Part shown: in pieces, positions 1 to 64,000 of the stretch
Layout of the letters: each line of letters opens with the position of its first letter
Position numbering within the stretch: position 1 is the stretch's first letter
Assembly (NCBI RefSeq): GCF_007993035.1
Contig: NZ_VOOS01000001.1
Location: 1-64,000, forward strand
Length of the DNA: 64,000 nucleotides
Origin: Vicingus serpentipes
Lineage (GTDB): Bacteria > Bacteroidota > Bacteroidia > Flavobacteriales_E > Vicingaceae
Reading direction: 5' to 3'
The notes under the pieces: generated by a model
What the model saw: only the letters and a program-made list of their open reading frames with translations
Told to the model about the DNA's origin: nothing
Databases searched by the model: none
Position numbers and translations under genes: made by a program

Positions 1-1574
1 ACTTGATTAACAGCACTTGTGGTTGGTGAAGCTGTATCGGATAAATTTACTAAAACAGCTAATCTTGGAACACTAGGCGCACAAACCGCTGCATCATCAC
101 TAGCATAATAAGTTTGACCATCTACCAAAGCTTCAGTCCCAGTATAAGCAGACCCGGCAGTAGGATCATCGTACCATACAACCAAACCACCTGCGGCAGA
201 TAAGTTATTTACTATTGGGCTATCTGCAACACAAAATGTTTGAGTTGCATCACCAGTTGGAGTTGGATTCGTACAAAGTGGAGGATAACAAGATCCTACT
301 AAAACTGGACAAGTTGTATTTGGAGTTGATAAAGCAGCAGTAGTATTTAACTTATTTATTCCTGCTCCTGTTGCAGAAGGATTACCTGAATTTTGGATAT
401 TTATTGAAGCTGTATTATCATCTCTAATATCTAAGCTAGTTCCAGAAAAAGTACATTCGTTGATGTTAATTGTTACAGCGTTACTACTTCCTACTCTTCC
501 GTAAACATCACTACCTTCACCACAGGTATTTCCACTAAAAGAACACGAATCGATATTTACAATAACAGCACTACCTGAACCAGCAAAACTAGTATTTACA
601 CCAATAGCTCCACCTTTTCCGCTTGAACCAATTGTATTATTTGTAAAACTACAGTTTGATAAATTAACTTGCGCACCTCTTGCCACAGCAATAGCACCAC
701 CATACATTGGGCCTGAAGTATAATATCCTTCATTATCACTAAAACATGTTCCGGTAACATTTAAAACAGAACCTGAGATAAAAATTGCACCACCACCTTC
801 GGCTCCTTGATTTCTATTATCAGCAAAAATAGAGTTAGTTACAGTTACTACTGTTGTAGCAGTTCCAGCAATATGAAGACCTGAACCACCTTCATAATCT
901 TTAGAATTATTTGAAAAAGAATAATCTTCAAAAGAAACTAAATTTCCAGCACCTTCTATTTTTACACCACCACCAGTAAGAGAAACAGCTGTATTACAGT
1001 TTGCTCCACCCCCTAACAATGTTACTGAAGAACTATTCGTAATATAAATAGAACTTCCTCCTCCACCAGGTTTATTCTCATCTGTTAGAACATTCTGAAT
1101 TAACAAATTAGATGCTCCATTTACATAAATAGCTGTACCATCTGATGTTCCAAAATTATATTGAGTAATTGTTAGATCTTTTACTGATATATTACTTCCT
1201 GTTATAGTTGCCCATCTATTTGCATCAGCGCTTGCAGCTTGGTTATTAAAAACTGTCAAACTACTTCCTGCTCCAATAAAATGAGTGTTATTAAAATTAA
1301 AAACTAAATTCTTATCAGTTTGATTAAAGCTCCCCGCATCTATAAAAACGGTGTCACCTGATGACAAACCTATTGTATTTACAACATATGTTAGGGTAGC
1401 GAATGGTGCTGCTGCAGTACCTGGATTCGCATTATTACCAACTGCAGTTGTATAAATGTCGCCAGCTAATGAGCCATCATTAACATAATAAGTTGTTTGA
1501 GCTGAGAGTTTAATTGAGAAAAAAAATACTGTTAAAACAGTAAGAAATTGATAAAAAGTAAGTCTTTTATTCAT
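1..1574 (-). CDS. Secreted beta-helix protein with Ig-like domain (C-terminus off the window)
   Basis: The frame opens at ATG 1572-1574 on the minus strand and stays open to the left edge, so about 524 residues of a longer protein are visible. It begins MNKRLTFYQF, followed by a hydrophobic stretch ending KLSAQ, a signal peptide. Residues about 27-60 read YYVNDGSLAGDIYTT and lead into a Ser/Asn/Gly-rich region with recurring VNLSNCSFTNNT and VTVTNSIFADN patterns, typical of right-handed parallel beta-helix coils. From about residue 440 the repeats stop and an Ig-like segment starts (FCVADSPIVNNLSAAGGLVV, then YYASDDAAVCAPSVPRL), as seen in large flavobacterial surface proteins. A T9SS sorting domain would be expected beyond the edge but is not visible. 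Function is unknown; cell-surface adhesion or glycan binding is an inference. It is a paralogue of the next gene. Confidence 0.8.
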   Translation of the reverse strand, partial: MNKRLTFYQFLTVLTVFFFSIKLSAQTTYYVNDGSLAGDIYTTAVGNNANPGTAAAPFATLTYVVNTIGLSSGDTVFIDAGSFNQTDKNLVFNFNNTHFIGAGSSLTVFNNQAASADANRWATITGSNISVKDLTITQYNFGTSDGTAIYVNGASNLLIQNVLTDENKPGGGGSSIYITNSSSVTLLGGGANCNTAVSLTGGGVKIEGAGNLVSFEDYSFSNNSKDYEGGSGLHIAGTATTVVTVTNSIFADNRNQGAEGGGAIFISGSVLNVTGTCFSDNEGYYTSGPMYGGAIAVARGAQVNLSNCSFTNNTIGSSGKGGAIGVNTSFAGSGSAVIVNIDSCSFSGNTCGEGSDVYGRVGSSNAVTININECTFSGTSLDIRDDNTASINIQNSGNPSATGAGINKLNTTAALSTPNTTCPVLVGSCYPPLCTNPTPTGDATQTFCVADSPIVNNLSAAGGLVVWYDDPTAGSAYTGTEALVDGQTYYASDDAAVCAPSVPRLAVLVNLSDTASPTTSAVNQ

Positions 1575-1665
1575 TGTAATTATTTTGATTACAATAAAAA
1601 TAAAGATTTAAAGATTAATAGATGATTACTAAAAAATTAAATTTAAAAAGTCTGACAATAAAATT

Positions 1666-4485
1666 CTAATGACTAATAGAAATCTTTTTAAAATCAACTT
1701 TACCACTAACCATTCTAATTTTTAATAAGTAAATACCTGAATTAATATTACCTGTAGAGATTCTATATTGAGAATCCTCTGGATTTAGAAGTTGCTGTTT
1801 TACTAAATTACCCGAAACATCATAAAGCTCTATTTGCTCTATATTTCCTTTTAAATTCAATACATCATTTACTGGGTTAGGGTAAACAGATAGATTATCA
1901 GAAGTATTATCACACTTTGAAGCTATAATATTTGAATAAGAATACTCCCCATTAAAATCGACTTGTTTTAACCTATAATATGAGACTTCATCTGTTTCTT
2001 TTGTATCATCTTCAAATATATAGTTTTGAATCACAGATGAATTTCCTGCACCAGAAATATAAGCTAAAGGTTCAAAATTAAAATCTTGGCCTGCTTTTTC
2101 CACTACAAAATAATCATTATTAATTTCTACTGAAGTTTTCCAATTTAGAATTGAATACATTTTATAGCAGTCTACAGAAAAACTCACAAGCTTAATAGGT
2201 AAAGTACTTATCTCTTCATATGCACCAATAGAAGGTGTAGATGACCTTGGAGTAAAATAAATATCTTCACTCACATTAATAGGGCAACCTGAAGCGAAAC
2301 AAGGAGAACCAGACAATAAATCTAAATCATTAATAGCTGAATTCGAATATTTTGGATCATCTGGACCGCTATTTCCTCCACCAGAATTCTCATCACCATT
2401 ATTAACATTAGAATGATCAACCCCTTTCCAAGCTGTCAATGTTGCATAATTTAAACTTAACTGAGCACACCTAGCTCCATTTGGATAATAATACCAGTTA
2501 CAATCAATTTCTCCGATTTTAGCAGCGCCATCAAATTGAACACAATACTCAGAAGTAGAACTAGCCGTTGTATAAAATATATTATTTTTAATAACCCAAT
2601 TGCTTTGTCCTCCCGAAGTATTATCAAACCAAAGACAATGAGAGGTAGTATAAAATGAATTATATTGAAGTCTACCTATATTACTATTTGGCTTATCATT
2701 ATAAAATCCTACGAATGCGCTAATATAATTATTATATATCTGATTATAATCAGAATCTCCATTTGCTGACCCATCAAAATATAAACCATATCCATTCCCT
2801 GAAATCCTATTTCTAAACACTTTATTGTGATTAGAATAGTAAAAACCTACACCAAAAGCACCTCCTCCACTCATAATAATAATATTATCATAATACTCTC
2901 CAAATTCATTATAAGCTGCTGGCGCTGTAGCCCCATCCAAATCAATACCACCACCTATACCACATTCTATTCGGGAATTATTTATTGTATGAAACAATGA
3001 CCCTGATGGACCACCCCCCATGTCAATTGCACTTTCATTACCTCCTTGTTGATTAATTATCCAGCAATGGGTCAACTGACAATGACTACCTCCATTAAGT
3101 TCAACAGCATCTTCAGCAACACCATTTCCTAAAATTTTAAAATTTTCAAAGCTCACATAATCCACATTCGAAAAAGTTAAAGGTATTCCTCCTGCAGAAT
3201 TAATTATAGTTAAAGATGAATCTACCCCAATGAAGCGAACAGGACATCCCCCAGAACCGTCATCAATAGAAGTAACAACAACATTCTCAGCAAACGTACC
3301 CGCATCAACAAAAATTCTATCTCCTGAAGTTAGTACATAAGAACTAATTATCGCAGAAATTGATGATTTTGGTGAAGCTGGAGTTAAACCAGTGTTTCCA
3401 ACTGCACCAATATTAGTTGTATAAATATCACTACCATTTAAAGTTCCGTCATTTACATAATAATCTGTTCCAGCTCCCACACTCGTTGTTGCGTTCAAAA
3501 TATTGGAAGGAGTATAAGACTCTTTTATTGCTAGAACTTTAAAATAATATTTAGAACACCCAGAAAGCCCAGTAATAGATTTAGAGGTAGAATTTGCTGG
3601 CTCATATGAGAAAAAGTTAGCCGCATCAAGAGGCACTTCTGGTTGTATAGAATAATACACTGCAAACCCTAACTCATCACTACTATTATCTGTCCATGTT
3701 ATATCAATTTGTGACGAACTAATAGTTGTAGCTGAAGTTAAAAAAGGTGCAATACACTTATTTATTGGTGAAAATAAATAACTAGCATCAGTAGTAGATG
3801 ACATGTTAGAAATATCTGCTCCATTTCTATTTGGATCTTCAATAGTTGTGCTAATTGCTTCTGACCCGTTTACAGAAACAAAATTTCCTGAACCTGTTCC
3901 AACAGCAGTAAATCCCATCGATGCAAGAGGATTTGAAGGAGACCATCCTGCAGTCTCTTGACTGTATTGAAATTCTATTTCACCTGTTTCATGTAAAACA
4001 CATCGGAATGAAATTGGTGCTGTTGCTTCAGATTGATCCCATTCCATAGCTTCCCACGTAACCGAATGCTTTCTTTCTCCACTATATCCTCTAGAAGAAT
4101 TTTCGTAGACACCTTCAATACGAGCAGAATTACCATCATCAATTTCAATATTATCCCATAGAGGAGCTAATATTGGTCTACCATTTGGATGATTGGTTAA
4201 ATCATTGACTTTAGTTGTAACTGCTGAAGCACCTAAACTAAAAGTTCCAAAATTGGTGTAATTTGCCTGAGTGTACCTAACTCCCATGTACCAAAAATCA
4301 AATCCTAAGGCTCTTGCTCCACTAGCAGTTGGCACAGCTGGATTAGTTCCATCAGCGTTATCTATATTGGTTCCGTCTTGATGAACAAAATCTAAAGTAA
4401 CAGAATTTGTGAGAGACCAATTAGTCATTACTTGTGACAACATAACAAAAGGAGAAAAACAAAATAAGAATATTAGGGCTTTCAT
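1666..4485 (-). CDS. T9SS-exported beta-helix/FN3 protein
   Basis: The start is taken at ATG 4483-4485 because it gives a clean signal peptide (MKALIFLFCFSPFVMLSQ); a longer frame to 4524 would put 13 extra residues before it. In order: a lectin-like N-terminal region (residues about 20-240), a fibronectin-III-like stretch (about 250-330), a YYVNDGTLNGSDIYTT block, a right-handed beta-helix (about 380-750, many N.Y.N.I and N.F patterns), the Bacteroidota module LVSFSV...LNWKTSVEINNDYF...YYRLKQVDFNG, and a T9SS type-A sorting domain starting LSVYPNPVNDVLNLKG near the C-terminus. The protein is therefore predicted to be exported across the outer membrane by the type IX system and attached to the cell surface or released. 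The substrate is unknown. The 91-bp gap to the next minus-strand gene holds no obvious terminator, so the two may be co-transcribed. Confidence 0.88.
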   Translation of the reverse strand: MKALIFLFCFSPFVMLSQVMTNWSLTNSVTLDFVHQDGTNIDNADGTNPAVPTASGARALGFDFWYMGVRYTQANYTNFGTFSLGASAVTTKVNDLTNHPNGRPILAPLWDNIEIDDGNSARIEGVYENSSRGYSGERKHSVTWEAMEWDQSEATAPISFRCVLHETGEIEFQYSQETAGWSPSNPLASMGFTAVGTGSGNFVSVNGSEAISTTIEDPNRNGADISNMSSTTDASYLFSPINKCIAPFLTSATTISSSQIDITWTDNSSDELGFAVYYSIQPEVPLDAANFFSYEPANSTSKSITGLSGCSKYYFKVLAIKESYTPSNILNATTSVGAGTDYYVNDGTLNGSDIYTTNIGAVGNTGLTPASPKSSISAIISSYVLTSGDRIFVDAGTFAENVVVTSIDDGSGGCPVRFIGVDSSLTIINSAGGIPLTFSNVDYVSFENFKILGNGVAEDAVELNGGSHCQLTHCWIINQQGGNESAIDMGGGPSGSLFHTINNSRIECGIGGGIDLDGATAPAAYNEFGEYYDNIIIMSGGGAFGVGFYYSNHNKVFRNRISGNGYGLYFDGSANGDSDYNQIYNNYISAFVGFYNDKPNSNIGRLQYNSFYTTSHCLWFDNTSGGQSNWVIKNNIFYTTASSTSEYCVQFDGAAKIGEIDCNWYYYPNGARCAQLSLNYATLTAWKGVDHSNVNNGDENSGGGNSGPDDPKYSNSAINDLDLLSGSPCFASGCPINVSEDIYFTPRSSTPSIGAYEEISTLPIKLVSFSVDCYKMYSILNWKTSVEINNDYFVVEKAGQDFNFEPLAYISGAGNSSVIQNYIFEDDTKETDEVSYYRLKQVDFNGEYSYSNIIASKCDNTSDNLSVYPNPVNDVLNLKGNIEQIELYDVSGNLVKQQLLNPEDSQYRISTGNINSGIYLLKIRMVSGKVDFKKISISH

Positions 4486-4587
4486 AATGATTATTTTATA
4501 TAAAATTATACACAAGACAAGCATTTTAACATTGAATTATTTTAATATTTTAAAAAGTCTGAATTATAAATTGTTAATTTTACAAAC

Positions 4588-6042
4588 ATGAAAGCTGAAC
4601 CACTTTTTGACCTTATAAATTCCTTAACTATGTCAGAGAAAAGGTTTTTTAAAATCTTCTCACAACGACATGTTATTGGTGAAACCAACCAATATTTACT
4701 AATGTTTGATTTTATTGATAAAAGTGAATCCATAAGCAACGAAATACTTCTTCAGCAACCTTTCGTAAAAAATTTATCTGCTGAAAAAAACTACCTATAT
4801 CGATTAATCTTGAAAAGCTTAAATGCTTACTATGCTGATTTTAGTACAAAAATGAAAGTGCAAAACTTAATTATAAGTGCTGAAATATTAGCTTACAAAG
4901 GATTAGAATCTCAGGCTTTAAAAACACTTGAAAAAACAGCCAAAATAGCTGAAGAAGCTGAACTTTTTACTCACTTACTTACAGTAAAACAAACTGAATT
5001 TGAAATATTATCTAAAATAAACAACTACGATATTGCTTTAGATAAAATTAAAGAGTTTGAAAACGTTTTAAAAAAACAAGTTGGCTTTACTGCAATTCAA
5101 GAACAAACTACCGAATTATACAAAGTAAGACAAAGCATAGGTTCTATTAGATCTAAAGAGGACATCTCTCAATTAGAAAAAGTTGTTAAACAGAATACTA
5201 AACAAGGCTTGCCTTCAAAAAAATCAAACTTATTTTTAAATAGCTTAAATATAGCTTACTTAAACGCCACAAAAGACTATAAAAAAGAACTTGTCTATTT
5301 AGAAAAGGTTGTCGACCTATATGAATCAAATCAATTCTTAATAGAATATTCAGTAAAAGGATATATTTCAAGTATTTACAATACTGCTAACACTTACCGA
5401 AACTTAAAGAATTATAAAAAAGCTTTATTCTTTATAGATAAATTAGACAATTTAAAAACCAATAAATTAATATCTACTTCAAAATCTATCAGTGCTTATC
5501 TGTTTTACCTATCGAACAATTTAAGGCTATACATTCATATTTTAAATAATGAATTTAAGTTAGCCAATATTGCCTACGAGCGAATAAAAAACGAATACCA
5601 TTTACATTGCGACAACATTAACAAATCAGTGGTTTATGAACACTTGATTTTAATTATTAGAATTAAAATTGAACAAAGCGAATTTAAAAAAGCACTTCAA
5701 TTAAGCAACATAATTATTAACGATACTTCATTTAAAAAAAGAGAAGACATTTTAACCTATGTTCGTTTAATTAATTTGTTAATTCATTTTGAACTGAAAA
5801 ATGACTTTACAATTGAATATTTATCTGCATCTGCCGCGAACTACCTTAAGCGTAAAAAGAGATTATATAAAACTGAAAAAGAAGTAATTAATTTCATCAC
5901 AAAATTTACTTCAGGAAACAAAAAACACTTAGACAAAGTTAACGAGAATCTTAAAATTCTTAAGGACGACCATTATGAAAAAAGCATGTTTAATTTGTTT
6001 GATTTTCAAAAATGGGTTGAAGATAAACTAACTAAATACTAA
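4588..6042 (+). CDS. Helical-repeat (TPR-like) protein of unknown function
   Basis: A 484-residue, Lys/Asn/Leu-rich soluble protein with no signal peptide and no membrane segment. It is almost all predicted helix, with pairs of amphipathic helices of about 35-40 residues (for example QALKTLEKTAKIAEEAELFT and KKALFFIDKLDNLKT), which resembles degenerate TPR arrays. The N-terminus contains LTMSEKRFFKIFSQRH, a motif common to a group of Bacteroidota cytoplasmic TPR proteins. A box TAATTTTA at 4575-4582, one base off the TAnnTTTG promoter element, lies just before the ATG. It is divergent from the T9SS gene on its left and overlaps the convergent gene on its right by 11 bp. A scaffolding or regulatory role is possible, but no specific function can be assigned. 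Confidence 0.75.
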   Translation: MKAEPLFDLINSLTMSEKRFFKIFSQRHVIGETNQYLLMFDFIDKSESISNEILLQQPFVKNLSAEKNYLYRLILKSLNAYYADFSTKMKVQNLIISAEILAYKGLESQALKTLEKTAKIAEEAELFTHLLTVKQTEFEILSKINNYDIALDKIKEFENVLKKQVGFTAIQEQTTELYKVRQSIGSIRSKEDISQLEKVVKQNTKQGLPSKKSNLFLNSLNIAYLNATKDYKKELVYLEKVVDLYESNQFLIEYSVKGYISSIYNTANTYRNLKNYKKALFFIDKLDNLKTNKLISTSKSISAYLFYLSNNLRLYIHILNNEFKLANIAYERIKNEYHLHCDNINKSVVYEHLILIIRIKIEQSEFKKALQLSNIIINDTSFKKREDILTYVRLINLLIHFELKNDFTIEYLSASAANYLKRKKRLYKTEKEVINFITKFTSGNKKHLDKVNENLKILKDDHYEKSMFNLFDFQKWVEDKLTKY

Positions 6043-6910
6043 ATACTTTTTCATCTACTCTTCCTCCACCAACAACATAAAAGCCTATATGATATCGTCC
6101 TTTTGGCAAACTACTTACATCTACACTTATAGGATGTGTATTTGCTTCTTCATTTATAATAATTTCTTTCCTCAATTGGGCTATATTCAACATATCAAAC
6201 ACAACAACTTTAACCTTTGTATCTTTTAGTAATCTCCCTTCAAATTCACCCCAAATTTGTTTTGCATTATCCGAAACCAAATTTGAATCATCATTGAAAT
6301 ATTGAATAGAATACCAAGGAGTAAATTGGTAAGTTAAATCAGATACATAATCCATTAAACTTTGAATAGAATCTCTGTTTTCGTGAAAAATACCTTCCAC
6401 CCTCCTATTATTTGTCATTACCCAAATGGCATTTTGCATAGCTGATAGCGGATAATTATTTTTAGATAAATAGTTTGTTAGTTGAACCGTTTTTTTGTCT
6501 TTCATGTCTCCTACACTATAAGTTTCATTTAAGGAAGGAGAACCCTTATTTGATTGTGAACAAAATCCAAATAAATCTTTACCTTTTTGAACACCTTTTT
6601 TTAATACAAAAATCTCTTCATTTACAATTAATATATCTTGTTTATTTGTGTCGTTCGATAATAAATTTCTACCTGATTCTATTTTAACAGTTAAATCATG
6701 TAAACTTTTATTTTCTAAGTTCATATTTATACACGAACCCTCATGCCCTCCATTTGAACTTATATTACAATTAACTAGGTTGTTTCTAACAGCCTGCTCT
6801 ATTGATATTGGATGAGGATTACTATCGTAAAAAACAACATTAAATGAAGTAAAAATTAAACATAGGGATATTAGGGTGCTTTTTAAGCACAGTAGCTTCA
6901 AATAACTCAT
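6032..6910 (-). CDS. Secreted protein with possible Cys-Gln thioester domain
   Basis: A 292-residue protein with an N-terminal hydrophobic stretch (LISLCLIFTSFNVVFY) that is a plausible signal peptide or anchor. The central region shows, in order, TVKIESGRNLL, QDILIVNEEIFVLKKG, LFGFCSQSNKGSP (Cys about residue 117) and SAMQNAIWVMTNNR (Gln about residue 159). This order matches surface thioester domains, where a Cys in a [YF]C...P strand forms an internal thioester with the Gln of a QxAIW helix. The C-terminal about 80 residues look like a beta-sandwich ending KGRYHIGFYVVGGGRV, similar to a sorting or Ig-like module but without the YPNP motif. The thioester call is an inference from motif order only. 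The 3' end overlaps the convergent upstream gene by 11 bp. Confidence 0.6.
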   Translation of the reverse strand: MSYLKLLCLKSTLISLCLIFTSFNVVFYDSNPHPISIEQAVRNNLVNCNISSNGGHEGSCINMNLENKSLHDLTVKIESGRNLLSNDTNKQDILIVNEEIFVLKKGVQKGKDLFGFCSQSNKGSPSLNETYSVGDMKDKKTVQLTNYLSKNNYPLSAMQNAIWVMTNNRRVEGIFHENRDSIQSLMDYVSDLTYQFTPWYSIQYFNDDSNLVSDNAKQIWGEFEGRLLKDTKVKVVVFDMLNIAQLRKEIIINEEANTHPISVDVSSLPKGRYHIGFYVVGGGRVDEKVFSI

Positions 6911-7010
6911 AACTAGGGATTTAAATTTAACTTACAATCATTAAACGATTCTTTAATTTATTTTATTGTAAAGCATTCTATTATTTAATAATTTGGCGAA
7001 AACAGAAATC

Positions 7011-7745
7011 ATGAATCTTTACGGATTAATAGGACATCCATTATCTCACTCTTTTTCAAAAAAATATTTTACTGAGAAATTTGAAAAAGAAAATATAACT
7101 GATTGTAGTTACGAATTATTTGATATTGATAATATAGAAAAATTAGTTCCAATATTAAATCAAAACTCTAGTTTAAAGGGATTAAATGTTACCATTCCTT
7201 ACAAAGAAAGCGTAATTCCTTATTTAACCGAATTAAGTCCAGAAGCTAAGGAAATTGGTGCTGTTAACACCATTAAGATTGAAGGAGATAAGTTAATCGG
7301 TCATAACACCGATTATTTTGGATTTAAACAATCGCTAAAACCTTTCGTTGAAATAAATCACGAAAGAGCTTTAATCCTTGGTACTGGAGGCGCATCAAAA
7401 GCTGTAGTTTATGCTTTAAATAGCATCAATATCAACTGCCTTTTTGTTTCTCGTAATCCTAAAAATGATAATGAAATCAGTTATGAAGATGTAAACGAAT
7501 ATGTAATTAAACACCATCAAATTATTGTAAACACGACTCCTATTGGTACATTCCCTAATATTGAAGAGAAACCAAATATTAATTACAATTTAATTACAGC
7601 AAATCATTTACTGTATGATTTAGTTTACAATCCTAAACAAACTGTTTTTGTGAAAGAAGGTAAACAACGCGGAGCTATCACTTTAAATGGATATCAAATG
7701 CTTCAGTTACAAGCAGAAAAAGCTTGGCAGATATGGAATTCATAA
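7011..7745 (+). CDS. aroE: Shikimate dehydrogenase
   Basis: AroE reduces 3-dehydroshikimate to shikimate with NADPH in the aromatic amino acid pathway. The start is set at ATG 7011 because the protein then begins MNLYGLIGHPLSHSFSKKYF, the family's usual N-terminus; an upstream TTG at 6993 would only add six atypical residues. Visible motifs are the substrate-binding SHS, GLNVTIPYK with the catalytic Lys, AVNTI, GHNTDYFGF with the catalytic Asp, the nucleotide-binding LGTGGASKAV, VNTTPIGTFP, YDLVYNP and the C-terminal GYQMLQLQAEKAW. Length (244 residues) is slightly below the 270 typical of E. coli AroE but normal for Bacteroidota. A weak promoter-like pair, TTG 6966-6968 and TAATTTG 6989-6995, precedes it by about 15 bp. 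Confidence 0.96.
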   Translation: MNLYGLIGHPLSHSFSKKYFTEKFEKENITDCSYELFDIDNIEKLVPILNQNSSLKGLNVTIPYKESVIPYLTELSPEAKEIGAVNTIKIEGDKLIGHNTDYFGFKQSLKPFVEINHERALILGTGGASKAVVYALNSININCLFVSRNPKNDNEISYEDVNEYVIKHHQIIVNTTPIGTFPNIEEKPNINYNLITANHLLYDLVYNPKQTVFVKEGKQRGAITLNGYQMLQLQAEKAWQIWNS

Positions 7746-7810
7746 ACTAATGAAAGTTTAAAACTCTCTTAAAATTCTAGATATAAAAAATAAGGTTTAG
7801 AAAGAAAGAT

Positions 7811-8188
7811 TTATTTTTCTTCTTCTATTTTAAAAGGGAGCGTAACAAAGGTTTTTAAATCTTCACCTAAAACCTCCATATCTTCATCATCCTCATCAAA
7901 CACCCATACAATAGATACATCCTTCTTAGAAGAAATAAAATAATCATCTACTTTTTTAAACAACACCAACATACATTCTGTTGAATGCGTATTTAGGTAA
8001 TCTAAATGGACTTTTAATAAAACCTTCTCGGGTGAAGTAGCTAAAAAAGAGGTTAGCCAATCTGTTAATGGCTGATAAAACTTTAGAGGATGTTCAGGAA
8101 TCGATCTTCCTTCAATAGAAAGTATTCCACTTTTATTAAATCTAATTGTGGGGATGTTAAACTTTCCTTCTTGAAATAATGATTCCAT
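7811..8188 (-). CDS. SiaC/DUF1987 family regulatory phosphoprotein
   Basis: A 125-residue cytoplasmic protein. The N-terminal TIRFNKSGILSIEGRSIPEH and the central LNTHSTECMLVLF correspond to conserved segments of the DUF1987 family, whose studied member SiaC of Pseudomonas aeruginosa is a STAS-like protein controlled by phosphorylation on a Thr in the same central segment and linked to biofilm formation. Here NTHST offers Thr and Ser candidates for that site. Partners in Pseudomonas (kinase SiaB, PP2C-type phosphatase SiaA) are not neighbours; the only SpoIIE/PP2C protein in the window is at 22506-24281. The gene lies between aroE (convergent) and msrA (same strand, 61 bp gap). The role in signalling is inferred from the family. 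Confidence 0.75.
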   Translation of the reverse strand: MESLFQEGKFNIPTIRFNKSGILSIEGRSIPEHPLKFYQPLTDWLTSFLATSPEKVLLKVHLDYLNTHSTECMLVLFKKVDDYFISSKKDVSIVWVFDEDDEDMEVLGEDLKTFVTLPFKIEEEK

Positions 8189-8249
8189 ATTTATTTTTAT
8201 GTCTAAGACAATACAAATATATAATTATTGAGGTAGAATCAAAAACCTA

Positions 8250-8879
8250 CTACTTTAACTTATCCTTAAATATCTTTCTGAATTTTTCAACTTTTGGACG
8301 TACAACAGCTGTACAATAGGGTTGCTCTCCGTTTAATTCAAAATAATCTTGATGATAATCTTCTGCTGGATAGAAGTTTGTAAATGCAGTTATTTCAGTA
8401 ACTATTGGATTTTCAAAAGCTTTTTCATCATTAAGTACTTTTAAATAATCTTCGGCAATTTGTTTTTGCTCATCAGTATGATAAAATATTGCTGAACGAT
8501 AACGAGTTCCAACATCAGCTCCTTGTCTGTTTAACGTAGTTGGATCATGTGTTTGCCAAAACACTTCTAGTATTTCTTTAAATGAGATTACTTCTGGATT
8601 GTATGTTAACTGACAAACTTCAGCATGACCAGTTCGTTCCGTACAAACTTCTTTGTATGATGGGTTTTTAATTGTTCCTCCAGAAAATCCAGAAACTACA
8701 TCCTCTACTCCTTTTAAATCTGAATAGACAGCTTCTACACACCAAAAACATCCTGCACCTAAAGTAATTGTATCCATGTTTGTATTATTTTGTATTGCTA
8801 ATTCTTTTACTTCTGCTCTATAATTAGAACACGAAATTAGAAAAATAACAGTTGTAAATATGCTTAAATATTTTTTCAT
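8250..8879 (-). CDS. msrA: Peptide-methionine (S)-S-oxide reductase, lipoprotein form
   Basis: MsrA reduces methionine-S-sulfoxide in proteins. The catalytic motif GAGCFWCVEAVY lies at about residues 42-53, followed by GVEDVVSGFSGG, the substrate-binding TGHAEVCQLTY, WQTHDPTTLNRQGADVGTRYRS and FYPAEDYHQDY, all family signatures. The N-terminus MKKYLSIFTTVIFLISCSN is a lipoprotein signal with a plausible lipobox Cys at residue 17, so this copy is predicted to act in the cell envelope, repairing exported proteins, rather than in the cytoplasm. No MsrB domain is fused. The gene is followed on the same strand by the SiaC-like gene, and dapA precedes it with a 26-bp gap, so a short operon dapA-msrA-siaC is possible. 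Confidence 0.95.
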   Translation of the reverse strand: MKKYLSIFTTVIFLISCSNYRAEVKELAIQNNTNMDTITLGAGCFWCVEAVYSDLKGVEDVVSGFSGGTIKNPSYKEVCTERTGHAEVCQLTYNPEVISFKEILEVFWQTHDPTTLNRQGADVGTRYRSAIFYHTDEQKQIAEDYLKVLNDEKAFENPIVTEITAFTNFYPAEDYHQDYFELNGEQPYCTAVVRPKVEKFRKIFKDKLK

Positions 8880-8905
8880 ATAAGATTAACTCAAACGAAA
8901 GTACC

Positions 8906-9784
8906 TTATTTCATTTGAGATGTTAATTTTTCTAAATTTTTCAATGTATTTTCGGTTACTTGAACTAAAGGCAAACGAACATCATCTCCAATTATATTTA
9001 ACATTTTAAGAACCGCTTTAACTCCTGCAGGATTTCCATCTACAAATAAGTAATGAATAATTTCAAAATGTTTGTAATGCAAGTCTTTTGCTAACGAATA
9101 ATTTCCATTTAAGGCCGCAGTTGTCATATCGCTAAATCCTTTAGGAAAAGCATTTGCTATTACTGATATCACACCATCTCCACCACAAGCCATAAAAGGC
9201 AACACCAATGCATCATCACCCGAAATAACCAAAAAGTCTTTTGGCTTATTTTGAATAATAGTCATACACTGTTCTAAATTACCTGAAGCCTCTTTAATCG
9301 CTATAATATTGCTAAAATCATTTGCTAAACGCAAAGTTGTTGCTGGTAAAATATTAGAACTTGTTCGCCCAGGAACATTATATAAAATAATTGGTAAAGT
9401 TGAAGCTTCTGATACTGCTTTATAATGCTGATAAATACCTTCTTGTGTTGGTTTGTTATAATATGGACTAACTGACAATATCGCATCTACTCCAGTTAAA
9501 TCTGTTATTTTTAAAGTATCAACAACCGTTTGAGTACAATTCCCTCCAATTCCTAATACAATAGGTAATCTACCATTATTAACCTTGATAATAAATGCTA
9601 AAGTTTCTGCCTTTTCTTGCTTAGTTAAAGTAACAGATTCTCCAGTAGTTCCCTGAACAACTATATAATTAATTCCATTATCAATTAAATAATTGACTAA
9701 TTTCTCTAAAGCATTATAATCAACGCTTTTATCAGCTTTAAAAGGTGTAACAATTGCAACACCTGTACCTTTAAAATTGTACAT
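8906..9784 (-). CDS. dapA: 4-hydroxy-tetrahydrodipicolinate synthase
   Basis: DapA condenses pyruvate with aspartate semialdehyde in lysine and diaminopimelate synthesis. The 292-residue protein has the expected TIM-barrel landmarks: the start FKGTGVAIVTPF, GTTGESVTL (pyruvate-binding Thr-Thr), VSPYYNKPTQEG, ILYNVPGRTSSN (catalytic Tyr), IIAIKEASGN (Schiff-base Lys) and the ISGDD loop. Length is normal. It is divergent from the AMP nucleosidase gene across 141 bp of very AT-rich DNA and heads a possible operon with msrA and the SiaC-like gene. Confidence 0.97.
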   Translation of the reverse strand: MYNFKGTGVAIVTPFKADKSVDYNALEKLVNYLIDNGINYIVVQGTTGESVTLTKQEKAETLAFIIKVNNGRLPIVLGIGGNCTQTVVDTLKITDLTGVDAILSVSPYYNKPTQEGIYQHYKAVSEASTLPIILYNVPGRTSSNILPATTLRLANDFSNIIAIKEASGNLEQCMTIIQNKPKDFLVISGDDALVLPFMACGGDGVISVIANAFPKGFSDMTTAALNGNYSLAKDLHYKHFEIIHYLFVDGNPAGVKAVLKMLNIIGDDVRLPLVQVTENTLKNLEKLTSQMK

Positions 9785-9925
9785 TTTCCTATATTGTTTT
9801 TTACAAAAATCCGGTTAATATTTTAATTTTTAAATATTTGTTAAATATTTTGTTTAATTCATTTAATATCTTTTATAAAAATAACGTTATAAGTTCACTA
9901 ATTTAGTAGATTAAATAGAAAAAAT

Positions 9926-10711
9926 ATGACATCAAAAGAAGAAATAGTTAAAAACTGGTTACCCAGATATACAGGAACTGCATTAGAGGATTTTGGTAAA
10001 TACATATTGCTTACCAATTTTAATAATTATGTTGACTTTTTTGCTCAAGAATATGGTGTTGAAGTAAAGGGAAAAGATAAAGCGATGCCAAATGCAACAC
10101 ATAATGGAATTACTATTATAAACTTTAGCATGGGAAGCGCTAATGCTGCCACTATAATGGACTTATTAAGCGCGATTGAACCAAAAGCATGTTTATTTTT
10201 AGGAAAATGTGGTGGATTAAAAAAGAAAAACAAATTGGGTGATTTTGTTTTGCCAATAGCCGCTATTAGAGGTGAAGGAACTTCTGATGATTATTTACCT
10301 CAAGAAGTACCTGCTTTACCAGCATTTACATTACAAAGAGCTGTTTCAACAACTGTAAGAGAATTTGAAATGGATTATTGGACAGGTACTGTTTACACAA
10401 CAAACAGAAGAGTTTGGGAACACGACGAAGATTTTAAAGATTATTTACGAGAAACTCGTGCTATGGCAATTGATATGGAAACTGCAACTTTGTTTACTGT
10501 AGGTTTTGCCAATAAAATACCAACCGGTGCTTTACTATTAGTTAGCGACCAGCCAATGACTCCTGAGGGTGTAAAAACAGACCAAAGCGATAAGGTTGTT
10601 ACAACAAATTACGTTCAGAAACACATCCAAATTGGCATTCAATCTTTACAAGAAATAAAAAACAACGGAACTAGTGTTAAACACTTAAGATACTCTTATT
10701 CTGAAGATTAA
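9926..10711 (+). CDS. amn: AMP nucleosidase
   Basis: A 261-residue member of the purine nucleoside phosphorylase/MTAN fold that matches the short AMP nucleosidases of Bacteroidota, which hydrolyse AMP to adenine and ribose 5-phosphate. Seen motifs: NFSMGSANAATIMDLL, CLFLGKCGGLK (phosphate/ribose site), IRGEGTSDDYLP, TTNRRVWEH, AIDMETATLFTVGF (ribose-contacting Glu in the MExAT motif) and LLVSDQPMTPEG (catalytic Asp). It lacks the large N-terminal domain of the E. coli enzyme, as expected for this subfamily. The TAA stop overlaps the ATG of the next gene by one base, so it is translationally coupled to holA. Confidence 0.88.
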   Translation: MTSKEEIVKNWLPRYTGTALEDFGKYILLTNFNNYVDFFAQEYGVEVKGKDKAMPNATHNGITIINFSMGSANAATIMDLLSAIEPKACLFLGKCGGLKKKNKLGDFVLPIAAIRGEGTSDDYLPQEVPALPAFTLQRAVSTTVREFEMDYWTGTVYTTNRRVWEHDEDFKDYLRETRAMAIDMETATLFTVGFANKIPTGALLLVSDQPMTPEGVKTDQSDKVVTTNYVQKHIQIGIQSLQEIKNNGTSVKHLRYSYSED

Positions 10712-11712
10712 TGGATCACAAACAAATACTAACTGATTTAAAAAACAAGGTTTACCATCCGGTTTATTTTTTATCGGGCGAAGAACCATATTACATAGAT
10801 ATTGTTGCTGATTATATTGAAGACAATATTTTAGATGCTGGTGAAAAAGAGTTCAACCAAACTATTGTTTACGGCAAAGAAACTGATATGATTACCATTA
10901 TTAGTGAAGCTAAACGCTACCCTATGATGTCAAATCATAATGTCGTTATAGTTAAAGAAGCTCAGCATTTAGAAAAAGAAATAGATAAGCTAGAAGCTTA
11001 TCTAGAACAACCTACACCTTCTACCATTTTAGTTTTTTGCTATAAATACAAAACACTTGATGGTCGAAAAAGTGTTACAAAAAAAATAAAAAAACAAGCA
11101 GTTTTATTAGAGTCGAAAAAACTTTATGACAACCAAGTACCCGATTGGATAAACGGTTATTTAAAAAGTAAAAAGTATACCATTTCTCCTCATGCTTCTG
11201 CATTAATTGCGGAGTTTTTAGGCACTGATTTAAGCAAAGTAGCTAATGAGTTAAATAAACTTATCATTAACGTTCCTCCTGGAACAGAAATAACACCAGA
11301 ATTAGTAGAAAAAAATATTGGAATTAGTAAAGATTACAACTCATTTGAGTTAAACAAAGCCATTGGAACAAAAGACGTTTTAAAAGCTAACAAAATTGTT
11401 TATCACTTTGCTAAAAATCAAAAAGACAACCCTTTGCCAATGACAATCGGTATTTTATATAGCTTTTTTACCAATATCTTAAATTACCATTACGCCAAAG
11501 ACAAAAGTCGAAACAATATTGCTTCATTACTTCGTATAAACCCATTTTTTGTGCAAGAATACCAAGTGGCTGCAAAAAATTATAACATTAAGAAAGCTGT
11601 AAAAGTAATTGAGTATTTAAGAGATTACGACTTAAAATCTAAAGGGGTAAATAATACCTCTGCGACTCCTGGTGATTTATTGAAAGAACTAGTTTTTAAA
11701 ATAATTCACTAA
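10711..11712 (+). CDS. holA: DNA polymerase III subunit delta
   Basis: HolA is the clamp-loader subunit that opens the beta sliding clamp. The 333-residue sequence begins with VYFLSGEEPYYIDIVADYIE, the typical delta N-terminus with the degenerate ATP-site region, followed by YPMMSNHNVVIVKEAQ, VFCYKYKTLDGRK and the middle helical region AEFLGTDLSKVANELNKLII, all conserved in delta subunits. The C-terminal collar domain shows FYSFFTNILNY-like helices. It overlaps the AMP nucleosidase stop by one base (TAATG) and is followed by a membrane-protein gene 30 bp downstream. Confidence 0.93.
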   Translation: MDHKQILTDLKNKVYHPVYFLSGEEPYYIDIVADYIEDNILDAGEKEFNQTIVYGKETDMITIISEAKRYPMMSNHNVVIVKEAQHLEKEIDKLEAYLEQPTPSTILVFCYKYKTLDGRKSVTKKIKKQAVLLESKKLYDNQVPDWINGYLKSKKYTISPHASALIAEFLGTDLSKVANELNKLIINVPPGTEITPELVEKNIGISKDYNSFELNKAIGTKDVLKANKIVYHFAKNQKDNPLPMTIGILYSFFTNILNYHYAKDKSRNNIASLLRINPFFVQEYQVAAKNYNIKKAVKVIEYLRDYDLKSKGVNNTSATPGDLLKELVFKIIH

Positions 11713-11742
11713 CTTTAATTGACCTTAAATCAATATTACAAA

Positions 11743-12552
11743 ATGAACATGCAAGACAAATTACAAGACCTTATCACTAACGATTACGAATTTAAATTCG
11801 GAGAGTATTTTTCGAGAGGATGGCAATTATTTGGCAAAAAACCAGGTCACTATATTGGATTCTTTGCCTTAACGATGTTAATGATAATGGTTGTTGCTTT
11901 TATTCCTGTTATTGGCAGTATTGGTGCACAAATTTTAGGTGGCGTTTTAATGGTTGGCTTTTTTGTGTTTAGTCAAAATATACAATATAATGCCAATCCT
12001 ACTTTCGATGATTTATTTAAACCATTTAGCTCTTTTGGGAAAATAACCATCGTTCAATTGATTATATTAGGATTTACGATAGTAATATTAATGCCGATTT
12101 TAATTTTTGGCTTTACATCCATTTTTTCTGGCATTTTCGATATTGTTCAAAATGCTGATTATTATGACAACAATCCTGGAGCAGTATTCGAAATGTTTGA
12201 TCTGGAAGCAATGATACCATTAGCAATTATCACTTATTTGTTTTTATTTTTTATTCAAACTATTTATATGTTTTCCAACCCAATAGCACATTTCTTTAAT
12301 GTCTCTGCATGGGAAAGTATGGAAGCTAGTCGTAAAATTATTCAGAAAAAATTCTTTCACTTTTTTGGTCTAATCATTTTATTGGCAATTATGAATATTG
12401 CTGGTGCCATGTGTATTTTTGTAGGCTTATTTATCACCATACCCCTTACCTATACTACAATGTATGCTGCTTTTGATGACATATTAAAACCAACTGAAGC
12501 TAACAACGACAGTTTAGCAAATGATGATTCATTTGAAAAAAGAGACAACTAA
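11743..12552 (+). CDS. Integral membrane protein of unknown function
   Basis: The start is taken at ATG 11743 (MNMQDKLQDLI); a TTG at 11719 would add eight residues with no better context. A short cytoplasmic N-terminus with FKFGEYFSRGWQLFGKK is followed by about five or six hydrophobic segments (for example FFALTMLMIMVVAFIPVIG, IVQLIILGFTIVILMPILI, LAIITYLFLFFIQTIYMF, FFGLIILLAIMNIAGAMCI). The pattern of a polar GRGWQLF-type leader followed by paired helices, and AWESMEASRKIIQKKFFHFFG before the last pair, recalls DUF975/glycerophosphoryl-diester-associated membrane families, but this is not a firm match. The acidic Asn/Asp tail is probably cytoplasmic. It sits in tandem behind holA. Confidence 0.7.
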   Translation: MNMQDKLQDLITNDYEFKFGEYFSRGWQLFGKKPGHYIGFFALTMLMIMVVAFIPVIGSIGAQILGGVLMVGFFVFSQNIQYNANPTFDDLFKPFSSFGKITIVQLIILGFTIVILMPILIFGFTSIFSGIFDIVQNADYYDNNPGAVFEMFDLEAMIPLAIITYLFLFFIQTIYMFSNPIAHFFNVSAWESMEASRKIIQKKFFHFFGLIILLAIMNIAGAMCIFVGLFITIPLTYTTMYAAFDDILKPTEANNDSLANDDSFEKRDN

Positions 12553-12599
12553 TCTCTTCAAATAAGTTAATTCTGCTATTTTAATTTAAAAACAAGCTA

Positions 12600-13370
12600 T
12601 TGAATAAAACAATAAGTATACTAGGTTGTGGCTGGTTAGGACTACCTTTAGCTATTAGTTTAACTAAAAAAGGTTATAACCTAAAAGGCTCAAATACTAC
12701 TGACAGAAATAGTAAAATTTTTAAAAACCACAACATTAAACCATACATTGTTAACATTGGAACATATAATGATATAACCGACTTTTTGACTGCCAACGTT
12801 TTAATTATTGCTATTACAAATAAAAACAGTACTGATTTTAATCGACTAATTGCTAACATTGAAAAATCGACTATTGAAAACGTTATTTTTATTAGTTCTA
12901 CCTCTGTTTACCCTAATACAAATGATGTGGTAACTGAAACTAATCCAACGCAAAACACCCCGCTTGCCGAAATAGAAAATCTATTTAGAACAAATACTAA
13001 TTTCAACACTACAATAGTTCGATTTGCTGGATTGTTTGGTTACAATCGAAAACCTGGTAATTTTATAAAACCTGATAAACAAATTGAAAACCCAGAAGGA
13101 TTTATAAACCTTATACACCAAGACGATTGTATAAATATTATTGAAAAGATAATTACAACCAATTGTTGGAATGAAACACTAAATGCTTGTGCTGACAGTC
13201 ATCCTAAACGAAAAGAATTTTACACAAAAGAAGTATTAAAGTTAAGAAACGAAAAACCTAAAGTAAACGAAAATTCACTTAATGAATACAAGATAGTGAG
13301 TAACGAAAAACTAAAAAAACTTCTTCAATACGAGTTTAAGGTTAATAATTTAATGAATTGTAATGATTAA
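12600..13370 (+). CDS. NAD(P)-binding SDR-like (YeeZ-type) protein
   Basis: A 256-residue Rossmann-fold protein. The glycine-rich loop ISILGCGWLGLPLA is at the extreme N-terminus, followed by NVLIIAITNKN and IENVIFISSTSVYP, where the Ser-Ser-Thr-Ser-Val-Tyr segment matches the active-site strand of atypical/extended short-chain dehydrogenases. IVRFAGLFGYNRKPG and INLIHQDDCINIIEKII follow, as in NAD-dependent epimerase relatives such as YeeZ. The substrate is unknown. The initiator is read as TTG at 12600 because no ATG or GTG lies before the glycine loop. The gene ends 15 bp before a bidirectional terminator shared with rocD. Confidence 0.78.
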   Translation: MNKTISILGCGWLGLPLAISLTKKGYNLKGSNTTDRNSKIFKNHNIKPYIVNIGTYNDITDFLTANVLIIAITNKNSTDFNRLIANIEKSTIENVIFISSTSVYPNTNDVVTETNPTQNTPLAEIENLFRTNTNFNTTIVRFAGLFGYNRKPGNFIKPDKQIENPEGFINLIHQDDCINIIEKIITTNCWNETLNACADSHPKRKEFYTKEVLKLRNEKPKVNENSLNEYKIVSNEKLKKLLQYEFKVNNLMNCND

Positions 13371-13385
13371 AAACTATTATCAAGT

Positions 13386-13416
13386 AAAAAGCCCCGCTAT
13401 AAGCGAGGCTTTTTTT
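13386..13416. terminator. Bidirectional intrinsic terminator
   Basis: The stretch AAAAAGCCCCGCTATAAGCG and the following AGGCTTTTTTT form a hairpin (GCC-C-CGCT / AGCG-A-GGC with one mismatch and an ATA loop) flanked by an A run on one side and a T run on the other. It separates the convergent SDR-like gene and rocD and can end transcription from both sides. Confidence 0.9.
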
Positions 13417-13433
13417 ATGCTTTATGAAAAAAA

Positions 13434-14717
13434 TTACTTTTTAAATTCTAAAATTGTTTTTCTAATAATAGCAACACAATCTAACAATTGTTCTTTGTTC
13501 ATTACCAATGGTGGAGCAAAACGAATAATGTTACCATGAGTTGGTTTCGCTAATAAACCATTGTCTCTTAATTTAATACAAATATCCCAAGCAGTTGAGC
13601 TATCTTCTGTATCGTTAATTACAATTGCATTTAGCAACCCTTTTCCTCTAACTAATTTCACCAATGGAGACTCATCTACTAATTTGTTGATTTCTGATCT
13701 AAACAACTCTCCTAAAGCTTGAGCATTTTCAGCTAATTTTTCATCTCTAATAACTTCAAGAGCTGCAATAGCAACTTTAGCAGCAATAGGATTTCCTCCA
13801 AATGTAGAACCATGCTCTCCAGGTTTTATAACATTCATTATTTCATCATTAGCTAAAACAGCAGAAACTGGATATACTCCTCCTGAAATGGCTTTACCTA
13901 AAATCAATACATCTGGTTTAATCTCTGGTTTATTTTCACAACCATTTGAACAATCACAATTACCACAAGTAGCTAACAATCTACCAGTTCTTGCAATTCC
14001 TGTTTGAACTTCATCTGCTATAAATAAAACACCTGCTGCTTTACATAATTCCTTAGCTTCAGCTAAATAACCTTCATCTGGAACAAAAACACCAGCTTCT
14101 CCTTGAATAGGTTCAGCCATAAAGCCCGCAACGTTATCATCTTTTAAAGCTTCCTCTAAAGCATCAATATCATTGTATGGTATTTTTATAAACCCTGGTG
14201 TATAAGGACCAAAGTTTTTACGAGCATCAGGATCGTTGCTAAATGAAATAATTGTAGTAGTTCTTCCGTGGAAGTTGTTTTCACAAACTATAATTTTGGC
14301 TTCATTTTCATCAATTCCCTTTTTCTCATAGCCCCATTTTCTAGTTAACTTAATTGCTGTTTCTACAGCTTCAGCACCAGAATTCATTGGCAATACTTTA
14401 TCAAAACCAAAATATTCAGTTACAAATTTTTCAAACTCACCAAGAACGTTATTGTAAAAAGCGCGAGAAGTTAAACATAACGTATTTGCTTGGTCAGTTA
14501 ATGCTTTAACAATTTTTGGATGACAATGACCTTGATTTACAGCTGAATAAGCAGATAGGAAGTCATAATATTTCTTTCCTTCAACATCCCAAACATAAAC
14601 CCCATCACCTCTTTCTAACACTACTGGTAGTGGATGATAGTTATGTGCACCATGTTTATCTTCTAATGCAATTAGTTGTTGAGATTTTGTTTGTTCGTTC
14701 ATAGTTGTAGTTCCCAT
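13434..14717 (-). CDS. rocD: Ornithine--oxo-acid transaminase
   Basis: RocD is a PLP enzyme that transfers the delta-amino group of ornithine to 2-oxoglutarate, giving glutamate semialdehyde (arginine/ornithine catabolism and proline synthesis). The 427-residue sequence shows the family N-terminus [82 protein letters not shown] (PLP-binding Asp) and [18 protein letters not shown] with the Schiff-base Lys. An insert [13 protein letters not shown] near residue 245 carries four Cys, which many Bacteroidota RocD proteins have. The ATG at 14715-14717 is preceded by a structured leader of about 110 nt (see 14723-14830), so expression is probably controlled after transcription starts. Confidence 0.96.
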
Positions 14718-14722
14718 AATTT

Positions 14723-14830
14723 TTCAATTTTAAATAAAAATAGTTTAAATTGAAGCTCCTCACGGAGAGCACCCATCCTTTCCTCATTTCAACAGTAAGA
14801 ACAACTGTTTAAGGGAGAGAAATCATCCGA
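14723..14830 (-). promoter_or_regulatory. Structured rocD 5' leader, riboswitch-like candidate
   Basis: Read on the minus strand, this leader is markedly richer in G+C than the surrounding intergenic DNA. It contains a hairpin AACAG/CTGTT with a 9-nt loop (about 14788-14810), a purine-rich block GAGGAAAGGATGGGTG, and a hairpin CTCC-GTGA-GGAG with a GNRA tetraloop (about 14757-14768). A second CTCTCCC near 14811-14818 could compete for GGAG. Immediately before the ATG, 14723-14754 form a long AU hairpin (TTCAATTT-AAA / TTTAAAATTGAA), which could hide the start. A -7-like box TAAATTTG (minus strand, 14835-14842) would start the transcript at about 14830. I do not recognise the fold as a known Rfam family. 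Confidence 0.5.
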
Positions 14831-14853
14831 AAAACAAATTTATCTAATTTAAG

Positions 14854-14884
14854 TTGAATATTAGTAAATTGGAAACTAATTTTG
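14854..14884 (+). promoter_or_regulatory. Bacteroidota promoter, TTG-N20-TAATTTTG
   Basis: TTG at 14854-14856 and TAATTTTG at 14877-14884 are separated by 20 bp and match the Bacteroidota sigma-A consensus (-33 TTG, -7 TAnnTTTG) fully. The start codon of the histidine kinase gene begins four bases after the box, so the transcript would have almost no leader. Confidence 0.7.
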
Positions 14885-14888
14885 AGAA

Positions 14889-15890
14889 ATGGGGGAAACT
14901 AATCATGAAAATAAGTTAGAAGCTAGTCTGTTTAAAAACATGATTAGAAACAACTGGAATGCTGTTGTATTTGCTAATATGAATAACATTGTTGATTATG
15001 TTAATCCTGCTGCATGTAAATTATATGGCTATGAAGAACACGAATTATTAGGACAAACTACTGATATTTTTAATAGCAATCTAACCCACAATACAGATGA
15101 AATTGTTGCTAGTATAAAAGAAAAAGCTTATTGGTATGGAGAAATAATACAAAAGAAAAAAGACGGTTCAAATTTTACTGCATTACTCTCTGTTCAATTA
15201 ATATTTAACGAAAATAATGAACCAATAGGATTTGCATCAAATAGTAAAGACATAACACTCGATATAGAAACCGCTACTCAATTACAAAAAACAATTGAAG
15301 ACAAAGAAATTTTACTTAGAGAGCTTCATCATCGAGTTAAAAACAACTTAGCTCTTATACTTGGAATATTAAATCTTCAAACAAGTCAGTATGAGAATAG
15401 TTCATGTAGCAATTTAATTGAAGACTTCAAAAATCGTGTTGAAGCATTGGCAACTTTACACAATACATTATACCAAGTCGAAAATCTAAAAGCTGTTGAT
15501 TTAAAAGTATTTATAGAAGATTTATGCGCTAATCTTTCTCGTTCATTTAAAAACGAACAGACTGAAGTTAACTTAAAATTAGTTTTAGATAATTACAATG
15601 CCGAAATCAGCAATGCTATTCCTATGGGATTAATTATTAATGAAGTAATTACCAATTCCTACAAACATGCTTTTAAGTTGAAAAAAAATGGAGTGATTGA
15701 AATTACACTTCACTCAAAAAACAATAAAACCGAGTTAATTATCCATGACAACGGAAGTGGTTTTGATTTTGACACTGAAAGCACAAAATCTCTTGGTTTA
15801 ACTTTAATAAAGGATTTAAGTGAACAAATTGATGCTAACTATAGCTTTGAAAAAAATCAAGGCACAAAATTTACACTTCATTTAAATTAG
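14889..15890 (+). CDS. PAS-domain sensor histidine kinase (HisKA_2 type)
   Basis: A 333-residue cytoplasmic kinase without membrane segments. Residues about 15-125 form a PAS domain (NNIVDYVNPAACKLYGYEE...ELLGQ, then KKKDGSNFTALLSVQLIFN and the PAC-like GFASNSKDIT). The phosphoacceptor is the HisKA_2 motif LLRELHHRVKNNLALILGIL (His about 146), followed by a HATPase with INEVITNSYKHAF (N box), IHDNGSGFDF (G1 box) and TKSLGLTLIKDLSEQI (G2). This class often pairs with separately encoded response regulators, but no receiver domain is encoded nearby. The signal is unknown. A consensus promoter abuts the ATG. Confidence 0.9.
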   Translation: MGETNHENKLEASLFKNMIRNNWNAVVFANMNNIVDYVNPAACKLYGYEEHELLGQTTDIFNSNLTHNTDEIVASIKEKAYWYGEIIQKKKDGSNFTALLSVQLIFNENNEPIGFASNSKDITLDIETATQLQKTIEDKEILLRELHHRVKNNLALILGILNLQTSQYENSSCSNLIEDFKNRVEALATLHNTLYQVENLKAVDLKVFIEDLCANLSRSFKNEQTEVNLKLVLDNYNAEISNAIPMGLIINEVITNSYKHAFKLKKNGVIEITLHSKNNKTELIIHDNGSGFDFDTESTKSLGLTLIKDLSEQIDANYSFEKNQGTKFTLHLN

Positions 15891-15927
15891 TTAACTCTAT
15901 TTGGCTTATTTAGTTAATTTCGCTCTT

Positions 15928-15935
15928 TAATTTTG
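15928..15935 (+). promoter_or_regulatory. -7 promoter box TAATTTTG abutting rlmD start
   Basis: TAATTTTG matches TAnnTTTG and ends four bases before the ATG at 15939. A TTG at 15901-15903 lies 24 bp upstream, slightly too far for the usual spacing. The box overlaps the alternative TTG start at 15933, which argues for ATG 15939 as the true start. Confidence 0.5.
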
Positions 15936-15938
15936 AAT

Positions 15939-17375
15939 ATGGAATTAGCAGAAATAAAGAGAGGAAACATTATTACCGTGACAATTACTGATACTGCTTT
16001 TGGCGGCAAAGGAATTGCTAAAATAAATACACCAGATGGTGATTATGTAATTTTTGTTCCGAACACTTTTACAGGTCAAAAAGTTAGTGCTAGAGTTGTA
16101 AAAAGGCGTAAAAAACATGCAGAATGCAAACTGGTTGAGATTATTGAAAAATCTCATCTTGAAGAGGATATGCCTTTTCAACCAATTTCTGGCGCTCCAT
16201 TTATAAATTTGCCAATTGCTGTTCAAAAAGAATTTAAAAAAGATACTTGCTTAAATGTATATAAACGAATCGGTCGTTGTAACAATATCGAAGAAGTATT
16301 TGATAAATATATTGAATCTCCAGAAGTGTTTCATTACCGAAACAAAATGGAATATTCATTTAGTGCTATTGGTTACGATTTAAAAACAAAAGAAGAGTTT
16401 GACGGTTTTGCTTTGGGGTTTAAAAAGCGTGGTACGTGGTGGATAGTAGAAAACCTTGAAAAAGAATCGGGAATTTTTGATGAAGAATTCGAAAACAAAC
16501 TAAACCTTATTAAATCTTATTGTGAAAATTCTGGATTACCAGCTTGGCACCCACCAAAAAAAGTTGGTTTTTTCCGTTATTTAGTGGTTCGTAAAAGCTA
16601 CAAAGACAATCAATTACTATTAAAATTAGTTACCAGCGATACTAATATTGAAAAATTTGATTTTAAAGCATTTACTGATTTTGTAGTTAATTTATTAGGA
16701 GATAGATTAGCTGGTTTATTACATACCATTAACAATGATATTGGAGACAATGCTCAATCGAGAATTGGAGATGATACGCTTTTATATGGTAAAAGCACTA
16801 TAAACGAAGATTTGTTAGGCTTAAGCTTTGAAATAAGCATGCAAAGCTTCTTTCAAACCAATCCAAAATGTGCTGAACTTTTATACAATAAAACGATTGA
16901 ATATGCTTTAGAAGGAAATGAAAACATTAGCGATGGTGTAGTTATGGACTTGTTTTGCGGCACAGGAACAATTGGTCAAATTATCGCTTCAAAAACTAAT
17001 GCTAAAGTTATTGGAGTTGATATCGTTGAAGAAGCAATTGAAAATGCTAAAGAAAATGCAATTAAAAACAATATCCAAAATGTGGAGTTTTTTGCTGCAG
17101 ATGTGAACAAATTTTTATTTGAATATCCTGAATATCAAAATAAAATTGGCACAATAATACTTGACCCGCCAAGAGCTGGAATATCTGGTAAAGCTTTAAA
17201 AAGAGTAATTGAATTAAATGCTAAACATATTGTATATGTTAGCTGTAATCCAGCAACTCAAGCACGCGATATGGAAGATTTATTTTCCGCTGGTTATGAA
17301 CTAAAAAAACTAAGTTTAGTTGATCAGTTTCCTCACACTTCACATGTAGAAGCAATTGCTTTATTTCAAAAATAA
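15939..17375 (+). CDS. rlmD: RlmD/TrmA-family RNA 5-methyluridine methyltransferase
   Basis: This SAM-dependent enzyme is predicted to methylate C5 of a uridine in RNA, in RlmD the 23S rRNA position U1939 (E. coli numbering). An N-terminal TRAM domain (about residues 1-60, TVTITDTAFGGKGIAKI ... GQKVSARVVKRRKKHAECK) is followed by a central region and the C-terminal methyltransferase domain with DLFCGTGTIGQIIA (SAM loop), ILDPPRAGISGKAL and the nucleophile motif VSCNPATQARD. In E. coli RlmD four Cys hold a 4Fe-4S cluster after the TRAM domain; here the corresponding stretch reads QPISGAPFINLPIAVQKEFK with no Cys, so the cluster appears lost. The exact target (U1939, U747 or tRNA U54) cannot be told from sequence. 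The next gene follows after three bases. Confidence 0.85.
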   Translation: MELAEIKRGNIITVTITDTAFGGKGIAKINTPDGDYVIFVPNTFTGQKVSARVVKRRKKHAECKLVEIIEKSHLEEDMPFQPISGAPFINLPIAVQKEFKKDTCLNVYKRIGRCNNIEEVFDKYIESPEVFHYRNKMEYSFSAIGYDLKTKEEFDGFALGFKKRGTWWIVENLEKESGIFDEEFENKLNLIKSYCENSGLPAWHPPKKVGFFRYLVVRKSYKDNQLLLKLVTSDTNIEKFDFKAFTDFVVNLLGDRLAGLLHTINNDIGDNAQSRIGDDTLLYGKSTINEDLLGLSFEISMQSFFQTNPKCAELLYNKTIEYALEGNENISDGVVMDLFCGTGTIGQIIASKTNAKVIGVDIVEEAIENAKENAIKNNIQNVEFFAADVNKFLFEYPEYQNKIGTIILDPPRAGISGKALKRVIELNAKHIVYVSCNPATQARDMEDLFSAGYELKKLSLVDQFPHTSHVEAIALFQK

Positions 17376-17378
17376 ATT

Positions 17379-17939
17379 ATGCAAGAAGAAATTCAAAAAT
17401 GTATTGAAGTATTAAAAGCAGGAGGTGTTATACTCTACCCTACAGATACGGTTTGGGGTTTAGGCTGTGATGCTACTAATGTAGAAGCCGTTAAAAAAAT
17501 TTACGACATCAAACAAAGAAGCGATGCTAAAAGTTTAATTACATTAGTTTGCAATGATGGTATGCTTCAAAAATATGTTAAAGAAGTTCCTGAATTAGCT
17601 TGGGATATAATCGATTTAGCAACTAAACCTACTACAATTATTTACCCTCAAGGGAAAAATTTAGCTCATAATGCCTTAGGAGAAGATGGAAGCATAGGTA
17701 TAAGGCTAATAAAAGATAACTTTTGTAATAAATTGATATACAAACTGAACAAGCCAATCATATCAACATCTGCAAACATTAGTGGTGAAGAAACTCCTAT
17801 AGATTTTCAATCAATATCTGACAACATAAAATCAAATGTAGATTACATTGTCAATCCCGAATTAGATGAAGGGTTAAAATATCTATCCTCTATTTTAAAA
17901 TTAGCTTTAAATGGTGAAATTCAAGTGTTAAGAAAATAA
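17379..17939 (+). CDS. L-threonylcarbamoyladenylate synthase (Sua5/YrdC family)
   Basis: A 186-residue YrdC-domain protein, the single-domain form. Motifs include GGVILYPTDTVWGLGCDAT (ATP/threonine site), IKQRSDAKSLITLV with the KR.K signature (here KQR..AK), LATKPTTIIYP, IGIRLIKD and PIISTSANISGEETP. The family makes threonylcarbamoyl-AMP, the first step of t6A formation on ANN-decoding tRNAs. It is three bases downstream of the RlmD-like gene, so the two RNA-modification genes form an operon. Confidence 0.92.
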   Translation: MQEEIQKCIEVLKAGGVILYPTDTVWGLGCDATNVEAVKKIYDIKQRSDAKSLITLVCNDGMLQKYVKEVPELAWDIIDLATKPTTIIYPQGKNLAHNALGEDGSIGIRLIKDNFCNKLIYKLNKPIISTSANISGEETPIDFQSISDNIKSNVDYIVNPELDEGLKYLSSILKLALNGEIQVLRK

Positions 17940-17991
17940 TAAATGAACAGTTAAATTAATTACATGTAGATATAACTGTAATTATAATTAT

Positions 17992-17999
17992 TAACTTTG
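17992..17999 (+). promoter_or_regulatory. -7 promoter box TAACTTTG
   Basis: TAACTTTG matches TAnnTTTG and lies 18 bp before the ATG at 18018. No TTG occurs at the right distance upstream, so only half of the promoter is supported. Confidence 0.4.
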
Positions 18000-18017
18000 T
18001 GTATCTAAATACATCAT

Positions 18018-19106
18018 ATGTTTCCATTCAAATTAAACATTTTATCAATAATGATATTTATGTTTTTCTGTTTAATATCATTACCTAATTATTCACTTCC
18101 ACCTACAACTACTTATACATCAATTGGAACATCAGGTGACTGGAAGGTAACTTCAAAATGGGATATTGGCACCTCACCTTCTTTTAATCAAACTAATGGT
18201 AGTGATGTCATTATTATAGATAATAATCATAAAATAACCTTAACAGATGTTCTATCAGTTAAATCTGGAACCGTAATCACTATTACTGCAAATGACACTT
18301 TAGAGATAAATGGTAATGTAATATTTGCAAACGGCTCAATTATTAATGTTGATACTAATGGGGTTTTAATTATTAATGGAAATATTACTAACAACAATAA
18401 TTCTAATACAATTACTATAAATGGAACAATAGAAATTAACGGAAATTTTGATGGAGGAGTTGGCTCTGAAATTGTTGGTTCTGGAGATATGTCAATAACC
18501 GGAACTGTAACTACCTCTGGTTCTGGTTCTGTTTTTGGATCAACCTCAAATTGTTCTATTCCTGGCAGCTGTAGCTCAACAGCTTCATCTCCTTTACCTA
18601 TAAATTTAATTTCTTTTGATGCAAATTTAATAAAGAATGATGTTTGGATTAATTGGAAAACCCAAACTGAAATTAATAACGATTATTTTACTATTGAAAG
18701 AAGCCAAGATATTAATAGTTGGGAATCAGTTAAAGAGGTACCTGGTGCTGGAAATAGCAGTACTCATAAAAGCTATGCAATTATAGACCAAAATCCATTA
18801 ACAGGTATTTCTTACTACCGATTAAAACAAACAGATTTTAATGGTGATTATTCATATAGTGACATACGAACAGTTACCTTAAATTCTAAATCTGAAATTA
18901 ACATTTATCCTAACCCTTTTAGAGATAATCTAATAATTTCTAATTTATGTAATGAATGCTTAGTGAATATTTATTCAGCAACTGGACAATTAGTTTATTC
19001 AGGAAATAACAATTCAATTAATGCTACTGATTGGAACAAAGGTATTTATGAAGTTATAATTATTAATGGAGAAGGAATAATTTATTCATCTAGAATTTTA
19101 AAGTAG
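18018..19106 (+). CDS. T9SS-exported repeat protein
   Basis: A 362-residue secreted protein. The N-terminal hydrophobic stretch (LSIMIFMFFCLISLPNYS) is a signal peptide. Residues about 35-185 are a Thr/Asn/Gly-rich beta-solenoid-like region with repeated NGNITNNN and INGTIEINGNFDGG patterns, preceded by SIGTSGDWKVTSKWDIGTSP, typical of G8/filamentous surface proteins. Then comes the Bacteroidota module LISFDANL...INWKTQTEINNDYF...YYRLKQTDFNGDYSYS, also present in the protein at 1666-4485, and a type-A T9SS sorting domain (INIYPNPFRDNLIISN ... NKGIYEVIII). The role is unknown; surface attachment is inferred from the sorting domain. Confidence 0.88.
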   Translation: MFPFKLNILSIMIFMFFCLISLPNYSLPPTTTYTSIGTSGDWKVTSKWDIGTSPSFNQTNGSDVIIIDNNHKITLTDVLSVKSGTVITITANDTLEINGNVIFANGSIINVDTNGVLIINGNITNNNNSNTITINGTIEINGNFDGGVGSEIVGSGDMSITGTVTTSGSGSVFGSTSNCSIPGSCSSTASSPLPINLISFDANLIKNDVWINWKTQTEINNDYFTIERSQDINSWESVKEVPGAGNSSTHKSYAIIDQNPLTGISYYRLKQTDFNGDYSYSDIRTVTLNSKSEINIYPNPFRDNLIISNLCNECLVNIYSATGQLVYSGNNNSINATDWNKGIYEVIIINGEGIIYSSRILK

Positions 19107-19158
19107 TTAAAAACCTTTTCATTTTAAATCTCTTTTAAATTAATCTAAACAAAACACT

Positions 19159-19166
19159 TACTTTTG
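19159..19166 (+). promoter_or_regulatory. -7 promoter box TACTTTTG
   Basis: TACTTTTG matches TAnnTTTG and overlaps the most upstream possible TTG start (19164) of the CCA-adding enzyme gene. No TTG -33 element at the right spacing is seen. The position implies that translation starts at a downstream codon. Confidence 0.45.
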
Positions 19167-19169
19167 CGG

Positions 19170-20597
19170 TTGAAAAGTAAAAGCCAATTGAAAGAACATA
19201 TTCAACATCCTATTTTTAAAATTATAACCCAAGCAGCAACAGATTTAAAAGTAGATGCTTATGTTATTGGAGGTTTTGTCAGAGATATTATTTTAAATAG
19301 ACCATGTAAAGATATCGATGTTGTTGCTATCGGTTCTGGAATTGAGTTAGCTGAAAGAGTAGCAAAATTAATTGGTAAAAATACTACTGTTAAGGTGTTT
19401 AAAAATTTTGGTACAGCAATGTTAATGTATCAAGATTACGAAATTGAATTTGTTGGAGCTCGAAAAGAATCATACGATAGAGGATCCCGAAAACCTATCG
19501 TTGAAGATGGAACACTTGAAGACGATCAAAACAGGAGAGATTTTACAATTAATGCATTAGCTATAAGCTTAAACGAAAAAACTTTTGGCGAATTACTTGA
19601 CCCATTTGGAGGATTAATTGATATTGAAAAGAAAATCATTCAAACCCCTTTAAATCCAGATATAACTTATTCTGACGACCCTTTAAGAATGATGCGAGCT
19701 ATTCGTTTCGCAACCCAGCTTAATTTTACAATCGAAAATGAATCGTTACAAGCCATTAGAAAAAATAGACAACGTATCAGAATTGTTTCGAAAGAAAGAA
19801 TTACAGATGAATTAAATAAAATTATTTTATCCTCTACCCCATCTATAGGCTTTAAACATTTGTTTAATACTGGATTATTAGAAATTATTTTTCCGGAGAT
19901 GGCTAATCTCCATGGAGTTGAATTTATTGGTAATAAAGGACATAAAGATAATTTTTACCACACTATTAAAGTGTTAGATAATATATGTCCGAATACAGAT
20001 AACTTATGGTTAAGATGGGCTGCCATTTTACATGATATAGCAAAACCCGCAACTAAAAGATTTGAAGAAAACCATGGTTGGACTTTTCACGGTCACGAAG
20101 ATAAAGGTGCACGTATGGTTCCTTCTATTTTCAAAGAACTAAAACTTCCGCTTGACCATAAAATGAAATACGTTCAAAAATTAGTTCGCCTCCATTTACG
20201 TCCTATTGCACTAGTTAAAGATAATGTAAGCGATAGCGCCATGAGACGTCTTTTATTTGATGCTGGTGAAGATATAGATGATTTATTAACTCTTTGTAAT
20301 GCCGATATCACATCAAAAAATGAAGAGAAGGTAAAAAAATACATGGATAACTTTAAACTTGTAGAAAAAAAGTTAAAAGAAGTTGAAGAAAAAGATCAAA
20401 TGAGAAATTGGCAACCGCCTATTTCTGGAGAGTTAATAATGGAAACTTTTAAAATTTCTCCCTGCAGAGAAGTTGGGACTATCAAGTCTGCAATTAGAGA
20501 AGCAATAATTGATGGTGAATTGGAAAACAATTACGATGCAGCATTTCAATTTATGCTGAAGCTGGGAAAAGAGCTAAATTTAAATTCAGAAGCTTGA
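19170..20597 (+). CDS. CCA-adding tRNA nucleotidyltransferase with HD domain
   Basis: The protein adds or repairs the 3' CCA of tRNAs. Motifs: [15 protein letters not shown] (nucleotidyltransferase GGxVRD), DIDVVAIG with the catalytic Asp pair, a flexible-loop region ending [11 protein letters not shown], the [19 protein letters not shown] neck, [16 protein letters not shown] and [15 protein letters not shown]-terminal HD hydrolase domain follows ([13 protein letters not shown]), as in many class II enzymes. There is no ATG near the start; TTG codons occur at 19164, 19170 and 19188. Because a -7 promoter box covers 19159-19166, I place the start at 19170 or later (19188 gives [15 protein letters not shown]). 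One tRNA in this window does encode CCA itself, so the role here may be repair. Confidence 0.9.
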
Positions 20598-20658
20598 GTT
20601 CTTGAGCTATTTATTAAATAAACCTTAATTTTATTTTTATTATTCTAAATCTATAGTA

Positions 20659-21219
20659 ATGAGCGTTTATAAATTCAGAGTACTTGTTGAGGCAAAAGAT
20701 ATTATTTTCAAAGACATTGAAATAAAAAGCAATCAAACATTTGAAGATCTTCATGAAATGATTGTTGCTGCCTTTGGCTTTGATAATTCTCAAATGGCTT
20801 CGTTTTACGTTAGTAACGACCAATGGGAAAAAGGTCAAGAAATTGCTCTGTTCGACATGAATATGGGCGAAGATCAACTTGAAATCTTAGTTATGGAAAA
20901 AACAGCAATTAATACTCAAATTAATTGCATCGGAGCTCATCTATTATACTCTTACGATTTTTTAAACATGACTAATTTCTTTATTGAATTAATCGAAATT
21001 ATCGTAAAAGAAACAGCTGAATTTTATCCGAGAGTAGTTCATAGTCAAGGAGAATTTACACCATCTATTCCTGAAGACTCTGCTCTTAGTGAAGAAGAAA
21101 TGGCTGACCAACTTCTTAAAAATGCTGGTTTTGATGAAGAAGGTGATGATGATGACATGTTTGAAGGATTTGACGATTTTGACAACTTTGAGAATTACGA
21201 CGAATCTGGTAATTATTAA
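20659..21219 (+). CDS. pRiA4b ORF-3-like (IS1096 TnpR-like fold) protein
   Basis: A 186-residue acidic protein. The N-terminal half (VYKFRVLVEAKDIIFKDIEI, LHEMIVAAFGFDNSQMASFY, EDQLEILV) matches the plasmid pRiA4b ORF-3-like domain, named after a plasmid protein and found in many chromosomes as a small standalone beta/alpha protein. The C-terminus is an extreme acidic tail with four consecutive Asp and many Asp/Glu/Phe. Its molecular role is unknown. A TTG at 20602-20604 with TAATTTTA at 20626-20633 (21-bp spacing) is a near-consensus promoter. The gene ends three bases before miaA, so they are likely co-transcribed. Confidence 0.8.
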   Translation: MSVYKFRVLVEAKDIIFKDIEIKSNQTFEDLHEMIVAAFGFDNSQMASFYVSNDQWEKGQEIALFDMNMGEDQLEILVMEKTAINTQINCIGAHLLYSYDFLNMTNFFIELIEIIVKETAEFYPRVVHSQGEFTPSIPEDSALSEEEMADQLLKNAGFDEEGDDDDMFEGFDDFDNFENYDESGNY

Positions 21220-21222
21220 TTA

Positions 21223-22131
21223 ATGTACCCCACCCTTGTTGTTATAACAGGACCTACAGCTGTTGGCAAAACAAAACTTTGTGTAGAAGTAGCACAACAT
21301 TTTAGTTGTGATATAATTAGTGCTGATTCACGCCAATTTTTTAAAGAATTAAGCATTGGTACTGCAAAGCCAACTTCAGATGAAATGCAAAATGTGATAC
21401 ATCATTTTGTTAATTCTCATAGTATAATATCAGCTTATAATGTAAATGACTTTGAACAAGATGTTCTTAAACTTTTACCTCAACTTTTTAAACAAAACCC
21501 CTTAGTGATTTTAACTGGTGGTTCTGGTTTATATATTGATTCCATTTGTGATGGATTTGATGATGATTTACCTCAAGGTGATGAAAAAATAAGAAAACAA
21601 CTTGAAGATCTATACAATAAATATGGAATAGAAATACTTCAAGAAAAATTAAAACAACTTGACCCATCTTTTTACAAGGAAATAGATTTATCAAATCTAA
21701 AAAGGCTTTATAGAGCTATTGAAGTTTGTTTATTAAGTGGCAAAACTTATTCTGAGTTAAGATTAGGGGTTAAGCAAAAAAGACAATTTAATATCATTAA
21801 AATAGCTTTAAAAAGAGATAAAGAAGATTTATTTAACCGAATAAACCTTAGAGTTGATATAATGATGCAACAGGGTTTACTTGACGAGGTAAAACAAGTT
21901 GAAAAATATAGAGACACAAATGCTTTAAAAACAGTTGGATATAGAGAATTATTCGATTTTTTAGATAAAAAAATATCACTAGAAGAGGCTACAGAAAAAA
22001 TTAAGGTGAATACTCGACGTTATGCTAAAAAGCAAATAGCTTGGTTTAACCGTAATAATGATTACAAATGGTTTCATCCAAATGACAAAGAGTTAATCAT
22101 AAGTTATATAGAAAGTCATTTAAATTCATAA
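21223..22131 (+). CDS. miaA: tRNA dimethylallyltransferase
   Basis: MiaA attaches an isopentenyl group to A37 of tRNAs that read UNN codons. The P-loop VVITGPTAVGKTKLCVEVA is at the N-terminus, followed by DIISADSRQFFKELSIGTAKP, VILTGGSGLYIDSICDGFD, LYRAIEVCLLSGK and the zinc-less C-terminal TRRYAKKQIAWFNRNNDYKW that contacts the tRNA. At 302 residues the length is normal. The N-terminal DSRQ and GTAKP segments are all intact, so an active enzyme is expected. Confidence 0.97.
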   Translation: MYPTLVVITGPTAVGKTKLCVEVAQHFSCDIISADSRQFFKELSIGTAKPTSDEMQNVIHHFVNSHSIISAYNVNDFEQDVLKLLPQLFKQNPLVILTGGSGLYIDSICDGFDDDLPQGDEKIRKQLEDLYNKYGIEILQEKLKQLDPSFYKEIDLSNLKRLYRAIEVCLLSGKTYSELRLGVKQKRQFNIIKIALKRDKEDLFNRINLRVDIMMQQGLLDEVKQVEKYRDTNALKTVGYRELFDFLDKKISLEEATEKIKVNTRRYAKKQIAWFNRNNDYKWFHPNDKELIISYIESHLNS

Positions 22132-22152
22132 ATTAGCACAAAATATATTAAA

Positions 22153-22509
22153 ATGGAATTACAAAGCGATAAAGGAAAAACAGTAGCAATTTTAAGTTAC
22201 ATCACAATTATAGGTTTTATAATTGCACTTGTTATGAATAATGACCAAAACAACAAATCAGACCTTGGTGTTTTTCATTTAAGACAAGCTCTTGGTATTT
22301 ATTTAACTGGAATTGTTCTTTCAATTGCTCAAGGTATTTTTCTATTCATCCCTTTTTTAGGTTGGATCATTAACGCTGCAATTTCATTGAGTATGATTGC
22401 TCTATTTATATTTTGGATTTTAGGACTAATAACTGCTGTTAATAGTGAGAAAAAAGCAATTCCTGTAGTAGGTGATTTATATCAAAGCTTATTTAGCTCA
22501 ATTGCTTAA
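22153..22509 (+). CDS. DUF4870 family small membrane protein
   Basis: A 118-residue protein with three or four hydrophobic segments. The pattern GKTVAILSYITIIGFIIALV, FHLRQALGIYLTGIVLS and IFWILGLITAVNSEKKAIPV is characteristic of DUF4870/Tic20-like membrane proteins. Function is unknown. It lies 21 bp after miaA and its 3' end overlaps the convergent SpoIIE gene by four bases. Confidence 0.85.
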   Translation: MELQSDKGKTVAILSYITIIGFIIALVMNNDQNNKSDLGVFHLRQALGIYLTGIVLSIAQGIFLFIPFLGWIINAAISLSMIALFIFWILGLITAVNSEKKAIPVVGDLYQSLFSSIA

Positions 22510-24281
22510 AGTTTAACTCCCATTACACAAACATCATCTAATTGTTCTAAATCATTTTTCCACTCATAAAAGAATTGTTTTAATTCTTCTTTTTGATCTT
22601 GGATTTTTGTAATCTGAATATCACTCAGTAACTGTTTAAAGTTTTTCCACTTTAATTTTTTACCTTTTTCACCTCCAAATTGATCCGGAAAACCATCTGT
22701 TGACAAATACACGGTGTCACCAGATTTTATATCAACTGTATGATTTATAAAATCTTTCTTTTCATTAAAAATTGAAAAGCCAATAGATTCTCTATTTCCC
22801 TTTATTTCTTTAAAATTAGAGCCATCACAAACAAATAAAGAATGATAAGCACCAGCAAAGCTTAATTCTTTTGTCAGCGTATTATAAGCGCATATTCCCA
22901 TATCTACTCCATCCCTAACCTTTTCAGTTGATTTAGTAAATAAATTACGCATTAACTTATCTAATTCATTTAAAATGACAGATGGTTGCTTAACCCTTCT
23001 TTCCAATACAACCTTATTCAGCATATTAAAAGCTATTAAGCTTACAAAAGCCCCGGGTACACCATGTCCTGTACAATCAATTGCTGAAAAAAGAATAATA
23101 TCATCCACTTTTTCTACCCAATAAAAATCACCACTTACAATATCTTTTGGCTCATACAAAACAAAGCTATTGGGCAATATTTTTTTTATCTTTTCATCCT
23201 CTGGTAAAATTGAATTTTGAATACGTTTAGCATAATGTATACTATCTGTAATTGCTATATTCTTTGACTCAATTTCATTACGTTGTAATTCTATTTGAGC
23301 AAAAGTTTTTGTTAATAATTTATTCTTCTCTTTTATTTCATTTGCTTCTGACTGAATGCTTTTAAACTGAAAATCAAATTCAATTCGTTTTAACTTTTGA
23401 GTGTTATTTTGAGTTAAGACTTCGTTTTTCAACTCATTATGCAATTCTAAATACCTAAAAGCTTCTTGCCAATTCCCTTTTTGCTTATAACAAGTAGAGT
23501 ATAATTCATAGATTTCATAAATATCTTCTTTTGCATTTTTCTGGGTAGCCAATACCAACGATTTATCAAGTTCAGATAAAACATCAGTGTTTCCGTTGAT
23601 TAATTTAATACTAGACAACATATTGTATGCTGCAATGGTAATTTGCCAAAACCCAGATTTTAAAGCATAATCCAACCCTAGATTAATATACTTGGTTGCT
23701 TCTTTATAATTCTTTTTATAAAAGTTAACCTCTCCTATATTAAAATTTACTATCGCTTTCATATGATCATCTAGATCGTATGTTAAACATTCTTCAAAAT
23801 ATTTTAATGCTTTATTATATTTTTTAAGAACAGTATACGTATCTCCAATGTTACTTAGCGTACTAATTTTCCCATTTAAATCATTGGCTTGTTCTCTTAA
23901 TTCTAAACATTCAATATTACACGCTAATCTTTTTTTATAATCTCCTGTAAAATTGTAAACAAACCCTAACGTGTTTAAGCAGTTTGCCTGACCTATATTA
24001 TCATCTAATGATTCGTAAAGTTCTTTAGCTTGCAAAGCATACTGCATTACTTCGCCATAATTTGAAACACTTAAATAACAACTTGCTAATTGTTTATAGC
24101 TATCTGCAATTCCTTTTGTATAAAAAATATTTTGAGCAATCTTTAATGCTTCATTAGACAACTCTTGTGCCTGCAAATAATCATCTTCAATTTTAGTATT
24201 TGCTAACTGTAATAATTTCTCCACTTGTTCCATTGGAGGTAAACTATTTATTTGAGATAATATTTTTTTTATATCAGTCAA
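22506..24281 (-). CDS. TPR protein with SpoIIE/PP2C-type phosphatase domain
   Basis: A 591-residue cytoplasmic protein. Residues about 30-290 form tetratricopeptide repeats (for example IGQANCLNTLGFVYNFTGDY, ISTLSNIGDTYTVLKKYNKA), followed by a coiled coil (about 295-345) and a SpoIIE-type serine phosphatase domain (about 350-591) with SGDFYWVEKVDD, FSAIDCTGHGVPGAFVSLIA (metal-binding Asp), RDGVDMGICAYN and DTVYLSTDGFPDQFGGEKGK (metal-binding Asp). All acidic ligands I could locate are intact. Such proteins usually dephosphorylate an anti-sigma antagonist or STAS-type protein; the only candidate in the window is the SiaC-like protein at 7811-8188. It follows the coiled-coil gene by 11 bp, so the pair is an operon. 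Confidence 0.9.
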   Translation of the reverse strand: MTDIKKILSQINSLPPMEQVEKLLQLANTKIEDDYLQAQELSNEALKIAQNIFYTKGIADSYKQLASCYLSVSNYGEVMQYALQAKELYESLDDNIGQANCLNTLGFVYNFTGDYKKRLACNIECLELREQANDLNGKISTLSNIGDTYTVLKKYNKALKYFEECLTYDLDDHMKAIVNFNIGEVNFYKKNYKEATKYINLGLDYALKSGFWQITIAAYNMLSSIKLINGNTDVLSELDKSLVLATQKNAKEDIYEIYELYSTCYKQKGNWQEAFRYLELHNELKNEVLTQNNTQKLKRIEFDFQFKSIQSEANEIKEKNKLLTKTFAQIELQRNEIESKNIAITDSIHYAKRIQNSILPEDEKIKKILPNSFVLYEPKDIVSGDFYWVEKVDDIILFSAIDCTGHGVPGAFVSLIAFNMLNKVVLERRVKQPSVILNELDKLMRNLFTKSTEKVRDGVDMGICAYNTLTKELSFAGAYHSLFVCDGSNFKEIKGNRESIGFSIFNEKKDFINHTVDIKSGDTVYLSTDGFPDQFGGEKGKKLKWKNFKQLLSDIQITKIQDQKEELKQFFYEWKNDLEQLDDVCVMGVKL

Positions 24282-24292
24282 GTTATTCTTTT

Positions 24293-26902
24293 TTAAAAAC
24301 TAACTTTTGATACTTTTTTACCTCTAGACAACTTCTTAGCAGCACTTGACTTTCCTTTCTTTTTATTTTCAGCCTGCCCACTCGATTTAAACGAAATTCC
24401 AGCAGATTTCATTTGAGCTTCTTGCTCTGCTTTTTCTGCTTCTGCTTTTGCTCTTGCAGCTTCTTCTGCTTTAGCTTGAGCTGCAATACGAGCCTCTTCC
24501 ATTGCTTTTAATTCAGCATCTCGTTTTGCTTGTTCCTCAGCCATTTTTAAATTTAATGCTTCCTGTTCTCTTTCTGCTTCAAGTTGAGCTTCCCTAGCTG
24601 CTTTAGCTTCAGCTGCAGCTTTTTCTTTTGCTAATCGCTCTTCTTCTTGTTTCTTCGCTTGTGCTTCAGACTCTGCTTTTGCTTTAGATTCTGCTTCTGC
24701 AGCTGCTTTTGCTTCTGCCTCAGCTTTCTCTTTAACTAATCGCTCTTCTTCTTGTTTCTTTGCATGTGCTTCAAACTCTGCTTTTGCTTTTGCTTCTGCT
24801 TCTGCTGATAATTTAGCTTCAGTCTCTGCTTTCTCTTTAGCTAGTCTTTCTTCCTCTTGTTTCTTTACTTGTGCTTCTGCCTCTGCTTTTGCTTTTGCCT
24901 CTTCTTCTGCGGCTGCTTTTGCTTCTGCTTCTGCTTTCTCTTTAGATATTCGCTCCTCTTCTTGTTTCTTTGCTTGTGCTTCTGCCTCTGCTTTTGCTTT
25001 TGCTTCTGCTTCTGCTGATAATTTAGCTTCAGTCTCTGCTTTCTCTTTAGCTAGTCTTTCTTCCTCTTGTTTCTTTGCTTGTGCTTCTGCCTCTGCTTTT
25101 GCTTTTGCCTCTTCTTCCGCGGCTGCTTTTGCTTCTGCTTCTGCTTTCTCTTTAGCTATTCGCTCCTCTTCTTGTTTCTTCGCTTGTGCTTCTGCTTCTG
25201 CTTTTGCTTTTGCCTCTGCTTCTGCGGCTGCTTTTGCTTCTGCCTCAGCTTTCTCTTTAGCTAGTCGCTCTTCTTCTTGTTTCTTTGCTTGTGCTTCTGC
25301 CTCTGCTTTTGCTTTTGCCTCTGCTTCTGCGGCTGCTTTTGCTTCTGCTTCCGCTTTCTCTTTAGCTAATCGCTCTTCTTCTTGTTTTTTTGCCTCTTCT
25401 GCTAATCTAGCTTTTTCTTCTTCTTCAGCAGCCTTTTTTGCTTCTAATTCCGCTTTCTCTTTAGCTAATCGCTCTTCTTCTTGTTTCTTTGCTTGTGCTT
25501 GTGCCTCTGCTTTTGCTTGTGCTTCTGCTTCTGCCGCTGCTTTTGCTTCTGCCTCAGCTTTCTCTTTAGCTAGTCTTTCTTCCTCTTGTTTCTTTGCTTG
25601 TGCTTCTGCCTCTGCTTTTGCTTTTGCTTCTGCTTCTGCCGCTGCTTTTGCTTCTGCTTCTGCTTTCTCTTTAGCTATTCGCTCCTCTTCTTGTTTCTTT
25701 GCTTGTGCTTCTGCCTCTGCTTTTGCTTTTGCCTCTGCTTCTGCCGCTGCTTTTGCTTCTGCTTCCGCTTTCTCTTTAGCTAGTCGCTCCTCTTCTTGTT
25801 TCTTTGCTTGTGCTTCTGCCTCTGCTTTTGCTTTTGCCTCTGCTTCTGCGGCTGCTTTTGCTTCTGCTTCCGCTTTCTCTTTAGCTAGTCTTTCTTCCTC
25901 TTGTTTCTTTGCTTGTGCTTCTGCCTCTGCTTTTGCTTTTGCCTCTGCTTCTGCCGCTGCTTTTGCTTCTGCTTCCGCTTTCTCTTTAGCTAGTCGCTCT
26001 TCCTCTTGTTTCTTTGCTTGTGCTTCTGCCTCTGCTTTTGCTTTTGCTTCTGCTTCTGCCGCTGCTTTTGCTTCTGCTTCTGCTTTCTCTTTAGCTAATC
26101 GCTCTTCTTCTTGTTTCTTTGCTTGTGCTTCTGCCTCTGCTTTTGCTTGTGCTTCTGCTTCTGCCGCTGCTTTTGCTTCTGCTTCTGCTCTCTCTGCTTC
26201 TTCTTTTTTCTTTACTGCTGTTTCCATCAATACCAATCTGTCTTTTGGTTCTTGTTTTGTTGCGTCAATACTAACGGCTTTTTGATAAGCAATTTTTGCA
26301 GTCTCAAAATCTTTTTTAAAGAAAGCTTTATCTCCTTCTTTCATGGCCTCATTAAACTGTTCTTTTTTTAACCTTTCTGCTTCTTCAGCATTTTTAATTT
26401 TATCTTTATAATTAGTTAATACAGAGCCTAGCCTTTGGGCTATTGGTGCAGTATACCCCATATCCCAATCAATTTCATTTTTTTGAGATATATAACTTGC
26501 TTTACCTATTGGTTGACTTAAAAATGCAACATCTAAATCTTTATTATTTTTAAACAAAGTCATCTCAACAAACAAGTCATTCATTTTTGATCTTTTATCT
26601 GGATGAACACCTTTAGTATTTACTAATATTTTTTTAGGTACAAATCCAGCTTTTTCATACAATACAATAAACTCATGTTCGAAATCAACAAAAACTTCAT
26701 ATTTACCTTTGCCGTCGGAAACAACGTTAGTAACATACTTACCATTTTCGGTAACTTTTATACTAACTCCTGACATAAATTCATTCGTAAAATAATCAGA
26801 AACTTCACCACTAATTAAAAGTTTATCCGCATTTTCATCTTGAGCAAAAACAACTAAAAATGAAAGAGTTAATAGTACTATTGATAAAATATATTTAAAC
26901 AT
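24293..26902 (-). CDS. Secreted Ala/Glu/Lys coiled-coil repeat protein
   Basis: An 869-residue protein. The signal peptide MFKYILSIVLLTLSFLVVFAQ is followed by a carboxypeptidase-regulatory-like beta domain (residues about 25-110, ISGEVSDYFTNEFMSGVSI), a TPR-like segment (FETAKIAYQKAVSI) and then about fifteen copies of a 35-residue unit containing KKQEEERLAKEKAEAEAKAA (residues about 240-770), one copy being 33 residues. The unit is exactly five heptads, so a continuous coiled coil is expected. The C-terminus is Lys/Ser-rich (SSAAKKLSRGKKVSKVSF). Location (periplasm or outer membrane) follows from the signal peptide. It is upstream of and 11 bp from the SpoIIE phosphatase gene. The function is unknown; a structural or tethering role is inferred. 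The antisense strand also stays open here because of the biased codons, but that is an artefact. Confidence 0.85.
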   Translation of the reverse strand: MFKYILSIVLLTLSFLVVFAQDENADKLLISGEVSDYFTNEFMSGVSIKVTENGKYVTNVVSDGKGKYEVFVDFEHEFIVLYEKAGFVPKKILVNTKGVHPDKRSKMNDLFVEMTLFKNNKDLDVAFLSQPIGKASYISQKNEIDWDMGYTAPIAQRLGSVLTNYKDKIKNAEEAERLKKEQFNEAMKEGDKAFFKKDFETAKIAYQKAVSIDATKQEPKDRLVLMETAVKKKEEAERAEAEAKAAAEAEAQAKAEAEAQAKKQEEERLAKEKAEAEAKAAAEAEAKAKAEAEAQAKKQEEERLAKEKAEAEAKAAAEAEAKAKAEAEAQAKKQEEERLAKEKAEAEAKAAAEAEAKAKAEAEAQAKKQEEERLAKEKAEAEAKAAAEAEAKAKAEAEAQAKKQEEERIAKEKAEAEAKAAAEAEAKAKAEAEAQAKKQEEERLAKEKAEAEAKAAAEAEAQAKAEAQAQAKKQEEERLAKEKAELEAKKAAEEEEKARLAEEAKKQEEERLAKEKAEAEAKAAAEAEAKAKAEAEAQAKKQEEERLAKEKAEAEAKAAAEAEAKAKAEAEAQAKKQEEERIAKEKAEAEAKAAAEEEAKAKAEAEAQAKKQEEERLAKEKAETEAKLSAEAEAKAKAEAEAQAKKQEEERISKEKAEAEAKAAAEEEAKAKAEAEAQVKKQEEERLAKEKAETEAKLSAEAEAKAKAEFEAHAKKQEEERLVKEKAEAEAKAAAEAESKAKAESEAQAKKQEEERLAKEKAAAEAKAAREAQLEAEREQEALNLKMAEEQAKRDAELKAMEEARIAAQAKAEEAARAKAEAEKAEQEAQMKSAGISFKSSGQAENKKKGKSSAAKKLSRGKKVSKVSF
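24600..26190 (-). repeat. 105-bp tandem repeats within the coiled-coil gene
   Basis: About fifteen head-to-tail units of 105 bp (one of 99 bp) recur with phase markers such as the CGA/AGA codon of EEER at about 24635, 24740, 24845 and onward every 105 bp. Units differ mainly at synonymous sites (CGCTC versus TCTTTC), so the array has diverged but remains in frame. Confidence 0.92.
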
Positions 26903-26924
26903 GAAAATTATAATTCTTAGTAAA

Positions 26925-26956
26925 TTGTAAATTTAAATTAAACCTTGTTATTTTTG
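26925..26956 (+). promoter_or_regulatory. Bacteroidota promoter, TTG-N21-TATTTTTG
   Basis: TTG at 26925-26927 and TATTTTTG at 26949-26956, spaced by 21 bp, match the consensus. The ATG of the WbqC-like gene follows after 23 bp. Confidence 0.65.
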
Positions 26957-26979
26957 GCGGCAAGTTACAATTTTCTATA

Positions 26980-27603
26980 ATGAAAACCTATTCTACATTT
27001 TCATGTTGTTACCTTCCACCAATTGAATATTTTTATTATTTGGTTCAAGAAAATCATGCCATTATTGATGTAAATGAAAATTTCGTTAAACAAACCTTTC
27101 GTAACCGTTGTTCAATTTTGAGTCCAAATGGCAAACTTGACTTAGTTATACCTCTTTTAAAAAAAGGAAAACAAACAAAAATTAAAAATATAAAAATTGC
27201 TTACTACGAAAATTGGCAAAAAGTTCATTGGAAATCTATTGAAGCAGCCTATAGAAGTTCGCCTTATTTTGAATATTATGAGGATGAGTTTAAAACTATA
27301 TTTTTAGAGGGTAAACCTACTTTATTAATTGATTTCAATTTAAAATTGATTAATAAAATTGTTGAACTTATTGGTATTCCTATAGAAATAGTACTAAGTG
27401 ATAAATATATAAACAAAGATGAAACTAAATCTGATTTTCGCTCTATTTCTCCAAAAAAGAAACCCTCTTTAAATTTCTCTGATTACATACAAGTTTTCAG
27501 TAGTAAAACAGGATTTGAGCCCAATCTTAGTATTCTTGATTTGTTGTTTAATGAAGGTCCAAATACTAAAAACTACTTAGTCTCTAGTGTGATAGAGCAC
27601 TAA
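26980..27603 (+). CDS. WbqC-like family protein
   Basis: A 207-residue cytoplasmic protein. The start CCYLPPIEYFYYLVQEN, then KQTFRNRCSILSPNGKLDLVIPL and KVHWKSIEAAYRSSPYFEYYE are the family's conserved blocks (the last resembles the WrxixxAYkkAPYF motif). WbqC-type proteins are found in O-antigen and surface-polysaccharide clusters, with enzyme activity not settled in general. No polysaccharide genes surround it here. The 3' end overlaps the convergent kinase-like gene by 27 bp. Confidence 0.85.
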   Translation: MKTYSTFSCCYLPPIEYFYYLVQENHAIIDVNENFVKQTFRNRCSILSPNGKLDLVIPLLKKGKQTKIKNIKIAYYENWQKVHWKSIEAAYRSSPYFEYYEDEFKTIFLEGKPTLLIDFNLKLINKIVELIGIPIEIVLSDKYINKDETKSDFRSISPKKKPSLNFSDYIQVFSSKTGFEPNLSILDLLFNEGPNTKNYLVSSVIEH

Positions 27604-28413
27604 CTCATCAATAGGACTCTGAATTACTCTTCCTAGTTCAATATCATTAATCTGTGCAACCTCTTTTAATTGATTATTAAAAACATTAGCTATTGAGCCT
27701 ACAGCATTTAATTTGTATTGTTTATAATTCTCATATTTACAGATGGTTAAATCAAAAAAATGCTGAAAGCATTCTTTCACTATGTTATCCATCTCTACAT
27801 AATTTTCATGTTTTTTTATAAACTTGGTAAATTGAGCCAAATATCTATTTGGTAAAGGTTCTTTATAAACTGAATTTAAAATAGAATTTAAATCAAGCGA
27901 ATATTCTTTTTCTAGTTTCTCTGATAAGTTTGATGCCAATTCTTTATTAAGATATTTTTTAAGAAGAGCTTTTCCCATATCTACTCCACTACCTTCATCA
28001 CCCAATATATATCCTAAAGCAGGAATATTAGCTATAATATTTTCACCATCAAACAAACACGAATTAGAACCTGTACCTAGAATTCCCGCCATTCCTTCCT
28101 CTTTACCGCAAGTTGCTCTGGCTGCAGCTAACAAATCGTGATTAACTTCTATTTTTCCATTTTTAAAAAATTGAGATAATGCACTTTTTATGATTTCTTT
28201 TTTTTCTTCTGAAGAACATCCAGCTCCGTAAAAATAAACTTGGGAGACTTCTGATGAATATTGAACTAATAACGAAGAGTTTAATTCTGTTAAAATTTGT
28301 GCAGAAGAAATATGATATGGATTTAAACCAATTGTACTAACCGGAATTATTCCTTGAGTATTAATCAATCTCCAATCTGTTTTTGTTGAACCACTATCTG
28401 CTACTAATAACAT
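27577..28413 (-). CDS. N-acetylglucosamine kinase-like ATPase (BadF/BadG superfamily)
   Basis: A 278-residue actin-fold ATPase. The phosphate-1 motif LLVADSGSTKTDWRLI is at the N-terminus, with VYFYGAGCSSEEKKEII, DLLAAARATCGKEEGMAGIL (phosphate-2 Asp region), GTGSNSCLFDGENI and LGDEGSGVDMGKALL following. These match the bacterial relatives of N-acetylglucosamine kinase, which recycle cell-wall amino sugars, but the sugar cannot be read from the sequence. It is convergent with the WbqC-like gene and divergent from slyD. Confidence 0.85.
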   Translation of the reverse strand: MLLVADSGSTKTDWRLINTQGIIPVSTIGLNPYHISSAQILTELNSSLLVQYSSEVSQVYFYGAGCSSEEKKEIIKSALSQFFKNGKIEVNHDLLAAARATCGKEEGMAGILGTGSNSCLFDGENIIANIPALGYILGDEGSGVDMGKALLKKYLNKELASNLSEKLEKEYSLDLNSILNSVYKEPLPNRYLAQFTKFIKKHENYVEMDNIVKECFQHFFDLTICKYENYKQYKLNAVGSIANVFNNQLKEVAQINDIELGRVIQSPIDELVLYHTRD

Positions 28414-28476
28414 GAATTAAAGTTTAAGATTAAATAAATACCTTTAAAATACGATTAAATTCAATATATTAATTGG

Positions 28477-28484
28477 TAGTTTTG
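28477..28484 (+). promoter_or_regulatory. -7 promoter box TAGTTTTG
   Basis: TAGTTTTG matches TAnnTTTG 16 bp before the ATG of the SlyD-like gene. The -33 position (about 28455) reads TTA rather than TTG. Confidence 0.5.
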
Positions 28485-28500
28485 CTCAAAATTAAAGAAT

Positions 28501-29004
28501 ATGAATGATATTAAAAACAAAGTAATTTCAGTAAATTACAACTTATTTAAGGACACCGCTGAAGGTGAAATGATTGAATCTACGGAAGGTAAAGCTCCTT
28601 TAACTTTCTTATCAGGAATGGGACAAATGATTCCTGATTTTGAAAATAATGTTGTAAACCTTAGCGTTGGCGATACCTTTTCTTTTGGAATAAAAGCAGA
28701 AAACGCTTACGGTTCTAAAACTGATGAAGCTATAATGGATTTGCCTCAAGATATTTTTATGCAAGATGGTAAATTAGTTGATGATGTTCAACCTGGAAAC
28801 ATGCTTCCATTACAGGATCAAAATGGAGGAGTTGTTCCTGCAGTTGTTGTAAAAATTAATGAAACTACAGTTACAATGGACTTAAACCACCCATTAGCAG
28901 ATCAAGATTTACACTTTACAGGAAATGTTGTAGAAGTAAGAGAAGCTACTGCAGATGAAGTTAGCCACGGTCACGTTCATGGTGAAGGTGGAGTTCAACA
29001 CTAA
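28501..29004 (+). CDS. SlyD-like FKBP-type peptidyl-prolyl isomerase
   Basis: A 167-residue protein with the SlyD layout: the FKBP half (VISVNYNLFKDTAEGEMIES, APLTFLSGMGQMIPDFENNV, GDTFSFGIKAENAYG) interrupted by the insert-in-flap chaperone domain (about residues 70-120, DLPQDIFMQDG) and closed by DLNHPLADQDLHFTGNVVEV. The C-terminal tail is short but contains His residues (SHGHVHGEGGVQH), which suggests metal binding as in SlyD. No signal peptide, so it acts in the cytoplasm. The gene ends in an intrinsic terminator. Confidence 0.93.
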   Translation: MNDIKNKVISVNYNLFKDTAEGEMIESTEGKAPLTFLSGMGQMIPDFENNVVNLSVGDTFSFGIKAENAYGSKTDEAIMDLPQDIFMQDGKLVDDVQPGNMLPLQDQNGGVVPAVVVKINETTVTMDLNHPLADQDLHFTGNVVEVREATADEVSHGHVHGEGGVQH

Positions 29005-29027
29005 AATATATACTTTATTTTAACAAT

Positions 29028-29057
29028 AAAAGCCCTAGGATCTTCTTAGGGCTTTTT
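29028..29057 (+). terminator. Intrinsic terminator after the SlyD-like gene
   Basis: AGCCCTA and TAGGGCT form a perfect stem with a nine-base loop (GGATCTTCT), preceded by A residues and followed by seven T residues. Confidence 0.9.
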
Positions 29058-29212
29058 TTATTGATATAAAAAGATCAACGAACTATCTTTTCTTTTTAAT
29101 TTGTAATATTTTAAACGAACGATTAGTTTTGTTGTTCTTTAACTTATAAAAACTTTTTTCAATAAGCTACATGTTAAACACTTTAAAACTAGATAATTAA
29201 AGATTAAAAAAT

Positions 29213-32197
29213 ATGAAACAACTTATAATTTCAGCACTATTATCACTACTTTTTTCTTCAATAATTGCACAAACCCCTTCATTAGACTGGACAAAAAGCA
29301 TAGGAGGTACTGGAATTGAATCAGGTTACAATAACATAATAGATATTAATGGCAATTTATATACTGTAGGCTCTTTTCAAGATACTGTTGATTTTGACCC
29401 AAGTGCTGGAGTATTTAACTTAATTTCTGCTGGTGGTGATGATATTTTTATTCAAAAGCTTGATGCTAATGGTAATTTTGTTTGGGCAAAAAATATGGGA
29501 GGAACTGGAAACAATCTTGGCCGTGCAATAACATTAGATGGTTCAGGTAATATTTATATAACTGGTTATTTTCAAAATACAGTTGATTTTGATCCAAGTG
29601 CTACTATTTTTAATTTAGTTTCTGCTGGTGGTAATGATATTTTTATTGAAAAACTTGATACTAATGGCAACTTTATTTGGGCAAAAAGTATGGGAAGTAC
29701 TGGTAGTGATCAATGTGTAGCAATAACTTCTGATGCATCTGGCAATGTATACACAACTGGAACTTTCCAAAATACAGTAGACTTTGATCCAGGTACCGGA
29801 ACATCAAATTTGGTTTCTAATGGAGGGAATGATATTTATATTCAAAAACTTGATGCCAATGGCAACTTTATGTGGGCTAATAAAATTGGCGGACTTGGTC
29901 TTGATTGGGGATATTCAATTACAACAGATAATATAGGAGGATTCTATATAACAGGTATATTTCAAAACACTATTGATTTCGATCCAGGAGCTGGAACTTT
30001 CAACTTAACTGCTATAGGTGGTCTTGACTCTTATGTTGAAAAATTTGATGCAAACGGTAATTTTATTTGGGCAAAAAGTATAGGAGGAACTGGAACAGTA
30101 ATTAGCTACTCTATAACAACAGATGGTTCAGCAAATGTATATACTACAGGTTTCTTTCAAAACACTATTGATTTTGACCCGGGAGCTGGAACTTTGAATT
30201 TAACTTCTGCTGGAAATGATGATGCTTTTATTCAAAAACTTGATGGTGATGGTAATTTTATATGGGCAAAAAGTTTCGGTGCAGCAGATAATGATCGAAG
30301 CTTTTCAATAACATCCGATGGGTCTAATAATATTTATACTACTGGTTCATATATAAATAGTGTGGATTTTGACCCAAACGCAGGTTCTTTCAATTTAACT
30401 TCTTCTGGTACAGACGACATCTTTATTCAAAAACTTGATGCTAATGGTAATTTTGTCTGGGCAAATACTTTAGGAGGTTCTCTAACAGATATAGGTCTTT
30501 CAATAAAAGTTGACAACTATAACAATTTATATACTACTGGTTCATTTCAAGGGACAGCCGATCTAGACCCTACTACAGGTGTTTCGAATATTATGTCTGC
30601 TGGTGGTGACGATATTTTCTCTGTAAAATTAAAACAGTGTTTACCTGTTAATGGCAACGATGTAAGAACAGAGTGCGATTCTCTTTTATGGATAGATGGT
30701 ATAACTTACTACTCTAACAACAACACTGCAACGTTTAACATTATTGGAGGAGCAGCTAACACTTGTGATAGTTTAGTAACGCTTGATTTAACTATTATTA
30801 ACTCTGCAACTGGAACAGACACTAGAACTGAATGTGATTCTATTACATGGTTAGATGGTATAACTTATTACTCTAACAACAACACTGCAACGTTTAACAT
30901 TATTGGAGGAGCAGCCAACACTTGTGATAGTATAGTAACACTTGATTTAACAATTATTAACTCTGCAACTGGAACAGACACCAGAACTGAATGTGATTCT
31001 ATTACATGGATAGATGGTATAACTTATTACTCTAACAACAACACTGCAACGTTTAACATTATTGGAGGAGCAGCCAACACTTGTGATAGTTTAGTAACAC
31101 TTGATTTAACAATTATTAACTCTGCAACTGGAATAGACACCAGAACTGAATGTGATTCTCTTTTATGGATAGATGGTATAACTTATTACTCTAACAATAA
31201 CGTTGCAACTTTTAACATTGTTGGTGGTGCAGCTAATAATTGTGATAGTTTAGTAACACTTAATTTAACAATTAGTGATTCATCATCTAACCGTATTGAA
31301 GGAGTTGTATATTACCAAGGTATTCCTATAACTTCGGGAGAAGTAAACCTATATAGAAAAAATGGAAATACTCCCCAAGATATAATTAAAGTAGATAGCT
31401 TACAATTGAGTGGTAGTGGTTTTTATTATTTTGATGGAGTAGCTCCAGGAGGTTACCTAGTTAAAGCTCTTGGAGATACTATTCTTTATGATAATGTTTC
31501 AACATATGCTGACAGTACAAATCATTGGCAATGGGCACCTATAAAAACTATTTCTTTTGGTTGTAATGATACTCTATTTAATGTTGACATAAACTTAAGA
31601 GACTATCCTTTAAATACCGGATTAGGAAGCATATCGGGTACAATTCAAGAAAATTTAGACCCATTATTTAAAGCTCCTGGAGACCCCATTGGTGATATTG
31701 ACATAACTGTTGAACAATCTCCTGATGGGGCTGTATCTGGATTTGATATTTCAGATCTAAATGGAGAATTTAACTTTAACAATCTCCCAGCCGGAAACTA
31801 TTATATATACGCAGATATTCCTGGGTATATTTGTGATACAACATACCTCTTTAATTTTGATGGTTCTGGATTAAATTATGATGTTACACTATGCGTATAT
31901 GACACATTAAACACCATAAGTATTTGTAACGATGTAGTAACATCAATTAATAAAAGCCTTATAATTGATAATTTTATAATCTACCCTAACCCAACCCAAG
32001 ATATTATTAATATCTCATCAAGAAAAACTAATGATTATACAATTGAAATTCTTGACCTAAACGGTAGGATATTATTTACTGAAAAATCAATTGACTTTAT
32101 AAAGGAAATTAATCTTTCATCCTTTGAAAAGGGACTATATATCATCTCCATTAAATCTAATACTGGAAAATTTGTTTATAAAATAAGCGTATTATAA
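29213..32197 (+). CDS. T9SS-exported SBBP/beta-propeller repeat protein
   Basis: A 994-residue surface protein. Signal peptide MKQLIISALLSLLFSSIIAQ. Residues about 22-475 hold SBBP-type repeats (unit core FIQKLDANGNFVWAKSIGG, then GNIYTTGSFQNTVDFDPGAG), predicted to fold as a propeller. Residues about 480-695 are four near-identical 53-residue units with TECDSITWLDGITYYSNNN. Then a carboxypeptidase-regulatory-like domain (RIEGVVYYQGIPITSGEVNL) and an SdrD-B-like domain (GSISGTIQENLDPL ... DLNGEFNFNNLPAGNYYI). The C-terminus is a T9SS sorting domain (FIIYPNPTQDIINISS ... EKGLYIISIKSNTG). Function unknown; display on the cell surface is well supported by the sorting domain. Confidence 0.92.
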   Translation: MKQLIISALLSLLFSSIIAQTPSLDWTKSIGGTGIESGYNNIIDINGNLYTVGSFQDTVDFDPSAGVFNLISAGGDDIFIQKLDANGNFVWAKNMGGTGNNLGRAITLDGSGNIYITGYFQNTVDFDPSATIFNLVSAGGNDIFIEKLDTNGNFIWAKSMGSTGSDQCVAITSDASGNVYTTGTFQNTVDFDPGTGTSNLVSNGGNDIYIQKLDANGNFMWANKIGGLGLDWGYSITTDNIGGFYITGIFQNTIDFDPGAGTFNLTAIGGLDSYVEKFDANGNFIWAKSIGGTGTVISYSITTDGSANVYTTGFFQNTIDFDPGAGTLNLTSAGNDDAFIQKLDGDGNFIWAKSFGAADNDRSFSITSDGSNNIYTTGSYINSVDFDPNAGSFNLTSSGTDDIFIQKLDANGNFVWANTLGGSLTDIGLSIKVDNYNNLYTTGSFQGTADLDPTTGVSNIMSAGGDDIFSVKLKQCLPVNGNDVRTECDSLLWIDGITYYSNNNTATFNIIGGAANTCDSLVTLDLTIINSATGTDTRTECDSITWLDGITYYSNNNTATFNIIGGAANTCDSIVTLDLTIINSATGTDTRTECDSITWIDGITYYSNNNTATFNIIGGAANTCDSLVTLDLTIINSATGIDTRTECDSLLWIDGITYYSNNNVATFNIVGGAANNCDSLVTLNLTISDSSSNRIEGVVYYQGIPITSGEVNLYRKNGNTPQDIIKVDSLQLSGSGFYYFDGVAPGGYLVKALGDTILYDNVSTYADSTNHWQWAPIKTISFGCNDTLFNVDINLRDYPLNTGLGSISGTIQENLDPLFKAPGDPIGDIDITVEQSPDGAVSGFDISDLNGEFNFNNLPAGNYYIYADIPGYICDTTYLFNFDGSGLNYDVTLCVYDTLNTISICNDVVTSINKSLIIDNFIIYPNPTQDIINISSRKTNDYTIEILDLNGRILFTEKSIDFIKEINLSSFEKGLYIISIKSNTGKFVYKISVL
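30665..31300 (+). repeat. Four tandem 159-bp units within the SBBP protein gene
   Basis: The motif AGAAC[AT]GA at 30665, 30824, 30983 and 31142 repeats with exact 159-bp spacing. The second and third units are almost identical in DNA, whereas the last has more changes, which suggests recent duplication of inner copies. Confidence 0.93.
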
Positions 32198-32215
32198 TAA
32201 TAAGTTAGAATAAAT

Positions 32216-32247
32216 AAAAAAAGCCTTAGGAATACCTAAGGCTTTTT
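32216..32247 (+). terminator. Intrinsic terminator after the SBBP protein gene
   Basis: GCCTTAGG and CCTAAGGC form a perfect 8-bp stem with an AATA loop, flanked by an A run and a T run. Confidence 0.92.
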
Positions 32248-32263
32248 TATCTGTTATAATATC

Positions 32264-32297
32264 AAAAAAAAGCTCCATCAATATGATGAAGCTTTTT
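32264..32297 (-). terminator. Hairpin terminator, probably the original tRNA-Asp terminator
   Basis: AGCT-C-CATC and GATG-A-AGCT form a stem with one C-A mismatch and an AATAT loop, between an A run and a T run. Its right arm continues directly into the 25-bp copy of the tRNA-Asp 3' end. Read on the minus strand, it would follow the CCA of tRNA-Asp if the element at 32290-34902 were removed. Confidence 0.75.
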
Positions 32298-32314
32298 GGC
32301 GGTCTGGACGGGAC
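32290..32314. repeat. attachment-site repeat, distal copy (25 bp)
   Basis: A perfect 25-bp copy of 34878-34902, covering the last 18 nt of tRNA-Asp including CCA plus the AAAAAGCT that follows it. The sequence diverges directly on both sides (A/G before, C/T after). It has no complete tRNA attached, as expected for the displaced end of an integrated element. Confidence 0.85.
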
Positions 32315-32484
32315 CACAACTATACTTTTATGTAATTGAATATCAAGTGGTTAAAAGTAAATTAAAAATAATTCCCACGAATTACTCACTACTTTATTGA
32401 TTTTACAACTTTATTAAATGAACGATTTGCTTTATATTACATCAAATATAAGATTTCCTTCAGTAAATATATTAGATCATATTA

Positions 32485-34155
32485 TTAATCTTTAATACAG
32501 CGGATACTATGATGATCATCTTTACCATAATTAAACCTCATAAATTTTGAATTACCATAGTATGCATAATTTGTTAGAGGCATTCCTGTACTTGGATTAA
32601 TTGATGAAGACCAGAAGAATCCATTCTCTCCATCTAAATTAGATGAGGAGGTTAGTCCTCCAGGTAAAGCATTAAATCCAATAGAATTTGTTGCCCCATA
32701 ATTAGGAGGATACCAATGTTGAGTCCCTGTGGATTTTAAAATACCACCAGCGATGTTTGATACAATTCCAGCATTTGTTGGATAAAAATTAGGATCAAGA
32801 TAACCTATTAGAAGATCCCAATCTGATAAACTTGGGACATGCCATCCTGTAGGACAAACATTTCGTGGGTCAGAAACAGTATACCAATTATAATTTTTAC
32901 CATAATAGTCGTAATCTACACTATCATACCAACCATAAGTCCAGTTTCCGATTTGATCACTTGAAAAACCAACGGAATCATAAGGTATTGGATCTCCATT
33001 TGAATAAGTAGTAGTTCTTAAGTTTTCAGCAAACCATTCTTGACCATTTCCTACAACAATTGTAGAATAATTGAATCCGTCAAAAACAACTCCTTGACCT
33101 GCATTTGAAATAGGAATTGTTGTAAATGTTATTTCATTACCATAAGAAACACCAGCATTATTAATTGCATAAGCTCTTGCGTAATATGTTTTATTAACCT
33201 CAAGTGGTTCTATTATTAATTGAAAATTCCCTGTTCCAGTATTAGCGTCTACTATATAATCATTGTAATCTATAGTCGGTTGAGACCATAAACCATAACA
33301 AATTCCTCTACTGATAACTGGAGAACCACCTTCATCTGTAATTTCACCACCTACCTCTGCTAAATAATCCTGAACATTAACTGCTGGGAAAGTATTAATT
33401 GAAGCAGGATTACCTGGAGGTTGTATTAACTTATTAGTTGATTTATATACTTTATATGATCCAGAAATATCTCTAATTTGTAAAGTACTTGGATTTTGAA
33501 CTTGTGTACTGAATTCTCCAGATATTTCCCATTTATATTCATCATAGGTTTCATTTACTATTTCAATATTAGTAAATCTATGAAAATATGGAGCGCAAAT
33601 AGGTGGATTATCTTTAACCATTCCCCAAGAAATTCCCTGATTATCTTTAACACCGTCTAAACACCAAAACATGTCTATATCTGTAGGTTCATAATCTGAA
33701 ACAATTCCATTAATATATGTAGTGTCTTCTGGGCTAATAAAACAATTAATATTTCCTGATGTGTTATTTAGATCCATTGAATTAATATGCCAGGCATCAT
33801 CTGATAATAAAATTTGAAATTCTATTCTATTATTACTCCATTGATAATCAGTGTAATTTAGACCGATTCTAAAGCCACAAGGATATTCAAATGACTGAGA
33901 GTTGTAAGTATTCACTGATGTACCATCATTCCAGGTATAAGTAATCTCATTACAAAAGCTACATGGATCACAACTTCCCCCACAATCAACTCCAGTCTCA
34001 TCCCCATTTTTAATCCCATCAGAACACGTAGCTGTAGTTGAACCACCTCCTGTAGATGTTCCTCCTCCATTTGGTGCAGGTGGATCTGGATCTGGAGAAC
34101 AATTAGTAAAAGATATTGCGCTTAGTAAAGCTAAAAAGTATAGTAGTTTTTTCAT
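32485..34155 (-). CDS. FISUMP-domain lipoprotein (element cargo)
   Basis: A 556-residue protein. MKKLLYFLALLSAISFTNCS is a lipoprotein signal with the lipobox Cys at about residue 20, followed by a Gly/Ser/Pro linker and CSDGIKNGDETGVDCGGSC, a small Cys-rich module frequent in Bacteroidota surface proteins. The middle has an FN3-like region (AYAINNAGVSYGNEITFTT). Residues about 350-556 are a Fibrobacter succinogenes major paralogous domain: EWFAENLRTTTYSNGDPIP, NWYTVSDPRNVCPTGWHVPS, LSDWDLLIGYL, FNALPGG and a C-terminal SIRCIKD. There is no T9SS sorting motif. The domain is of unknown function on the cell surface. The gene lies wholly inside the tRNA-Asp element and is its only complete gene. 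Confidence 0.88.
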   Translation of the reverse strand: MKKLLYFLALLSAISFTNCSPDPDPPAPNGGGTSTGGGSTTATCSDGIKNGDETGVDCGGSCDPCSFCNEITYTWNDGTSVNTYNSQSFEYPCGFRIGLNYTDYQWSNNRIEFQILLSDDAWHINSMDLNNTSGNINCFISPEDTTYINGIVSDYEPTDIDMFWCLDGVKDNQGISWGMVKDNPPICAPYFHRFTNIEIVNETYDEYKWEISGEFSTQVQNPSTLQIRDISGSYKVYKSTNKLIQPPGNPASINTFPAVNVQDYLAEVGGEITDEGGSPVISRGICYGLWSQPTIDYNDYIVDANTGTGNFQLIIEPLEVNKTYYARAYAINNAGVSYGNEITFTTIPISNAGQGVVFDGFNYSTIVVGNGQEWFAENLRTTTYSNGDPIPYDSVGFSSDQIGNWTYGWYDSVDYDYYGKNYNWYTVSDPRNVCPTGWHVPSLSDWDLLIGYLDPNFYPTNAGIVSNIAGGILKSTGTQHWYPPNYGATNSIGFNALPGGLTSSSNLDGENGFFWSSSINPSTGMPLTNYAYYGNSKFMRFNYGKDDHHSIRCIKD

Positions 34156-34281
34156 GATTTTTTTTTTGTTAAAAAATAGTTAACTTATAAAAACAACAAA
34201 TGACAATAATAAAAAAATGTATTTAAAATACAAAATGTAACAACTAAAAGCAACAGGACTTAACTGGGGGGATACTTATAT

Positions 34282-34737
34282 TTAATTGATATGGAGGGGC
34301 TCTATTGATGACAGATTCCACGTGTTAAGGCTAAAACCCAACCAATGGGATGCTCAAAAACAAAAAGCCAAGGGCTCCTCAGAATTGAGTCAAAACATCA
34401 ATGAACTAATTAGCACTCAGCGTTCAAAATGCATATCATCTTTTAATGAGTTGATAAAAAGGGATGTAGCTTTTTCAATTCAGGATTTAGTATTACTTAT
34501 AAAGGGAGAGGAGAAACCTGAAATTGGATGGCTTGAGTTATTTGATAAGCATTTAGAACATATGAAATCAAGGGTTGGAGTAGATTATAGCTCAAGTACT
34601 GTAAGAAGATATATGTCTAGTAGGCTTATACCAGTAGCAATATTTATACGCTGACTGTGGCGTGTAATTCTTAACTTAAGAGCTGCCTCTCCCCTTTTGT
34701 TTAAACGGTGTTTTTCAAGCCAGAAAAGTACTTTCAT
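34282..34737 (-). pseudogene. Tyrosine integrase remnant disrupted by internal inversion
   Basis: On the minus strand, ATG 34735-34737 opens a typical Bacteroidota integrase N-terminus (MKVLFWLEKHRLNKRGEAAL ... RINIATGI) that runs to 34621. The continuation (RLKPNQWDAQKQKAKG ... FDKHLEHMKS ... SSSTVRRYMSS) is instead on the plus strand, 34331-34620. Flipping 34326-34628 joins TGI directly to RLKPNQWD in frame and continues on the minus strand to a TAA at 34282-34284, giving one frame of about 151 codons. This covers the arm-type DNA-binding domain and part of the SAM-like core-binding domain. The catalytic domain (R...HxxR...Y) is not found anywhere in the element. In the present orientation the plus-strand piece opens with a TTG at 34286 and ends at 34654, which is not a real gene. 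Confidence 0.8.
34326..34628. repeat. Inverted repeats TAAGGCTA / TAGGCTTA bounding the flipped segment
   Basis: TAAGGCTA at 34326-34333 and TAGGCTTA at 34621-34628 (reverse complement TAAGCCTA) match at 7 of 8 positions in opposite orientation and sit exactly at the two inversion breakpoints. Both copies are in the same codon phase, so inversion keeps the reading frame. Confidence 0.65.
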
Positions 34738-34850
34738 ATCTGTTGGTTTAATTGATTACAAACTCAACAGTGAAGTATCTGTGTCCCTAAAATGAACCTG
34801 TGACCTTTTAGCCTACCTTTTCTGATAAAAAAGATCACCCTAAAAGACAC

Positions 34851-34885
34851 AAAAAAAGCCCTAAGTACAATACTTAGAGCTTTTT
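34851..34885 (-). terminator. Intrinsic terminator of tRNA-Asp
   Basis: CTAAGTA and TACTTAG form a 7-bp stem with a CAA loop, extended past one C-A mismatch by GC/GC and then A/T runs. On the minus strand it follows the tRNA CCA at once. It lies inside the integrated element, so it was probably brought in by it. Confidence 0.85.
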
Positions 34886-34902
34886 GGCGGTCTGGACGGG
34901 AC
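34878..34902. repeat. attachment-site repeat, tRNA-proximal copy (25 bp)
   Basis: Identical to 32290-32314. It covers the 3' 18 nt of tRNA-Asp and the first arm of its terminator. Confidence 0.85.
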
Positions 34903-34961
34903 TCGAACCCGCGACCCCCTGCGTGACAGGCAGGTATTCTAACCAACTGAACTACCAGACC
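34885..34961 (-). tRNA. tRNA-Asp (GTC), CCA encoded
   Basis: On the minus strand the gene starts GGTCTGGTAGTTCAGTTGG (acceptor arm and D arm), has the anticodon stem-loop CCTGC-CTGTCAC-GCAGG with anticodon GTC, the T arm GCGGG-TTCGAGT-CCCGT and a closing CCAGACC. It is followed by G73 and an encoded CCA at 34885-34887. Acceptor pairing GGTCTGG/CCAGACC is perfect. The 3' end is the integration target of the adjacent element. Confidence 0.98.
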
Positions 34962-35041
34962 AAAATTCTTATAGAACTTTTCCTTAAAAAGGAGTGCAAA
35001 TATAACTGAATTTTTAATGCTGCAAAACTTTTTCAAAAAAA

Positions 35042-35953
35042 TTATTTCATTTTTTTTCGCTTAATGAGGTAACTTAATAATACTGAGTGAAATCCATTTT
35101 CAATGTCTACTTCAACAAAATCAATTCCGTATTGTCCACACTTTAATTTTAGCTCTTTATTTTGCCTATTTACTTGTTCTACATAGTTACTTTTTACTTC
35201 GTTAGGATGTAATTTAATTTCCTCACCTGTTTCCATATCTATAAATTGATATGGCCTATTTTCAAAATTAAAATCTAGCTCTTTATCCTTATCTATAGTA
35301 TGAAACAATATCACTTCATGCTTTCTATGCTTTAAATGTTGAAGTGCAGCGAAAATTTCATCTAAATCACTACTGCTTTCCATCATATCTGAAAACAAAA
35401 CAATTAATGAACGTTTATGTACACTCTCTGCAATAATATGCAGAGACTTAATTGCACTTGTACCTTTATTAATATTGGGTTGGTTTATTAATTTTTCTAA
35501 TTCGTTAATTAAAAAATTGTAATGAACTGTACTTGATTTTGCTGGTGTATGTAAATCTATTTCCTCACTAAAAATACTCAATCCAAAAGCATCTCTTTGT
35601 TTTTTTAATAAATTCATGAGCGATGCTGCAGCATAAATAGAAAATTGTAACTTATTTAATGACTTTTCTGGAAAATACATAGATGAAGAAGAGTCAATAA
35701 TTATCTGACACCTTAAATTTGTTTCTTCTTCATAGCGCTTAACAAACAATTTATCGGTTCTACCAAAAAGCTTCCAATCAACATGTTTAGTAGATTCTCC
35801 AGTATTATACAATCTATGCTCTGCAAATTCAACAGAGAATCCATGAAAAGGACTCTTATGCAAACCAGTAATAAAACCTTCTACTACTTGTTTTGCAATA
35901 AGATCTAAATTTTCGAGCTGCTGTATTTGTTGTATATCAATTTTAAACGACAT
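35042..35953 (-). CDS. DUF58 family protein
   Basis: A 303-residue cytoplasmic protein. LHKSPFHGFSVEFAEHRLYN, then GESTKHVDWKLFGRTDKLFV and YEEETNLRCQIIIDSSSSM are diagnostic of DUF58, with a VWA-like fold in which DSSSSM replaces the usual DxSxS metal-binding motif in full match. ALIVLFSDMMESSSDLDEI supplies the later VWA acidic site. DUF58 genes usually neighbour a MoxR AAA+ ATPase and BatA/B proteins, but none is within this window; the gene is isolated. A -7 box TAAATTTG (minus strand, 35959-35966) is six bases upstream of the ATG. Confidence 0.93.
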   Translation of the reverse strand: MSFKIDIQQIQQLENLDLIAKQVVEGFITGLHKSPFHGFSVEFAEHRLYNTGESTKHVDWKLFGRTDKLFVKRYEEETNLRCQIIIDSSSSMYFPEKSLNKLQFSIYAAASLMNLLKKQRDAFGLSIFSEEIDLHTPAKSSTVHYNFLINELEKLINQPNINKGTSAIKSLHIIAESVHKRSLIVLFSDMMESSSDLDEIFAALQHLKHRKHEVILFHTIDKDKELDFNFENRPYQFIDMETGEEIKLHPNEVKSNYVEQVNRQNKELKLKCGQYGIDFVEVDIENGFHSVLLSYLIKRKKMK

Positions 35954-36082
35954 AAACTCAAATTTAGAACTTAGAACTAATATTTCAGAATTATTTACGG
36001 TTTATTGTTGAAAACGATTTTCGTAATTCAAAATTACCACTACTTATTCTTTGTATTTTTCAAGAAATTTAAATCAACTAAA

Positions 36083-37873
36083 ATGGTTTTAGAAATTATA
36101 GATTGGATCATCATTGTTTCTTTTTTATTAGTCTCATTATTTATAGGTCTAAAATTTAAAGATAAAGCTAGTGGTTCTTTAACTGATTTTTTTCTAGCCG
36201 GAAGAAACCTTCCATGGTACATTGCTGGTATTTCTATGGTAGCAACAACTTTTGCTGCCGATACACCCTTATGGGTTGCAGAAGTAATTAAAAAGAATGG
36301 GGTATCTGGTAATTGGCTATGGTGGAACATGTTAATTGGCGGAATGTTAACAACCTTCTTTTTTGCCAAAATGTGGCGTAAAGCAAACGTTTTAACTGAG
36401 TTAGAGTTTATAGAATTAAGATATTCAGGTAAAGCAGCTCAATATTTTAGAAAATTTAAAGCTTTATACTTAGGGGTATTTTTTAACACTATTATAATAG
36501 GATGGGTAAATGCTGCAATGATTAAAATCTTAATTATTTTTTTAGATATAGATTATCAAACAGCGTTTATTTATATAGCAATACTTATGGTTTTAATTGC
36601 AATTTACTCCTCCCTATCTGGCTTACTTGGAGTTGCTATTACAGATGCTGTACAATTTATATTAGCTATGACTGGATGTGTAATTTTAGCTTTTATCATG
36701 CTTAATTCAGAACAAGTTGGAGGGATTAGTGGTCTTAAAGAAAAACTTCCAGAATGGAGATTTGATTTTTTTCCAAATATCAATGGAGCCAAAAGTGATA
36801 TTGGCACTTTTGGGTTAACAATTGGGGCATTCTTTTCATTTGTAGCTATACAATGGTGGGCAAGTTGGTATCCTGGTAACGAGCCTGGTGGCGGTGGATA
36901 TATTTCACAAAGAATGATGAGTACGAAAAATGAAAAACATGCTATACTAGCTACCTTATTTTTTCAAATTGCTCATTATGCTTTACGACCTTGGCCATGG
37001 ATCATTGTTGGATTATGTGCTTTAGTAGTTTATCCTGACTTACCTTTAAACGAATCAGGAAACGGATTTGTTTTTGCTATGCGTGACTTTATGCCTACAG
37101 GCTTTAGAGGTTTAATTTTTACCGCATTTTTAGGAGCATATATGAGTACCATTTCTACCCAATTAAATTGGGGCGCAAGCTATATTACCAATGACTTGTA
37201 TAAAGAAAAAGATCCATTAATTGAGAGTACTCAAAAAAAATTAGTGCTAATTGGAAGAATTGCAACCGTTTCAATCATGATAATTGCACTTATCATAACC
37301 TCTTTTATTGATACAATAGATGGAGCTGCTCGTTTTTTAATTGCCTCCTCTGCAGGTTTAGGTGCTGTATTAATATTAAGATGGTATTGGAGCCGCATAA
37401 ATGTTTGGAGTGAAATTTCTGCTACTATTGCACCAATTATTGGGTACACGATAAGTAAATTTATACTAGCACCTCTTTTTGAAAAAAGTTCAGGTCTTGG
37501 AAATTCTTTTATTGAAAATGAAGGAATATTGTTAACAACAACCTTATTTACAACAATCGTTTGGATATTAGTTACATTTTTAACTAAACCTGAAAATGAT
37601 GAAACATTAAAAAAATTCTACTTACAAGTAGAACCTCAAGGAGCTTGGAATAGTATTCGTAATAAATTATCTATACCAAAAACTAAATCACAAATACCTT
37701 CTTTAATAATTTGTTGGCTAAGTGCCGTATCACTTACCTATTCTACACTTTTTTTAATTGGCAAATTAATTTTTCAAGACTATTATTACGCTCTAATTAA
37801 TTTAGGAGTATTTATTTTTTCTTTGATTATTTTAAGATATTTCATGTTTCATACAAAAATTTTTAATGATTAA
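36083..37873 (+). CDS. Sodium:solute symporter family protein
   Basis: The start is taken at ATG 36083 because MVLEIIDWIIIVSFLLVSLFI then forms the first membrane helix of the family; an upstream TTG at 36005 would add 26 atypical residues. About 13 hydrophobic segments follow over 596 residues. Family signatures include DFFLAGRNLPWYIAGISMVATTFAADTPL (split here: DFFLAGRNLPWY and ISMVATTFAADTPL), SLSGLLGVAITDAVQFILA and GAYMSTISTQLNWGASYITND. The sodium-site Ser/Thr region in helix 8 (MSTISTQLNWG) is present. The solute cannot be told; sugars and related organic solutes are common for such Bacteroidota members. It is divergent from the DUF58 gene. Confidence 0.92.
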   Translation: MVLEIIDWIIIVSFLLVSLFIGLKFKDKASGSLTDFFLAGRNLPWYIAGISMVATTFAADTPLWVAEVIKKNGVSGNWLWWNMLIGGMLTTFFFAKMWRKANVLTELEFIELRYSGKAAQYFRKFKALYLGVFFNTIIIGWVNAAMIKILIIFLDIDYQTAFIYIAILMVLIAIYSSLSGLLGVAITDAVQFILAMTGCVILAFIMLNSEQVGGISGLKEKLPEWRFDFFPNINGAKSDIGTFGLTIGAFFSFVAIQWWASWYPGNEPGGGGYISQRMMSTKNEKHAILATLFFQIAHYALRPWPWIIVGLCALVVYPDLPLNESGNGFVFAMRDFMPTGFRGLIFTAFLGAYMSTISTQLNWGASYITNDLYKEKDPLIESTQKKLVLIGRIATVSIMIIALIITSFIDTIDGAARFLIASSAGLGAVLILRWYWSRINVWSEISATIAPIIGYTISKFILAPLFEKSSGLGNSFIENEGILLTTTLFTTIVWILVTFLTKPENDETLKKFYLQVEPQGAWNSIRNKLSIPKTKSQIPSLIICWLSAVSLTYSTLFLIGKLIFQDYYYALINLGVFIFSLIILRYFMFHTKIFND

Positions 37874-37970
37874 CCTTTAAATTGATTAATTAATCGAATA
37901 AATTATACTTTAGTATTAAAGATTTTTTTGTTTATTTGCAATAACTAAAATCATTTCTAAAAACACAATA

Positions 37971-38879
37971 ATGAGTAAAAATTATTTTAATTTAAGAAAT
38001 CAACTTATTGTTTTTTCAACAATAGCAGCATTCTCTTTTGGATGTGGTACTGATGAGGCTTCTCACGAAGAAACAGAAACAACTCAAGAAGAGGAAACTT
38101 CTCCTAACCAAAATCAATTAATGGAAATTGATGGTAAAGTTTTTAGTATCCCTTCCCCTATTCAAACTGCTGCATTAATAAAAAACTCAGGAACAAATTA
38201 CAATAAGGCTATGCTTAATGTTCCTTCTAATGTAACTAAGTATTCAACAAATTTTAAAAAAGCAATAAACTTAGGTGTTTTTGGCGCTGATTTAGGATAT
38301 GTTACTCTATACGAACAAACTCAAGATGCTATTTCTTATTTAACTGCAATTAAATCAATTGGAGATGATTTAGGTGTTAGCAGTGCATTTGACATGGAAT
38401 TAGTTACTAGATTTGAAAAAAATATTGGGAACCAAGATTCTTTACTTGTTTTAGTTTCTGATGCATATAAATCAAGCGATAGATACCTTAAAAATAATCA
38501 ACAAAATGATGTTGGAGGTCTTATTTTAGCTGGTGGTTGGATTGAAAGTTTATACTTTGCCACTAACGCTGCTGAAATGACTTCAAACGAAGATGTTATA
38601 AAAAGAATTGGAGAACAAAAAGCTACTTTAAGTAACTTGATTAAATTGTTAACACCATTTTATAGCAAACCTGAATTTACATCATTAATAGACAAGTTAA
38701 TTGAGTTAGATGATTTATTTGCTTCAATAGAAATTACTTACACGTATGTAAAACCAACTGTTGACGCTCAAAATAAAACGACAACCATTAATAGTACTAC
38801 AGAAGTTAATTTTACTAATGAGCAATTAAAAGCAATTACTGCTAAAACATTAGAAATTAGATCAGAGTTAATTAACTAA
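37971..38879 (+). CDS. Hypothetical lipoprotein
   Basis: A 302-residue protein beginning MSKNYFNLRNQLIVFSTIAA followed by FSFGCGTDE, a lipoprotein signal with the lipobox Cys at about residue 25, then an acidic Glu/Thr linker. The mature part is helical (VLVSDAYKSSDRYLKNN, IGEQKATLSNLIKLLTPFY) with no motif that I recognise. It is followed 25 bp later by another exported protein gene and the two are likely an operon ending at the terminator near 39350. Confidence 0.75.
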   Translation: MSKNYFNLRNQLIVFSTIAAFSFGCGTDEASHEETETTQEEETSPNQNQLMEIDGKVFSIPSPIQTAALIKNSGTNYNKAMLNVPSNVTKYSTNFKKAINLGVFGADLGYVTLYEQTQDAISYLTAIKSIGDDLGVSSAFDMELVTRFEKNIGNQDSLLVLVSDAYKSSDRYLKNNQQNDVGGLILAGGWIESLYFATNAAEMTSNEDVIKRIGEQKATLSNLIKLLTPFYSKPEFTSLIDKLIELDDLFASIEITYTYVKPTVDAQNKTTTINSTTEVNFTNEQLKAITAKTLEIRSELIN

Positions 38880-38904
38880 TTAATTTAAAAGAAAAACACT
38901 TAAC

Positions 38905-39330
38905 ATGAAAGCACGTCAATTTTTCAAAATATTTATACTGGTAATAGGATTAGTTTCTTTTAAATCTTCTATTGCTCAGTGTGACACTATTGCATCTTTA
39001 TGCGACAACCATTTAACTAACGGTTTTATTTCTGATGGTCAAGATTACAGATCTCTTTTATTAGATGATGAAATAGCTGAATTTAACATGACATTATATG
39101 GGAATAGTAAATATAGATTTGCTGCTTGTAGCGGTTTAACAGATGGAAATTTATTATTTTCAGTATACGATAAAGAAAGAAATTTATTATTTACTAATAA
39201 GGATTACGCAAATGCTCCTTATTGGGATTTTAACATCAACAATACAATTGATTGTATTATTGAAGCTCAATTAGATCCTAATAACTCTGCATCAGGTTGT
39301 GCTGTTTTACTAGTAGGTTTTAAGCAATAA
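38905..39330 (+). CDS. Hypothetical secreted protein
   Basis: A 141-residue protein with signal peptide (FFKIFILVIGLVSFKSSIAQ). The mature part has five Cys (CDTIASLCDNH, AACSG, NTIDCI, SGCAVL) and beta-strand patterns such as LLFSVYDKERNLLFTN, recalling a small jelly-roll (pre-peptidase-like) domain that senses nothing obvious. Function unknown. It follows the lipoprotein gene closely and is terminated at 39348-39384. Confidence 0.72.
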   Translation: MKARQFFKIFILVIGLVSFKSSIAQCDTIASLCDNHLTNGFISDGQDYRSLLLDDEIAEFNMTLYGNSKYRFAACSGLTDGNLLFSVYDKERNLLFTNKDYANAPYWDFNINNTIDCIIEAQLDPNNSASGCAVLLVGFKQ

Positions 39331-39347
39331 AAAAAATATCAAACTTT

Positions 39348-39384
39348 AAAGAGGCATTGTTTGTATAAATAATGCCTTTTTTTG
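39348..39384 (+). terminator. Intrinsic terminator after the secreted-protein gene
   Basis: GGCATT and AATGCC form a stem around a loop of about 14 bases, extended by flanking A/T pairs and followed by a run of seven T residues. Confidence 0.75.
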
Positions 39385-39414
39385 TATCTTAACTTCGAAA
39401 TAGAGATTTGAACT

Positions 39415-42400
39415 ATGAGTGAAAGAATACTAAAGGCTTTAATGCAGTTGTTTTCAATTGTATCAGATACTGAAGAATTAACAGCAAACAGCAGAAATAT
39501 TGTTGAATCTTTTTTAAAGCAACAACTCAATCAACAATTAGTTAAAGAGTATTTAAGGCTATACGATGATTTTATTGAAGCAAAAAACAAAAAGTCTGAA
39601 GGCTCGAAAAGAAAGAAAAGAACTTCAGTAAACTCTGTAAAAGTTCTTTTAATTTGTACTCAGATAAACGAAGAACTTGCTCAAAAACAAAAAATCATTG
39701 TTCTTATTCGTTTAATCGAATTTATTTATGCAAACAATCATCCTTCAGAACAAGAATTAGAGTTTATAAACACTGTATCTGAGACCTTTAACATTCCGCC
39801 TGAAGAATTTAATCACTGCTTAGAGTTTACTAAAAAATCGATTGACGAGAAATTTGATTCTCCTTGTGTTTTAGTAATAAATAGCAAAAAAGAAAACGAA
39901 TTAAAAGAAAGTAAACATATTTATTCTGAAGGCATTAATGGTGAATTAAGAATTTTAAAAATTGAAACCGTTAACTTATTCTTTGTACGCTACTACGGAG
40001 ATTCTGAACTTTATATGAATGGGATTTTAATTAATAAAACTCGTTCACACATATTAAGTCAAGGTTCATCTATCAGAAGTTCTAGAGTTCAACCAATTTA
40101 CTATAGTGATATTATTAGCTCTTATTTTAAAGATGATAATGCTGAAAAAATAGTATTCAATGTTGATGGTTTAACTTATAAGTTTAAGGGTGGTAATTAT
40201 GGAATGCACCATTTTAGTTTTTCTGAAGAATCTGGCCACATGGTTGGAATTATGGGAGCTAGTGGTGCTGGAAAATCAACACTATTGAATTTATTGAATG
40301 GTGCATACATTCCAACAACAGGTCAAATAACCATAAACGGAATTGACATTCATCATGAACCAGATAAAATTGAAGGCGTAATTGGCTATGTATCTCAAGA
40401 TGATTTACTTATTGAAGAGTTAACTGTTTTCCAAAATCTTTTCTATAATGCTAAATTATGTTTCGATAATTTAAACGAAGCACAAATAACTAAAAGAGTT
40501 TTAGATGTTTTACTAAGCATTGGTTTACTTGAGGCTAAAGACTTAAAAGTTGGTAGTCCTATGGAAAAAACCATTAGTGGTGGACAGCGTAAACGTTTAA
40601 ATATTGCACTTGAATTAATTAGAGAACCAGCAGTTTTATTTGTTGATGAACCTACATCAGGATTATCTTCTAGAGATTCTGAAAATATAATGGATTTACT
40701 TAAAGAACTTGCCTTAAAAGGAAAGTTAGTTTTTGTTGTAATTCACCAGCCTTCGTCTGACATTTTTAAAATGTTTGACAATTTATTGATTTTAGATACT
40801 GGAGGTTACCCAATTTATAATGGAAATCCAGTAGATGCTGTTATTTACTTTAAGGAGTTAGTGAACCACGTTAATAGCAATGAAAGTGAATGTGTTTCTT
40901 GTGGTAACGTTAACTCTGAACAAATTTTCAATATTATTGAATCAAGAGTTGTAGATGAATACGGTAACCCTACTTTAAATAGAAAAATATCACCTCAAGA
41001 ATGGTATCAATTTTATCTAGATAAAATTGAAAAAAGTTCTTCTACTTTTAAGAGACTAACAACTGCTCCAAATATTACTTTTAGTATTCCTAATAAAATA
41101 AAACAGTTTAAAGTTTTTATTATTAGAGATGTACTCTCTAAATTGACTAATAAGCAATACATGCTTATTAACTTCTTAGAAGCTCCAGTTTTAGCTTTTA
41201 TACTATCCTTTTTAGTTCGATATTTTAATGCAGATTCAAATAATGAGTTAGGTTATATTTTTAGAGAAAATGAAAATTTACCAGCCTATATCTTTATGTC
41301 TGTTATTGTTGCTCTTTTTGTTGGATTAACAGTAAGTGCCGAAGAAATTATTCGAGATCAAAAAATTAGAAAAAGAGAGAAATTTTTGAACTTAAGTAAA
41401 GGAAGTTACTTATTTTCAAAAATATCAATCATGTTTGCTATTTCAGCAATACAAACATTTACATTTATTATTATTGGTAATAGTATTTTAGGAATTGATG
41501 GTATGAACGTTGCGTATTGGTTAGTTCTATTCTCAACAGCTTGCTTTGCAAACATGCTAGGGTTAAACATCTCGGCAAGTTTTAATTCAGCTGTTACAAT
41601 ATATATACTAATACCATTCTTAGTTATTCCGCAGCTTCTTTTAAGTGGTGTAATTGTTAAATTCGACAAATTAAACCCTACAATTACTCTACAAGATAAA
41701 GTTCCAGTGGTTGGTGAAATTATGACCTCTAGATGGGCTTATGAAGCTTTAGCTGTTCATCAATTTAAAGACAATAAGTTTGAAAAACAATTTTACAAAC
41801 TTGATAAAGAATTAAAAGTTGTAGAATTTAAAAAGAACTTCTGGTTAGCAAAACTTAGAGAAAAGTTAAGTAGTTCGCAGAATTACCTTAATGATGAAAC
41901 TAAAAAAGAAGAACTCGTTAACAATTTTGAATTACTTAGAAATGAGATTGGTAAAGAAATTGAAACCAATACAGAAATTAAATTTGCTGATTTAGACAAG
42001 TTATACATAGACAAGGTTAATGAAACAGTTTTCACAAATACAAAAAACTACTTCTTAGATTTAAATAACTACTATCTTCAAAAGTATAAGAATGCTAATA
42101 ACAGTAGGGACAAATTAGCCTCTAAGTTAAATAAGGATAAAGAAGCGAGAGATTTGTTTATTGAAATGAAAGACAGATATACAAATGATGCTTTATCTGA
42201 TTTTGTTAAAGATAAAAACGAATTAAATAAAATTATTGAGTTAGATAATCATTTAATACAAAAAGCAGATCCAATATACTTAAGTCCTGATGATTTTAGA
42301 GCTCATTTTTATGCTCCTGAAAAGAAAATATTTGGAGTATATATTGATACTTTTTGGGTAAACATTGCTATTATCTGGTTAATGTCTATCTTCTTAAGTA

Positions 42401-42474
42401 TTACATTATATTTTGATGCACTTAAAAATTTAATCGACGGATTGGAAAAAGTATTTGAAAAGTTCAAAAAATAA
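39415..42474 (+). CDS. ABCG-type ABC transporter with TerB-like N-terminal domain
   Basis: A 1019-residue single-chain transporter half. Residues about 1-150 are helical and resemble a TerB-like domain (QKIIVLIRLIEFIYANNHPS ... LEFINTVSETFNIPPEEF). A short FHA-like beta region follows. The ATPase (about 260-500) has GIMGASGAGKSTLLNLLNG (Walker A), YVSQDDLLIEELTVFQNL (Q loop), TISGGQRKRLNIALELI (signature) and AVLFVDEPTSGLSSRDS (Walker B), in the ABCG/White style. Six hydrophobic segments follow (about 590-790), then a long charged helical domain (about 790-980) and a last membrane helix (NIAIIWLMSIFLSITLYF). The substrate is unknown. A promoter-like TAACTTCG box lies at 39390-39397. Confidence 0.88.
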   Translation: MSERILKALMQLFSIVSDTEELTANSRNIVESFLKQQLNQQLVKEYLRLYDDFIEAKNKKSEGSKRKKRTSVNSVKVLLICTQINEELAQKQKIIVLIRLIEFIYANNHPSEQELEFINTVSETFNIPPEEFNHCLEFTKKSIDEKFDSPCVLVINSKKENELKESKHIYSEGINGELRILKIETVNLFFVRYYGDSELYMNGILINKTRSHILSQGSSIRSSRVQPIYYSDIISSYFKDDNAEKIVFNVDGLTYKFKGGNYGMHHFSFSEESGHMVGIMGASGAGKSTLLNLLNGAYIPTTGQITINGIDIHHEPDKIEGVIGYVSQDDLLIEELTVFQNLFYNAKLCFDNLNEAQITKRVLDVLLSIGLLEAKDLKVGSPMEKTISGGQRKRLNIALELIREPAVLFVDEPTSGLSSRDSENIMDLLKELALKGKLVFVVIHQPSSDIFKMFDNLLILDTGGYPIYNGNPVDAVIYFKELVNHVNSNESECVSCGNVNSEQIFNIIESRVVDEYGNPTLNRKISPQEWYQFYLDKIEKSSSTFKRLTTAPNITFSIPNKIKQFKVFIIRDVLSKLTNKQYMLINFLEAPVLAFILSFLVRYFNADSNNELGYIFRENENLPAYIFMSVIVALFVGLTVSAEEIIRDQKIRKREKFLNLSKGSYLFSKISIMFAISAIQTFTFIIIGNSILGIDGMNVAYWLVLFSTACFANMLGLNISASFNSAVTIYILIPFLVIPQLLLSGVIVKFDKLNPTITLQDKVPVVGEIMTSRWAYEALAVHQFKDNKFEKQFYKLDKELKVVEFKKNFWLAKLREKLSSSQNYLNDETKKEELVNNFELLRNEIGKEIETNTEIKFADLDKLYIDKVNETVFTNTKNYFLDLNNYYLQKYKNANNSRDKLASKLNKDKEARDLFIEMKDRYTNDALSDFVKDKNELNKIIELDNHLIQKADPIYLSPDDFRAHFYAPEKKIFGVYIDTFWVNIAIIWLMSIFLSITLYFDALKNLIDGLEKVFEKFKK

Positions 42475-42508
42475 CCTTTTCTAAACACTTTTAAACCAAT
42501 ATCGTATT

Positions 42509-42533
42509 TATAGTATGTACATTACATGCTATA
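42509..42533. promoter_or_regulatory. 25-nt near-perfect palindrome, possible operator
   Basis: TATAGTATGTA and TACATGCTATA are inverted copies around a CAT loop; ten positions pair exactly and one forms a G-T wobble. No T run follows, so it is unlikely to be a terminator. It lies 15 bp before the patatin ATG and may be an operator or mRNA hairpin. Confidence 0.5.
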
Positions 42534-42547
42534 ATTGATTTTCAAAA

Positions 42548-44773
42548 ATGTTTAGAAAACTATTCTACTTTTTACCAACACAACTCTTTTTAATTAGCAT
42601 TAAAAGAAATCACTTTGTTTTACTTTTTTGGATAATACTGTTTGGTATTGTTGGGGAAAATCTATTTGTAAAATATGGTATTCCTTATTTATTTTTAGCT
42701 CCTGAATATTTAAATGAAGTAAGCGTTTGGTCTTATTTTATAATGGGTTTTTCCATTGGTGGTTTTGTAATGGCTTTTAATGTTACTGGTTATATCATTA
42801 ATAGTAACAAATTCCCTTTTATTGCTACCTTAAAGTATCCTTTCTTAAAGTATTGCATAAATAATTCATTACTTCCTTTATTGTTTATCATTTATTTTTG
42901 CTTTAAAATAGCTTACTTCTTGCATACAAAAGAACTCTATTCAAATTCAGAAATAACTATTTTCATAATTGGATTACTTGGAGGATATATCTCTTTCGTT
43001 TTCTTTTCACTCACCTATTTCTTTTCTACTAATAAAAACATATTTAAAATTCTAGGAATAAAAGAAGATAATGAACCGAATAATGTCAGTTCATTTTTAT
43101 TAAAAGAAAAAGGATGGTTTAGGTTTTTTAAAAAATCTAAAAAATGGCATGTTGAATATTATTTGCACAATCCTTTTAAAACAAAAAATGCTCGAGACAT
43201 TTCACATTATGATACAGAAATGTTAAAGTCTGTTTTTAAGCAGAATAAAATAAATGCTTCCATTTTTGAAATTACTGTTTTTTTAACACTAATTGGTTTA
43301 GGTTTTTTAAGTGAAAACCCAATATTTATAATACCTGCTGGAGCTAGTGTGGTTTTATTTTTCACTACAATTTTAATACTATTCAGTGCAATGCATACCT
43401 GGCTTCAAGGTTGGACTGGATTCACTTTTATTGTTTTATTTATTATTGTTAATCTATTATCAAAATACCAAACCTTTAGCTACACTAATATGGCTTATGG
43501 TTTAAACTACACTACTCAAAAAGCAGAGTACTCTATAAAAACTATTAATGATTTAAAAAACAACAACAAAAATTTTAATACTGATTATTATAATGAACTT
43601 AAAATTTTAGAAAATTGGAAAAGCAAAAACAACCAAGCTGCTAAACCCAAACTGATTTACATTAATACTAGTGGCGGAGGTTCTAGGGCTTCGCTTTGGA
43701 CATTTTTTACTCTTCAACAACTTGATAGTTTATTTAATAATAAAGTGTTTAAGCAATCGCATTTAATCACTGGTTCTTCTGGAGGAATGATTGGTGCTGC
43801 GTATTATAGAGAATTGTATTTATTAAATCAACATAACAATTTAAAACCCGATATTACTAACAGGATTTATATCAACAATATGGCAAAGGATTTATTAAAT
43901 CCCATTGCCTTTTATATGGCTACAAACGACTTTTTTATTCGTACTAAAAAATATAATTATAACGGAAATAATTACACAAAAGATAGAGGCTATGCATTTG
44001 AAAAACAATTATTGATTAATACTGAGAATATACTAGATAAAAAATTATTAGATTATAAATCTCCAGAAGTCAATGCTCAAATTCCAATCATGATTTTTAG
44101 CCCTACAATTATTAATGATGGGAGAAGATTGTTAATTTCTGCTCAGCACATTTCTTATTTAAATAACAACAACCCAAACAATAACACTTTTAGTCAACCT
44201 ATTGCTGAAAACATTGAGTTTTCAAGATTGTTTAAAAACCAAGATGCTGCTAATTTAAAATTTACAAGTGCATTAAGAATGAGTGCAACTTTTCCTTACA
44301 TAATGCCAAATGTATCTTTACCATCCGAACCACAAATAGATGTGCTAGATGCAGGTATGAGAGACAATTATGGTGCTTTATCAACTTTTAAACACATTCA
44401 TACCTTTAAAAACTGGATTAATGACAATACTAGTGGTGTTATTGTTATTACCATAAGAGATAAATCAAAAGACAAATTAATTGAAAACAATCCTTTAAAA
44501 TCTATCATTGAATCAGCAAATAGCCCTATAGGAAGTTTGTATGGGAATCTATTCCAAATCCAAGATTATAATTTGGATGATATGCTCCAATACTTGAGTG
44601 CTGATTTATCTCACCCTATTGATGTGATTGATTTTGAATTAGAAAGTAACAACAACCAGATATCATTGAGTTGGCATTTAACAAAAAAAGAAAAGACCAA
44701 TGTCTTAAATTCAATTCACTCAAAAAACAACCAAAAATCGATTGTTAGACTAGCAAAATTATTAGAAGAATAA
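42548..44773 (+). CDS. Membrane-anchored patatin-like phospholipase
   Basis: A 741-residue protein with about seven hydrophobic segments in residues 1-310, then a cytoplasmic or periplasmic patatin domain (about 370-741). The glycine-rich oxyanion region LIYINTSGGGSRASLWTF, the nucleophile elbow HLITGSSGGMIGAAYY (catalytic Ser in GSSGG, a GxSxG match) and the dyad Asp in VLDAGMRDNYGAL are all intact. Patatin-like enzymes cleave acyl esters of membrane lipids. The protein is downstream of the ABCG transporter and separated by a palindrome, so a shared lipid-related role is possible but not shown. The C-terminus overlaps nothing; the convergent E1 gene ends 13 bp away. Confidence 0.87.
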   Translation: MFRKLFYFLPTQLFLISIKRNHFVLLFWIILFGIVGENLFVKYGIPYLFLAPEYLNEVSVWSYFIMGFSIGGFVMAFNVTGYIINSNKFPFIATLKYPFLKYCINNSLLPLLFIIYFCFKIAYFLHTKELYSNSEITIFIIGLLGGYISFVFFSLTYFFSTNKNIFKILGIKEDNEPNNVSSFLLKEKGWFRFFKKSKKWHVEYYLHNPFKTKNARDISHYDTEMLKSVFKQNKINASIFEITVFLTLIGLGFLSENPIFIIPAGASVVLFFTTILILFSAMHTWLQGWTGFTFIVLFIIVNLLSKYQTFSYTNMAYGLNYTTQKAEYSIKTINDLKNNNKNFNTDYYNELKILENWKSKNNQAAKPKLIYINTSGGGSRASLWTFFTLQQLDSLFNNKVFKQSHLITGSSGGMIGAAYYRELYLLNQHNNLKPDITNRIYINNMAKDLLNPIAFYMATNDFFIRTKKYNYNGNNYTKDRGYAFEKQLLINTENILDKKLLDYKSPEVNAQIPIMIFSPTIINDGRRLLISAQHISYLNNNNPNNNTFSQPIAENIEFSRLFKNQDAANLKFTSALRMSATFPYIMPNVSLPSEPQIDVLDAGMRDNYGALSTFKHIHTFKNWINDNTSGVIVITIRDKSKDKLIENNPLKSIIESANSPIGSLYGNLFQIQDYNLDDMLQYLSADLSHPIDVIDFELESNNNQISLSWHLTKKEKTNVLNSIHSKNNQKSIVRLAKLLEE

Positions 44774-44786
44774 AAATTAAAACTTC

Positions 44787-46772
44787 TTAATAATTAACCA
44801 AGTCAATTAACGCCTCTTCAAACCTTTGCTTTGGTAAAAAGTTTTCTTCTAATTGATTAATAAAAGGGTTTGGTGTATCCAAACTTGCTACTCTTTTTAC
44901 TGGAGCATCTAAATACTCAAAGCAATTATCGGTAATTAACGCACTTATTTCCCCTCCTATTCCATTAAACATTGTTGCTTCATGTAATATAATTGCTCTA
45001 TTCGTTTTCTTTACTGAGTTATATATTGTTTCTGTATCTAAAGGCACCAAGGTTCTTAAATCAATTAAATCAGCATTAATTTCTGGATGGTTTTTCAAAA
45101 TTTCCAAAGCCCAATGCACCCCCATTCCATAAGTTACGATAGTAACATCTTCTCCCTCTTTCAATACTTTTGCTTTTCCGATTTCTAATGTATAATAATC
45201 ATCTGGAACTTCCTCTGTAATACTTCTATATAAAGCTTTGTGCTCAAAATACATCACTGGATTTGGGTCTTCAAAAGAAGCTATTAATAATCCTTTTGCA
45301 TCATAAGGAAAAGCTGGGTAAACTACTTTTAAACCTGGAGTTTGTGTAAACCAAGCTTCATTACATTGCGAGTGAAACGGACCTGCAGCAACGCCACCAC
45401 CTGTTGGCATACGAACTACAACATCTGCATTTTGTCCCCAACGGTAATGAATTTTAGCCAAATTATTACATACTTGTGTAATTCCTTCACTCACAAAGTC
45501 AGCAAATTGCATTTCAACCATTGCTTTATCGCCATTAATTGCCAATCCTAAACCTGCTCCCAAAATAGCTGATTCACATAACGGTGTATTTCTTACTCTA
45601 TCTTTTCCAAACTTCTCTACAAAACCATCAGTAATTTTAAAAACTCCTCCATAGTCAGCAATGTCTTGCCCCATCAAAACAAGATTATCATACTTTTCCA
45701 TACTCTGACGCAATCCATCAGAAATAGCATCAATTAATCTTTTTTCTGTTTTATTAGTTGTTGCTGGTTTTGTTTCATTATAAGTATATGGAGCATAAAC
45801 ATCTGCTAGCTCAGTTTCTGTAGATGCGATAATAGGCTCTTCAGCATAAGCTCTTTCAAGCTCATCATTAATTTCTTGTTTAATTGACGCTTTAATTTCT
45901 TCAGCTTGTGCCTCAGTTAATACTTTTTCAGCAATCAAAAACTCTTCATAATTAGTTGTTGGATCTTTCTTTTGCCATTCATCCATTAATTCTTGAGGAA
46001 CATATTTAGTTCCTGAAGCTTCTTCATGACCTCTCATTCTAAAAGTCATACATTCTACCAAAACAGGTCTTGGCTTTTTACGAATAGATTCCGCAATTTG
46101 ACTTATTTTATAGTAAACATCAAGGATGTCGTTACCTTCAATCAATTCTGTCTCCATCCCATAACCGATTCCTTTATCGATAAAGTTTTTACATCTAAAT
46201 TGCTCATTAGAAGGAGTAGATAATCCATACCCATTATTTTCGATCACAAAAATTACAGGTAATTGCCATACTGCAGCAGTGTTTAATGCCTCATGAAAAT
46301 CACCTTCACTTGCTCCTCCGTCTCCTGAAAAAACTAAAGTAGCTTTGTTGTTTTTCTTTAACAAGTTACTTAGTGCTATTCCATCAGCGACACCAAGTTG
46401 TGGACCTAAATGTGAAATCATTCCTACAATATTATATTCATTTGTTCCAAAATGAAAAGAACGATCTCTACCTTTAGTAAAACCACTCATCTTTCCTTGA
46501 AACTGAGTGAATAATCTAAATAATGGAATTTCTCTAGCGGTAAACACACCTAAATTACGGTGCATAGGCAAAATATATTCATCTTTATTTAAAGCTAAAG
46601 TTGCACCTACCGAAACTGCTTCTTGGCCAATACCAGAAAACCATTTACTAATTCTACCTTGTCGAAGAAGTATTAACATTTTCTCTTCAATTAAACGAGG
46701 TTTAATTAAAGCTTTATAGATATCCAACAATTCATTGTCAGTGTATTTTCTTCGATTATACTTTATAGTCAT
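44787..46772 (-). CDS. Fused 2-oxoacid dehydrogenase E1 (alpha + beta)
   Basis: A 661-residue fusion of the two E1 subunits of a thiamine-diphosphate 2-oxoacid dehydrogenase. The alpha half (about 1-330) has GQEAVSVGATLAL, the ThDP motif FSGDGGASEGDFHEALN ... IENNGYGLSTP, and RMRGHEEASGTKYVP. The beta half (about 335-661) has LMGQDIADYGGVFKIT, RVRNTPLCESAILGAGLGLA, VEMQFADFVSEG and VVRMPTGGGVAAGPFHSQ. The fused form is common in Bacteroidota and is usually the branched-chain 2-oxoacid (or pyruvate-like) E1. The substrate cannot be settled here and the E2 and E3 genes are elsewhere. It is divergent from a small membrane protein gene. Confidence 0.93.
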   Translation of the reverse strand: MTIKYNRRKYTDNELLDIYKALIKPRLIEEKMLILLRQGRISKWFSGIGQEAVSVGATLALNKDEYILPMHRNLGVFTAREIPLFRLFTQFQGKMSGFTKGRDRSFHFGTNEYNIVGMISHLGPQLGVADGIALSNLLKKNNKATLVFSGDGGASEGDFHEALNTAAVWQLPVIFVIENNGYGLSTPSNEQFRCKNFIDKGIGYGMETELIEGNDILDVYYKISQIAESIRKKPRPVLVECMTFRMRGHEEASGTKYVPQELMDEWQKKDPTTNYEEFLIAEKVLTEAQAEEIKASIKQEINDELERAYAEEPIIASTETELADVYAPYTYNETKPATTNKTEKRLIDAISDGLRQSMEKYDNLVLMGQDIADYGGVFKITDGFVEKFGKDRVRNTPLCESAILGAGLGLAINGDKAMVEMQFADFVSEGITQVCNNLAKIHYRWGQNADVVVRMPTGGGVAAGPFHSQCNEAWFTQTPGLKVVYPAFPYDAKGLLIASFEDPNPVMYFEHKALYRSITEEVPDDYYTLEIGKAKVLKEGEDVTIVTYGMGVHWALEILKNHPEINADLIDLRTLVPLDTETIYNSVKKTNRAIILHEATMFNGIGGEISALITDNCFEYLDAPVKRVASLDTPNPFINQLEENFLPKQRFEEALIDLVNY

Positions 46773-46816
46773 AACACATTATTTAAGGCCTCAAATTTAA
46801 TTGATTTTAGTTAACT

Positions 46817-46849
46817 TTGACTAGAGAATTTTTATTTATAATACTTTAA
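46817..46849 (+). promoter_or_regulatory. Candidate promoter, TTG-N22-TACTTTAA
   Basis: TTG at 46817-46819 and TACTTTAA at 46842-46849, spaced by 22 bp, resemble the consensus with two changes in the -7 box. The box ends one base before the TTG start of the small gene at 46851. Confidence 0.4.
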
Positions 46850-46850
46850 A

Positions 46851-46988
46851 TTGGAAACACAAGAAATATATGTCATATTATTAATTGCCTTATCAGTGAG
46901 TTATATTGCTTATCGATCATTTAAAAAAGCAAATAATCATAATTGTGATAAGTGTGGACTGAAGGATAAGCCTAGTTCTAAGCTTTAA
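46851..46988 (+). CDS. Small Cys-containing membrane protein (45 aa)
   Basis: A 45-codon frame starts with TTG at 46851 and reads METQEIYVILLIALSVSYIA then YRSFKKANNHNCDKCGLKDK before a TAA at 46986-46988. One membrane helix is followed by a basic stretch and a CDKCG motif. This layout (helix, then Lys-rich linker, then CxxC) is that of small FeoB-associated Cys-rich membrane proteins, which are easily missed in annotation; however no feo gene is present here, so the link to iron is only a family-level guess. It lies 15 bp before the LtaS-like gene, probably as the first gene of that operon. Confidence 0.65.
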   Translation: METQEIYVILLIALSVSYIAYRSFKKANNHNCDKCGLKDKPSSKL

Positions 46989-47003
46989 TTATTGGCTTCT
47001 TAT

Positions 47004-48902
47004 ATGAATATAGATTTCTCACATTTAATTTCATTAGCTAAAAAACTTGGCATTAGTTTTTTAGTTTTTACCTTTTGTCGCTTCTCTTTTTACTTTTTCA
47101 ATTCCTCATTTTTTAATGATGGTTTTCCTATAGATGCTTTTTATTATGGACTAAGGTTTGATTGGGTTGCTATATCTTACCTTTTTTCACCTTTTATTCT
47201 GTTATCAATTCTTCCTTTTGGTATTAGATATAATAAAAGTTATAAAATAGTAATTAAACTATTGTTTCACATAGCAAATACTATAGGTGTGATTTTTAAT
47301 TTAATTGATTTAGGTTATTATCAATTTGCTTTAAAACGAACAACTGCTGATTTTTTTAGATTTGTGTCAACTAATGATGATACTCTAAAATTACTACCTC
47401 AATATTTAGCTGATTTTTGGTATGCCTTTGTATTACTTATTATTCTTATTTCTTTTACTGAGTTTTTATACCGTAAAAGTGAATCACCTTCAATTTTAGT
47501 TGAAAAATCAACAAAAAACGCTATCGCTCAATTATTATTTTTTATAGGTATTTGTGGGTTAACTGCAATTGGGTTTAGAGGAGGTCTGCAACTAAAACCT
47601 CTAGACATTATAAATGCAGCAAACAACACCTCACCTCAGAACGTTCCTTTAGTTTTAAACACTCCTTTTTGTATTATTAAAACAGTATTAAACGATCAAT
47701 TACCCGTAACTGATTTTTTTACCCCAGCTGAATTACCTAAAATTTATAGTCCAGCTATAAAACTTAATGATGATGGGCTATTTAAAAATAAAAATGTTGT
47801 TCTCATTATTTTAGAAAGTTTTGCTAAAGAATATGTAGGTTATTTTAATAATGGATCTGGTTTTACCCCTTTTTTAGATTCTTTAATTAATGAAAGTTAT
47901 GCATTTACAAATGCTTATTCAAATGGAAGTAAATCTATAGAAGCTTTACCCTCAATTTTGGCAGGAATACCACCATTAATGAATACGCCTTATGTAATTT
48001 CGAATTACTCTAACAATAAAATTGATGCTCTTCCAAGCATTTTAAAGAATAACGGCTACAATACTTCTTTTTACCATGGAGGTTCTAATGGTACTATGGG
48101 GTTTAATGGTTTCACTAAAATTGCTGGTGTAGATAATTACTTTGGAATGGATGAATATCCAAATAAAGAAAAAGACTATGATGGTCATTGGGGTATTTTT
48201 GATGAGCCCTATCTTCAATACTTTAGCAATCAATTAAACAAAACGAAAGAACCTTTTTTTAGTGCTGTTTTTACGTTATCATCTCATCACCCATATTCTA
48301 TACCTAAAAAATATGAAAATAAATTTCCTGTTGGTATATTAGATGCTCATGAAACAATCGGTTATACTGATTATTCTTTAAGAGAATTTTTTAATAACTC
48401 TAAAAAAAGTGAATGGTTTAAAAATACGCTATTTGTTTTTACCGCCGACCATTCAGTTAGCTCTTTAAATCCTGAATACGGAACATTAATTGGAAGATTT
48501 GCAATACCTCTATTTATTTATGATCCATCTTCCACTTTAAAGGGAGTTGATACAAATTATTTCCAACATTGTGATATAACTCCTACTGTTTTAAGTTTGT
48601 TAGGGATAAATTCTAAAATTATATCTTTCGGATTGCCTTTGAACAAAAGTGATAGATTTGTTGTTGGCTTTTCTAGAAACACGTTTTATTTACTGAAAAA
48701 TGATTATCTTTTGTTATTCGACAGTGAAAACACAACTGGATTATACAATTATGCTTCAGATAAATTGTTAGCTAGGAATTTATTAAATGATGATAAATAC
48801 AACAACATTAAAGTTAAACTTGAAAAAGAGCTGAAAGCAATAATTCAACAACATAACAACCGCTTAATTGATAACAAACTTTCTATTAGTAACATTAAAT
48901 GA
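47004..48902 (+). CDS. LtaS-like phosphoglycerol transferase/sulfatase-fold membrane protein
   Basis: The start is set at ATG 47004 (MNIDFSHLISLAKKLG); TTG 46992 would add four residues. Five hydrophobic segments (residues about 10-195) precede a periplasmic sulfatase-fold domain. Motifs: NVVLIILESFAKEY (metal-binding Glu), AYSNGSKSIEALPSILAGIP (nucleophile position, Ser here rather than the Thr of Staphylococcus LtaS), SFYHGGSNGTMGFNGF, FTLSSHHPY and LFVFTADHSVSSL (metal-binding Asp-His). The family transfers phosphoglycerol from phosphatidylglycerol and releases diacylglycerol. The acceptor in this Gram-negative lineage is unknown. The next gene, a diacylglycerol kinase, overlaps by four bases (ATGA). 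Confidence 0.9.
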   Translation: MNIDFSHLISLAKKLGISFLVFTFCRFSFYFFNSSFFNDGFPIDAFYYGLRFDWVAISYLFSPFILLSILPFGIRYNKSYKIVIKLLFHIANTIGVIFNLIDLGYYQFALKRTTADFFRFVSTNDDTLKLLPQYLADFWYAFVLLIILISFTEFLYRKSESPSILVEKSTKNAIAQLLFFIGICGLTAIGFRGGLQLKPLDIINAANNTSPQNVPLVLNTPFCIIKTVLNDQLPVTDFFTPAELPKIYSPAIKLNDDGLFKNKNVVLIILESFAKEYVGYFNNGSGFTPFLDSLINESYAFTNAYSNGSKSIEALPSILAGIPPLMNTPYVISNYSNNKIDALPSILKNNGYNTSFYHGGSNGTMGFNGFTKIAGVDNYFGMDEYPNKEKDYDGHWGIFDEPYLQYFSNQLNKTKEPFFSAVFTLSSHHPYSIPKKYENKFPVGILDAHETIGYTDYSLREFFNNSKKSEWFKNTLFVFTADHSVSSLNPEYGTLIGRFAIPLFIYDPSSTLKGVDTNYFQHCDITPTVLSLLGINSKIISFGLPLNKSDRFVVGFSRNTFYLLKNDYLLLFDSENTTGLYNYASDKLLARNLLNDDKYNNIKVKLEKELKAIIQQHNNRLIDNKLSISNIK

Positions 48903-49777
48903 GTGAGCAAAAAAAAATACTATTTATTGTAAATCCCATTTCTGGGACTGGAAAGCAAAAAAATATAGTTTCGTTAATTGATTCATACTTAGATAAAAAT
49001 AAATTTAATTCAACGATTCAATTTACAGCTCATGCTGGACACGCTAAAGAAATAGTTAAAAATGAGCATCCTAACTTTGATATTATTGTTGCGGTTGGAG
49101 GAGATGGAACAGTACATGAAGTAGGCACCTCTCTTATAAATACAAACTGTATACTAGGTATAATCCCTACAGGTTCTGGTAATGGATTGGCAAGACATTT
49201 AAAAATTTCCATGAAAATTGCTGAAGCTATAAAGCAACTCAACAATCATAAAACAAAAAAAATAGATACTATACTTTTAAACAAACAACCTTTCCTTGGA
49301 GCTGCTGGATTGGGGTTTGATGCTCATGTAGCATGGAAATTTGATGAAGCTCCCACCAGAGGCTTATTAACCTATTTAAAAATATCTGTAAAAGAATACT
49401 TTAGATATAAACCACAAGAATATAAACTGATATTTAAAGATAAAACAGTTACAACGAAAGATTTACTAATTACAATATCAAATTCAAATCAATATGGTAA
49501 TAATGCTTTTATCTCACCAAACTCTGAATTGGATGATGGATTTGTTAGATTGATAGGACTTAAACCATTTCCTCTTTATATTGCACCAATCCTAGCCTAT
49601 AAACTATTTAATAAAAAAATACTATCAAGTAAGTATGTAACTGAATACAAAACAAACCAAGTAGAAATTCAATCTCCAAGCCCTGAAATGCACATGGATG
49701 GAGAGCCAGTTAAACATCACGAAATAATACAAATTGAAGTTAATCCAAAATCATTAAACGTAATAAGCAATGAGTAA
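48899..49777 (+). CDS. Diacylglycerol/lipid kinase family protein
   Basis: A 292-residue DAGK-catalytic-domain protein of the DgkB/YegS group. ILFIVNPISGTGKQKNIV, IIVAVGGDGTVHEVGTSLI (nucleotide-binding GGDGT) and LGIIPTGSGNGLARHL are intact, followed by the C-terminal beta-rich lobe (FLGAAGLGFDAHVAWKF, HMDGEPV). It is translationally coupled with the LtaS-like gene, so its natural substrate may be the diacylglycerol that the transferase releases. That link is an inference from gene order and known chemistry. Confidence 0.92.
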   Translation: MSEQKKILFIVNPISGTGKQKNIVSLIDSYLDKNKFNSTIQFTAHAGHAKEIVKNEHPNFDIIVAVGGDGTVHEVGTSLINTNCILGIIPTGSGNGLARHLKISMKIAEAIKQLNNHKTKKIDTILLNKQPFLGAAGLGFDAHVAWKFDEAPTRGLLTYLKISVKEYFRYKPQEYKLIFKDKTVTTKDLLITISNSNQYGNNAFISPNSELDDGFVRLIGLKPFPLYIAPILAYKLFNKKILSSKYVTEYKTNQVEIQSPSPEMHMDGEPVKHHEIIQIEVNPKSLNVISNE

Positions 49778-50108
49778 AAAAAATAGAGTAAACATTGTCT
49801 ATTCTACCAATCAAAACTTTGATTATGAAGAAGAAATTGAAGAAGTTGAAACTCTTGAAAATAATAAACAAGAATTAAAAGTGTTTGTAGATAGAAAACA
49901 ACGTAAAGGAAAGGCTGTTACAATAATTAGTAACTTCATAGGGTCTACAGATGATCTAAATGACCTTAGTAAAACTTTAAAATCAAAATGTGGTGTAGGT
50001 GGAAGTTGTAAAGATGGTGAAATTCTAATTCAAGGTGAATTAAAAGAAAAAGTTTATGATTTGTTAGTAAATTTAGGTTTTACTAAAACTAAAAAAATTG
50101 GTGGTTGA
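49770..50108 (+). CDS. SUI1/YciH-family translation initiation factor-like protein
   Basis: A 112-residue protein. The N-terminal part is acidic (YEEEIEEVETLENN) and the rest is a SUI1/eIF1 domain: LKVFVDRKQRKGKAVTIISN, then LSKTLKSKCGVGGSCKDGEI and IQGELKEKVYDLLVNLGF. These match bacterial YciH, which influences start-codon fidelity. It overlaps the diacylglycerol kinase gene by eight bases. Confidence 0.93.
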   Translation: MSKKNRVNIVYSTNQNFDYEEEIEEVETLENNKQELKVFVDRKQRKGKAVTIISNFIGSTDDLNDLSKTLKSKCGVGGSCKDGEILIQGELKEKVYDLLVNLGFTKTKKIGG

Positions 50109-50134
50109 TATCAAAAGTTATTGACTTACATTTG
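50105..50134 (+). promoter_or_regulatory. Bacteroidota promoter, TTG-N19-TACATTTG
   Basis: TTG at 50105-50107 and TACATTTG at 50127-50134, spaced by 19 bp, fit the consensus. The TTG start of the sensor kinase gene is only five bases after the box. Confidence 0.65.
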
Positions 50135-50139
50135 CTTAA

Positions 50140-53100
50140 TTGAAAAAACTCAAAAAAAATATAACAACTAAAATCTTATTGATACTATTCATTTTAGTAT
50201 CAAATTCTCTATTTAGTCAAAGTTTCGACTTTAAGAATTATAACGTTGAGGATGGTTTATCTCAATCTGAAGTAAATGTTATTTTTCAAGATTCAAGGGG
50301 TTATTTATGGATAGGTACTTCAGGTGGTGGTGTTTGTCAATTTGACGGCATTACTTTTACCCAATATTCAGAGAAAGATGGCTTATCTGGCGATATGATA
50401 AGAGCTATCACAGAAGACCATGATGGCAACCTCTGGTTTGCTTCAACTCTTGGTGGTATCACTAAGTATAATGGAAGAAAATTTACTATCTACAATGAAA
50501 GTGATAATCTATTATATTCATCAGGATTTAACACTCTTTTTACCGACGATAAAAATAGAATTTGGATTGGTAGTAATTTCGGACTATCAATTTATGAGGA
50601 TGGATATTTTAAAAACTTTGAAAATAATGCCTTATTAAGTGCTGAAATATACCAAATCACAACTGACTCTAAAAACAACACTTTATTAGCAACCAATAAA
50701 GGTCTGGTTATTCTTAGTAAAAAAGACACCCTACTTATTAATACTTCAAATGGACTTCCCTCTGATGAAATTAAATATGTAATTGAAGATAAAGATGGCA
50801 ACTATCTAATCGGAACAAAAAATAAAGGTGCAATTAAACTTTTATCTGGTAGTGTTGATGAAAAACAAAACTTTGAATTTACTTCACTTCCAATCCCTAA
50901 CGACATTAGTATTACATCTATTTTAATCGATAATGATAATGAAATATGGTTTTCATCTAATGAAAATGGTGTCTATTTACTTCACTCTAATTTTCAAGTT
51001 ACAAATATCACTAAAAAGAATGGCTTAAAAAACAACCACATTTCTAATTTGTTGAAGGATAGGTCTGGAAATGTTTGGTTAGGAACTAGTGGGTCTGGAT
51101 TAATTAAGTTAGGTACAAAAGCATTCACATATTATGACAATATAAATGGTTTTGACTCTCCTGCAATTTTTAGCATTATTAGAGATGATAACAATCATTT
51201 ATGGGTAACAACTGGTGACGATGGTATATTTGAACACAATGGTTTAAAAACAATTCATTACAATAAAAACAATTCTCTTCCCAGTAATAAAGTAAGGTCA
51301 TCTACTAAAGACAACAAAGGTAATTTATGGTTTGCAACAAACGGTGGATTAATAAAATATAAAGATGGTATATTTAAAAAATACACTAAAGAACAAGGAT
51401 TACCTTCAAATGAAATAAGGTCAGTTTTTTTTGATTCTAAAAATAGGTTATGGATAGGAACAAATGGATCAGGAATAGTTTTATTTGAGAATAATATTTT
51501 TAAAACATACAACACAAAGAATTGTGAATTATCTCATGACTACATTCATACAATTTATGAAGATTCACAAAAAAACATCTGGATTGGAACAGGACTTGGT
51601 GTAAATAAGTTCTCAAATAATAAGTTTACTACTTATTCAAACTCTAAAGGATTCTGTAACTATTATATTGGTAGTATAACTGAAGATAAATATGGGAAAT
51701 TATGGTTTGGTACTGATAGATGCATAGTTAGATATGATGGAATTGACTTTAAACCTGTAACTATAGATAATGGACTATCTTCTAACGTCATATACTTCTT
51801 ACATACAGACTTAAAAGGTAATATTTGGGTTGGAACAAACAAAGGTCTAGATAAAATCACGTTAAATAGTTATGGACAAATTGATAGAATTAAAAATTAC
51901 GGTGCTCTCGAAGGTTTTAAAGGAATTGAATGCAATAGCAGAGCAATATATGAAGATAAAAAGGGTATACTATGGATTGGAACTATAGCTGGCTTAATTA
52001 GCTTCAACCCTGCTGAAGATAAATCAAATGTTTTTGAACCAATTATCCACTTAAATAAAGTAAAACTATTTTTTGAAGATGTAAATTGGTTAAAATACAC
52101 AAAAGACTATAAATCATGGAATAACCTCCCTAATGATTTGGTTTTAGATAATAATGAAAATCACTTAACTTTTGAATTTTCTGGAATAAACTTAACTCAT
52201 CCTGAATATGTTCAATACAGTTTTAAACTTGAGCCATTAGATAAAGATTGGTTTCCAAGTACAAAAAAAACTTCTGCGACCTACTCTAATCTTCCTCCTG
52301 GCGAGTACAAGTTTCTTGTAAAAGCAAGAAATAATGAAGGAATCTGGACTCAAGAAGCTGCTTCATTTGAATTTACAATTACTTCCCCTTTATGGCAAAC
52401 ATGGTGGTTTTATTTGATCATATTTACCATAATAGGTTATATCTTATTTAAAGTAACAACCTTTAAAGAAAAACGTCAAATTGAAATTAGTAAAGAATTA
52501 GAGAAAAAAGTTAGAGAAAGAACCATTTTAATAGAGAAGCAACGCGATGAAAAAGAAATTTTATTGAAAGAAATTCATCACCGTGTAAAAAACAATCTTC
52601 AAGTAATTAATAGCTTACTTAGTATTCAGTCTAGTTATACTAATGACTCCAAATCGTTAGCTTTATTTGACGAAGCAAAAAATCGTATACGCTCTATGGC
52701 ATTGATTCATGAAAAAATGTATCAAACTGGCGATTTAGCCCATATTGATTTTCAAGATTATATTTTAGCATTGACTGACGACTTAATTCGAACCTACTCG
52801 ATAAATACTGATATTTTTCTAGACATAAAAATTGATGAAGTTAAATTTGATATCGATACAATAATACCAATTGGTTTATTATTGAATGAAATTATTTCTA
52901 ACACGCTTAAATATGCTTTTATTGATAGAGCAAAAGGAAAAATAATTATTCATTTAACCCAAATTGACGATAATACATTCTCCCTTGTTGCTGGAGATGA
53001 TGGAGTTGGTATGGAATCACATATTCTAGAACAAGAAGATGTATCCTTAGGGATGGAATTGATTAAAATATTTGTTGAACAACTAGATGGAACCATAGAA

Positions 53101-53160
53101 AGGTTAGAACAAAAAGGTACTGTTTACCAAATTGACTTTAAGTCAAGAAAAAAAAGCTAG
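50140..53160 (+). CDS. Beta-propeller sensor histidine kinase (HisKA_2)
   Basis: A 1006-residue membrane sensor. The TTG at 50140 starts a signal anchor (ITTKILLILFILVSNSLFSQ). Residues about 30-640 hold roughly fourteen two-component-propeller blades (pattern DRSGNVWLGTSGSGLIKL, then NGLSSNVIYFL), followed by a Y_Y_Y domain (about 660-745), a membrane helix (about 752-772, WWFYLIIFTIIGYILFKV), a coiled coil and a HisKA_2 kinase with LLKEIHHRVKNNLQVINSLL (His about 812), LNEIISNTLKYAF and VAGDDGVGMESH. Unlike hybrid two-component systems of Bacteroides it has no receiver and no DNA-binding domain. The ligand is unknown; a large periplasmic propeller suggests an extracellular polymer or peptide. 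The gene ends 96 bp before the next operon. Confidence 0.92.
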   Translation: MKKLKKNITTKILLILFILVSNSLFSQSFDFKNYNVEDGLSQSEVNVIFQDSRGYLWIGTSGGGVCQFDGITFTQYSEKDGLSGDMIRAITEDHDGNLWFASTLGGITKYNGRKFTIYNESDNLLYSSGFNTLFTDDKNRIWIGSNFGLSIYEDGYFKNFENNALLSAEIYQITTDSKNNTLLATNKGLVILSKKDTLLINTSNGLPSDEIKYVIEDKDGNYLIGTKNKGAIKLLSGSVDEKQNFEFTSLPIPNDISITSILIDNDNEIWFSSNENGVYLLHSNFQVTNITKKNGLKNNHISNLLKDRSGNVWLGTSGSGLIKLGTKAFTYYDNINGFDSPAIFSIIRDDNNHLWVTTGDDGIFEHNGLKTIHYNKNNSLPSNKVRSSTKDNKGNLWFATNGGLIKYKDGIFKKYTKEQGLPSNEIRSVFFDSKNRLWIGTNGSGIVLFENNIFKTYNTKNCELSHDYIHTIYEDSQKNIWIGTGLGVNKFSNNKFTTYSNSKGFCNYYIGSITEDKYGKLWFGTDRCIVRYDGIDFKPVTIDNGLSSNVIYFLHTDLKGNIWVGTNKGLDKITLNSYGQIDRIKNYGALEGFKGIECNSRAIYEDKKGILWIGTIAGLISFNPAEDKSNVFEPIIHLNKVKLFFEDVNWLKYTKDYKSWNNLPNDLVLDNNENHLTFEFSGINLTHPEYVQYSFKLEPLDKDWFPSTKKTSATYSNLPPGEYKFLVKARNNEGIWTQEAASFEFTITSPLWQTWWFYLIIFTIIGYILFKVTTFKEKRQIEISKELEKKVRERTILIEKQRDEKEILLKEIHHRVKNNLQVINSLLSIQSSYTNDSKSLALFDEAKNRIRSMALIHEKMYQTGDLAHIDFQDYILALTDDLIRTYSINTDIFLDIKIDEVKFDIDTIIPIGLLLNEIISNTLKYAFIDRAKGKIIIHLTQIDDNTFSLVAGDDGVGMESHILEQEDVSLGMELIKIFVEQLDGTIERLEQKGTVYQIDFKSRKKS

Positions 53161-53256
53161 TTTAACACATTGTTGTTTATAAACTCCAAAAGCTTATCAT
53201 TAAAAATCAAGGTTATTAAAGCATATTTACAACTTAGTATAAATACTAATGTTTGA

Positions 53257-54705
53257 ATGCTTAAAATTAAAAAGACATACCTTTTTTTATTTAGTTTATT
53301 GCTAGCAAGCTCTTTTCTTATAGCCCAAGAAGAAAGTAGTTACACTACTGAATTTAACAACCTCACAACATCAATTTACTTTAAATCGCTATTAAAAATA
53401 TCTGATTTAAATACTCCTAACCCAACTAAAGAGCAATCTAACAAGCTACAAATAGATTCATTAAATGGTGATTCCATTTTAAAAACATTAGAAAATAATT
53501 TTTCACTAACTTATAACTCTAAGGTTCAAGAATATATTAATCTTTATTCAAACGGTAAAAACATTCACTTTCTAAATTATTTAATCAACTACTACTCCCC
53601 TAACCTCATAACATTATTAAACAAAAACAATCTACCAACTGAATTTCTGTTAATCCCAGCTATATGCTCTGGTTTTAATCCTAATTCGATGAATAATTTT
53701 GGTGGAACTGGTTTTTGGCACTTAAACTACCCTCAAGCACTAAAATATGGATTAGCTGTAAATGAATATGTAGACGAAAGAAAAGACATTAACAAATCTA
53801 GCGAGGCAGCTCTAAAATACTTAACCCATTTAAATTCACTGTATAACAATTGGGAGCTTACTCTAGCAGCTTATAGTTCTGGATCAGGTAATATAAATAA
53901 TTTATTAAATAGACATAACGCTTCTACATATCAAGAAATTTATCCTTATTTAAATACCAATACTAGAGATATCGTTCCTGCTTTACAAGCAATGATTTAT
54001 TGCTATGCTCAAAACAATAGTAATGGAAATAAAATAGAACCTAAATTAGACGTTGACACCTTTTACATTGAACATCAACTGCAATTTAAAGCAATTGAAG
54101 ATGTTGCAAAAATTAACACTAAAGAATTATTTTTTTATAATCCAACCCTAAACAAAGCTGTTTTCCCTGCTAGTTTTGAAGCTGTTTTCCCAAAAAGTAA
54201 AATGGATAAATTTTACCAATTATGTGATAGTATTTATTACTATCAAGACTCCGTTTTATTAAAACCAATTGAAAAACCACAAACTGAACAATTTGTTATT
54301 CCTACAGGAAGCGAACCTATTACATATACTGTCAAGTCTGGTGATGTTTTAGGTGTTATTGCTGAAAAATATGATGTTAGAGTCAGCCAATTACAAGATT
54401 GGAATAATATTTCAGGAACTCGAATTGATATTGGTCAAAAACTACTTATCTACTCTAAAGCAAATGCTCCAAGTAGAGTAAAAGAAACAAAAGCGCCAGA
54501 GCCAGTTTATAACGAGAAAAACGATAAAGTTGAAGACATTGAACCTTCAAATGAAGACTATATTACTTACACTGTTAAATCAGGCGATAACCTATGGGTA
54601 ATTGCAAAAAAGTATTCAGGAATTTCTGCTCAAAACATTATGGATTTAAATGGTATTGATGGCAATTTAGATGTTGGACAAGTTTTAAAGATTAAGAAAA
54701 AATAG
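53257..54705 (+). CDS. LysM protein with catalytically dead MltD-like transglycosylase domain
   Basis: A 482-residue secreted protein (signal peptide TYLFLFSLLLASSFLIAQ). Residues about 115-260 align with MltD-type lytic transglycosylases: LPTEFLLIPAICSGFNPNSM, GGTGFWHLNYPQALKYGL, NEYVDERKDINKSSEAALKY and WELTLAAYSSGSGNINNLL. The catalytic Glu normally found in the (V/I)ESxF motif is Cys at about residue 137 (AICSGF), the GLWQF Gln is His and the AAYNSG Asn is Ser. Two LysM domains follow (about 355-400 and 437-481, both starting YTVKSGD). The protein is therefore predicted to bind peptidoglycan without cutting it. It starts a five-gene overlapping operon; its TAG overlaps the GTG of the next gene by one base. 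Confidence 0.88.
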   Translation: MLKIKKTYLFLFSLLLASSFLIAQEESSYTTEFNNLTTSIYFKSLLKISDLNTPNPTKEQSNKLQIDSLNGDSILKTLENNFSLTYNSKVQEYINLYSNGKNIHFLNYLINYYSPNLITLLNKNNLPTEFLLIPAICSGFNPNSMNNFGGTGFWHLNYPQALKYGLAVNEYVDERKDINKSSEAALKYLTHLNSLYNNWELTLAAYSSGSGNINNLLNRHNASTYQEIYPYLNTNTRDIVPALQAMIYCYAQNNSNGNKIEPKLDVDTFYIEHQLQFKAIEDVAKINTKELFFYNPTLNKAVFPASFEAVFPKSKMDKFYQLCDSIYYYQDSVLLKPIEKPQTEQFVIPTGSEPITYTVKSGDVLGVIAEKYDVRVSQLQDWNNISGTRIDIGQKLLIYSKANAPSRVKETKAPEPVYNEKNDKVEDIEPSNEDYITYTVKSGDNLWVIAKKYSGISAQNIMDLNGIDGNLDVGQVLKIKKK

Positions 54706-56222
54706 TGGATAACAATAAGCAAATAAAACCCATCTTCAGCCTGCTCTTTACAGTTATTGTGATGATTCTTCTTGCTGGGATAATGGCTATTTTCCCAAAA
54801 GATGGGATTCAGATTGGATCCACCAAAATTGAATTTCCAACGTTTAATCAATTTTTCGCTCATCAAAATACAACTGCTGATAGTTTAGCCGATGTACAAA
54901 AAGACTTAATTGAATTATTTGATTCTACAGTTATTGTTAGTGAAATAGATTCAACTCTTATCAAATATCGCCTAGATTCTTTATCAAATTACAGAAAAAG
55001 TATACAGCTGGCAGACAATGCAAAACCTGCCCTACACCGTTTCTTTGATGCCTTGGATAATGCGCAAAACAAAAAAGTAAGAATTATGCATTATGGTGAT
55101 TCTCAAATTGAAGCTGACCGTATTACTTCAGTTTTAAGAAATGAACTACAAGTTAAATTTGGTGGCTATGGAGTTGGATTATTTGATGTAATACAAGTAG
55201 CTCCTAAAATGAGCGTAAATATTGAATTTTCTGAAAACTGGAAACGATTCCCAGGCTTTGGACGAAAAGATTCTTCTGTTACGCATAACAAATATGGACC
55301 GTTAATGGCTTTTAGCAGATATACAGACATTCCTTCAACAACTATTATTCCTGATTCTGTGCAACACAACGCGTGGATAACATTAAAAAAACCAAGAGCA
55401 TCTTATAGTAAAACAAAAACTCACCATCTTTTAAAAGTAATATTAAGCAATAGCTATAAGCCGGTTCATTATGATATTATTGCAGATGGAGCCATTTTAA
55501 AAAGTGGTACAATATCAGCAAACACTCCATTTCAAGTACTTTCAACTACATTTAGCAATACTCCTGAAGAAATATCTATTATGTTTAGCGGTGCGGATAG
55601 CCCTGATATTTATGGGATTTCACTCGAAGGAAACAATGGTGTTGTTGTAGATAATATTCCTTTAAGAGGTTCGTCTGGAACAATTTTTACCAAACAAAAT
55701 CAAACGTTATTGAGCAATAGTTTTGCTAACCTCTCTCCTAACTTAATTATTATGGAGTTTGGAGGAAATGTTGTTCCATATATAAAAGACGAAAAAGGAT
55801 GCAAAGAATTTGGTAATTGGTTTAAATCTCAGATATACTTTATGAAAAAATTAAACCCAAATGCTGCTTTTATTGTAATCGGGCCAGGAGACATGTCGAT
55901 TAAAGAAGGAACTGAATTTGTTACTTACCCATACTTAGAAGGTGTTAGAGATGCTTTAAAAGAAGCTTCTATTTCTTCTGGTTGTATGTTTTGGGATATG
56001 TATGAAGTAATGGGAGGAAAAAACTCTATGCCTACATGGGTTAATGCAGACCCATCTTTAGCAGCATCTGATTATATACACTTTAGTCCAAAAGGAGCTA
56101 AAAAAATTGCTGTTGAGTTTACAAATAAACTTATTAAGATGTACGAGAATTATAAAAATCCAAGCGTACCATTAGAAGAAATAAAAGAGGAAAAAGACAC
56201 TACAACTGTAAATGCAAAATAA
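54705..56222 (+). CDS. SGNH/GDSL-fold protein, membrane-anchored (candidate O-acyltransferase)
   Basis: A 505-residue protein starting with GTG. One N-terminal helix (IFSLLFTVIVMILLAGIMAI) anchors it in the inner membrane. The SGNH core is complete: VRIMHYGDSQIEADRITSVL (Ser about 133 in GDSQ), the glycine block LRGSSGT, LIIMEFGGNVVPYI (Asn block) and ASDYIHFSPKGAKKIA (Asp and His about 456/459). A beta-rich insert lies between the Ser and Gly blocks (about 180-310). The C-terminal WDMYEVMGG is shared with the next protein, so these are tandem paralogues. SGNH proteins beside MBOAT proteins (AlgJ/AlgX, PatB) usually transfer acetyl groups to glycans, which I infer here. It overlaps the next gene by 11 bp. 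Confidence 0.85.
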   Translation: MDNNKQIKPIFSLLFTVIVMILLAGIMAIFPKDGIQIGSTKIEFPTFNQFFAHQNTTADSLADVQKDLIELFDSTVIVSEIDSTLIKYRLDSLSNYRKSIQLADNAKPALHRFFDALDNAQNKKVRIMHYGDSQIEADRITSVLRNELQVKFGGYGVGLFDVIQVAPKMSVNIEFSENWKRFPGFGRKDSSVTHNKYGPLMAFSRYTDIPSTTIIPDSVQHNAWITLKKPRASYSKTKTHHLLKVILSNSYKPVHYDIIADGAILKSGTISANTPFQVLSTTFSNTPEEISIMFSGADSPDIYGISLEGNNGVVVDNIPLRGSSGTIFTKQNQTLLSNSFANLSPNLIIMEFGGNVVPYIKDEKGCKEFGNWFKSQIYFMKKLNPNAAFIVIGPGDMSIKEGTEFVTYPYLEGVRDALKEASISSGCMFWDMYEVMGGKNSMPTWVNADPSLAASDYIHFSPKGAKKIAVEFTNKLIKMYENYKNPSVPLEEIKEEKDTTTVNAK

Positions 56223-57459
56223 AAAAATATACATATTATCACTATTTCTATTCGCTTTTACAGTTGTTAAAAGTCAGTCTAACCCCCAGTTAACAGAAGA
56301 GTATAGCTTTGTTAATTACGATTCTAATGTAGTTTACTTTTATAACGATAGTTCAAACTTTAACACACTATTCAGTAAGCTAGACACGTTGATTTTTAAC
56401 GGTAAAGGCAAAGTAAACTTAATGCAAATCGGCGGGTCACACATTCAGGCAGATATTTGGTCGAACCAATTGAGAACTAACTTCCAACAACTTTCTCCTA
56501 ACCTTAATGGTGGTAGAGGTTTTATTTTCCCTTACCGATTAGCGAAAACTAACGGACCATATTACGCTAAAATAGATTATACTGGCGAATGGAATGGTTA
56601 TCGAAATTCAGTTAGTAAACATCATTCTACTTGGGGAGTCTCGGGAGTCACAGCAACGACTTTAGACAGTTCTTCAACCTTAAAAATTACTTTTAGAGGT
56701 GACGACACACCTTATTATGACTTTAACAGCATTAAGGTATTTCACGATTTAGACTCTACTAGCTTTTGTTTAGAATTGATTTCTGATACTTGCGCGTCTA
56801 TTGAAATAAACCATGAAATTGGTTACACAGAATTTAAATTCAACACACATCAAGACTCATTGGAATTTAACATATACAGAACCGACAGCAATCAAACACA
56901 TTTTAACCTATACGGTTTAAGTCTTGATAATGATGATGCAGGTATTGTTTACAATTCAATTGGAGTAAACGGAGCAAGTACCTCAAGCTATTTAAAATGT
57001 GAATTATTTACTCAGCATTTACAAGCTATTCAGCCCGATTTAGTGATTTTTTGTATAGGTATTAATGATGCTTACGATCCTGACTTTTGTACCTATTGCT
57101 ATGAAGAAAACTACGATACACTAGTTAGCTGGATAAAATCAGTAAACCCTAACTGTGAATTTTTATTTGTAACCAACAATGATAGCTACTACAAAAGAAG
57201 ATACCCAAACAAAAGAGTATATGAAGCAAAAGAAACGATGATTAAACTAGCTAAAAAGCACAATGCTGGCTTATGGGATATGTTTGAAGTTATGGGTGGC
57301 TTAGGTTCTATAAAAACATGGGAGCAAAACAAATTTGCAAAAAGAGATAAAATACACTTAACTAGTGATGGTTATAAATTGATGGGAGACTTAATGTTTT
57401 CTGCAATTATGAAAGAATACGACAAACATTTGAAAGCAATTCAAAATACAAAAGATTGA
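56212..57459 (+). CDS. SGNH/GDSL-fold protein, secreted (candidate O-acyltransferase)
   Basis: A 415-residue protein with a cleavable signal peptide (IYILSLFLFAFTVVKSQS). Block I is KVNLMQIGGSHIQADIW, with GGSH instead of GDSx (Ser about 75), block II-like SIGVNGASTSSYL, block III VIFCIGINDAYDP and block V KRDKIHLTSDGYKLMGDL (Asp about 379, His about 382). The whole layout, including the middle beta insert and WDMFEVMGG near the C-terminus, parallels the preceding gene, so one arose by duplication. The different block I and the lack of a membrane anchor suggest that the two act on different steps or substrates. It overlaps both neighbours (11 and 4 bp). Confidence 0.85.
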   Translation: MQNKKIYILSLFLFAFTVVKSQSNPQLTEEYSFVNYDSNVVYFYNDSSNFNTLFSKLDTLIFNGKGKVNLMQIGGSHIQADIWSNQLRTNFQQLSPNLNGGRGFIFPYRLAKTNGPYYAKIDYTGEWNGYRNSVSKHHSTWGVSGVTATTLDSSSTLKITFRGDDTPYYDFNSIKVFHDLDSTSFCLELISDTCASIEINHEIGYTEFKFNTHQDSLEFNIYRTDSNQTHFNLYGLSLDNDDAGIVYNSIGVNGASTSSYLKCELFTQHLQAIQPDLVIFCIGINDAYDPDFCTYCYEENYDTLVSWIKSVNPNCEFLFVTNNDSYYKRRYPNKRVYEAKETMIKLAKKHNAGLWDMFEVMGGLGSIKTWEQNKFAKRDKIHLTSDGYKLMGDLMFSAIMKEYDKHLKAIQNTKD

Positions 57460-58106
57460 AAATAGAAGCTGTTATATATGACATGGATGGAGTAATTATC
57501 GATTCAGAACCATTTTGGAGAGAAGCAATAATACTTACATTTAAAACTGTGGGATTAAATTTTACAGAAGACATGTGCCGTGAAACTATGGGAATGCGAT
57601 TAATTGAAGTAATTGAATATTGGCACGAAAAGTTGGGTTGGGAAGGAAAAACAATTGCACAAGTTGAAGAAGAATTGCTAGCAACTGTATCTGAATTAAT
57701 ACTTCAAAAAGCAGACGCTATTAATGGTGTTTATCAATCACTTAATTCTTTTAAAGAAAGAGGTTTGAAGCTAGCTTTAGCTTCTTCTTCAGCAAGTAGT
57801 TTAATAAAAACAGTGCTTAACAAATTAGAGTTAAACAATTATTTTGATGTAGTAAACTCCGCTGAGAATTTACCTTACGGAAAACCACATCCAATGATAT
57901 TTATAAATACAGCAAACGATTTAGGGGTTAAACCAACCAACTGTTTAGTTATAGAAGATTCATTTAATGGTTTATTGGCTGCAAAAGCTGCTTTAATGAA
58001 AACGATTGTTGTTCCTGAAAAAGAGAACCAAAACAATCCAAACTTTAATATAGCCGATTTTAATATAACAAGCTTAACACAAATTAAAGATTTAAACATT
58101 GGATAG
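57456..58106 (+). CDS. HAD-family sugar phosphatase (HxpB-like)
   Basis: A 216-residue cytoplasmic HAD hydrolase. The nucleophile motif AVIYDMDGVIIDSEPFW is at the N-terminus, LALASSSASSLIK (motif II Ser), GKPHPMIFI (motif III Lys) and CLVIEDSFNGLLAAKAA (motif IV acidic pair) follow, with a helical cap (about 20-85). The pattern resembles hexitol phosphatase/beta-phosphoglucomutase relatives; the Asp-Met-Asp nucleophile pair is intact. The initiator is TTG 57456, overlapping the previous stop (TTGA). Its position in the middle of the acylation operon suggests supply or recycling of a sugar phosphate, but this is speculation. Confidence 0.85.
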   Translation: MKIEAVIYDMDGVIIDSEPFWREAIILTFKTVGLNFTEDMCRETMGMRLIEVIEYWHEKLGWEGKTIAQVEEELLATVSELILQKADAINGVYQSLNSFKERGLKLALASSSASSLIKTVLNKLELNNYFDVVNSAENLPYGKPHPMIFINTANDLGVKPTNCLVIEDSFNGLLAAKAALMKTIVVPEKENQNNPNFNIADFNITSLTQIKDLNIG

Positions 58107-59802
58107 TGCTAGCAACATATCAGGATGGTTATCATGGTTTTTTAGTGTAGAAAATCTAAAAAGCATTTTCACCTATAATAACGATGCACCATTAATTTTT
58201 ACGCAATTTTTCTTCTGGGCATTTTTTGCAGTTGTACTCCTATTCTACTCTATTTTACACAAAAAAAGAGGCTTACGTAATGCTTATTTGTTTCTTGTAA
58301 GTTTATTCTTTTACTACAAAACTAGTGGGCTTTTTATAAGCATACTGTTATTTTCAACCATGTCCGATTACATTATCGGCATGCTAATTCACAGCTCAAA
58401 AAAACAATTAGTTAAAAAAATATTTTTAGCCACAAGTGTCATTATCAACCTATTTGTGTTGTGCTATTTTAAATACGCATACTTCTTTACTGATGCTTAC
58501 AACGCCTTTTTCCAAACCGATTACCATGTATTTAATCACTTTGCTCAGTTTACCAACAATACTATTGGTTCTCATTTTGATGTGGATAGCATTTTATTAC
58601 CTGTTGGAATTTCATTCTACACTTTCCAAACCATTAGCTATTCGGTAGATATTTATCGTGAACAAATTAAACCTGTAAAGAGTATTTTAGATTTTGGTTT
58701 CTATGTTTCCTTCTTTCCTCAATTGGTTGCAGGACCTATAGTTAGGGCTGCTGATTTTATTCCTCAACTCTACTTACCATATCAGTTAACCAAATACAAC
58801 TTTGGCTTATCATTGTTTTGGATTTTAAAAGGATTGATTAAAAAAGTAGTGATTGGCGATTACATTGCCGTAAACTTTATCGACCGAATTTTTGATGCTC
58901 CAACTATGTATACTGGTTTCGAAAACCTAATGGCACTATATGGTTATTCACTGCAAGTGTATGCCGATTTTTCTGGTTATACCGATATAGCCATTGGTAT
59001 TGCTCTCTTAATGGGCTTCTCGCTGCCAACCAACTTTAACTCGCCTTACAAGGCTAAAAACGTTGGCGAATTTTGGAAACGTTGGCACATTAGCCTTTCA
59101 GGTTGGCTGAGAGATTATTTATACATCCCTTTGGGGGGTAACCGAGGCGGAAGCTGGGGAACATGGATAAGTGCTTTGTTTATAGGCTTGTTTATCGTTT
59201 TACTGTCGGGTAAAATGTTGGTGTTGTACATTTTTATTTGGGTATTAATCTGTTTAGTATTCTTAGCCATTTGGATAAAACGATTTAGAGAATGGCTAAC
59301 CACCAACATTAACTTGCTAATAACCATGCTTTTGGGTGGTTTATGGCATGGTGCAAGTTGGCAATTTGTAATTTGGGGCGGACTAAACGGCTTAGGATTG
59401 ATGGTTTATAAACTTTGGAAAAAAATAAGCCCTTACGAAAAGTACAATAACTTTTTAGCCATTGCTTTTAAAGTATTTATCACCTTAAATTTTATAACCT
59501 TTACCCGTATTTGGTTTAGAGCCGAAAGCATGGGAACGACTTGGCAAATTATACACCAAATTGGAAACAATTTTAGTTTTGCCTTAATACCTGCTATATT
59601 AGTTTCGTACAGCAATGTATTTATTGTTATGGCAATTGGTTATGCTATACACTGGTTACCAACCAAAACCAAAAATTGGTACCAAGAAACCTTTATTAAC
59701 TTACCTTTAGTTGTTAAAATTTTATTGACTACGCTAACTTTCTTTGGTATTTATCAAGCCATGAGCTCTGGTATGCAAGCCTTTATTTATTTCCAGTTTT
59801 AA
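58099..59802 (+). CDS. MBOAT family O-acyltransferase (AlgI/DltB-like)
   Basis: A 567-residue membrane protein with about twelve hydrophobic segments. MBOAT signatures are seen: LPVGISFYTFQTISYSVDIY, FFPQLVAGPIVRAADFIPQL, SGYTDIAIGIALLMGF, NVGEFWKRWHISLSGWLRDY with YIPLGGNRGG, and the catalytic-His segment LLGGLWHGASWQFVIWGGLN (His about 417). Members such as AlgI, PatA and DltB pass an acyl group from the cytoplasm to an extracytoplasmic acceptor, usually through an SGNH or DltD partner. Here the two SGNH genes lie just upstream in the same overlapping operon. The start is TTG 58099, eight bases inside the HAD gene. The acceptor glycan is unknown. Confidence 0.94.
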   Translation: MDSASNISGWLSWFFSVENLKSIFTYNNDAPLIFTQFFFWAFFAVVLLFYSILHKKRGLRNAYLFLVSLFFYYKTSGLFISILLFSTMSDYIIGMLIHSSKKQLVKKIFLATSVIINLFVLCYFKYAYFFTDAYNAFFQTDYHVFNHFAQFTNNTIGSHFDVDSILLPVGISFYTFQTISYSVDIYREQIKPVKSILDFGFYVSFFPQLVAGPIVRAADFIPQLYLPYQLTKYNFGLSLFWILKGLIKKVVIGDYIAVNFIDRIFDAPTMYTGFENLMALYGYSLQVYADFSGYTDIAIGIALLMGFSLPTNFNSPYKAKNVGEFWKRWHISLSGWLRDYLYIPLGGNRGGSWGTWISALFIGLFIVLLSGKMLVLYIFIWVLICLVFLAIWIKRFREWLTTNINLLITMLLGGLWHGASWQFVIWGGLNGLGLMVYKLWKKISPYEKYNNFLAIAFKVFITLNFITFTRIWFRAESMGTTWQIIHQIGNNFSFALIPAILVSYSNVFIVMAIGYAIHWLPTKTKNWYQETFINLPLVVKILLTTLTFFGIYQAMSSGMQAFIYFQF

Positions 59803-59806
59803 GTGT

Positions 59807-59814
59807 TATATTTG
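59807..59814 (+). promoter_or_regulatory. -7 promoter box TATATTTG
   Basis: TATATTTG matches TAnnTTTG seven bases before the ATG at 59822 and lies directly after the MBOAT stop. No TTG element at the proper spacing is seen. Confidence 0.35.
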
Positions 59815-59821
59815 ATAGTAG

Positions 59822-60286
59822 ATGAAAAGAAAGAGAATTTCACGTGATTTAAGTTTTCATAAGTACACTATATTGTTTTGCATTATTTCAACACTAATGA
59901 CTCTTCTTGCTTTTTACTTACTTGGCGCTTATAATTTAATAACTGGAACCGCTATTGTTTTATTGTTTTTTATCGTTTTCTTTCTTTTTTTTAGTATTAA
60001 TAAAGTAGTCGAATATGATAATAACAACATGTATATTCTTAAGGAGGATAAGACTGAAGTAATTCCTCTAAAAAACATACTCAAAATTAAAATGACTATG
60101 ACAACTTTAAATCATTCTATTTTTTGGAAAATAACATACCTAAATGAATCAAATACAACTAAAAACATAAGAATTCTTCCTAGAATATGGTATCAAAACT
60201 TTTTCTCTTTTAGAGAAGAAGTAAAAAAAGCAAACAAGAATGTTATAATTAAGAATTATAGTCACTCTTTTGACTTCGATCAATAA
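59822..60286 (+). CDS. Small membrane protein, PH-like
   Basis: A 154-residue protein. Two hydrophobic helices (about residues 15-37 and 42-62) are followed by a soluble beta-rich part (VEYDNNNMYILKEDKTEVIP, ILKIKMTMTTLNHSIFWKI) that resembles bacterial PH-like membrane proteins. No function can be assigned. It follows the MBOAT gene after 19 bp with a possible own promoter. Confidence 0.65.
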   Translation: MKRKRISRDLSFHKYTILFCIISTLMTLLAFYLLGAYNLITGTAIVLLFFIVFFLFFSINKVVEYDNNNMYILKEDKTEVIPLKNILKIKMTMTTLNHSIFWKITYLNESNTTKNIRILPRIWYQNFFSFREEVKKANKNVIIKNYSHSFDFDQ

Positions 60287-60294
60287 TAAAAAAT

Positions 60295-60750
60295 ATGCCA
60301 TTACTCCAACAAATAGAATTTTTAGAAAAAGTAATTCCAAGTGCAAACAAAATAAATCTAAGTGTTTCAGACAAAAGGGTAGATTGGCACATCGACCATA
60401 GTTTAAAAGTAATTATCTATACTAGTAAAGCATTAATTGCATCTAACCCCGAAGATTATAAATGGAAATTTAATAAATGGCGATTTATTATATTTATTAA
60501 AGGTTCGTTTCCACGTGGCAAAGCTAAAGCCCCAAAAAGAGTAACACCAAAAGAAATAATTACCACAACAGAAATTCAAGAGCAATTAGCTGAAGCAAAA
60601 GAATTGGTTATCAACCTCAAAAACTTACCTAAAAAAAGTAATTTCGAGCATCCAATTTTTGGAATGCTGAAACGAGACAAAAGCATCACTTTTATTGGAA
60701 TGCACACACAACATCACATTAACATAATAAACGATATTTTAAAAGTTTAA
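60295..60750 (+). CDS. DUF1569 (DinB-like fold) protein
   Basis: A 151-residue cytoplasmic protein. DKRVDWHIDHSLKVIIYTS near the start and FIGMHTQHHINIINDILKV at the C-terminus place His residues at the positions where DinB-superfamily four-helix bundles bind a metal; the middle KGSFPRGKAKAPKRV is typical of DUF1569. The biochemical role is unknown. It is eight bases after the small membrane protein gene and ten before the DUF885 gene. Confidence 0.8.
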   Translation: MPLLQQIEFLEKVIPSANKINLSVSDKRVDWHIDHSLKVIIYTSKALIASNPEDYKWKFNKWRFIIFIKGSFPRGKAKAPKRVTPKEIITTTEIQEQLAEAKELVINLKNLPKKSNFEHPIFGMLKRDKSITFIGMHTQHHINIINDILKV

Positions 60751-60760
60751 TACCTCAACT

Positions 60761-62581
60761 ATGAATATTAAAAGCCTAGCATTAACATTAATCACAATCC
60801 CTCTATTTTACAGTTGCGACAGTAACACCTCAACAAAAACAGCAGAAACAACTACTCAAGTTGACAGCACAGAAGTTGCTCGTTTAAACCAATGGTTTGC
60901 GGATGTTTTTGAACGTAACTTAATGGATTACCCTCAGTTTTTAACGCGTTTAGGCAGAAAAGACAGACAAGGCGAATTAAACGATATTTCGGAAGCACGA
61001 AGATTAAAAGACATAGAGGAAGCTAAAAGTGATTTAGCCGAACTTTTAAAATTCGATCCCAACAAACTTGATGAGCAAACTAAATTATCGTTCCGTTTAT
61101 ATAAACGAAGATTAGAGCGTGAAATTAAGTATGCTAAATACGACCACTACTCTTACCCAGTAAACCAAATGCACGGAATTCAATCAGAATTGCCTTCATT
61201 TATGTTAAACATGCATCAAATCGAAAATAAAGAGGATGCATTGGCTTATGTAAGTCGTTTAAATGCAATCAAACCTTTATTCGACCAATTAATCGAAAAC
61301 TTAAAAATTAGAGCTGACAAAGGTATTATCGTTCCAAAATTTGTATTTGGCCACCTATACAACGATTGCAATAATATTATTGGAGATACTAAAAAAGTAA
61401 ACGAGAATCTTTTCATTGTTGACCTTACTGATAAACTTGCTAAAACCGAATTGACTGAGGAAGACAAAAAAGAAATTATTACTTCAGCAGAAAAAGCGGT
61501 AACAGAATCGGTATTTATAGCTTACCAAAACTTAGTGGCTTATCTAAAAGACTTAGAACAACTAGCAACAACGGATGATGGCGTATGGAAATTTGAAGAT
61601 GGCGAAAACTTTTACAACTACCGTTTAGAAGAAATTACAACTACCAACCTAACTAGTGATGAAATTTTTAATACTGGAAAAGCTGAAGTAGAACGTATTC
61701 ATAATGAAATGAAAGCCATTATGAAGCAAGTTAATTTTGAAGGCTCATTACAAGACTTTTTTAAATTTATGAAAGAAGATCAACAATTTTACTATGCAGA
61801 TGGAGCTGAAGGTAAAGCAAAAATGTTAGCAGGCTATCAAGACATTGTAGATAGTATGGAAGCGCATTTAGATGAAGTGTTTTACACTAAACCTAAAGCA
61901 CGCATGGAAGTAAAAGCTGTTGAAGAATGGAGAGAAAAATCGGCTGGAAAAGCATTTTACCAAAGAGGAACACCTGACGGAACTCGTAAAGGAACATTTT
62001 ATGCCAACCTATACAAAATGGCTGACATGCCTACTTACGAAATGGAAGCGTTGGCTTACCATGAAGGTATTCCTGGACATCACATGCAAGGAAGTATTGC
62101 TCAAGAATTAACAGACTTACCAGAGTTTAGAAAATACAGTGGCTACACTTCTTATAGTGAAGGTTGGGGCTTATATTGTGAATTATTACCAAAAGAAATG
62201 GGCTTTTACCAAGATCCTTATTCTGATTTTGGAAGATTAGCAATGGAATTATGGAGAGCTTGCCGTTTAGTTGTAGATGCTGGTATCCATCAAAAACGTT
62301 GGACAAGAGAAGAAGCTATTGCCTTTTTAATGGAAAACACGCCAAACTCTGAAAACTCTTGTACAAAAGCTATTGAGCGTTACATTGTAATGCCTGGACA
62401 AGCAACTGCATATAAAGTAGGAATGTTACACATTTTAAAAATGAGAGAAAAAGCAAAAACCGCTTTAGGAGATAAATTCGATATCCGTCAGTTTCACGAT
62501 ATCTTTTTACGTTCTGGCGGAGTTCCATTAGAAATTTTTGAAGAACAAATTGATGAGTGGATTGCAAAAGAAGCTCACTAA
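60761..62581 (+). CDS. DUF885 family lipoprotein, probable metallopeptidase
   Basis: A 606-residue protein. MNIKSLALTLITIPLFYSCD is a lipoprotein signal with a lipobox Cys at about residue 19. The helical body contains EMEALAYHEGIPGHHMQGSI (the HExxxxHH-type zinc motif of the family, about residues 425-445) and a downstream SYSEGWGLYCELLPKEMGFY with the presumed third ligand Glu. DUF885 proteins are M3/M32-like peptidases and one studied group degrades peptide-linked polymers. It is expected at the outer membrane or in the periplasm. The next gene follows after 15 bp. Confidence 0.9.
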   Translation: MNIKSLALTLITIPLFYSCDSNTSTKTAETTTQVDSTEVARLNQWFADVFERNLMDYPQFLTRLGRKDRQGELNDISEARRLKDIEEAKSDLAELLKFDPNKLDEQTKLSFRLYKRRLEREIKYAKYDHYSYPVNQMHGIQSELPSFMLNMHQIENKEDALAYVSRLNAIKPLFDQLIENLKIRADKGIIVPKFVFGHLYNDCNNIIGDTKKVNENLFIVDLTDKLAKTELTEEDKKEIITSAEKAVTESVFIAYQNLVAYLKDLEQLATTDDGVWKFEDGENFYNYRLEEITTTNLTSDEIFNTGKAEVERIHNEMKAIMKQVNFEGSLQDFFKFMKEDQQFYYADGAEGKAKMLAGYQDIVDSMEAHLDEVFYTKPKARMEVKAVEEWREKSAGKAFYQRGTPDGTRKGTFYANLYKMADMPTYEMEALAYHEGIPGHHMQGSIAQELTDLPEFRKYSGYTSYSEGWGLYCELLPKEMGFYQDPYSDFGRLAMELWRACRLVVDAGIHQKRWTREEAIAFLMENTPNSENSCTKAIERYIVMPGQATAYKVGMLHILKMREKAKTALGDKFDIRQFHDIFLRSGGVPLEIFEEQIDEWIAKEAH

Positions 62582-62596
62582 AAGACGAAAACAAAC

Positions 62597-63679
62597 ATGA
62601 ATAAAAGCTTATTTGACAATTATAATTTAGCAGGTATAAACTTATCATCACGAATTGTAATGGCACCACTAACCCGTTGCCGAGCAATTGATGGAAACAC
62701 ACCAAACGCTTTAATGGCGGAATATTATGGACAAAGAGCTGGTGCAGGGTTAATTATTGCCGAAGGAACTGCTCCTTCTCCTAACGGATTAGGCTACACC
62801 AATATCCCTGGCTTATTTAATGAAAAACAAGCCAATGAATGGAAAAAATCAACTCAAGCTGTTCATGATAAAGGTGGTAAAATTTTTATTCAATTAATGC
62901 ATACAGGTAGAGTTAGTCACATCGAGAACTTACCTAAGGGAGCAGAAGTTGTTAGTGCCTCAGCTATTGCTCAACCCGGCACAGTAAAAACTTACCTCAA
63001 CGGACATCTACCCTATACGCTTCCAAAAGAAATGACAATTGAAGATATCCAACATTGCATTAAGGAATTTATTAATTCTTCATCGCTAGCAGTACAGGCT
63101 GGGTTCGATGGCATTGAAGTTCATGCTTCACATGGTTATTTACCTAATCAGTTTATTAACGAAGCAAGTAATTCTCGAACTGATGAATATGGAGGAAGTA
63201 TTGAAAACCGATGTAGATTTACTTTAGACATTGTTAAACAAACAATAAAACACATCGGAAAAGAAAAAGTAGGAATACGTCTTTCCCCTTTTAGTTATGC
63301 AGATGAAAACGAAAACCCAGAAACAGTAATAGCAACTTATAAATATTTAGCAAGTGAATTGGATAAGTTAAATATCGCTTATGTTCACCTCAGCCATATG
63401 GGAGAAAGAAATCCTTTAAAGTTTAATCTTTGGAAAGAAATAAGAAAACTTTATTCGGGAACACTTATTCTTTGTGGTGATTTTACCAAAGAAACTGCAC
63501 AGCAAGCATTAGATAATAATGAAGCTGATCTTATTGCTTTTGGTAGAGACTTTATTGCTAATCCTGATTTTGTGGAGCGACTAAAACACAACTACCCTTT
63601 GGCGGAAAGAGACAACGAAAAATGGTATGGAAATACATCAGAAGGCTATACAGATTACCCTTTTTATAATGAAAAGTAA
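62597..63679 (+). CDS. Old Yellow Enzyme family alkene reductase
   Basis: A 360-residue flavin (FMN) TIM-barrel oxidoreductase. Motifs: VMAPLTRCRAIDGNTPN, YYGQRAGAGLIIAEGTAPSP, FIQLMHTGRVSH, FDGIEVHASHGYLPNQFINE (substrate-binding His pair region; here H-A-S-H), SNSRTDEYGGSIENRCRF, VGIRLSPF and DLIAFGRDFIANPDFV. These match NemA/OYE-type NADPH-dependent ene reductases that reduce activated alkenes such as quinones and nitroesters. The natural substrate is unknown. It ends one base before the next gene (TAA-ATG). Confidence 0.95.
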   Translation: MNKSLFDNYNLAGINLSSRIVMAPLTRCRAIDGNTPNALMAEYYGQRAGAGLIIAEGTAPSPNGLGYTNIPGLFNEKQANEWKKSTQAVHDKGGKIFIQLMHTGRVSHIENLPKGAEVVSASAIAQPGTVKTYLNGHLPYTLPKEMTIEDIQHCIKEFINSSSLAVQAGFDGIEVHASHGYLPNQFINEASNSRTDEYGGSIENRCRFTLDIVKQTIKHIGKEKVGIRLSPFSYADENENPETVIATYKYLASELDKLNIAYVHLSHMGERNPLKFNLWKEIRKLYSGTLILCGDFTKETAQQALDNNEADLIAFGRDFIANPDFVERLKHNYPLAERDNEKWYGNTSEGYTDYPFYNEK

Positions 63680-64000
63680 ATGAATATACTTTCTATTCTC
63701 GATTACATTGGTGTTTTTGTTTTTGCTATGAGTGGAATACTTACAGCCTCAAACAAAAAGTTAGATTTATTTGGCGGTTTTATTATTGCTTTTGTTACAG
63801 CTCTTGGTGGAGGAACATTAAGAGACCTGCTGTTAAACGTAGAAATTGGCTGGATAATAGAAACAAAATACATCTATATTGTCTTGGCTGGAGCTTTCTT
63901 TGCTTTGCTATTCAAAAAAGTAACACAAAAAATGAGTAAAACCATTTTCCTATTCGATACCATAGGAATTGGTTTATTTACCATTTTAGGTGTTCAAAAG
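63680..64000 (+). CDS. YicG/TRIC-like membrane protein (C-terminus off the window)
   Basis: ATG 63680 directly follows the previous stop, and the frame stays open to the right edge (107 codons visible). ILDYIGVFVFAMSGILTASN, LFGGFIIAFVTALGGGTLRD and LFDTIGIGLFTILG are the two halves of the UPF0126/YicG family, a bacterial relative of trimeric intracellular cation channels. At least three membrane segments are visible; a full protein is about 205 residues. The role is probably a small cation or metabolite channel, from family knowledge only. Confidence 0.9.
   Translation, partial: MNILSILDYIGVFVFAMSGILTASNKKLDLFGGFIIAFVTALGGGTLRDLLLNVEIGWIIETKYIYIVLAGAFFALLFKKVTQKMSKTIFLFDTIGIGLFTILGVQK

Follow-up and report, generated by a model that had tools for sequence, protein, structure and literature searches.

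Small riboswitches such as preQ1-I and SAM-II/SAM-V are H-type pseudoknots in the 5' untranslated region, and in the glycine, guanidine-II and NAD-I riboswitches two similar units follow one another in a row. The leader before rocD in our window (the whole stretch of 64,000 nucleotides that was analysed) recalls both groups. As modelled, it shares with preQ1-I and SAM-II/SAM-V two short stems on one continuous strand, a short loop 1 across stem 2 and an A-rich loop 3. Unlike them, it is found in tandem copies, before rocD and apparently at the 5' end of the mRNA; it has no Shine-Dalgarno strand beside the start codon, and it gives no match to an Rfam model over the motif. With the tandem-domain riboswitches it shares the doubled layout, whereas its units appear to be pseudoknots and a single-unit version is the rule in one family, labelled f54 here.

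Among RNAs described in comparable settings, the aspC motif is likewise a candidate riboswitch before an aminotransferase gene, but according to the main text of Narunsky et al. 2024 (PMC11109978) it is a three-stem junction with few conserved nucleotides, in contrast to the highly conserved, proposed pseudoknot of the rocD leader; the terms 'ornithine', 'rocD' and 'Flavobacteri' are absent from that main text. Flavo-1 RNA (RF01705) is widespread in Flavobacteriaceae (PMC9723704), but it does not match over the rocD motif. The main text of PMC9723704 contains neither rocD nor ornithine, its 64 structured 5' regions of Flavobacterium psychrophilum being tabulated in the supplement, and the same two terms are absent from the available part of PMC2864571. 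The potE and odc1 motifs presented in PMC8632094 do not match the rocD leader RNA either. No report of this rocD leader RNA or of an ornithine riboswitch was found in the open-access papers searched, with PMC9723704 covered in its main text; for tandem-pseudoknot riboswitch candidates, the search led to work on human mRNAs only.

The Rfam 15 search agrees with the initial annotation, in which the leader could not be matched to a known riboswitch. To count as a member of a family, the motif itself had to score no lower than that family's gathering cut-off under its covariance model, and no family passed; on the window as a whole the only hit is a tRNA at 34888-34961. When the threshold was relaxed to E<=10, the motif region gave irrelevant matches only, far under the cut-off, and a SAM-II match (E 6.9) lies inside rocD and is attributed to chance. 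For 20 relatives searched at E<=1 there were two matches, both outside the motif. A Flavo-1 match in L262 (367-511, minus strand) scores 39.8 against a cut-off of 42 bits and lies upstream of the rocD leader, outside the motif.

The rocD locus and a tandem pseudoknot model

The rocD gene, an ornithine--oxo-acid transaminase by its NCBIfam assignment, stands alone, with a divergent upstream neighbour and a convergent downstream one. The upstream neighbour (14889-15890, plus strand) is PAS/histidine-kinase-like and begins 46 nt upstream of the promoter box of rocD; L003 and L005 have a homologue of the window's 15933-17375 gene in its place.

The initial annotation had pictured the region before rocD as an aptamer joined to a platform that masks the start codon, with GC-rich motifs, two hairpins, alternative CTCC/GGAG pairings and a long AU hairpin before the ATG. 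The GC-rich motifs (CTCTCCC, GAGGAAAGGATGGGTG and CTCC-GTGA-GGAG) are all found in the window, and the outer edge proposed, 14842, is correct and coincides with the promoter box. Most of the stretch is strongly conserved in related rocD leaders, where compensatory changes were also found in two of the helices, so the notion of a conserved, covarying and riboswitch-like RNA stands. The secondary structure fared differently. An AACAGU/ACUGUU hairpin is present in the window, but the comparison gives tandem pseudoknots at the predicted mRNA 5' end in place of the two hairpins. The CTCC/GGAG switch is not conserved: the G that it requires is, in that context, peculiar to the window, with a G at the loop end in 2 of 101 distinct tandem sequences, the second of which (L205) is a shifted parse. 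The AU hairpin can be drawn in the window, but against shuffles that keep the single-letter composition only, its mean z is -0.34 over 16 leaders of the same family (window -1.23), and because it is not conserved, masking of the start codon is unsupported.

Single-sequence folding ranked the leader no better than its shuffles (z -0.76) and was uninformative for seven cores (z from -0.99 to 0.73). The case for a leader RNA therefore rests on comparison, and the best model that it yields is a pair of consecutive H-type pseudoknots, PK1 and PK2, with a common GGA...CUC-UCC...GAG plan (Table 1). In alignment numbering PK1 consists of GGA(3-5)/UCC(15-17) and UUUCUC(9-14)/GAGGAA(47-52); PK2 consists of GGA/UCC and the P2 helix RCUC/GAGY, which extends up to 8 bp, with the loop GNRAY. 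That PK2 is also a pseudoknot is inferred, because the strands of its stem 1 are invariant and its layout repeats that of PK1. A first guess at the structure, a bulged UUUC-U-CUC/GAGGAAA helix that was used in the covariance model R1, was replaced by UUUCUC/GAGGAA plus GGA/UCC because L029 and others carry GGG/CCC. An extension of PK1 stem 1 by pairs 2-18 and 1-19 was rejected, no pair enrichment being visible by eye.

Table 1. Proposed elements of the rocD leader and its surroundings (positions in the window)
Feature	Position	Strand	Basis and remarks
Promoter -7 box TAAATTTG, consensus TAnnTTTG	14835..14842	-	sequence; exact box in 86/101 distinct tandem sequences
Whole conserved RNA, PK1 + PK2	14755..14828	-	R1 93.5 bits, E 6.4e-16 (the window itself is among the sequences used to build R1); alignment A5
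PK1 stem 1, 5' strand GGA	14826..14828	-	pairs with UCC 14816-14814; A-U/G-C exchange at third pair
PK1 loop 1, UGA	14823..14825	-	invariant in A5 (required by the parsing patterns used for tandem and f54 sequences)
PK1 stem 2, 5' strand UUUCUC, with invariant U.G wobble	14817..14822	-	pairs with GAGGAA 14785-14780
PK1 stem 1, 3' strand UCC	14814..14816	-	partner of GGA
PK1 loop 3, variable	14786..14813	-	4-35 nt in tandem forms
PK1 stem 2, 3' strand GAGGAA	14780..14785	-	partner of UUUCUC
PK2 stem 1, 5' strand GGA	14776..14778	-	invariant 55/55 in A5; pairing with 14766-14764 inferred by analogy with PK1
PK2 stem 2 (P2), 5' strand GCUC	14767..14770	-	two-sided changes at 6/7 P2 pairs of A5
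PK2 loop UCC, proposed stem 1 partner	14764..14766	-	invariant
PK2 stem 2 (P2), 3' strand GAGC	14755..14758	-	partner of GCUC; comparison
rocD, gene presumed controlled	13434..14717	-	TIGR01885 652.8 bits

Loop 3 of PK1 varies in sequence and length. In the window it holds a hairpin (14809-14804 with 14796-14791; z -2.47), and the 22 loops of at least 20 nt are on average better folded than their shuffles (mean z -1.62), which again keep single-letter composition only.

Compensatory changes in the stems

Covariation was evaluated in the tandem sequences, which number 101 distinct ones (106 parses minus 5 spurious longer ones). Alignment A5 holds 55 of these; L086, L102, L103 and L205 were removed first and near-identical sequences were then thinned. 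In A5 both sides change in 8 pairs and in 77 cells; 500 shuffles gave on average 5.2 pairs and 31.8 cells, and none of them reached the observed value of either. Further pair types, by contrast, are no more numerous than chance readily allows: A5 has 20, the shuffles average 18.2, and 64 of 500 reach the A5 figure. If the partner strand is slid by 1-3 columns, 50-66% of the cells are paired instead of 91.5%, although this control leans toward the structure, which was derived from the same sequences.

The third pair of PK1 stem 1, 5-15, was examined in 161 distinct PK1 sequences, all counts over this set being made by script without use of the left-aligned MAFFT alignment A6. It was found that the pair is A-U in 144, G-C in 10, G-U in 6 and A-C in 1, so it can form in 160 of the 161. 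Watson-Crick pairs number 154, compared with a mean of 136.2 and a maximum of 146 in 20000 permutations that ignore relatedness. On a tree of rocD proteins (n=123) the 5' side changes 9 times, and among 6 independent pairs with support, 4.6 show the 3' side following and 0.0 show it opposing (median p 0.0625). In the P2 helix there is exchange of C-G with U-A and of G-C with A-U. On the same tree the 5' side of P2 pair 63 changes 5 times with none opposed, while position 62 of pair 62-77 changes 15 times, 3.9 with its partner and 0.2 against (median p 0.125). Pairing in PK1 stem 1 (GGA/UCC) and in P2 is thus supported by compensatory changes in the aligned sequences.

The pairing of PK1 stem 2 (UUUCUC/GAGGAA) has thinner support, with few changes to read. 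Where position 14 is C, a G stands at 46 or 47 in 152 of 155 PK1 sequences; where it is U, position 47 is A in 4 of 4, all of them f54 sequences, which amounts to a replacement of C14-G by U14-A; and where it is A, position 47 is U in one of two (L109). The f54 register was chosen by us, and the 14-47 pair there needs a shift in which G46 is used and N47 is bulged. The f54 part of the tree test for 14-47, with G46 taken for C14 and N47 for U14, favours pairing by construction and serves as an illustration only. The 3 bp of PK2 stem 1 are invariant in A5 and show no covariation; because they never vary, they and most of PK1 stem 2 are silent on pairing. Taken as a whole, the 5' UTR of rocD, a metabolic gene, contains a structured and conserved RNA backed by covariation, as is expected of a riboswitch class.

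Occurrence of the tandem and single forms

A small knotted leader before rocD is common to many marine and freshwater Bacteroidota, and the window carries the doubled form. A BLASTN search with the leader in 60 relatives gave 8 genomes including its own, of which seven are true and one (L008) is a chance match. The conserved frame that emerged consists of GGATGATTTCTCTCC, a variable spacer usually with a hairpin, GAGGAAAGGAT, a few variable letters and [A/G]CTCTCCGYGANGAG[C/T]. R1, the covariance model from seven sequences, located the leader in 16 of 46 Vicingaceae genomes, each time before rocD. It also matched 6 of the 395 genomes searched in the class and 86 of 240 Crocinitomicaceae genomes (family f20). 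The 87 Crocinitomicaceae matches comprise 83 placed before rocD by regular expression, 2 by eye, 1 at a contig end and 1 due to chance (L111). An open pattern run over the genome collection returned 99 stretches. Of these, 80 loci were read, with 73 before rocD by regular expression, 4 cut short or containing N, and 3 chance matches (L148, L154 and L166; ANME-1 and, twice, Poribacteria). The remaining 19 (L193-L211) were parsed for the motif without a listing of the downstream gene. Chance matches in L025 and at a second site in L011 were dropped.

Many rocD genes of both families lack the leader, since rocD itself is present in 42 of 46 Vicingaceae and 210 of 240 Crocinitomicaceae genomes. 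In g35, a large genus of the Crocinitomicaceae, most genomes keep rocD and none is listed with the leader, which makes this genus a natural comparison group for function. Some records with Crocinitomicaceae-type rocD leaders are titled Glaciecola amylolytica (L120, CP034120.1), Chitinophaga pinensis, Chryseobacterium gleum and Actinomyces viscosus (L115, L124, L126), and these titles are probably wrong.

The tandem form was also found in Fulvivirga lutimaris, F. imtechensis and F. marina (L146, L186, L209). F. imtechensis is placed in Cytophagales, while Vicingaceae and Crocinitomicaceae belong to Flavobacteriales. The Fulvivirga rocD proteins are closest to each other and to those of motif-bearing Flavobacteriales (about 80% identity), and either common descent or transfer may explain their leader.

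The single form appeared with R2, the 55-sequence covariance model: in 395 genomes of the phylum it yielded 16 weak matches in addition to the window. Twelve of these are chance matches; the other four (L220, L222-L224) lie before rocD, follow a promoter box of the same type and have only PK1. Their family, f54, is probably Flavobacteriaceae, because the 199 genomes drawn represent 198 genera and the near-threshold Flavo-1 match occurs there. An exact short-form pattern matched 60 of the 199 genomes, once each, with no match for a reversed control, and all 30 loci that were read lie before rocD (27 by regular expression, 3 by eye). In a set of 60 f54 genomes rocD is present in 59; 59 leaders were taken, and 47 of the 55 readable ones contain the core GG[A/G]TGATTTCT[C/T][T/C]CC...NNAGGAAT. 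In about half of the core-bearing leaders the spacer measures 4 to about 36 nt, and the others contain a conserved insert, CACGCTG..TTTTCG..CGAAAG..ATAAAGGTA. A second conserved domain (CACGCTGnnTTTTCG...CGAAAGnATAAAGGTA) with a variable hairpin interrupts loop 3 of PK1 in roughly every second f54 leader, among them L229, L236, L239-L244, L246, L249, L252, L256 and L259; this domain may be an extra module that binds a ligand or a protein.

In a class-wide sample, rocD was found in 109 of 129 genomes and 106 leaders were taken, the core-bearing leaders of the window and of G003 and one gene fragment being left out of this set. The core is present in none of the 104 readable leaders; regular-expression matches in L331 and L390 are attributed to chance.

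Position in the mRNA and candidate functions

TAnnTTTG is the promoter-box consensus given for Bacteroidota in PMC9723704. In 86 of the 101 distinct tandem sequences an exact TAnnTTTG ends 4-12 nt before GGA, and because of this distance the leader RNA would start at or near the 5' end of the transcript. The distance to the start codon is also kept. Of 30 single-form loci, 28 have 28-34 nt between AGGAAT and the ATG; in one of the other two an earlier AGGAAT was matched, and in the other the start codon was picked too far downstream. Of 99 parsed tandem loci, 80 have 17-34 nt between the end of P2 and the ATG, and the window has 37 nt.

Our preferred explanation, which we hold with slightly more belief than doubt, is an undescribed cis-regulatory RNA before rocD that is probably a riboswitch acting on translation; its likeliest ligand is ornithine or a metabolite close to it. 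A translational riboswitch is preferred because a conserved pseudoknot with invariant loop letters precedes one catabolic gene at a set distance from its start codon. The main rival is a protein operator, in which a protein, either ornithine aminotransferase itself or an RNA-binding regulator, binds the pseudoknots and thereby controls how the rocD mRNA is translated or how fast it decays. A conserved structure tied to one gene would fit this, two similar units could bind a dimer, and the spacing from the start codon suits translational control; the small size and the invariant loop letters, however, are typical of small-molecule pockets, and we regard the protein operator as unlikely. More unlikely still is an element without any sensing role, in which the pseudoknot shields the 5' end of the mRNA or sets the approach of the ribosome as a standby site. 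Its place near the expected transcription start (judged from the promoter distance in 86/101) and the kept distance to the start codon are compatible with such a role, but a general stabiliser is expected on many genes, whereas the leader is found once per genome and before rocD only, matches elsewhere being due to chance.

Two further readings deal with the 5' block itself. If GGATGATTTCTCTCC and AGGAA were transcription-factor sites, the leader would be a DNA operator at the transcription start, as a near-invariant 15-nt block immediately 3' of the promoter box might suggest. We give this very little weight, as the spacing between the blocks ranges over 4-35 nt in tandem forms and exceeds 60 nt in some f54 leaders, the long spacers carry hairpins (mean z -1.62, as above), and the compensatory changes pair letters as RNA. 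It is just as improbable that GG[A/G]UG opens a short reading frame for a leader peptide acting by attenuation or coupling. An AUG or GUG does stand near the 5' end in nearly all sequences, and the change of A to G keeps a start codon, but over the 101 sequences the frame runs for 5-40 codons without a common end, except in 3 parses where it continues into a long frame, so no conserved short ORF of the kind expected of a leader-peptide attenuator was found. The length of loop 3 is not a multiple of three, and codon 4 varies.

For the translational riboswitch that we prefer, the rocD mRNA would begin with two tandem H-type pseudoknots, in which the invariant letters (UGA, UUU, the U.G pair, GGAA and UCCG) may form a binding pocket. 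One or both pseudoknots would be stabilised by a metabolite from the ornithine/arginine/proline branch, the simplest candidate being the substrate ornithine. Ribosome access to the roughly 30 AU-rich nucleotides that separate pseudoknot and start codon would change as a result. Shine-Dalgarno sequences are hardly used in Bacteroidota. An ON switch would be expected because rocD is catabolic, and tandem copies could sharpen the response. Ornithine as the simplest ligand is a guess from the single associated gene; with rocD as the only such gene the ligand cannot be triangulated, and a protein is possible as the ligand. A conserved expression platform did not emerge from the comparison, in which the AU hairpin and the spacing to the start codon were considered along with a contact of loop 3 with the 3' flank.

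A more far-reaching proposal, which we put forward tentatively and consider doubtful, is that the leader represents a new riboswitch class and the first natural sensor of ornithine or a close metabolite (arginine, P5C or proline). Such a class would be a 5'-terminal H-type pseudoknot acting on Shine-Dalgarno-free translation, single in what is probably Flavobacteriaceae and tandem in Crocinitomicaceae, Vicingaceae and Fulvivirga. The leader adds an undescribed and widespread RNA family to a phylum whose leader RNAs are poorly known. It also offers a clean system for the control of initiation by 5' structure where ribosomes rarely use Shine-Dalgarno pairing, and since single- and double-unit leaders occur naturally before the same gene, the gain from a tandem aptamer could be tested directly.

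Loop 3 might make a regulatory contact with the 3' flank, to which it shows a weak excess of complementarity (mean -2.69 against -2.19 +/- 0.14 kcal/mol, reached by 1 of 2000 permutations). In L006 about 139 nt separate P2 from rocD and contain strong hairpins of their own (z -4.84), and in L007 this interval is likewise long, at 115 nt, with a structure that is not unusual.

Follow-up and report, generated by a model that had tools for sequence, protein, structure and literature searches.

A programmed DNA switch would need both an invertase and repeats that are, in general, longer than the octamers discussed in this work. Intragenic DNA inversions, or gene-internal invertons, are reportedly among the subjects of Chanin et al. 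2024. The inverted repeats of invertons are 10-40 nt long (PMC11892184). The other systems with which our locus can be compared are the tRNA-targeting elements of Bacteroidota that carry Arm-DNA-bind_5 tyrosine integrases. In this work we have analysed a window of 64,000 nucleotides of Vicingus serpentipes (positions 1 to 64,000 of contig NZ_VOOS01000001.1), in which an integrase fragment is divided between the two strands. The feature is genuinely there in the sequence, and biologically it is nothing unusual: a tRNA-integrated element with a broken integrase. We consider it, with a probability of roughly 0.86, to be the decayed and frozen integrase of an element of about 2.6 kb in tRNA-Asp, left by deletion plus inversion and having no function of its own.

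The split integrase frame

The first 37 codons of the integrase lie on the minus strand (34737-34627), where the translation ends ...RINIATGI, and this frame, MKVLFWLEKHRLNKRGEAALKLRITRHSQRINIATGI, stops at the octamer at 34621-34628. The plus strand carries the continuation RLKPNQWD... (RLKPNQWDAQKQKAKG...), which is read from the octamer at 34326-34333, the segment beginning within TAAGGCTA at 34326, and the inverted stretch (34334-34620, plus strand) carries integrase codons about 38-137. When the sequence between both octamers was flipped in silico, a single open frame of 151 codons was obtained on the minus strand, with its end at 34282, so that both the division between the strands and the restored frame of about 151 codons, as given in the preliminary description, are borne out. 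Against an HMM of 24 full-length integrases the flipped protein scored 106.9 bits, its residues 1-137 aligning with model positions 11-147, and the alignment crosses the left junction without a gap. The flipped frame also matched Pfam PF17293 (Arm-DNA-bind_5) with 56.3 bits (E 5e-15; the cut-off is 22.6 bits), which means that the N-terminal arm-binding domain is present. With an unbroken integrase alignment across the junction, the rearrangement is not a matter of open reading frames coinciding by chance, and the ungapped match to the HMM implies that in the ancestral integrase gene both pieces shared a strand.

Beyond residue 137, at the second breakpoint, no further integrase homology is detected. 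The 14-codon tail of the flipped frame (codons 138-151; 34282-34325, minus strand) scored 18 against a median of 22 for shuffled tails, that is, lower than the shuffles. One alignment had suggested that these codons are catalytic box I, a proposal supported neither by the HMM nor by the shuffle test. Since the homology ends where the second breakpoint lies, the same codon phase that had been reported for both breakpoints is uninformative on that side. Homologs are about 400-420 codons long and the remnant matches them as far as codon ~137; the catalytic two-thirds of the integrase are absent. No PF00589 match was found in the window and, as the element has no C-terminal catalytic domain, it does not encode a functional integrase. 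A search with the integrase HMM of the window's open reading frames of at least 40 aa likewise returned nothing beyond the two remnant pieces. The earlier idea of an inversion inside an integrase gene fits the two N-terminal pieces, the second of which is indeed inverted, but the gene is a truncated one. With its catalytic part absent, flipping yields the arm-binding domain, a portion of the core-binding domain and no recombinase.

The octamers at the breakpoints are TAAGGCTA (34326-34333) and TAGGCTTA (34621-34628), both given on the plus strand, and the reverse complement of the second is TAAGCCTA. They had been described as 8-bp inverted repeats, but the repeat is not perfect: TAAGGCTA and TAAGCCTA are identical at 7/8 positions, the one mismatch falling close to the centre. 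Identity in the flanks, taken as 25 bp per side, is 11/50, which is background, so the repeat does not extend further. A 7/8 match on a fixed diagonal has a chance probability of about 0.003-0.008 among random breakpoint pairs. Octamer pairs which are equally good and spaced 250-350 bp apart number 163 within 2.2 kb, and no enrichment of the motif was seen in the window (9 occurrences, 5.9 expected). Microhomology at the breakpoints is therefore suggestive but short. Once flipped, the 137 integrase codons are free of stops, which suggests that the event is young or, less likely, that the frame has been maintained. An open frame of 137 codons does not tell a fresh accident from a switch.

The tRNA-Asp element and its relatives

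The integration target is tRNA-Asp(gtc), located by ARAGORN at 34885-34961 on the minus strand. A 25-bp exact repeat, AGCTTTTTGGCGGTCTGGACGGGAC, which includes the last 18 nt of tRNA-Asp, occurs in a tRNA-proximal copy (34878-34902) and in a distal copy (32290-32314), and on the evidence of the sequence these form the attL/attR pair of an element of about 2.6 kb integrated in the 3' end of the tRNA gene. The element contains the integrase remnant and one cargo gene (32485-34155, minus strand), whose 556-aa product has a C-terminal Fib_succ_major (FISUMP) domain (Pfam PF09603, 115.7 bits). A terminator-like hairpin ending in AGCTTTTT is found before each att copy (32210-32300 and 34850-34885), which suggests that a replacement terminator for tRNA-Asp arrived with the element.

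A 14-bp att probe had two occurrences in the source genome and a single one in each of three genomes of the same genus (G001-G003), and its backward control gave zero occurrences in the genomes probed. The single att copy and the conserved neighbours on the DUF58 side point to a site without the element in these three genomes. A DUF58 gene follows tRNA-Asp on the 5' side in most relatives checked, and many of them have further window genes beyond it, several in the case of same-genus relatives; the 3' side of tRNA-Asp varies between genomes. In a genome from another genus of the family (G028; locus L110, G028:C155) a partial tRNA-Asp copy near 1500 adjoins integrase homology near 1731-2954, an integrase-length stretch, and this arrangement indicates that tRNA-Asp is a recurrent target for such integrases. 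In another relative (L063, G015:C28) an integrase-like open reading frame of about 580 codons, at 2919-4664, adjoins the 3' side of tRNA-Asp, and extra sequence seems to be placed before its catalytic part.

An apparently intact counterpart of the element is present at tRNA-Val of the same genome (L090, G000:C1:766000-780000). It is about 5 kb long, has 20-bp att repeats (copies starting at 4563 and 9575) and carries an inward-pointing integrase of 402 aa directly inside one att, a small gene which by eye resembles a helix-turn-helix excisionase, and FISUMP-type cargo that is 46% identical in the domain to the cargo of the tRNA-Asp element. The presence of FISUMP cargo in the tRNA-Asp element together with this apparently intact counterpart suggests that FISUMP-domain genes can travel on tRNA-integrated elements in the family. 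We found no paper that links FISUMP genes with integrases. A further integrase, of 416 aa, lies directly downstream of tRNA-Ser. The remnant gave no match in a pairwise search against the three larger integrases of its own genome. The best identity to the integrase fragment was 35% (295 and 395 whole genomes searched), four phage records matched it at 26-33%, and neither the genome contig collection nor the viral contigs contained a relative. About 20 integrase matches in relatives lie in frames shorter than 300 aa (some of them at contig ends), which indicates that broken integrases are common.

Origin of the inverted segment

How did the segment come to lie on the opposite strand? One or two rearrangements would account for the loss of codons 138 to about 410 and for the inversion of the ~290 bp next to them. 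The end of the remnant is also the end of the inversion, and this shared breakpoint suggests a single deletion-inversion. A single event, or two with a common breakpoint, would be the simplest history, and the mechanism was probably microhomology (TAAG/CTA, 3-4 bp) or template switching. Two observations speak against this explanation: the octamer match is above chance, as would also be expected after a site-specific event, and the flipped frame is stop-free over 137 codons. The same open frame could be expected if the segment had been joined in the wrong orientation during assembly, or if two strains had been collapsed, and the genome is a draft of 34 contigs. We nevertheless regard an artefact of this kind as unlikely. 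The genome has one copy of the sequence, assemblers seldom invert 290 bp across 8-bp repeats, and a corrected assembly would still give a truncated integrase; misassembly would leave the verdict of a dead gene unchanged.

Could the segment instead be an active switch, in which a recombinase acting in trans flips it at the octamers, so that a DNA-binding fragment of 151 aa is switched on or off? The 7/8 inverted octamer at the breakpoints and the frame which opens in the flipped state agree with such a system, and six PF00589 tyrosine recombinases encoded elsewhere in the genome (frames of 301-453 aa) could in principle supply the activity, although there is no sign that they do. We nonetheless hold a switch to be highly unlikely. 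The search of the genome for an invertase, which had been proposed earlier, showed no PF00239 serine recombinase in the genome and six tyrosine recombinases that are all outside the window; no invertase adjoins the segment. The 8-bp repeat, with its near-central mismatch and no flanking arms, compares poorly with the 10-40 nt of invertons (PMC11892184), and the lack of octamer enrichment in the window also counts against a switch. The segment was encountered in one orientation only. The fragment was not seen split over two strands in any other genome searched, a second or opposite-orientation copy of the segment was absent from its own genome, the genome contigs and the viral contigs, and a scan of the genome contigs for the junction pattern returned nothing. 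A single 18-base match to the junction pattern in the viral collection was discarded, as it encodes no relative and is at about the chance level for a collection of that size. Scarcely credible is the more specific idea that a genomic tyrosine recombinase acts in trans at TAAGSCTA and toggles a fragment consisting of the arm domain only, although, if true, such a fragment could be a competitor for arm sites and regulate the mobility of integrative elements. The preliminary description had allowed for either a one-time rearrangement or a switch. As far as sequence can tell, the rearrangement is favoured, as a single event in a gene that is dead, since the catalytic domain is lost, the repeat is short and imperfect, the genome has no PF00239 recombinase and no split fragment occurs elsewhere; the switch has gained no positive support.

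Comparison with known systems

The value of the locus lies in the recognition of a small element at tRNA-Asp that pairs FISUMP cargo with a dead integrase; as a switch it deserves little weight. It also shows that a flipped dead gene can mimic a phase switch. As in gene-internal invertons, an inversion has occurred between inverted repeats within a coding region. Unlike in those systems, however, the repeat is too short and imperfect, the gene was already dead, and neither a second orientation nor a cognate invertase was seen in the genome and the collections searched. The tRNA-targeting elements of Bacteroidota with Arm-DNA-bind_5 tyrosine integrases differ from the element at tRNA-Asp in that its integrase breaks off at about codon 137 and is inverted in part, and the element is thus not autonomous. 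With these elements it nevertheless shares the direct-repeat att sites at the 3' end of a tRNA, a cargo gene, and an integrase N-terminus that lies just inside one att and points inward.
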